Under the pieces are notes generated by a model. The model made no database searches, was not told where the DNA came from, and worked only from the letters and a program-made list of their open reading frames with translations. From a virus, in IMG/VR virus record IMGVR_UViG_3300030329_005548, positions 1-21,561 of that record: 21,561 nt of DNA, one strand, 5' to 3'. This document shows, piece by piece, positions 1 to 21,561 of this stretch. How positions within the stretch are numbered: position 1 is the first letter of the stretch; each line of letters opens with the position of its first letter. Position numbers and translations under genes: made by a program.

Positions 1-629
1 CTGGATATTGTTTTGCTAGAAAAGGCGAGTTAATAATTAGAAAAGCTTTTTTCACTTTTGAAGAATTTTATCAATCTTACTTAGCTGATAATATTCAAGG
101 GCAAAACAAATTAATTCATTTTAGGATTGCAACTAGTGGAAAGGTAAATGAATTAAATTGTCACCCTTTCAAAATAACGGATGAAATTGCTTTTATTCAT
201 AACGGAATAATTCCCAATTATGGCGATAAAATAGAAAACGATACTTTGCAATTTTCAAAAGAAATATTAAAACCTATTTTCAGCGAATATGGAGTTGATA
301 TTTTAAAGCGCAAATCGTTTAGACAAACGCTTGTAAAATTGATAGGACAATCAAAACTAGCTTTTTTAGATAATGAAGGTAATTCATATATTATAAACGA
401 AAAGATGGGGCATTCTAAAAATGGAATTTGGTTTTCAAATAATAGTTATAAAGAATATGGAAACCTAGTTTCATATTATCCGAATAATTATCAATACTAT
501 CAAACTGATGGATTCTGTTTAGATTGCGACATTGAATTAAATAAAGGCGAGTACGAAGTTTGTAATACTTGCGATGAAATATCGGAATATGATGGCTGGG
601 GTAAAAATAAAGTAATTTACAAATCCTAA
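1..629 (+). CDS. Class II glutamine amidotransferase-like protein (5' partial)
   Basis: The reading frame is open from base 3 to the TAA at 627-629, so the gene begins left of the window. The visible part has the class II (Ntn-type) amidotransferase signatures HFRIATSG, NCHPF and IAFIHNGII. In that family these form the glutamine-binding pocket around an N-terminal nucleophile cysteine, which here would lie outside the window. The family releases ammonia from glutamine for a partner synthase; no partner is visible. The C-terminus adds two CxxC pairs (CLDC and CNTC) like a small zinc ribbon, unusual for a bare amidotransferase domain. A TTG inside the frame at 246 is not a credible start because the conserved motifs lie upstream of it. 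The last codons and stop form one strand of a hammerhead ribozyme. The fold call is fairly secure; substrate and pathway are unknown. Confidence 0.75.
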   Translation, partial: GYCFARKGELIIRKAFFTFEEFYQSYLADNIQGQNKLIHFRIATSGKVNELNCHPFKITDEIAFIHNGIIPNYGDKIENDTLQFSKEILKPIFSEYGVDILKRKSFRQTLVKLIGQSKLAFLDNEGNSYIINEKMGHSKNGIWFSNNSYKEYGNLVSYYPNNYQYYQTDGFCLDCDIELNKGEYEVCNTCDEISEYDGWGKNKVIYKS

Positions 630-680
630 CTGATGAGCCTATAAAGGCGAAACGAGGGCTAATTGTCCTCGTCTTAGGAT
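623..680 (+). ncRNA. Type I hammerhead ribozyme
   Basis: All canonical elements are present in order. The stem I 5' strand is ATCCTAA (623-629). The core CTGATGA is 630-636. Stem II is GCCT/AGGC (637-640 with 645-648) with an ATAA loop and the usual G10.1-C11.1 closing pair. GAAA is 649-652. Stem III is 653-659 with 665-671 (7 pairs, one G-U) and a 5-nt loop. The cleavage triplet GTC is 671-673, with A652 pairing U672. The stem I 3' strand is TTAGGAT (674-680), fully complementary to 623-629. Cleavage is expected after C673. Stem I is the open stem, hence type I. It overlaps the end and stop codon of the amidotransferase gene. It lies just before the ribosome binding site of the next ORF, so cleavage would leave that ORF a leader of about 25 nt. 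Confidence 0.93.
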
Positions 681-698
681 AAAACGAAAGGATAACAA

Positions 699-812
699 AT
701 GAAATCAATTATTAATTTCTTGCATAATCTTTTAATCATATCATTCCTTGCAATTATTACGACATCTTTAATATTTGGCTTTGCTTCTATTGTTTGGATA
801 ACCTTTAGTTAA
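699..812 (+). CDS. Small single-pass membrane peptide (37 aa)
   Basis: This short ORF begins at an ATG with a good ribosome binding site (AAAGGA at 687-692, 6-nt spacing) and ends at a TAA. The product is almost entirely hydrophobic from about residue 8 to 34 (FLHNLLIISFLAIITT and onward), predicting one transmembrane helix with a short charged N-terminus. It lies 19 nt downstream of the hammerhead ribozyme and would be the first ORF on the 3' cleavage product. No family is recognised. Small phage membrane peptides are often lysis- or exclusion-related, but nothing here shows that. The ribosome binding site and helix make it likely to be translated. Confidence 0.55.
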   Translation: MKSIINFLHNLLIISFLAIITTSLIFGFASIVWITFS

Positions 813-821
813 AGCTAGATA

Positions 822-854
822 AATGGGGTATGATTTTTAAAATTGTACCCCATT
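822..854 (+). terminator. Hairpin after the membrane-peptide gene (possible terminator)
   Basis: AATGGGGTA (822-830) pairs perfectly with TACCCCATT (846-854). In RNA the stem continues inward through two G-U pairs and an AT-rich part. It starts 9 nt after the stop codon of the membrane peptide, the usual place for a terminator, but no clear U-tract follows, so termination is uncertain. The left arm with one extra base, AAATGGGGTA, recurs at 971-980, so the arm may also be a protein-binding site. Confidence 0.45.
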
Positions 855-1010
855 ACAAATTTCAAATTTCATAAAATATCTTAAAATAGGCGCTTACTTA
901 ATATCGCCTACAATTAAAAAAGTGGCTTCTAGCCATAAATTTAAGCTTCGTTTTTTTCAATATTTGCCAAAAATGGGGTATTAGTTCCGATTCCGACATT
1001 ACCAGACCGA

Positions 1011-1030
1011 TTTGATCTGTTTTGATCTGT
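1011..1030 (+). repeat. Perfect 10-bp tandem duplication
   Basis: TTTGATCTGT occurs twice back to back (1011-1020 and 1021-1030) in non-coding DNA. The 10-bp period would put two identical half-sites on the same helix face. No function is evident. Confidence 0.7.
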
Positions 1031-1133
1031 GCAGCATTAAGTCAGGTGAGCGCAAAAAATTTAATTTACCGAGGAGAAATAAAAATTTTTAATTATATGA
1101 TTTTATAATTTTATCAATTTTCGGGATTTTTAT

Positions 1134-1203
1134 TGAGACAAATCTCATTATTAAATTGAGACAAATCTCATTATTAATAATTTATTTATTGAGATTCATC
1201 TCA
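1134..1203. repeat. Array of three TGAGA-N4-TCTCA palindromes
   Basis: Perfect 14-bp dyads lie at 1134-1147, 1157-1170 and 1190-1203. The first two share the CAAA spacer and flanks (ATTATTAA after each); the third has TTCA. Centre-to-centre distances are 23 and 33 bp, differing by about one helical turn. A related dyad, TGAGT-N4-ACTCA, is at 1401-1414. The pattern suggests operators or iterons bound by a dimeric protein upstream of the rightward small-gene operon. The binding protein is unknown; the HTH protein encoded at 10208-10450 is one candidate. Confidence 0.75.
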
Positions 1204-1301
1204 TTAGTAAGGGCTGGTTTTCGCTGTCTTTTATTTTAGACCGAGGAGTGAAAAAAGGCGTTTCCCCTCGACAAGTCTTTATATTTCACGCCAAATGGTT
1301 C

Positions 1302-1373
1302 TTATATATTTACCAGGAGGGTAATTTATATATTTACCAGGAGGGTAATTTATATATTTACCAGGAGGGTAAT
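1302..1373. repeat. Three perfect 24-bp tandem repeats
   Basis: Identical 24-bp units occupy 1302-1325, 1326-1349 and 1350-1373. Each contains the dyad TTACC-AGGAG-GGTAA, which includes the Shine-Dalgarno-like AGGAGG but is followed by no start codon on the plus strand. A fragment, AGGGTAAT, recurs shortly downstream. Read on the minus strand, the unit is eight codons in frame and would encode NYPPGKYI three times in the ORF 1422 to 1279. Regular dyads at a 24-bp period suit iterons or a multi-site operator. Confidence 0.8.
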
Positions 1374-1509
1374 TTGATATTTCAATCCAAAGGGTAATAT
1401 TGAGTCTGTACTCACGCAGCATCTTCAATTATTTTATACCAGAGTTTTGGGCTGACGCGATGAGATCGGAGAATATGATCCAACTGAGGTTGAAGCTGGA
1501 CACTATTAC

Positions 1510-1543
1510 TATAAATGTAATATTAATTATTGCGTAAAGTAGT
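1510..1543 (+). promoter_or_regulatory. Promoter-like bipartite element, copy 1
   Basis: TATAAATGTAATAT (1510-1523) is followed by TAAAGTAGT (1535-1543). The same two blocks, with the same 25-nt start-to-start distance, recur at 10534-10567 before the other rightward gene pair. The first block is -10-like (TATAAA/TGTAAT). A loose -35-like TTGAAG is at 1490-1495. It lies 48 nt before the first ORF of the small-gene operon. The duplication makes a shared promoter or activator/operator site likely; the start site is not mapped. Confidence 0.6.
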
Positions 1544-1590
1544 ATAGCTGGATTAAATTCTTATATCTTAAATAACGAAAGGAGTCATAG

Positions 1591-1779
1591 ATGACCAATA
1601 CAATCTGCGTTACAAAAAGCCAATTAGAATCGCTAAAGCAAATTAGCAATTTAATATTAGAGGAAAGATACCATAATCTATTCGAAGGGGAAGATGGGGG
1701 TAGATTAGATGAGGAACTTCAGAGCGATTTAGAGGAAATAATTAATTCTGTTAAAAATAACATAAAGAGGAGAAAATAA
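1591..1779 (+). CDS. Small acidic hypothetical protein (62 aa)
   Basis: This is the first gene of the rightward small-gene operon. It starts at an ATG behind AACGAAAGGAG (1574-1584), the same ribosome-binding leader found before 699 and 10589. The product is mostly charged, with helix-forming stretches (SQLESLKQISNLILEERY, then LQSDLEEIINSVKNNIKRR), acidic in the middle and basic at the end. It is probably a short helical protein. No motif or family is recognised. The context, leading an operon of tiny proteins under a shared promoter-like box, suggests an early or host-takeover role, which is inference. Confidence 0.65.
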   Translation: MTNTICVTKSQLESLKQISNLILEERYHNLFEGEDGGRLDEELQSDLEEIINSVKNNIKRRK

Positions 1780-1780
1780 A

Positions 1781-1957
1781 ATGACTAAACAAATAAATAA
1801 AGTCTCTAAAAAAGAGTGTTTAGATGCTATTGATTATCTATTTACTATGGGATATACGCTAGAGATGACGGGAGATAAAAAATACTATACTGAAATACTA
1901 CTTAAAAAAGTAGCTAATGATTATAATATTGAATTGAAAGGAATTGATAATGACTAA
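1781..1957 (+). CDS. Small hypothetical protein (58 aa)
   Basis: The ATG at 1781 lies one base after the previous stop and is preceded by AGAGGAG (about 1767-1773). The 58-codon frame ends at TAA 1955-1957, overlapping the next start by 8 bases. The product is lysine- and tyrosine-rich (KKECLDAIDYLFTMGYTLEM in the middle) and looks like two short helices. No family is recognised. Tight spacing and the overlap indicate co-translation with its neighbours. Confidence 0.6.
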   Translation: MTKQINKVSKKECLDAIDYLFTMGYTLEMTGDKKYYTEILLKKVANDYNIELKGIDND

Positions 1958-2108
1958 AAATGAAATAATGGATAACCTTTATGATTTAAGCCAATGTATT
2001 ATAGAGATTGCATCTGACTTAGAAAAGGATAAGATGGATATTGATGATGTGCCTAAATGCTTTATAGATATAATTGACGATTCTGCGAAAGAAAGTGAGG
2101 TCGTGTGA
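1950..2108 (+). CDS. Small acidic hypothetical protein (52 aa)
   Basis: It starts at ATG 1950 inside the end of the previous gene, with GAAAGGA at 1936-1942 as ribosome binding site. It ends in TGA 2106-2108, sharing one base with the next ATG. The product is strongly acidic and helical (NLYDLSQCIIEIASDLEKDK, then DIDDVPKCFIDIIDD). Two cysteines are present but no metal-binding pattern. No homologous family is recognised. The gene is supported by its overlaps and ribosome binding site rather than by homology. Confidence 0.6.
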   Translation: MTKNEIMDNLYDLSQCIIEIASDLEKDKMDIDDVPKCFIDIIDDSAKESEVV

Positions 2109-2365
2109 TGGAAATACCTAAAGAACTATTCAAAACTAAAATAAATCCAAAATCTGACCCTAAGAGGAATTTTAAAGTTGAGTTTGATTGTGATAATTAT
2201 AAAGTTGCAACCCTAATACAAGATATTGTTCATACCCTTCCGTATGATATATACTCTGAGGCAATACTAATAAAATGTAGTGAGTGTTGTGAAGAACTTT
2301 TTTCTATGCACGAGGTTTGCGAAGATTGTGATGAACTTTTTAACGAAGAAAGTGAGGTGGAGTGA
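2108..2365 (+). CDS. Small zinc-ribbon-like hypothetical protein (85 aa)
   Basis: The start chosen is ATG 2108, overlapping the previous TGA. A GTG three bases upstream is a less likely start. The C-terminal third has CSEC...CEDC, a pair of CxxC knuckles about 14 residues apart, followed by an acidic tail. This resembles the end of the amidotransferase gene at the left edge (CLDC...CNTC) and may bind zinc. The N-terminal part (about residues 1-50) has no recognised fold. The stop overlaps the next ATG by one base. Confidence 0.6.
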   Translation: MEIPKELFKTKINPKSDPKRNFKVEFDCDNYKVATLIQDIVHTLPYDIYSEAILIKCSECCEELFSMHEVCEDCDELFNEESEVE

Positions 2366-2559
2366 TGGAAACATTTGAAAGATACAAGGTTAATCTCAGA
2401 GTACACGATAATAAAGTTTACTCTTATAATACTGACGTTGCTGATATCGACCATAAAAATAAAACAATTACCCCACATCGATATTACTCAGTTACAACAT
2501 CAAAACATATTAATTATGTAGCCAATGAATATGGCTATGAAGTAAGGAAGGAGAAATGA
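2365..2559 (+). CDS. Small hypothetical protein (64 aa)
   Basis: ATG 2365 overlaps the preceding TGA. GAGGTGGAG just upstream serves as ribosome binding site. The 64-residue product is rich in Tyr, His and Lys with alternating hydrophobic residues (YKVNLRVHDNKVYSYNTDVA), suggesting a small beta-rich domain. No motif or family is recognised. It ends in an ATGA overlap with the next gene and is part of the same operon. Confidence 0.6.
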   Translation: METFERYKVNLRVHDNKVYSYNTDVADIDHKNKTITPHRYYSVTTSKHINYVANEYGYEVRKEK

Positions 2560-2786
2560 TTATGAGATGTTATGAATTATTAGATGTTGTGGGTAATCCA
2601 CAAGACATTAAAGCCCAATTAATAAAAAGAGGTTTTGGGAATATTTATAAATTTCTTGGAGAATCTCCAAATGGCTATACGATGATTGAGTTTAAAATAC
2701 ATAAAAAGCAAAGACCTAAATTAGAGAAATTATTTTATGAATGGGGTTTTGATGAGGGTTTAGACTTTTACGAAGTAAAGAAATAA
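2556..2786 (+). CDS. Small hypothetical protein (76 aa)
   Basis: This is the last gene of the rightward operon. ATG 2556 overlaps the previous stop. An in-frame ATG at 2562 sits at a better distance from GGAG (2550-2553), so the true protein may be 74 aa. The sequence reads like a compact alpha/beta domain (VVGNPQDIKAQLIKRGF, then MIEFKIHKKQRPKLEKLFYE). No family is recognised. A strong hairpin begins 11 nt after its stop. Confidence 0.62.
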   Translation: MIMRCYELLDVVGNPQDIKAQLIKRGFGNIYKFLGESPNGYTMIEFKIHKKQRPKLEKLFYEWGFDEGLDFYEVKK

Positions 2787-2796
2787 GCCTAAAACA

Positions 2797-2839
2797 AAGG
2801 GCGCTAAGGTCTGTTCATCTTTCGATAATTAGCGCCCTT
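2797..2839. terminator. Bidirectional hairpin terminator between convergent genes
   Basis: AAGGGCGCTAA (2797-2807) pairs with TTAGCGCCCTT (2829-2839), an 11-bp perfect stem with a 21-nt loop. On the minus strand it is followed by TTTGTTTT, a usable U-tract; on the plus strand the tail is weaker. It lies between the end of the rightward operon and the leftward gene at 2804-3151, whose last codons and stop lie inside the hairpin. Confidence 0.75.
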
Positions 2840-3151
2840 AAAATTCCCCTTTCGCCTACGATTAGCTTCAGCTAATTTGTGTTCATATTTCATAAGCAAA
2901 AAGCATTTTCTAAGCCCTTCAACTTGGATATGTTTTGACCAATTCAACATAGCGCCACAAAGCAAATTATCATCTTCATCCTTATAAGCCAACATACAAT
3001 AGTGATCCAATTCTGGTCTGCCTAAGTGACATTGATTGTGATTGTAATTTTGCTCTAAAAACTCTTTTATATTATGGCTCAAAGGGTCATTTGATCCAAG
3101 ATCTGTTTTCTTTATAATTTTAGAGAAATGGTCTTTTATATCTAGATCCAA
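2804..3151 (-). CDS. Hypothetical protein (115 aa)
   Basis: This leftward ORF is the last of its block. The frame extends only a few codons beyond the TTG at 3151-3149 before a stop. No upstream ATG exists, and no clear ribosome binding site is visible, so the start is weak. The product has a central region (GRPELDHYCMLAYKDEDDNL) with His and Cys residues and a basic C-terminus (LAEANRRRKGNFKGANYRKM). I do not recognise the family. The basic tail could bind nucleic acid. The stop codon sits inside the terminator hairpin. The frame is long and clean, so it is likely coding. Confidence 0.55.
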   Translation of the reverse strand: MDLDIKDHFSKIIKKTDLGSNDPLSHNIKEFLEQNYNHNQCHLGRPELDHYCMLAYKDEDDNLLCGAMLNWSKHIQVEGLRKCFLLMKYEHKLAEANRRRKGNFKGANYRKMNRP

Positions 3152-3172
3152 AAAATGTTTTTATATTTATAT

Positions 3173-3271
3173 TTAAAGGGTAAGGGTTAAATTATCAGGA
3201 GTGAAGGGTGATATTATTGATAGTATTGATAGTTTGGAGCTATAAACTATCAAAACTATCAAAACTATCAT
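3173..3271 (-). CDS. Possible 32-aa hydrophobic peptide over 9-bp repeats
   Basis: On the minus strand an ATG at 3271 follows AGGAG (3283-3279) at an ideal 7-nt distance. It opens a 32-codon frame that ends just before the next leftward gene. The first residues, MIVLIVLIVY, come from tandem 9-bp repeats (TGATAGTTT), so the hydrophobic start may be a by-product of the repeats. The peptide then reads SSKLSILSIISPFTPDN. No family is recognised. The ribosome binding site is the main support, and the region may instead be purely regulatory. Confidence 0.3.
   Translation of the reverse strand: MIVLIVLIVYSSKLSILSIISPFTPDNLTLTL
3218..3270. repeat. 9-bp repeats forming a long inverted repeat
   Basis: AAACTATCA is repeated three times head to tail (3244-3270). 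The inverse, TGATAGTAT followed by TGATAGTTT, is at 3218-3235. The two sets pair over 18 bp with one mismatch around an 8-nt loop. A further partial copy, AACTATCAG, lies at 3284-3300 near the end of the helicase gene. This could be an operator/iteron set or a hairpin that trims or ends the helicase transcript. No U-tract follows. Confidence 0.7.
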
Positions 3272-3281
3272 GGGTCTACTC

Positions 3282-4397
3282 CTAACTATCAGTTTCGATG
3301 AATTTGATGCTAGTTTTCTTATATTTACCATGAAATACTCGTTTTATCATCCCGATCTGGCTCATTTCCTTCAACCATCTATGAGCCGTAACAGTAGCCA
3401 CACTCTCTCCCATAGTATCCCCAGTAACATTCAGCCATTCTGTCGTAGTAAACTCATCAGCCATCCGATCCAAACTGCTCTCCCACTTCAATTTCTTAGG
3501 CTCTGGAATCACCAAACCGCGCACCTTATCAGCAGCCACCACACCAGGGGATTCGATCTGGATTCCCCCACTAACCTGATCGTTAAATTCGATCACATAG
3601 ATCCCTGGATTCTTATCTCCCATCCGACTTTTACCCACACGAAATAAGCTAAAATTCTGATTAGTTTTCCCCAACATCGTACAATATTCCATCCACCAAT
3701 TCAGCACACTCGATCCAGCCATACGTTCTTCAGTCAATCCTTGCTCCTGGGTATTCTTTAAAAAATGATGGATTAATACAATAGCAGAATCACTCGCCAC
3801 CCTTAATCCTTCTATTTGGCCCAACAAAGGCTTGATCTTCTCTGAGTCACTTATATTATTTGCTCCAGATAACTGATAAAGATTATCGATAATGATCACA
3901 TCTGGCTCTTGCATGATCACTTGCGCTTCTATAAGCGGAAACACCTCGGAAAAATCCCCAGGCTTAGTCACCAACCTAAAATTCTCGGCACAAACTTCCT
4001 GATCAAACGAATGGCCTTCAGTAAGCTTCTTTATCCTACGCAACGTCTCGTCTTGCCCATTCTCCAGATCAACATACAATACCTTCCGCGCTTTTTCTAT
4101 CTCAAAGCCCAAATAGTAAGGTTTCCCAGAAGCTAGTGAGAGCGCAGCACCAAGATACAAATAGCTTTTACCAGCCTCAAAATCCCCAACAGCCACCGTC
4201 TTTTTCCGCATCGGGATCATATCTTTGATCGCCCATTCTACTTCTTGATAAGGAGTATTGAATATTTGCATCCCAGAAATAACATTCACTTCATCCTTTT
4301 TACCATTTTTTATCATTTCTTCTGGCAATTTACTCCCACTAGCTAAATGATCCGTCAAGTCCTTACCATCTTCAAGTTTTATATCCGATTTACGCAT
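3282..4397 (-). CDS. RepA-like (AAA_25) replicative helicase / ATPase
   Basis: The 371-aa protein has a Walker A motif GDFEAGKS (71-78), a Walker B strand DVIIID (166-171) and a sensor-like strand IVLIHHFLK (206-214), the pattern of RecA-fold hexameric RepA/DnaB-type helicases (AAA_25). The C-terminal region from about 315 to 360 (TTEWL...VTAHRWLKEM...GMIKRV) looks like a winged helix. The N-terminus includes DGKDLTDHLASG, like the linker that joins primase to helicase in single-chain phage proteins, so this appears to be a split primase-helicase. The start ATG overlaps the primase stop by 8 bases, implying coupled translation. Its role would be unwinding DNA at the fork. The GTGxxGKT-type P-loop is relaxed but keeps GKS. 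Confidence 0.88.
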   Translation of the reverse strand: MRKSDIKLEDGKDLTDHLASGSKLPEEMIKNGKKDEVNVISGMQIFNTPYQEVEWAIKDMIPMRKKTVAVGDFEAGKSYLYLGAALSLASGKPYYLGFEIEKARKVLYVDLENGQDETLRRIKKLTEGHSFDQEVCAENFRLVTKPGDFSEVFPLIEAQVIMQEPDVIIIDNLYQLSGANNISDSEKIKPLLGQIEGLRVASDSAIVLIHHFLKNTQEQGLTEERMAGSSVLNWWMEYCTMLGKTNQNFSLFRVGKSRMGDKNPGIYVIEFNDQVSGGIQIESPGVVAADKVRGLVIPEPKKLKWESSLDRMADEFTTTEWLNVTGDTMGESVATVTAHRWLKEMSQIGMIKRVFHGKYKKTSIKFIETDS

Positions 4398-5124
4398 TAA
4401 AAACCTTCAATATCTTCTCTTCAGCCCTTTTACCAGCCTCATCGTTATCAAACTGCACCACTAAATCATCAAAATTCGTCTTTAAAAGGCTCACCAGAAC
4501 TGACGGAACATTCGAATTCGCACCATTATTAAAAGAAATCGCTTGTCTACCACTTGATATCATAGAAATACAATCTTTTTCACCCTCAACAACATATAAT
4601 GGCTTATTTTTCTTATATTTTGTTAACATATGCCAAAATGGATAGATAAATGTCTGTGCATGCCCTGTCACTTGCCTTTTTTTATGCCATTTTATATTCA
4701 CAAGCTGACCTGCGCCATTCAAATATGGAAAAACAAAGCCATTATCCCACCCAACATACAATTTTTTCACAATTCCCTTATTCCAGGGTAATCCTTTCGT
4801 GTATTTATCATAATTAAAATGCAAAGTATCCATCGCTTCCATAGCGTAGTCGTGAAAATTAACTTCGAGGACATCAGGCATCGACCACACCTTCGCCTTT
4901 TTAGGAGAAACAGCCATTTTGACCCCTTTTTGGAGCTTTTCTCCGACCATTTCCGCAAATTGATAGGCATTTCCCTTGACTTCACACCCAAAACAATAAA
5001 AAAGCCCATCCTCACTAAAACTAAAACTTGGCTTCCGATCATCGTGAAAAGGACATAATCCCACATACTGACCCCCACTTGAAGATCTTATGTTATTTAC
5101 ATGCTTTTCAAAGATATCGATCAT
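4390..5124 (-). CDS. DNA primase (CHC2 zinc finger + TOPRIM)
   Basis: This 244-aa DnaG-type primase has an N-terminal CHC2 zinc finger, C24-P-F-H27 with C44-F-G-C47. The TOPRIM domain shows VVEGEKD (178-184, E180) and FDNDEAG (225-231, D226 and D228), the acidic metal-binding residues. It is shorter than bacterial DnaG because the helicase-interaction part is missing; the helicase is the next gene. It should make RNA primers for phage replication in the cytoplasm. The start ATG at 5124 overlaps the stop of the upstream small gene (ATGA), and the end overlaps the helicase start. Confidence 0.93.
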   Translation of the reverse strand: MIDIFEKHVNNIRSSSGGQYVGLCPFHDDRKPSFSFSEDGLFYCFGCEVKGNAYQFAEMVGEKLQKGVKMAVSPKKAKVWSMPDVLEVNFHDYAMEAMDTLHFNYDKYTKGLPWNKGIVKKLYVGWDNGFVFPYLNGAGQLVNIKWHKKRQVTGHAQTFIYPFWHMLTKYKKNKPLYVVEGEKDCISMISSGRQAISFNNGANSNVPSVLVSLLKTNFDDLVVQFDNDEAGKRAEEKILKVFNA

Positions 5125-5330
5125 TTACCAGATTCCGATCGCCCCATTATCCCATGATTTCTCCACCAACCATTATACGGAGCATCCTCTGGCGCATTTG
5201 ACCTAAAAAATTCTGATCGCTCTTTTAAATATTGTGGATCATTTGGAGCATCACCCTTGTAAGGCCAACCCTTTTTCCATCTTTTCCAATCATCCCACTC
5301 GCTATTATTCCTGCGCTTTTTTCCTCGCAT
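5121..5330 (-). CDS. Hypothetical Trp-rich basic protein (69 aa)
   Basis: The product is rich in Trp, Arg, Lys and Asn (WDDWKRWKKGWPYKG and NGWWRNHGIMG) and has no recognised domain. Its ATG lies inside the end of the preceding 40-aa gene (26-nt overlap), and its stop overlaps the primase start by 4 nt, so it sits in a tightly coupled replication operon. A high charge with many aromatics is common in small phage proteins that contact other proteins or nucleic acid, but no function can be assigned. Confidence 0.65.
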   Translation of the reverse strand: MRGKKRRNNSEWDDWKRWKKGWPYKGDAPNDPQYLKERSEFFRSNAPEDAPYNGWWRNHGIMGRSESGK

Positions 5331-5427
5331 CTTTCCTTGCTCTCCTTTTTTTAGCTTTATACTCCGCTATCGCCTGCTTACGTTTAAATCTTTCTCTTTT
5401 GCGCGCCTTTGCAGCTTTATTTGGCAT
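5305..5427 (-). CDS. Very basic small protein (40 aa)
   Basis: ATG 5427 is preceded by AAGGAAG at a suitable distance. The 40-codon frame ends at TAA (5307-5305) inside the next gene. About half the residues are Lys or Arg with Ala between them (KAARARKRERF-like pattern), predicting a long basic helix able to bind nucleic acid. It overlaps both neighbours out of frame (its start lies in the end of the membrane-protein gene), the normal style of this operon. No family is recognised. It is easily missed because of its size. Confidence 0.6.
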   Translation of the reverse strand: MPNKAAKARKRERFKRKQAIAEYKAKKRRARKDARKKAQE

Positions 5428-5560
5428 CGAACTTCCTTTTGATTGTACTATAAACCTCTAAAGCCAGTATCACCATCAAGAATGAGAACACGAATATCAT
5501 TGCCATTCCCAATCCACCAATGAACAAACTGCCAGCTATCTTAACTATCGCATCTACCAT
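5417..5560 (-). CDS. Small membrane protein (47 aa)
   Basis: The 47-codon frame starts at ATG 5560 behind GGAGAAATTAC and ends with TAA 5419-5417, overlapping the next start. Residues about 5-37 form one long or two short hydrophobic segments (IAGSLFIGGLGMAMIFVFSF, then LMVILAL), followed by a short basic tail (TIKRKFDAK). One transmembrane span with the tail in the cytoplasm is likely. It overlaps the end of the methyltransferase region by 20 nt. No family is recognised. Confidence 0.6.
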   Translation of the reverse strand: MVDAIVKIAGSLFIGGLGMAMIFVFSFLMVILALEVYSTIKRKFDAK

Positions 5561-5648
5561 GTAATTTCTCCAACAAAACTCTGATCGCTCTTTCTGCCAC
5601 CTGTGGCACTACCCCATTCCCAAGTAATCTCAATCTATCCACTCGATT
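5541..5648 (-). CDS. C5-methyltransferase C-terminal motif, third segment (frame of the catalytic part)
   Basis: In the same frame as the catalytic ORF (6426-6971), the final 35 residues read NRVDRLRLLGNGVVPQVAER..., the motif IX/X end of C5-cytosine methyltransferases (GNGVVPQVAE). The rest of this open frame (up to 6011) is a shadow of the repeat-rich ORF. To be joined to that ORF a -1 shift is needed near 5640-5660, where the preceding frame reads MGLPVGWTQL before its stop at 5632-5630. The tail overlaps the next small gene by 20 nt. Either recoding, a sequence error or gene decay explains the break. Confidence 0.6.
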   Translation of the reverse strand, partial: NRVDRLRLLGNGVVPQVAERAIRVLLEKLHGRCDS

Positions 5649-6448
5649 GGTAGTTGAGTCCACCCCACAGGTAGACCCATCAACTGCTCCACCCAGTTTG
5701 GGTTCAATTTCCCATCTATTTTGTTTCTCCCCAGACTTCTCACTAGGCTTGCTTGTTTCGAGTTTATCTCCGCAAATGGTCTTTTGTTGTACTCGTAAAG
5801 GCACGGAGTTCCCCACGACTCTCGGCTCTTCCCACTCGTGTTGCTCTTGTCCTGGTCTTGCTGGCCATCCAAAAGGACTATCTTGTCCAGATCGTTCCTC
5901 TGTCTCGCCTTGTCCGTTCCCAGTCCGCCCTTCCAATCCCTTGATTTCGGAGTTGGCCAACCTTTCGAGGATTCTTCCGACCAATTCTTCTTTTCTTTGT
6001 TTGTTTTCCAATTATGCACCTGCTCTCTTAAGTTTGAACATCCCCCCTTATTTGCTTTTTCACTACGTTCCTCTGGCTTCCTTACATCGCTTCTAAAATC
6101 CATCAGTTGAGGTGTAGCCCAATTCTTCTCTTCCCTTGATTTCTCCCTCTGTACTGCCATCGCCAAATTCACCGATCTGCCACTACCAGCCTTAGTTTTT
6201 CCCTCTTTGACCGCCTTTTTTACCCTTGCCCTTCTCTCTTTTAATAACCTTTTTGACTTCTCCCAGGGAGTTCCATCGCCAATATTGGTCGTATCTGCCG
6301 TCGGCCAATTCTCATAAGTCTCTACCGCATCCCTTAATTTTGCACCACGAATTTGCCCAGAGGTCTTTCTTTTACTTTTAAAACCACCCTTATTGAGAAT
6401 GGTCTCAATTCTACCACCCTCACCATCACTCGATGTCGCTGTAGGCCA
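5630..6448 (-). CDS. C5-methyltransferase variable/target-recognition region, second segment (other frame)
   Basis: After the catalytic ORF stops at 6426, coding continues in a second frame. It shows repeated W-x-T motifs: WPTATSSDGEGG, WPTADTT, WATPQLMDF, WPTPKSRDW and WGTPCLYEY, followed by LNPNWVEQLMGLPVGWTQL. Such segments occur in the variable C-terminal part of many phage C5-methyltransferases. There is no convincing ribosome binding site or start near 6448, so it is probably translated by a frame change from the catalytic ORF (+1 relative to it) or was separated by an indel. This frame is open all the way to an ATG at 6976, but its part upstream of 6448 does not look like a protein family. 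Confidence 0.65.
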   Translation of the reverse strand, partial: WPTATSSDGEGGRIETILNKGGFKSKRKTSGQIRGAKLRDAVETYENWPTADTTNIGDGTPWEKSKRLLKERRARVKKAVKEGKTKAGSGRSVNLAMAVQREKSREEKNWATPQLMDFRSDVRKPEERSEKANKGGCSNLREQVHNWKTNKEKKNWSEESSKGWPTPKSRDWKGGLGTDKARQRNDLDKIVLLDGQQDQDKSNTSGKSRESWGTPCLYEYNKRPFAEINSKQASLVRSLGRNKIDGKLNPNWVEQLMGLPVGWTQLPIEWID

Positions 6449-6971
6449 GGATAAAGACTCTCTTCCGCTGGTGTGGAGCGCCAACTTCTTCCGCTGAGAA
6501 TATTCCCCACGAAGTCTTGTAACCTCTTTCTTCCAGATCTCCGAGGACATATTGGAGTACCGACTGCCCATCGGCTGTTTTACTCCAGATAATTCCTTCG
6601 ACGTTTTCGAGAATAACATAAGTTGGTCTGCACTCTGAGATTCCTCTTGCGATAAAGGGGTAAAGGTGTCTCGGATCCTCTGTGGAAGCGCCTCTGCCCG
6701 CAGCCGAGAACGGCTGACAAGGGAATCCTGCCGACAAGAAAGATACTCTGTTACGAAATTCTTTGAATGGGAAGGTCTTAAGGTCTGAGTAGATAGGCGC
6801 TGGATGTAAATGACCCTCTTCCATCTTCGCGACCAAGTTTGCGATTGCGAAGGCTTCGATCTCCACATAAGCGATCTCTCTGCAACCTGGGAAAACTCCT
6901 CTGAGTCCTCGACCAATCCCTTCGTATCCAGTACAGAGCGATAGATGGGTAAGTTCTTTGGTATTATCCAC
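6426..6971 (-). CDS. DNA (cytosine-5) methyltransferase, catalytic segment
   Basis: The 181-aa ORF carries motif I SLCTGYEGIGRGL (11-23, AdoMet binding), motif IV GFPCQPFS (82-89, nucleophile C85), motif VI ENVE (122-125) and motif VIII QRKRVF (168-173), all intact. Target-recognition and GNG motifs are missing because the frame closes at 6426; they continue in other frames downstream. The start is probably GTG 6971, 7 nt after AAGGAG; the two ATGs closer to that site (6976, 6973) open a different frame. It would methylate cytosine in phage DNA, possibly against host restriction. The gene is visibly GC-richer than its neighbours, which hints at separate acquisition. Whether the whole enzyme is active depends on how the frames are joined. 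Confidence 0.88.
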   Translation of the reverse strand: MDNTKELTHLSLCTGYEGIGRGLRGVFPGCREIAYVEIEAFAIANLVAKMEEGHLHPAPIYSDLKTFPFKEFRNRVSFLSAGFPCQPFSAAGRGASTEDPRHLYPFIARGISECRPTYVILENVEGIIWSKTADGQSVLQYVLGDLEERGYKTSWGIFSAEEVGAPHQRKRVFILAYSDIE

Positions 6972-6972
6972 A

Positions 6973-7620
6973 TCATATCTCCTTATGCAACTTATCTAAC
7001 TCCATACACGCTTTAAAAACCCTCCATCCCCAGTCCAACTGAGATTTCCCCACAAAATGATGGGAAAAAGCACCAGAATTCTTATCAAGCTTCAATATCA
7101 TAGCCGATTCGATCCTCGCCTTTGGCTGATGTTCTAAGTACATCTTCCGATATGCTGCAAGCTGACAGGTCATCTCTGGGTAAATCCCCTTACTGGTTTT
7201 AAAATCACCTAACACCAAAGCACCATTGATCCTTGCCACAAAATCAGCCGTTCCACCTACTCTATATTTTTCTGATACCATCTTTAATTCAATCGCTTCA
7301 TACTTAGGCTTGGTCATCTTCTTCCATTCTAGATATCCCAAGAAAGCATTTTCAGCCTTCTCTATTTGCTCTGCCGAATAATCTTCGGTGTTTGGTTTCT
7401 CTCCTTTTATATCACATTCACATAGATAGTGAGCTAATGTGCCGATCGTACCAGCTTCCTTTAACACCGCATCTGGATCATCACCAGCTAAAGCGGTTCT
7501 CCTAGCCCAAGCCACTAAGACATTCTTATTCCACCCCAGGTTATTGAGGATTGTTGTTACCCCCTTAACCCTTGTTCCATCTTTAAGTTTATACGCTGTA
7601 TGCGCTTTTGTTTTCGCCAT
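6973..7620 (-). CDS. PD-(D/E)XK nuclease, RecB/Cas4-like
   Basis: The 215-aa protein shows the RecB/Cas4-type nuclease core: GTLAHYLCE (H64), YRVGGTADFVA (D126), LGDFKTSKG (D139, K141) and MTCQLAAY (Q153, Y157). The acidic residues and lysine bind metal and cleave DNA; the Q-Y motif is typical of the RecB subgroup. No Cas4 iron-sulphur cysteine cluster is evident. With SSB and the Hjc-like resolvase in the same operon, it likely acts as a recombination or DNA-processing exonuclease. The start ATG lacks a clear ribosome binding site and lies inside the preceding small ORF, so translation is probably coupled. It ends two bases before the methyltransferase GTG. Confidence 0.88.
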   Translation of the reverse strand: MAKTKAHTAYKLKDGTRVKGVTTILNNLGWNKNVLVAWARRTALAGDDPDAVLKEAGTIGTLAHYLCECDIKGEKPNTEDYSAEQIEKAENAFLGYLEWKKMTKPKYEAIELKMVSEKYRVGGTADFVARINGALVLGDFKTSKGIYPEMTCQLAAYRKMYLEHQPKARIESAMILKLDKNSGAFSHHFVGKSQLDWGWRVFKACMELDKLHKEI

Positions 7621-7753
7621 ATTTAACCATTATAGCCAATAGCCGTCTTTGTAGTCTGAGGCTATCCTTTCCTTGTTCTTTTCTTTGTTTAATTAAATCC
7701 TTGTATACTCCCACTATCTGGTAATATTCAGCCTGCTTCGTTTCCAATTTCAA
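7589..7753 (-). CDS. Small coiled hypothetical protein (54 aa)
   Basis: A 54-codon frame bridges the GIY-YIG gene and the nuclease gene, overlapping both. The best start is TTG 7753 just after AAAGGTGGG; a second TTG at 7747 is possible. The frame is closed upstream by TGA. The product (ETKQAEYYQIVGVYKDLIKQ, then LRLQRRLLAIMVKYG) is helical and basic, and reads as a real protein rather than a shadow. No family is recognised. It fills the apparent 107-bp gap and supplies coupling for the nuclease start, which has no ribosome binding site of its own. Confidence 0.5.
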   Translation of the reverse strand: MKLETKQAEYYQIVGVYKDLIKQRKEQGKDSLRLQRRLLAIMVKYGENKSAYSV

Positions 7754-8129
7754 CCCACCTTTTCAGTTGTTCTCTTAGCGCTTCATTTACTATATCAGAC
7801 ACAGGTACATCTTTGACCGCATGCTTGATCTTAATCGCTTTCCACACATCCAACTCTAAGGCACAAGAGAACGCTTTTGTCTCCATGCTATCTCTAGTAA
7901 AATCTTTATTCATCATCGGCTTTAACCTTCTTATTAGTTTTTGCTCTAATTCGCGAGCAGCCATCAGGCTATCCATTTTTTTATACTTAGCATATTGATA
8001 CTCTTTATTATGGCGCTTAACTCGCTTAGGCACATCTATAGAATGACCTATATATATTAATTCACCATCGTATAAAGCGTAAATCCCAACAAAGGGCTTC
8101 TTCATTGATTCTCTAAATTTTCGCCACAT
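7728..8129 (-). CDS. GIY-YIG nuclease with a C-terminal helix-turn/ribbon-like domain
   Basis: Residues 13-75 form a GIY-YIG domain: GIY (15-17), YIG (26-28), an arginine around 36-39 (PKRVKRH), E62 and N74 (LEQKLIRRLKPMMN), matching the catalytic Tyr/Arg/Glu/Asn set. The remaining part (AFSCALELDVWKAIKIKHAV and VSDIVNEALREQLKRW) resembles a ribbon-helix-helix DNA-binding module. Such a fusion suits a site-directed endonuclease or a homing-type or repair enzyme. No intron or adjacent insertion is seen, so homing is not shown. Its start overlaps the Nmad1 stop (TAATG). An alternative start at Met9 would keep the domain intact. Confidence 0.78.
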   Translation of the reverse strand: MWRKFRESMKKPFVGIYALYDGELIYIGHSIDVPKRVKRHNKEYQYAKYKKMDSLMAARELEQKLIRRLKPMMNKDFTRDSMETKAFSCALELDVWKAIKIKHAVKDVPVSDIVNEALREQLKRWVEIGNEAG

Positions 8130-8473
8130 TATTTACCCCATACACCTTCTTTTACAAGTGTTGCCATAATACCATAATTACTTAAATCTAAAAAAGCATC
8201 TTCAAGTGGCTCTCCCTCTACCGCTGGAGCTTCGCTTCTCATTAATAAATTCTTTGCTCTTTGGATCTTGTCGTTCATACGAAACCAAAGTCCTGTTAAA
8301 GAAAGCTTTACTTCTTCATCATTCTCAAGTTTTGTTCCAACAGATATATTACCACTTCCGTAATCATGCTGTTTTCTACAAAAAAGCAAGTATTGCTCCG
8401 CTTGTAATTCTTGAAACCTTTTGGTCATATTAGGGTATTCGCCTTCTATCTTTTTAATAATATTTTCTTGCAT
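8129..8473 (-). CDS. Nmad1 (DUF1599) nucleotide-modification-associated protein
   Basis: The 114-aa protein matches the DUF1599/Nmad1 pattern: CRKQHDYGSGN (32-42), GLWFRMNDKIQRAKNL and EDAFLDLSNYGIMATLV near the end. This family, common in phages, has been linked by gene context to modified nucleotides; a biochemical activity is not established here. It is helical and related in layout to nucleotide pyrophosphatase-like folds, which is family knowledge. The ATG has GGAG 8 nt upstream. Its presence in an operon with a cytosine methyltransferase supports a modification role. Confidence 0.82.
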   Translation of the reverse strand: MQENIIKKIEGEYPNMTKRFQELQAEQYLLFCRKQHDYGSGNISVGTKLENDEEVKLSLTGLWFRMNDKIQRAKNLLMRSEAPAVEGEPLEDAFLDLSNYGIMATLVKEGVWGK

Positions 8474-8606
8474 GAATCCATCTCCATAGTTTTAATAATC
8501 TCTTGTGTCCACAAACTCTCAAGAACCAATCAACATTCTCTATCTGTTCTCGACTTCTCCCCCCTTTAAAATATCGTCTAAGATATATAAAATACCACTT
8601 CACCAC
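8454..8606 (-). CDS. Small basic aromatic protein (50 aa)
   Basis: The frame opens at GTG-GTG (8606-8601) just inside the end of the preceding gene, after GAGG, and ends in TAA inside the Nmad1 gene. The product is rich in Trp, Tyr, Arg and Lys (VKWYFIYLRRYFKGGRSREQ, then LLKLWRWIHARKYY). It looks amphipathic and may sit at the membrane surface or bind nucleic acid. Neither GTG can be preferred. No family is recognised. It fills the stretch between two clearer genes and follows the operon's overlapping style. Confidence 0.5.
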   Translation of the reverse strand: MVKWYFIYLRRYFKGGRSREQIENVDWFLRVCGHKRLLKLWRWIHARKYY

Positions 8607-8881
8607 TCTTCATCCTCTGGGTACATTTCTTCTCCACACTCTTCACAATAATAATATTCATAATACTGATGTTCTCCTAGACCATAGTATGATTCACCAG
8701 TTTCAATGTTAATATGTTCACATTCTTCAGCGCTACTTGACGGCTCGGATGAGTGGAGAGAGGTTAACGAAAGGATACCACCAAGCAGCGCGTCGTAAAT
8801 ATAAGCGAGACAATCCATCAGCCAATACCAACCAAGTATTATCGTCTTTTTCGCCTCGCCTTTTTTGCCTTCAGAGGACAT
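8600..8881 (-). CDS. Zinc-ribbon protein with hydrophobic N-terminus (93 aa)
   Basis: I choose ATG 8881 because the longer start (8926) lies entirely inside a better zinc-finger ORF. A later in-frame ATG near 8818 is also possible. From the chosen start the protein has a basic N-terminus (SSEGKKGEAKK), a hydrophobic segment (IILGWYWLMDCLAYIYDALL), a Ser-rich linker, and a C-terminal metal-binding pattern CEH...CEEC followed by acidic PEDEEW. The C-terminal unit resembles short phage zinc ribbons. No function is known. The start codon is uncertain. Confidence 0.55.
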   Translation of the reverse strand: MSSEGKKGEAKKTIILGWYWLMDCLAYIYDALLGGILSLTSLHSSEPSSSAEECEHINIETGESYYGLGEHQYYEYYYCEECGEEMYPEDEEW

Positions 8882-8997
8882 ACCTTTAACTCTGAAACCA
8901 AGTTTGGATGTGTAGCAAATCCACATCTAAGTCTTTTTTGTGTATCATAACCACAATAAGCACACATTCTGTTTATAATCGGACACTTTTCAAACAT
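8839..8997 (-). CDS. Small Cys-rich zinc-finger-like protein (52 aa)
   Basis: The 52-codon frame starts at ATG 8997 behind GGGTGAG, inside the end of the resolvase gene, and ends at TAA 8841-8839. Cysteines at residues 5, 12, 15, 25 and 40 (CPIINRMCAYCG, RCGFATHP, VCPL) look like a zinc-binding knuckle. The tail is very basic (LKAKKARRKRR). It probably binds nucleic acid. The frame competes with the N-terminal extension of the next gene and, by its cysteines and ribosome binding site, is the better reading of this stretch. Confidence 0.58.
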   Translation of the reverse strand: MFEKCPIINRMCAYCGYDTQKRLRCGFATHPNLVSELKVCPLKAKKARRKRR

Positions 8998-9272
8998 CTC
9001 ACCCATTCATCAAATGTCATCGCAACAAACGTAATCCCTCGATCTTCTCGGTACATCACTACATCGCAATTACCTAAGGAAAGCCACTTGGGAATCGCTT
9101 TACGTCTTTTAGCTTGAACTTTTATTGAGTCGGCTAGAATATCCACATCGGCAGCTTCACCCATGCTTCTTCCATCCGATCCCCAAGCGCGCTTAACATT
9201 TTCAAACCCAGCTTCTTTTAATTTCTTCACCAGCTCATTCTCATAGCCAGTACCTTTTGCCTTACTATTCAT
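8973..9272 (-). CDS. Hjc-like Holliday junction resolvase / PD-(D/E)XK nuclease
   Basis: The start is placed at ATG 9272 because AAAGGTGG lies just upstream and the family homology begins there; the frame is open further to 9389 without support. The 99-aa protein has KGTGYENELVKKLKEAGF (catalytic E near 11-13), VDILAD (D44) and IKVQAKRRK (Q53, K55), the E...D...QxK pattern of archaeal-type Hjc-like and phage resolvases. Such enzymes cut four-way junctions during recombination or before packaging. Beside SSB and the RecB-like nuclease it fits a recombination role. It overlaps the following zinc-finger ORF by 25 nt. Confidence 0.8.
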   Translation of the reverse strand: MNSKAKGTGYENELVKKLKEAGFENVKRAWGSDGRSMGEAADVDILADSIKVQAKRRKAIPKWLSLGNCDVVMYREDRGITFVAMTFDEWVRCLKSVRL

Positions 9273-9324
9273 ATCCCACCTTTGTTGTAGCTTTTGTATA
9301 TAGAGTTTGCTTCTGCCTTCTATT

Positions 9325-9849
9325 TTAGAACGGCAGATCTTCGTCGCTAGGTTGTCCATTGAAACTGGATTCTGTCTGTGGTTTTGCAAAGGTAACGTAA
9401 TTTTCGTTATTTTTCTCCACCCATTGAACTTCCTGGAGATAGCAGCTGATTGATGGGGGGTTGGTTTTTTCTACCACTTTAGGTCTAATAGATACATTGA
9501 CCTTATCACCACCAAAAGGACAATCATTAGTAAGTTGCCCATCTACATCATATACCTTAGGGAAACGCTCCACTCCATCATTACTAAATATTCTTGTTGC
9601 AAATTTAACTGTCTTTTTTCCTTCGTCATCTACCTTAACACCATTCACTTTATCTAAACCAGTCTGCGCCATTAATTCCTTATGTAGCTTTTCAATTTCG
9701 TCTGTGATCTCAACAGTTACGCTATGCCCAGTTTCATATACCATATCTGGCTTTTGTAGGTGCGACCACCTTATAGTTAAACCAAATAGTTGTTGGGTTT
9801 GCATTTTTACAGGGCTTGCCATATTCCCAGTCTTTTTATTTACGGCCAT
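9325..9849 (-). CDS. Single-stranded DNA-binding protein-like
   Basis: The 174-aa protein ends with PSDEDLPF, an acidic tail with terminal aromatic residue like the interaction tips of SSB proteins. The body has OB-fold-like strands (VNVSIRPKVVEKT, ISCYLQEVQWVEK). The replication/recombination context agrees. Its exact phage SSB family is not recognised from sequence alone. It probably coats single-stranded DNA at forks and recruits the nucleases. AGGAG lies 7 nt before ATG 9849, and the preceding membrane-peptide gene runs 10 nt into its start. Confidence 0.75.
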   Translation of the reverse strand: MAVNKKTGNMASPVKMQTQQLFGLTIRWSHLQKPDMVYETGHSVTVEITDEIEKLHKELMAQTGLDKVNGVKVDDEGKKTVKFATRIFSNDGVERFPKVYDVDGQLTNDCPFGGDKVNVSIRPKVVEKTNPPSISCYLQEVQWVEKNNENYVTFAKPQTESSFNGQPSDEDLPF

Positions 9850-9944
9850 AATAGACTCCTATTGTTTATTATTACTGCAATTAACATTGTTAATAACATT
9901 ATTTCAAAAAAATAATTTTTAAGATACCACATAAAGGATTTCAT
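9840..9944 (-). CDS. Small membrane peptide (34 aa)
   Basis: ATG 9944 overlaps the TGA of the upstream gene (ATGA), with GAGGT six bases upstream. The frame ends at TAA 9842-9840 inside the SSB gene. Residues about 12-26 are hydrophobic (FFEIMLLTMLIAVII), giving one transmembrane helix after a short basic start (MKSFMWYLKNY). It fills what would otherwise be the 90-bp SSB leader. No family is recognised. The overlaps on both sides and the ribosome binding site make translation likely. Confidence 0.5.
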   Translation of the reverse strand: MKSFMWYLKNYFFEIMLLTMLIAVIINNRSLLWP

Positions 9945-10165
9945 TCAATTACCTCATATTCTATGTTTAGAGTGTCTAATTTGCGACATACCTCTGTAAT
10001 GACATGATGTCTATGAATTTCTGATTCGGTGATTATATCAAAAGCAAGGTCGGAGGATGGGTCGCTGGGCAAAGCCGAGGAGTGAGAAGCGCCCAACGAC
10101 CCTATATACGAAAGGAAATCTTTTTTTGACAATTTATCGGTAGATGCTATTTTAACTTGGCTCAT
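9941..10165 (-). CDS. Hypothetical protein (74 aa) with hairpin-encoded middle
   Basis: The N-terminus (MSQVKIASTDKLSKKDFLSY) and C-terminus (EIHRHHVITEVCRKLDTLNI) look like ordinary AT-rich coding sequence. The middle (about residues 22-38, Ala/Ser/Pro-rich SLGASHSSALPSDPSSDL) is encoded by a GC-rich hairpin. The ATG at 10165 has no clear ribosome binding site. The stop overlaps the next start by 4 nt. No family is recognised. The frame is kept across the GC-rich block, so the protein may tolerate an inserted element there. Confidence 0.6.
   Translation of the reverse strand: MSQVKIASTDKLSKKDFLSYIGSLGASHSSALPSDPSSDLAFDIITESEIHRHHVITEVCRKLDTLNIEYEVIE
10059..10102 (-). repeat. GC-rich hairpin inside a coding gene
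   Basis: Arms at 10059-10070 and 10091-10102 pair over 12 bp with no mismatch in the minus-strand RNA (one G-U pair); on the plus strand there is one C-A mismatch. The loop is 20 nt. The arms GGGTCG and TGGGC are far more GC-rich than the surrounding gene. CCGAGGAGTGA in the loop also occurs at 1242-1252, in another hairpin. It could be a palindromic insert, an mRNA structure or an attenuator. Confidence 0.7.
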
Positions 10166-10183
10166 GGTATGTGAATATAAGCA

Positions 10184-10201
10184 AGGTTTTACGAGGTTTT
10201 A
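10184..10201. promoter_or_regulatory. Direct repeat AGGTTTTA, 10 bp apart (possible operator)
   Basis: AGGTTTTA occurs at 10184-10191 and 10194-10201, one helical turn apart, in the short gap between the HTH gene and the next leftward gene. This is a plausible half-site pair for autoregulation, with nothing else to support it. Confidence 0.3.
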
Positions 10202-10207
10202 TTAAAT

Positions 10208-10450
10208 TTAGTCAATAAATACCTCATCATAAGCAACTTCAACACCAGAACTTTTAAAAGCATGTAAGATGCGATTTGCTTGTGCATCTTGAAGTCGTCT
10301 TTTACCGCTAACGATCTGATGTAACAAGGGATAAGTAATACACGCTTCCCTTGACAGCCAGGCTAAAGTTCTTTGGACTCTCGGCCTTGATAATATTTCT
10401 TTTATCTTCGTTTGAGCCTGGATCGGTGTTTCAATTTTTGGTCTACCCAT
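10208..10450 (-). CDS. Cro/C1-like helix-turn-helix regulator (80 aa)
   Basis: Residues about 28-66 (LAWLSREACITYPLLHQIVS and GKRRLQDAQANRILHAF) match a Cro/C1-type (XRE-like) helix-turn-helix: a helix, a turn, a recognition helix, then the conserved SGKRR and leucine-rich last helix. At 80 aa it is Cro-sized and lacks a C1 dimerisation/cleavage domain. It leads the leftward early operon and faces the integrase pair divergently, the classic position of a lysogeny/lysis regulator. AAGGGG lies 8 nt before the ATG. It likely binds the divergent region and perhaps the palindromes near 1134-1203. Confidence 0.78.
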   Translation of the reverse strand: MGRPKIETPIQAQTKIKEILSRPRVQRTLAWLSREACITYPLLHQIVSGKRRLQDAQANRILHAFKSSGVEVAYDEVFID

Positions 10451-10588
10451 TTATTTTTCCCCTTAATTGGTAATAAATTTTAACACAAAAACAATTAAAG
10501 TCCAATATTTTTTTGCAATTAAAATAAATCTTGTATAAATGTAATATCTATTATAACTTAAAGTAGTCATAAACGAAAGGAAAATATA
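10451..10588. promoter_or_regulatory. Divergent promoter region between regulator and integrase module
   Basis: This very AT-rich gap separates the leftward HTH gene from the rightward gene pair. CAATTAA occurs at 10492-10498 and 10516-10522 and inverted at 10463-10469, possible operator half-sites. TTGCAA at 10513-10518 may serve as a -35 for the box at 10534. Promoters in both directions are expected here, but exact start sites cannot be read. Confidence 0.55.
10534..10567 (+). promoter_or_regulatory. Promoter-like bipartite element, copy 2
   Basis: TATAAATGTAATAT (10534-10547) plus TAAAGTAGT (10559-10567), with the same 25-nt offset as the copy at 1510-1543. It is followed by the shared leader AACGAAAGGA (10572-10581) and the ATG at 10589. 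It is the best candidate for the promoter or shared control site of the ART-like and integrase genes. Confidence 0.6.
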
Positions 10589-10984
10589 ATGAATAAAATA
10601 GCAGAGGCATACATTAATGAGGAATTTCCTCTTAATTTATTTGAAACTTGGGATGTGGTGATAAACCTCTTTAGTAGTATTGATGAAAAGACTGACGAAG
10701 AATCACAAGAACAATACGACAAGCTACCTAGTGTAGTTAAAGTGTATCGTGGAGTATTAGCGAAAGATGGGCTAAAATGGTTCGAGGGAGTATCGTGGAC
10801 TACCGATAGAAGGGTAGCCGAGATGTTTGCCCTACGATTGAAACCGACAGGGGGAGAGCCTTATATTTTTGAGGGAGAAATAGATAAGGAGAATATCCTG
10901 TATTTCACAAACGCTCGAAAGGAATCAGAGGTATTAATCAATCCTAATGATATGCTTTGGACTGACTTTGAGGAGGTAGAGTGA
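10589..10984 (+). CDS. Possible ADP-ribosyltransferase-like protein (131 aa)
   Basis: The C-terminal two-thirds has an arrangement like R-S-E ADP-ribosyltransferases: VYRG (R54), GVSWTTDRRVAEMFA (S69-W-T71, in the place of the S-T-S strand, with the usual following helix), and RKESEVLINP (E112-S-E114, an ExE-like motif before a hydrophobic strand). The three motifs come in the right order and spacing. At about 80 residues this core is small, so a degenerate or inactive relative is possible. If active it would transfer ADP-ribose from NAD to a host target. It shares a promoter-like box and an overlap with the integrase gene. No signal peptide is present, so it would act in the cytoplasm. The assignment rests on motif reading only. 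Confidence 0.5.
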   Translation: MNKIAEAYINEEFPLNLFETWDVVINLFSSIDEKTDEESQEQYDKLPSVVKVYRGVLAKDGLKWFEGVSWTTDRRVAEMFALRLKPTGGEPYIFEGEIDKENILYFTNARKESEVLINPNDMLWTDFEEVE

Positions 10985-12087
10985 TGGCTAAAATTACAAA
11001 ATTAAATAGCAATAAATACCTCATTAGGTATATTCCAGAGGGATATCGTGATCTTTACAAAAATCCCTATCGTTCTATTACAGTTGAAGGTAAAGATCGG
11101 GCTAATAGTATATATAATGACGCAAAGTTAGTTGAAGAGCGCGACCGCATTAGCGCAAAATTAAATGGTAAGATCAACTCTACGAATGTTGTTGTTCCAG
11201 AATTGACCATTGGAACTATATTTAAAGCTTTTAAGATCAACTCAATACCTTATAAGCAATATGCAACCAAAACTATCAAGCGCTATCTCGCTTTAATGGA
11301 TAGACTTGAGAATGACCTCGGCTCAGACTTCCTTTTTTCAAAAATTGATTACCCATTCTATTATAATCGTTATGGAAATCCAAAAAAGAAGAATTCTGGT
11401 ATAACTGCTTTGAAATGCTTAAATCACATTGGTAATTGGGCTAGGGAGCAGGTTTCTGAGGGCAAAATTAGGGGTACAATCAACGCAAGTCCAATAAAGC
11501 TTCCAAAGGTCGTTAAAAGCAAAAAGAACGCTTTAAAGCCATATCAGCTTAATATGATATTCAACCACCCAGAAATATGCCCAATTACAAAGATGATCAT
11601 TGAACTTTACATTTTAACTGGTTGCCGTATTAGTGAACTTTGTAGACCCGATTTCACTTGGGAGCAGATTGATGTGGAAGGCGAAGTGGCTTACATCAAA
11701 AACAAAGGACATAAAAGAGAGTTTGATGAGCCTTTTGAGATTCCCTTCTTTAAAGACCACCATCAGAGATTGATTAATAAGATAAATCAACATTTTAAAC
11801 TATATCATTCTGAGGCGCACATATATCCTATTCCTATTAGCGCAAAGAACGTATATGATAGGATTGTATCTGCGAGTAAAAAGGTCGGGTTTAAATTTAC
11901 TCCCCATGACTTCAGGGATACATCTGCCACTATATTACTAAGGGAGTCTGGGAATATCTATGCGGTTAAGGAACACTTAGGACACGCAAACGTCAAAGAT
12001 ACACAAGATGCTTACGCGGATTGGATAATGGATGATAAAGTGAAGTCCTCTGCTTCTATTGTAAAAAGTATCAGTAGTTTAGCTTAA
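10984..12087 (+). CDS. int: Tyrosine recombinase / phage integrase
   Basis: The 367-aa protein contains the full catalytic set: TGCRISEL (R215), the K in INKGHKREFD-like NKGHKREF (K241/244), TPHDFRDTS (H308, R311), EHLGHANVKDTQDAY (H334 and nucleophile Y344). Residues 75-180 form the SAM-like core-binding domain. The start is ATG 10984, overlapping the upstream stop and preceded by GGAGG; a GTG three bases earlier is less likely. It would integrate and excise the phage at an att site. No tRNA gene or obvious att core is seen nearby. Its stop lies within the last 9 bases of the convergent tail gene. Confidence 0.95.
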   Translation: MAKITKLNSNKYLIRYIPEGYRDLYKNPYRSITVEGKDRANSIYNDAKLVEERDRISAKLNGKINSTNVVVPELTIGTIFKAFKINSIPYKQYATKTIKRYLALMDRLENDLGSDFLFSKIDYPFYYNRYGNPKKKNSGITALKCLNHIGNWAREQVSEGKIRGTINASPIKLPKVVKSKKNALKPYQLNMIFNHPEICPITKMIIELYILTGCRISELCRPDFTWEQIDVEGEVAYIKNKGHKREFDEPFEIPFFKDHHQRLINKINQHFKLYHSEAHIYPIPISAKNVYDRIVSASKKVGFKFTPHDFRDTSATILLRESGNIYAVKEHLGHANVKDTQDAYADWIMDDKVKSSASIVKSISSLA

Positions 12088-12864
12088 CTGCTCTGTCAGC
12101 TTTATACTTGTGTCGTACACCCCATAAGCTACTTCTTTAAATCTAAGGCTGTCATCAGACATTCGCACATAATGATATGAAGAACCATCGTAGTATAGAA
12201 ACTTATAATGCGCACCATCTACAGCTTCTCTCATTGTTTCTAAGCTTGTCTTATAAGACGAGCTACAATATCTAAGATCAAAATTCCAAAAACGCTTACC
12301 ACTATGTCTTTGGTTGGAATACTCTTCTCCACCATGACTAATCATAAGATCATTTCCATAATTTCTTCCTTCTACTCCAGTAAGTTCTATATTGGTCAAT
12401 GAAAGCTTAGTGCCTAAAATTACTTCAGTTAAAGTATTATTCCCTCCAGCGCTTTGTCTTAAATAATAATAACGCTTTGATGGGGATGCGCTACTAATAG
12501 TAACTCCAGTTCTGACAGTCCATCCAGCGTTTACCGTAGCCATTGTAGAGCTTGTAATAAAAGTAGAATACGCATTAGATGTTGCGCTATCACTACCGTA
12601 CCAATCAATATCATCTGCATCTTCAGCGGTACTATAAACTGCAATACTGTCAATCGTATTGCCAGTTGCACCTAGATCAAATTGAATCGTATCATATTGC
12701 GCAGGCATACCAGCAGCTGTGCCTATCGAAATATCAGTCAACCTAGCTTCATTTGTCGCTGAAGTTGCATCAGCAGCAAAATCATTTGTTCCGCCAGTTT
12801 GATCACCGCCTACTGGATCTGCTGAATATAAGTTTGCGTTTGGATAAATAAAATACTTTGCCAT
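12079..12864 (-). CDS. Tail / baseplate-associated structural protein (261 aa)
   Basis: The protein is rich in Ser, Thr, Gly, Asn and Tyr. It has beta-strand-like segments (YDTIQFDLGATGNTIDSIAV) and an aromatic C-terminal region (KFLYYDGSSYHYVRMSDDSL). The AEDADDIDWYG part resembles carbohydrate-binding-type jelly-roll loops but cannot be assigned. It directly follows the tail-tip gene (TAATG overlap, AAAGG ribosome binding site), so it is probably a distal tail or receptor-facing protein. It is the last gene of the structural transcript and runs head-on into the integrase, with no space for a terminator between the stops. Confidence 0.6.
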   Translation of the reverse strand: MAKYFIYPNANLYSADPVGGDQTGGTNDFAADATSATNEARLTDISIGTAAGMPAQYDTIQFDLGATGNTIDSIAVYSTAEDADDIDWYGSDSATSNAYSTFITSSTMATVNAGWTVRTGVTISSASPSKRYYYLRQSAGGNNTLTEVILGTKLSLTNIELTGVEGRNYGNDLMISHGGEEYSNQRHSGKRFWNFDLRYCSSSYKTSLETMREAVDGAHYKFLYYDGSSYHYVRMSDDSLRFKEVAYGVYDTSIKLTEQLS

Positions 12865-15179
12865 TACGATACCTTTATAATTTCCATTTTTGAATTATTT
12901 GGATGTTTTTCAATTTTTGTTACCATATAATAATCAGTTCCCATCGCTGTTCCATATATCTTAATATTAGAATCCCAGTTAGAGAATTTTACTATATCTC
13001 CGATCTCCAGATGACTATACTTTGGCCTAGCACATTTAAAGTTGATCACTATCTTTCGTGTTTTCATTAAATATAGGTACGCTTCAGCAAGCTTTGTAGC
13101 TGTGGTAGAATCTAAAATTTCATTTGCATCAAATGTTAGTTTCAATGTGTCGTTAAACCCATTTACCGTTGTTCCTTGAGATGTAGAATCTGTCGCTGTC
13201 GCTGTAGATTTATTACTTTTAGCTCCGTAATCATGGTTATAATTCACCTCAATAGAATTTTTTACATCACCAATCGGTGTCTGGGATATATTCTCTAAAA
13301 CAATATCTTTAAAATCAATCGTCTCATCTGCGGAGCTATAATCATCGGTTTGCCTAAGTGTTCTGATCTTTACCTTACCATCACCAGAGATAAATACATA
13401 AGAAAAACACAGACTTCCTAAATGCTCTACCAGGTCTTTTGATGGAATAAATTTATGCTGAGAAAAAGCAAATTTAATATCACCGACTGCATCTGCAAAA
13501 TATTCTCCTATATATCCATTAGATGTGTTTCCCGAAGCATTAAAGCTGGCATAATCTATCTCACTACTTGTAAGTTCAAGTTCGCTTCGTAAAATATCTT
13601 CGATCATAAAAACTGGGTTTTCAATAAAATCGCTTGTAGTATATCCAACAGACCGACTGCTCGCTGTTATCCACGCTCCATACTTCCTCCCCTTACCACT
13701 ACAATAGACATAGTCAATTTTACCAGGGGTTGTATAAGTAGCTGTTCTTACCTTCATTGTGGATTTAGCAGGTACCGATGTTGCAATAGGAGGCCCATAA
13801 GGGGGTATGATATATCCACTTGTTGGATAATGGTATTCATACCTTTCAACAACATCATATTGTTCTATTTCTTCTGAGGTAATATCTATAACAAGCCCAG
13901 CTTCGTATATCTGTGCAGAATGATTATTATTATCCGATCCACCTCTAAGACTAAACTGTATTTGTCCTTCAAAATCAAAGGTAGAGGTTTTTCCACTATA
14001 TAAACTTCCGATCCCAGTTTTTGTTACCGAGTCATCGGTTATTGTATCTAAGTCTTGATTCGCTGAATTTGCAGTAAACCTAAAGGTTTCACCATTATCT
14101 CCTTCAAAATCTGAATTTGTACCCCACTTAACCAACATAGATACTGCGCTGTAAGTACCAACGCTACTTACTTTGGGAATAGCAAAGGTCATTGTAGCTA
14201 CAGAGTTATTTGTTGTTCCGCTATTCGCAGCCCATGAGGCATAATTTGAGAACGAATCATCTGCAACACGCTCTTCATCTGATACAGAGAAGCTACCAGA
14301 TCCACTTTCCGATGCAGTATTTGACGTACTGATCGGAATATAGAAAGATGCCCCTGCTCCAGAGAATTCAATAACAGGATTTCTACCAGTAGCATTTACT
14401 GTTCCTGTCATTGTAGCATAGTAAGGACTTGAGTAGATATAAACATTCTCATTATCTAACGTATGTATAGCTTGACTATCAACCGCAGCTTCAACCGCAG
14501 CTTCTTGTACGTCAAATTTATCGGTAACGATTGCAGGGAAAGCGCCTTTATAGAAATGGTAATAACTATCAAAATGTGTAGTTGGGATTGTGCCTATATC
14601 GGTCTTTTCATAGAAATCACCATACGCCATTGGGATAGGTTTACCTAAATTATTTTCAGGCGCATTAGCATAAGTTCCTGCTGTGACCGTATTTTTGGGA
14701 ATTATGTTATGGTATTTTGAGGTATTGTCAAATAAGGTAAGAGTGACAAACCTATCGTCATACTGGATATCTCCAGCAATAATACCACTTCCGATCATTC
14801 TTTCCGCATCATCGTAATTATTAGTTGCATCGGTATCAGTAGTATTTAAAAATAACTCCCATTTTCTATTAGCAAAATTCTTAGTCGCAAATAGGTCGGA
14901 AAAGCGCCCACCGTTAATCGCTTTATCTGTGTTAATTAACTTAACATTCATATTTGCAGTAGAGGAGTGAAAGTTAAAGAAATCAAGAGATTGAACATGC
15001 TTTCCCCAGGATGCAACAATCCCATAATACTCATCAGACCCATCGACCCTAGTTGAATCACTAACTCCTATAAAATTTGAGGAACTAGAATCATCATTAT
15101 AATAAAGCTTTAAAACCCAAAATGCTGTTGAGCTAGATTTATTTAAAAAAGTAGTTAGTTCACTATCAAAATTAAGCAT
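12864..15179 (-). CDS. Tail tip / baseplate hub-like protein (771 aa)
   Basis: This large protein follows the tape measure, the usual place for tail-tip components. The N-terminal third has strands typical of tail hub proteins (GSGIIAGDIQYDDRFVTLTL, then IPMAYGDFYEKTD). The C-terminal part (TKLAEAYLYLMKTRKIVINF and SHLEIGDIVKFSNWD...YMVTKIEKHP) resembles the end of gpJ/hub-like proteins. The middle, around residues 280-430, is Ser/Thr-rich and more variable. It should close the tail tube and carry receptor-binding parts. The start overlaps the tape-measure stop by 8 nt. Confidence 0.72.
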   Translation of the reverse strand: MLNFDSELTTFLNKSSSTAFWVLKLYYNDDSSSSNFIGVSDSTRVDGSDEYYGIVASWGKHVQSLDFFNFHSSTANMNVKLINTDKAINGGRFSDLFATKNFANRKWELFLNTTDTDATNNYDDAERMIGSGIIAGDIQYDDRFVTLTLFDNTSKYHNIIPKNTVTAGTYANAPENNLGKPIPMAYGDFYEKTDIGTIPTTHFDSYYHFYKGAFPAIVTDKFDVQEAAVEAAVDSQAIHTLDNENVYIYSSPYYATMTGTVNATGRNPVIEFSGAGASFYIPISTSNTASESGSGSFSVSDEERVADDSFSNYASWAANSGTTNNSVATMTFAIPKVSSVGTYSAVSMLVKWGTNSDFEGDNGETFRFTANSANQDLDTITDDSVTKTGIGSLYSGKTSTFDFEGQIQFSLRGGSDNNNHSAQIYEAGLVIDITSEEIEQYDVVERYEYHYPTSGYIIPPYGPPIATSVPAKSTMKVRTATYTTPGKIDYVYCSGKGRKYGAWITASSRSVGYTTSDFIENPVFMIEDILRSELELTSSEIDYASFNASGNTSNGYIGEYFADAVGDIKFAFSQHKFIPSKDLVEHLGSLCFSYVFISGDGKVKIRTLRQTDDYSSADETIDFKDIVLENISQTPIGDVKNSIEVNYNHDYGAKSNKSTATATDSTSQGTTVNGFNDTLKLTFDANEILDSTTATKLAEAYLYLMKTRKIVINFKCARPKYSHLEIGDIVKFSNWDSNIKIYGTAMGTDYYMVTKIEKHPNNSKMEIIKVS

Positions 15180-16974
15180 TTATTCTTGCACCTGAAGTAA
15201 GAGCTGTGTTCAATGCTGGGATTAGCTCATTTCTAACATAATCATCCTGGACTACCCCACCATGTATATTAACAACCACACTTGCTGGTTGCCCTGTTTC
15301 ATTCATCTGTCTAAGATTGTCTAATCCAATAGACTGTGCGGATTCTCTTCTTATAATAAATTCTCCAGCTTGAGCGAGGATTGGTACATTATCTCTACCA
15401 CGAACTACACCGCCATTACTAAAAGTTTGTACCCCTTTTTTGGTTACTGCTCCGCCAGTATGTCCAATCCCAAAAGATTTAGCTAAAAAATCACCAAAAC
15501 CAAAGCCTAATGTGGTTGGGGCAAAGAAAGTTTTTAGCATTCCAAATACTATTGCTTGTGATAGGATCTCTGCTGCAATAGACTTTAAAGCAGTCTTTAC
15601 GGCATCCCCCATATTTTGACCATTGATTCCAGCTTGCACAAAAGTATCTGATAAGCGTCGCGTTAAGCCTATTGCTGTTTTTTGACTACTGTCTAAAACT
15701 TTAAAAGCAGAGGTTATTGGATCAAGAGGTTTTAATTCTTTTATTGCTTCCATTTTTTCAAGATGCAAATGCTCTACTCCAATCGTGTGTTGGATGGAAG
15801 CCATTAATTTTTCCCAGGTATGAATATTCTCTTCATTGACCGTTCCTAGACCACCTACGGCTGCTAGCTGTTCCATAACGGCATTTGTTCTCTCTACAAT
15901 CTTTTCCCTATTTGTTTCTAAAAGATTGCTTTGGGTAACTAAAGAACTATTCTCATTAATAATATGAGCTTGTAATTCTAAAGAAGCTCCAGAAAAATCT
16001 TCATAAGCTCCCTTTAACGCACTTGTTTTCGCTGCTGTTATTTCAAATAAATCAGAAACATTACTAACTTCCTTACCTACATTCTTTGAAGCTTTAACAT
16101 TGTTATTATACTGCTCCATTAACTTTTCAAATTCGTCAGTTAACTTTTGAGCTTCTGTTCTTGTGTCTCCTTCAATAACCTCTCGCGTACTTTGCGCTAG
16201 CTTTGTTAAACTTTGAATTGTAGCATCAGTAACGGGCTTTAATTTATCACCAATTACTGCCGCTAGCCTTGTATACGCATCCCCCATGTTTGAGATCGCG
16301 CCTGTAGTTGTTTTAGATAATCTATCGGTACTACCCTGTATGCCAAGCGTAGGGTCTTGTATAGAAGATATTAATGCGTTACGAAATTCGGGTAATGTGG
16401 TTTTCGATAGGTCTTTTAAGCCTTGAGAGGTTTTTATAAGATTAAGGATACCTCTTTCTCTTAAAATATCAGCAGCGCCAGCGCCACCAGCGAAAGCTCT
16501 ACCAAAAGAATTAGCTGCTTCCGTAGCAGTCGTACCCATAAACGCTGCAAGGTCGGTGATGGGTTTGATCAATGCTTCTGCGTCTGCACCAAAAGCTTTT
16601 AATTGCGCACCAGCATTTACTACATCTTCTAAACTAAATGGTGTAGTAGCTGCGACTTGATTAAATGTATCAAAAGCTTTATTAGCCTTATCTACGCTAC
16701 CAGTTAGTCCAACCAGTCGAGTTCTTACGGCTTCAAATTTTGCTGATGCGGATACGAGCGTTCCAACGGTTTTGACTGCTGCTCCAACAGCAAATGTGTA
16801 AAGAAGAATATTATTTCTTAATGCTCCAATGTGCCGTCTTAACCCAGAGGTAGTTCCTCTAAGCTTATCAGTAGATTTTACATACCCCTTAGTTGCTTTA
16901 TCAGCCCTTTGTAGCTGTTGTTCTAGGTTCGTAAAACCCTTTGCTCTGACTTCAATTACAAATTTATTTGCCAT
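15172..16974 (-). CDS. Tail tape measure protein
   Basis: The 600-aa, Ala-rich, mostly helical protein has a hydrophobic stretch at about 51-77 (LRNNILLYTFAVGAAVKTVG), a second one near 480-510 and a Gly-rich end with NGGVVRG...ILAQAGEFIIRR, a signature of many tape measures. FEAVRTRLVGLTGSVDKANK is a typical N-terminal repeat-like segment. It sets tail length; from the family rule of about 0.15 nm per residue a tail near 90 nm would be expected. The start ATG lies 11 nt inside the end of the frameshifted chaperone. Confidence 0.9.
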   Translation of the reverse strand: MANKFVIEVRAKGFTNLEQQLQRADKATKGYVKSTDKLRGTTSGLRRHIGALRNNILLYTFAVGAAVKTVGTLVSASAKFEAVRTRLVGLTGSVDKANKAFDTFNQVAATTPFSLEDVVNAGAQLKAFGADAEALIKPITDLAAFMGTTATEAANSFGRAFAGGAGAADILRERGILNLIKTSQGLKDLSKTTLPEFRNALISSIQDPTLGIQGSTDRLSKTTTGAISNMGDAYTRLAAVIGDKLKPVTDATIQSLTKLAQSTREVIEGDTRTEAQKLTDEFEKLMEQYNNNVKASKNVGKEVSNVSDLFEITAAKTSALKGAYEDFSGASLELQAHIINENSSLVTQSNLLETNREKIVERTNAVMEQLAAVGGLGTVNEENIHTWEKLMASIQHTIGVEHLHLEKMEAIKELKPLDPITSAFKVLDSSQKTAIGLTRRLSDTFVQAGINGQNMGDAVKTALKSIAAEILSQAIVFGMLKTFFAPTTLGFGFGDFLAKSFGIGHTGGAVTKKGVQTFSNGGVVRGRDNVPILAQAGEFIIRRESAQSIGLDNLRQMNETGQPASVVVNIHGGVVQDDYVRNELIPALNTALTSGARINA

Positions 16975-17634
16975 TATTCATTTCCCTTGATCGTTTTTCA
17001 CACGCAGTAATCTCTTCACTAATAACACGAAAGATGTCAATAGACCTAGCATCGGCTTCGCTTAGAGTTTGCGCTAAAGGTAGGTTAAACTTTGTGGATA
17101 CAAAGTAATCTTCGATATATCCCTCTATCTCCCTGTCAATAAAGAACTTAGGGTTACAGAAGAAGTTTAGGTTGTAGTATAGGTTTTGCCCTAGAGAGAA
17201 TTTGTTGTGCTTATCCTCTGCTAAAATACGATCACATTCGTTCCATATCTCATCTTCAGTAAAGGTGATGACCTTTGCTAAGGTAGGGCTTTGGGCTTCG
17301 TAAGAGGTAAATTTTACTGGATATAGGCTATTCCCCCATCCAAAGAAATTACACCATGTAGAAAGCCTTACTTTAAGTTCTTTTTTTTAGACAAGCCTTT
17401 ATAGTGGAGATAAACCTCATTCAATACTTCGTCAATTTGTGCATCGTCTAATTTCTTGAAGGTTTCTTCGGGATTTTCGAAGGCTTTTTCCATACACCAG
17501 TTTAATAGATCAAAGTAAGCGTCTTTTTCTAATTGGTCATCCCAAAACACTTTCATCTCTATACGATGTAGTTCTCTGCGTTCTCCAAAGGTGATTGGGC
17601 GAACTTCAAATTCGCCATGTGGGGTTTTTATCAT
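16964..17634 (-). CDS. Tail assembly chaperone, long -1 frameshift product (gpGT-like)
   Basis: Translation begins at ATG 17634 and shifts to the -1 frame at A-AAA-AAG (17386-17380). The -1 frame then stays open for 138 codons (GAA CTT AAA GTA...) to a TAA at 16966-16964, 11 nt inside the tape-measure gene, giving about 223 aa. The extension includes YYNLNFFCNPKFFIDREIEG and LAQTLSEADARSIDIFRVIS. It has no start codon or ribosome binding site of its own. This is the gpG/gpGT arrangement conserved just upstream of tape measures in siphoviruses, where the pair binds tape measure during tail assembly. It explains the 390 bp between 16975 and 17367 that otherwise look empty. Confidence 0.87.
17368..17634 (-). 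CDS. Tail assembly chaperone, short zero-frame product (gpG-like)
   Basis: The 88-aa zero-frame product ends LSKKKNLK before TAA. It begins 6 nt after the tail-tube stop region and has a mixed charged helical composition (FGERRELHRIEMKVFWDDQL). By position and by the slippery A-run near its end it is the G-like half of the chaperone pair. In the lambda-type system G is made in excess over GT, and the ratio matters for tail assembly. Sequence similarity to lambda G itself is not evident, as usual for this family. Confidence 0.85.
   Translation of the reverse strand: MIKTPHGEFEVRPITFGERRELHRIEMKVFWDDQLEKDAYFDLLNWCMEKAFENPEETFKKLDDAQIDEVLNEVYLHYKGLSKKKNLK
17380..17386 (-). promoter_or_regulatory. 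-1 ribosomal frameshift site A-AAA-AAG
   Basis: In the zero frame the codons are AAA AAA AAG, part of a run of eight A's (17388-17381) ending in G. A tandem slip by -1 re-pairs both tRNAs perfectly. The zero-frame stop is 12 nt downstream. It lies between the tail tube and the tape measure, the standard place for this recoding. Confidence 0.85.
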
Positions 17635-17640
17635 AATTTA

Positions 17641-18654
17641 TTAGGTTCTAATAGCTAACATCGCATTTGAGCCAGATGCACCAAACTTAACTGATACATC
17701 ATACATCATCGCATTAGCTTCGTTATAAGCTACATTAGTGATTTTTCCATAGCTACCTATAAAGGCAAAATCACTTGCACTTCCGATAGTTGCGTGATTA
17801 GCAAGGTTTGAAATTACTGTAGTGCCAGCTTTCATTGTGGTTGGAAGCTCGGCTGTTTGATTGTCATATTTGACTGTTGCGTCTAAAGTTGCACTTAATT
17901 CAGGTACGGCTCTAACAATCGCTTCTGGATTTCCATTCGCATCCCCCTGACCTACATATTCAGAAGGATTTTCTAAATTTAGTGAAAAACTTTGTATAAC
18001 ACAATCTTCAGCGCCAGCAATCGTTTTCTTTGCTGTGCCAGCTAAAGTTGCGAGTGAATAGTAGCTTGTTCCGTATGCGGAAGGGGATGATGGCGCAGCT
18101 TGAGTAAAGCTACTGATATATCCTGTTCTGGCGGTAGCTGTAAAGCGTAAGCGACCAGACTCATTTGCCATGTCTCCAGAAATTGATAAAGAAGTGATCG
18201 TACATCCTGGGAAAATGATTGATCTGTTTCCACCAGAAGTCGCAGGAGCTATAACTGCTATAGTTACGGTATCTGCTATTGTAATTGAGGAGCTATCTCC
18301 AGTTTCAAGCTCTGGTGGTGTATAATTATAAGGAATAGTTACTACATCACTTGATTCTGCAAGACCTATACAGTTTTGCACAAGTAATGGAGCGACAGTT
18401 GTATCAAATACTCCAGAAAAAGTAATTTCCTTCGTTACACCTTTTTCATCAGTAAGTGCATCATCAACATCAAATACGCGACCATCTGAGCCACTTCTAA
18501 CGTCAAGAACTTGGGTTAAATTAAAATTAGGCATTTCAACGCTGTCTACATTGATAAGTTGCATTGAACTTACATTTGCCGTACCAATAGTGCTTTCAGC
18601 TTTTATCGCAACCTGAAACTCTTTCGGTGAATATGCTGCTCCGTCTAAAGCCAT
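17641..18654 (-). CDS. Major tail (tube) protein
   Basis: The 337-aa protein starts MALDGAAYSPKEFQVAIKAE and is rich in Ala, Thr, Ser and Val with many predicted strands (GVTKEITFSGVFDTTVAPLL, ITSLSISGDMANESGRLRFT). This composition and its position, before the frameshifted chaperone and tape measure, mark it as the tail tube subunit. EITFSGVFD and SGRLRFTATA are typical of beta-sandwich tube proteins. It would polymerise into the non-contractile tube. The start overlaps the preceding 58-aa gene by one base (TAATG), with AAGGAG upstream. Confidence 0.8.
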   Translation of the reverse strand: MALDGAAYSPKEFQVAIKAESTIGTANVSSMQLINVDSVEMPNFNLTQVLDVRSGSDGRVFDVDDALTDEKGVTKEITFSGVFDTTVAPLLVQNCIGLAESSDVVTIPYNYTPPELETGDSSSITIADTVTIAVIAPATSGGNRSIIFPGCTITSLSISGDMANESGRLRFTATARTGYISSFTQAAPSSPSAYGTSYYSLATLAGTAKKTIAGAEDCVIQSFSLNLENPSEYVGQGDANGNPEAIVRAVPELSATLDATVKYDNQTAELPTTMKAGTTVISNLANHATIGSASDFAFIGSYGKITNVAYNEANAMMYDVSVKFGASGSNAMLAIRT

Positions 18655-18830
18655 TACTTAGACTCCTTTTTACTGGAATTTGCTTTTTCTAAAAAATCTT
18701 TTGCCGCTTCTGGCACTTCGTCAAGTTCAACTGTTTCTCCTCGGTTAAAAGCTTCCCAGTCCTCTTTCTTTAAACCTTTGTAACTGTCGAACTGACTCAT
18801 AAATTTATTTGATCTATATTTTGCCATCAT
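18654..18830 (-). CDS. Small tail-module protein (58 aa)
   Basis: The frame starts at ATG 18830 (a second ATG follows directly), behind AAGG, and ends in a TAATG overlap with the tail tube. The product is charged (YKGLKKEDWEAFNRGETVEL, then AKDFLEKANSSKKESK) and looks helical. It fills the 190-bp gap between the tail-completion genes and the tube. No family is recognised. A small structural or assembly role is inferred only from position. Confidence 0.6.
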   Translation of the reverse strand: MMAKYRSNKFMSQFDSYKGLKKEDWEAFNRGETVELDEVPEAAKDFLEKANSSKKESK

Positions 18831-18845
18831 TAATACCTTAATCGT

Positions 18846-19436
18846 TTACGCAGTATAAACCTCTTCTACTACAGCTTTAAACTCACAAGTGGCTGTCAAG
18901 TAAGAAGGGTGTTCACTTTCTAAATCATAGTTTACAGAGTCTAAACGAGAATTATGCCAAGAGTAGCTATAGTCTGCTGGGAACACCGTAAACGCAAGCC
19001 CATCTGAGGTAATAACGAATTGATCAAGGCTAGTTATTAATAGTGGCCTTTTAATCAATCTTAGCTCTTCTGAATCGCTAGTTAGAAAGTTTCTTCCTGC
19101 TGAAGTGACAAAATAAGAAAATTCATCGATACTGGCTACATTTGTCCTTAAAACCTCTTTCAATCGCTCAATAACATCAATCCGAGTATCTAAACTGCGT
19201 TTTTTGGTGTATCTACCGCGTTCTTTTTCATTATAGGTCAAAAGTATCGAATATTCACGAATCGCACCATCTGATCGCAATTCCAGTATTTCATCTCTTA
19301 ATGGGGTAAGATGAAAGAAGGAATTACCTCGATACACCTTGTCATAACGTATTGGCACATTGCGAAACTCCTGAGCTACAAGTAGCCTAAGATTATCCAG
19401 TATGTTTTCATTATATGTTTTATTGTAAGTGATCAT
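18846..19436 (-). CDS. Tail completion / terminator-like protein, paralog B (196 aa)
   Basis: The start is set at ATG 19436, which overlaps the upstream TGA; a frame-open extension to 19451 is not needed. The N-terminal 110 residues match the gene before it: EFRNVPIRYDK, FFHLTPLRDEI, IREYSILLTY, DVIERLKEVL against EFNKLPVYYDK, FFLRMIPVQDEL, IRVYGILMRL, YADRIKRLIG. The last 80 residues (KRPLLITSLDQFVITSDGLA) are extra. The size and place between connector and tail tube fit tail terminator/completion proteins. This assignment is by context and the paralogy, not by a named family. Confidence 0.65.
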   Translation of the reverse strand: MITYNKTYNENILDNLRLLVAQEFRNVPIRYDKVYRGNSFFHLTPLRDEILELRSDGAIREYSILLTYNEKERGRYTKKRSLDTRIDVIERLKEVLRTNVASIDEFSYFVTSAGRNFLTSDSEELRLIKRPLLITSLDQFVITSDGLAFTVFPADYSYSWHNSRLDSVNYDLESEHPSYLTATCEFKAVVEEVYTA

Positions 19437-19876
19437 ATTAATACATTGCAATTAAACATGATATCTGCTACTTGATAAGTAGTCTCATTATCTTCTAATT
19501 CTGGTTCATAATTCACAAAGCTTATAACTGCATCATTCCATTTATAACTAGAGGAAGGGCTATAGTTTGAATTATTGCCGATCAGGCGCTTAATGCGGTC
19601 TGCGTAATTCATAAGCTGTTCTAGATTATTTCTTCGTGAAAAAACGCCAGGTGTGCGTCTATAAAGCCTCATAAGGATACCATAGACCCTAATCTGATCT
19701 TCGGTAGTAGGCTGGTCAAGCTCATCTTGTACTGGGATCATTCTAAGGAAGAAATTTCCTCTGTTTTGAAAATCTTTATCGTAATATACTGGAAGTTTGT
19801 TGAACTCGCCCTTGATGAGCGATTCTAATGGCTCAATAACATTTGCCCTAAGAACTGAAGTGTATTGGGTAGCCAC
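19433..19876 (-). CDS. Tail completion / terminator-like protein, paralog A (147 aa)
   Basis: This shorter partner of the pair has the same layout: an N-terminal helix (VIEPLESLIKGEFNKLPVYY), an RGNFFLRMIPVQDEL strand pair, then a helical segment ending in ADRIKRLIG, and a closing strand region (AVISFVNYEPELEDNETTYQ). Its stop overlaps the next start (ATGA). Located between the connector-like gene and the tube gene it probably caps the tail or joins head and tail. Tandem duplication followed by divergence is the simplest reading. Confidence 0.65.
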   Translation of the reverse strand: MATQYTSVLRANVIEPLESLIKGEFNKLPVYYDKDFQNRGNFFLRMIPVQDELDQPTTEDQIRVYGILMRLYRRTPGVFSRRNNLEQLMNYADRIKRLIGNNSNYSPSSSYKWNDAVISFVNYEPELEDNETTYQVADIMFNCNVLI

Positions 19877-19879
19877 ACA

Positions 19880-20857
19880 CTATCTCCTACTGACTTGCTC
19901 AGATTTAACCGAGCCATGCTCTTCAGGTATTCCCATAACAATTATTGACCATTGATCGTTTGTTGTATATACTCCCTCGCCAAACCTGATTAGCATACCA
20001 TAAGCTAAAGTTTGATAATCGCCATTGATCTCATCACTTGCCACCACCTCATTCATTGCAAGTCCTGTGTCATTCTTAACAAATACGCTATATTTAACAC
20101 TAGTGTTCTCTGTACCTGCGGTGAATGTTCCACCAGCGGTGATCTTGACACGAACATCATCATAATCTACAGAAGGAAGTGCAGTTACTTTTGTATCTAA
20201 AATTCCGCCTGTAGTTGAGCCATTAACGCTCACAGGAGCGATACGACCTTCGTTTGCTTCGTAGCTTGATTCATTCCATAGATTATAATCACCGCGTTTA
20301 AGCATATCAAGCATACCATCGCCATCAGGTGAGATATAGCGCTCTTCTACGTCTTGAGCTTTCTCTGGGTCTACAGGGCGCATTAATTCAGCGCAAGCAA
20401 GTCCAGCGTTAGCATTTATAAGTACAAAGTCATATTCGCGACTGGATGCGCCTTGATCTTCTGATTTAGTGCGTTTAAAGATAGGTCTGTTTATATATGA
20501 GCGAATACGGTCTGCCTGCTCATTCACTACACGCTGTTTGACAGTAGCCCAATCTTCAGCAGCCTCATAGACCAAGTTATCAGGATCTACCGAGCTGTAA
20601 ACGTAAAGCGCATCTGCTGCTGAATCAAAATAAGCATCATCTGCTGAATCCACATCGCTTAATCCTGATTGCATATTCATCTCTTTGCCATCAATATAGC
20701 TTTGAGATACATAGCCACTATTAAAAGCCACATAGACATTAGTCGCATGCGATTGAAAGTTTTGAATTAATCGCTTACGATCATAATTGTCTATGTTGGG
20801 TTCTACCCCCATAAGATCCGTTGTAATATTGCAAAACGCTTCTACTCTTGTTGCCAT
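19880..20857 (-). CDS. Head-tail connector/neck-like structural protein (325 aa)
   Basis: The N-terminal ~190 residues are mostly helical and acidic (RVVNEQADRIRSYINRPIFK, then ACAELMRPVDPEKAQ), resembling head-tail adaptor proteins that line the portal. The C-terminal part (VRVKITAGGTFTAGTENTSV, then LIRFGEGVYTTNDQWSIIVM) is beta-rich, like an added decoration or Ig-like domain. Position between a small 76-aa gene and the tail-completion pair supports a connector. The start overlaps the previous stop by one base. The function is inferred from context and gross composition. Confidence 0.6.
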   Translation of the reverse strand: MATRVEAFCNITTDLMGVEPNIDNYDRKRLIQNFQSHATNVYVAFNSGYVSQSYIDGKEMNMQSGLSDVDSADDAYFDSAADALYVYSSVDPDNLVYEAAEDWATVKQRVVNEQADRIRSYINRPIFKRTKSEDQGASSREYDFVLINANAGLACAELMRPVDPEKAQDVEERYISPDGDGMLDMLKRGDYNLWNESSYEANEGRIAPVSVNGSTTGGILDTKVTALPSVDYDDVRVKITAGGTFTAGTENTSVKYSVFVKNDTGLAMNEVVASDEINGDYQTLAYGMLIRFGEGVYTTNDQWSIIVMGIPEEHGSVKSEQVSRR

Positions 20858-21087
20858 TATGCTAGTCCACTTTGATTGTCATTAAAGTAATTCATTTCAT
20901 TCACTTCTTCGAAGGCGCAAACAATGTCAGGAACTTTAAGCACTTCGATCATCGTCATTAAATTCGCGATCTTTTTAATTCCTGCTATCGAGGTATCATT
21001 ATCCATATCTTTTAAAATAGTCTTGTTCATCAATTTAATTGCTTTTATCCCATCCATTAAATTTTGCATTTCTTCAGCTAGTGTCAT
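20857..21087 (-). CDS. Small hypothetical structural-module protein (76 aa)
   Basis: A helical protein (EEMQNLMDGIKAIKLMNKTI, SIAGIKKIANLMTMIEVLKV) ending with acidic EEVNEMNYFNDNQSGLA. AAAAGGG lies 8 nt before the ATG. Its stop overlaps the connector start by one base, so the two are co-translated. No family is recognised. It could be a small connector or chaperone, but nothing direct shows it. Confidence 0.6.
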   Translation of the reverse strand: MTLAEEMQNLMDGIKAIKLMNKTILKDMDNDTSIAGIKKIANLMTMIEVLKVPDIVCAFEEVNEMNYFNDNQSGLA

Positions 21088-21109
21088 TACATAAACCCTT
21101 TTCGACTAC

Positions 21110-21561
21110 TTAGCGTAACCATTTAGTTACTTGCTCAATAAACTCTTCTGGATTCCCTTTTCCACCAGCATTGTAGTAATCTTTCCAGTAATCAGCCATA
21201 CCTTCAATCGTGTTGGGCATACGCTTTGGTACTCTCCAGTATTTAATTCTGCAATGGACAATACCAGCAGCTATATTCTTTTCTAAGATATCAGCCCAAA
21301 GGTCTAAATCGTATGTTTGCCAATGCTTTAGGTCGACCATACTAGCTTTAGCGCAACTTTGCATTAATGATTTTCTATGCGATAGGAAATGCTGACAATT
21401 ATCGACTGCGGTTGCAGGCTCTACTTGAAAGAACGATTTAGCTGGGCCATCATTCATCTGCGTAATGTATTCATAGCGAGACTCAATGATACCTGTAGCT
21501 AACACCATATCTACAGCGCCTTTGGAGGCATACTTATCGCCCATTGTACTGCAAGTACGCT
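21110..21561 (-). CDS. Muramidase/transglycosylase-like protein (5' end may lie outside window)
   Basis: The sequence ATGIIESRYE (E21 counted from ATG 21544) followed by GPAKSFFQVEPAT and a C-terminal DYYNAGGKGNPEEF...W matches the layout of lysozyme-like or transglycosylase-like domains (ES..., G-P-A-...-Q-x-E-P-x-T). E21 would be the acid catalyst. From ATG 21544 there are only 20 residues before that glutamate, fewer than expected, and the frame stays open to the window edge, so the true start may be further right. Placed at the head/connector end, it may be a virion-borne cell-wall enzyme rather than the lysis endolysin. Confidence 0.6.
   Translation of the reverse strand, partial: RTCSTMGDKYASKGAVDMVLATGIIESRYEYITQMNDGPAKSFFQVEPATAVDNCQHFLSHRKSLMQSCAKASMVDLKHWQTYDLDLWADILEKNIAAGIVHCRIKYWRVPKRMPNTIEGMADYWKDYYNAGGKGNPEEFIEQVTKWLR

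Follow-up and report, generated by a model that had tools for sequence, protein, structure and literature searches.

Polycistronic mRNA of phage T7 is cut by a host protein at RNase III sites between the early genes, which leaves hairpin-protected 3′ ends. Clustered hammerhead ribozymes that flank genes in phages and prophages were described by Perreault et al. in 2011, who proposed that they process long transcripts (PMC3088659). In the haloviruses HF1 and HF2, the HHphage element lies 13 nt before a start codon, and a mapped transcript 5′ end falls no more than 3 nt from the cut site (PMC3088659). Self-cleaving ribozymes are also reported to be enriched near genes of Mu-like phages (PMC10085705), and the role of prokaryotic hammerheads is treated as an open question in a review of the field (PMC6155905).

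The DNA analysed here is a virus record of 21,561 bases from an uncultured phage, referred to below as the window, which carries a primase, a helicase-like ATPase, an integrase and tail genes. A complete type I hammerhead occupies positions 623–680 of the + strand, between a class II glutamine amidotransferase-like gene and the gene for a small membrane peptide. The original prediction regarded a copy in this setting as undescribed. This holds only for the exact locus, since both the occurrence of hammerheads at phage gene borders and a role for them in transcript processing already appear in the work of Perreault et al. (PMC3088659) and in the review (PMC6155905).

The hammerhead and its neighbouring genes

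The amidotransferase-like gene (3–629, + strand) has lost its 5′ end at the contig edge, and is identified by the Pfam models GATase_6 (E 1.6e-5) and GATase_4 (E 4e-5). Its homologue in the related locus L002 is complete (128–841, 237 aa) and starts MC, as a class II enzyme should. The stop codon of the window gene, UAA 627–629, lies inside stem I of the ribozyme. Downstream, a Shine-Dalgarno-like AAAGGA (687–692, + strand) precedes the gene of the 37-aa membrane peptide, MKSIINFLHNLLIISFLAIITTSLIFGFASIVWITFS (699–812, + strand), which starts 25 nt after the predicted cut, is conserved in L002, and has homologues in L127, L128 and L130. A DNA search of annotated phages with the locus gave no match. 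The message had been proposed to be an early one, which is unsupported, the promoter-like sites being not above chance.

The core segments CUGAUGA (C3 to A9, 630–636) and GAAA (G12 to A15.1, 649–652), and the cleavage triplet GUC (671–673), are read from the sequence exactly where they had been placed. The core is complete, with C3 U4 G5 A6 N7 G8 A9, G12 A13 A14, the A15.1-U16.1 pair and H17 supplied by 630–636, 649–652, U672 and C673, and its first segment is invariant in relatives except at N7. Stem II (637–648) has the four base pairs originally described, GCCU 637–640 with AGGC 645–648, and is closed by an AUAA loop (641–644). Stem III likewise has the predicted seven pairs between C653–C659 and G665–G671, one of them G-U, and the additional pair A652-U672 brings the hairpin (652–672) to eight pairs around a UAAUU loop (660–664). 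For stem I, seven pairs can indeed be formed between AUCCUAA 623–629 and UUAGGAU 674–680, but the part conserved in relatives is six base pairs long (624–629 with 674–679), and the possible seventh pair, A623-U680, sits at the flank of the conserved six. Both the 5′ and the 3′ end of the element are at this open stem, which gives the type I topology. The predicted cut, between C673 and U674, follows from membership of the hammerhead family; after such a cut, the downstream RNA would begin with the 3′ strand of stem I (674–680). The conserved six pairs of stem I are immediately followed by UAA 680–682, a candidate contact for loop II.

The minimum-energy fold and the centroid of the RNA are identical and correspond exactly to the hammerhead structure (–22.3 kcal/mol), with the three stems enclosing the core and the pairs 1.1-2.1, 10.1-11.1 and 15.1-16.1 all formed. 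Compared with dinucleotide shuffles, the stability of the fold has a z score of –4.05. A structure scan that required the core together with at least four, three and four pairs in stems I, II and III, respectively, returned this site as the sole match on both strands of the window. Applied to 60 Mb of sequence simulated with a first-order Markov model of the window's composition, the same scan gave no matches, which excludes a chance match. Three further core-like sites in the window fit a loose pattern; they lack stems, and were rejected as hammerheads.

Searches with Rfam at gathering thresholds, which the original prediction had suggested as a check, gave no match in the window. The core, the circular permutation with stem I open and the cleavage triplet are common to the window copy and Hammerhead_1 (RF00163), but the copy scores below the gathering cut-off of that model (34 bits). 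The best match is a sub-threshold one to RAGATH-1-hammerhead (RF03152; 36.5 bits against a cut-off of 56.3, E 1.4e-4), which shares the hammerhead core, but is modelled with a hairpin upstream and a single base pair in stem II, where the window has 4 bp. HH9 (RF02275) reaches 20.9 bits against a cut-off of 52. Membership of either family was rejected, and 623–680 is therefore not an Rfam-called member despite having all the sequence and structure features of a hammerhead.

To train a covariance model, R1, 28 phage hammerheads from outside the window were used, all having a 5-nt loop II; copies with 4-nt loops were left out because their stem II was out of register in the MAFFT alignment A2. 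R1 gives a single match in the window, at 620–685 (40.2 bits, E 3.6e-8). The fold, this out-of-sample match and the comparative evidence below all bear out the assignment to type I, and the presence of a complete type I hammerhead at 623–680 is confirmed. Applied to 14 related phage loci, R1 yields 46 copies (E ≤ 0.001), against two hammerheads called by Rfam at gathering. Part of the R1 training set comes from these loci and the rest from elsewhere, and the stems of the copies are visible by eye. This difference implies that phage annotations probably miss most such elements.

Several other features of the window may be mentioned here. Positions 1132–1177 hold two copies of ATTGAGACAAATCTCATTATTAA, and positions 1302–1380 hold 3.2 tandem copies of a 24-bp unit, TTATATATTTACCAGGAGGGTAAT; each of these units contains the inverted repeat TGAGA/TCTCA. 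The related locus L066 aligns with a 48-base gap at 1302–1380, i.e., two units fewer, and TTATTGA... elements resembling the window repeats come after the membrane-peptide gene in L128, L130 and L132. The tandem repeats are possibly operator or origin repeats. On the – strand (5541–6976), a C5 cytosine methyltransferase is seemingly split over frames, with an N-terminal part at 6426–6971 (PF00145) and C-terminal-looking motifs in the overlapping frames 5630–6976 and 5541–6011; this could be due to a frameshift, to an assembly error or to an arrangement as two genes. A tRNA-SeC called by ARAGORN at 17577–17666 overlaps predicted coding regions of the opposite strand, and is probably false.

Relatives and the same junction in other phages

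Relatives were collected with a 20-base core pattern, CTGATGAGCCTN{4,6}AGGCGAAAC, which matches at least 119 stretches in IMG/VR viral contigs, whereas 257 Gb of cellular genomes gave only 12 matches, so that the elements are strongly enriched in viruses. Among the matches listed, 119 sites had flanks, and the stem III hairpin that type I requires at the core is present in 95; some of the remaining sites resemble type II or III. Stem covariation, which the original prediction had named as a check, is present. Stem III was assigned blind to stem I at 48 non-redundant sites; of these, 45 form all six stem I pairs, compared with 3.5% when partners are shuffled. Pair counts from a further set, whose members had been picked for their pairing, were left out of this evidence. 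Several pair types occur at every stem I position, and pairing ends after six pairs. The cleavage triplet is GUC at 44 of these 48 sites.

Some phage contigs carry many copies. A 39.8-kb contig (G008; L225/L226) has 14 R1 matches, all on the coding strand, and looks T7-like from its open reading frames (an 803-aa polymerase-like frame and replication genes), which were read by eye and not by family search. R1 also matches the Pelagivirus phages S35C6 (AP013542) and cultured HTVC109P (MH598805), with E values of 1.4e-11, 4.9e-11 and 2.1e-9. These type I hammerheads, at 30570–30640 and 32718–32787 in AP013542.1 and at 1101–1170 in MH598805.1 (L227/L228), are unannotated, and the HTVC109P copy is overlapped by genes annotated as hypothetical. 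They share the R1 match with the window copy but differ from it in phage group and genes and in a longer stem III, and those read out have a CUGAAGA core. BLAST matches in Microcystis phage MaeS and Burkholderia phage SURPRISE13 are not hammerheads by R1.

Other kinds of hammerhead were noted alongside these. The cultured Streptomyces phages Paedore (L219, around 8293) and R4 (L220, around 2001) have an intergenic GGCGAAACCCC..GGGGUC-hairpin-CUGAUGAGCC that is type II hammerhead-like; some such genomes show several places by BLAST, with four in Paedore. A second kind, GTTTTTGTC-hairpin-CTGATGAGCC..GGCGAAAC, looks like type III with stem III open, and occurs in L004, L035, L068, L071 and L101. 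Type I copies with a long stem III lie beside it in L004, L035, L071 and L101.

Two main kinds of loop II can be distinguished among the relatives. In the first, the loop is 5 nt long and UNAAU-like, and the six stem I pairs are preceded by A in all 62 copies and followed by A in 56. In the second, a 4-nt (A/G)UAA loop is accompanied by a UAA flank in 12 of 16 copies. The first 3′ flank base is U in 15 of 16 copies with the 4-nt loop and in 2 of 62 with the 5-nt loop (Fisher p 5e-13, a value that overstates independence since the sequences are partly related). The window copy, with its AUAA loop and UAA flank, has the matching signature of the 4-nt kind. The simplest reading of this covariation would be that loop II touches the end of stem I; other hammerheads depend on such a contact to cut rapidly (PMC6155905). 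In the window copy, the additional pair A623-U680 could interfere with it.

At the junction itself, the closest homologue (L066/L002, 96% protein identity) has kept the ribozyme except at a single position, where G replaces A676 and U627-A676 becomes U-G. Divergence in L066 is 1 of 58 positions in the ribozyme, against 40 of 208 (19%) at the third positions of codons in the adjacent gene (p 6e-5), and does not differ significantly from the 5.5% of the downstream intergenic DNA (p 0.17). In L127 (59%) and in L128, L129 and L130 (55–56%), the amidotransferase gene is followed directly by the homologous membrane-peptide gene and the ribozyme is absent from the junction, which makes it dispensable there. 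With both frames intact, these loci and the window constitute a natural with/without pair in which the role of the element can be tested.

The more distant L132 (46%) has a hammerhead-like element at the junction, GCUAAA-CUGAAGA-UUCCGUAAGGAU-GAAA-UAAGGGC...GCCCUUAUA-UUUAGC-UAA, which was found by eye and is detected by neither R1 nor Rfam. The RNA folds as a hammerhead (z –4.30), with stems that are wholly different and yet pair. It has a GUAA loop and a UAA flank, together with a U.U mismatch at 10.1-11.1 and AUA as the cleavage triplet. Site-specific covariation at this locus thus draws on one close homologue and the diverged L132. A general link between the ribozyme and the amidotransferase gene was considered and rejected: R1 matched none of 83 sources, which with few exceptions were further loci of that gene, and the structure scan over other amidotransferase loci returned only the near-identical L126. 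The nearest named phages by amidotransferase, MEP401, MEP402 and ctgrD200, have no R1 match either.

These comparisons bear on whether the window copy is a (nearly) inactive relic, or a horizontally acquired structured spacer, that is kept only as a stem-loop protecting the 3′ end of the upstream mRNA. Such an origin is compatible with the ribozyme-free junctions of L127–L130 and with a divergence that is not significantly below that of neighbouring intergenic DNA, and the stem III hairpin alone could afford the protection. A relic should, however, be the first to lose precisely what is intact here, i.e., the core bases, the G10.1-C11.1 pair, the cleavage triplet and the loop/flank signature, and we regard this explanation as quite improbable.

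Register with the flanking genes and proposed function

Layout statistics were obtained for 88 non-redundant copies, 83 of which have an identified upstream frame; the longest open frame was taken mechanically in each case, so that individual assignments may be wrong. In about 75 of the 83, the upstream stop codon ends between –16 and +9 nt from the first base of stem I. Stop positions peak at the border of stem I, at its end, as in the window, and at the UGA of the core, which serves as the upstream stop in 11 of 83. The next start codon follows the cut at a median distance of 26 nt (quartiles 25 and 35, 88 copies), compared with 25 nt in the window.

Taking these results together, we consider it likely that a functional type I hammerhead forms an mRNA junction between the amidotransferase and membrane-peptide genes and divides the polycistronic message. 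This assessment builds on the complete core and its fold, the empty scan of simulated sequence, the out-of-sample R1 match and the blind stem I pairing, as well as on the loop/flank signature, the stop/start register and the low divergence of the ribozyme with the U-G pair kept. Contigs with multiple copies, such as the 14 on one strand of G008, and the HF1/HF2 precedent (PMC3088659) argue in the same direction. Against it count the p value of 0.17 relative to intergenic DNA, the absence from four relatives, the A623-U680 pair and the small basis for site-specific covariation, with a single close homologue.

With the sequence, the fold, the family membership by covariation and the stop/start register as a basis, catalysis and cleavage in vivo are predicted to proceed as follows. 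The RNA would compete with ribosomes, and would fold once the one ending at UAA 627–629 has cleared, after which the ribozyme would cleave itself 3′ of C673. This would leave an upstream mRNA that ends in the ribozyme hairpins with a 2′,3′-cyclic phosphate, an end chemistry expected from the family, and a membrane-peptide mRNA that begins with 5′-OH-UUAGGAUAAAACGAAAGGAUAACAAAUG and whose 25-nt leader carries a separate ribosome-binding site. The element would probably serve to split a polycistronic phage mRNA so that stability and translation can be set separately for each part, without a host nuclease.

The register also invites a different view of a cleaving hammerhead, in which it is mainly a translation-gated switch: a ribosome terminating at UAA 627–629 would cover the core, and the RNA would be cut only if the amidotransferase message is poorly translated, which ties mRNA fate to translation. 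The location of the stop inside stem I in the window, the fact that most relatives have theirs within, at or beside stem I or the core, and the use of the core UGA as a stop are all consistent with gating, but tight packing of a ribozyme between genes would give an equal register, and we find a primary role as switch rather unlikely.

The spacing is also pertinent to the possibility that the hammerhead is a passenger of genetic exchange, either as part of cassettes that act as small mobile junctions or in the service of circular or spliced RNA products, and plays no role in expressing these two genes. Presence and absence at one syntenic site, neighbour genes that differ between phages, and the missing link to the amidotransferase gene, with no R1 match in its other loci, would all fit. 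The precise distance of about 25–26 nt to the next start and the fresh ribosome-binding site instead suggest use in expression, and spliced or circular products were looked for by Perreault et al. and none were detected (PMC3088659). A pure passenger is highly improbable, and division of the message at the junction is the reading we retain.

Comparison with known systems

The window hammerhead resembles those of Perreault et al. in lying at gene borders in phage DNA, often with several per genome, but the clusters tested in that work come from other phages and hosts. Both the kind of element and its proposed role are thus already known, and what is added here is this copy, the comparison of the locus and the layout statistics. 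The window locus, and the register of stop codon, 6-bp stem I, about 26 nt and start codon with its two loop/flank signatures, were not found in the open papers that were searched, and a description of this layout may exist elsewhere. Together with the two signatures, the strict layout provides a practical search model.

A broader generalization is put forward tentatively, with somewhat less than an even chance of holding: environmental tailed phages may widely use hammerheads as host-independent mRNA scissors in a strict junction register, with the stop in or next to stem I and the start about 26 nt after the cut. Such elements would fall into two structurally tuned subclasses, would be gained and lost at single junctions, and would be largely missed by Rfam thresholds. 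They would be the counterpart of the T7 RNase III sites, with which they would share the division of a polycistronic phage mRNA between genes and the hairpin-protected 3′ ends. In T7, however, a host protein does the cutting, and its sites are not homologous to the ribozyme.
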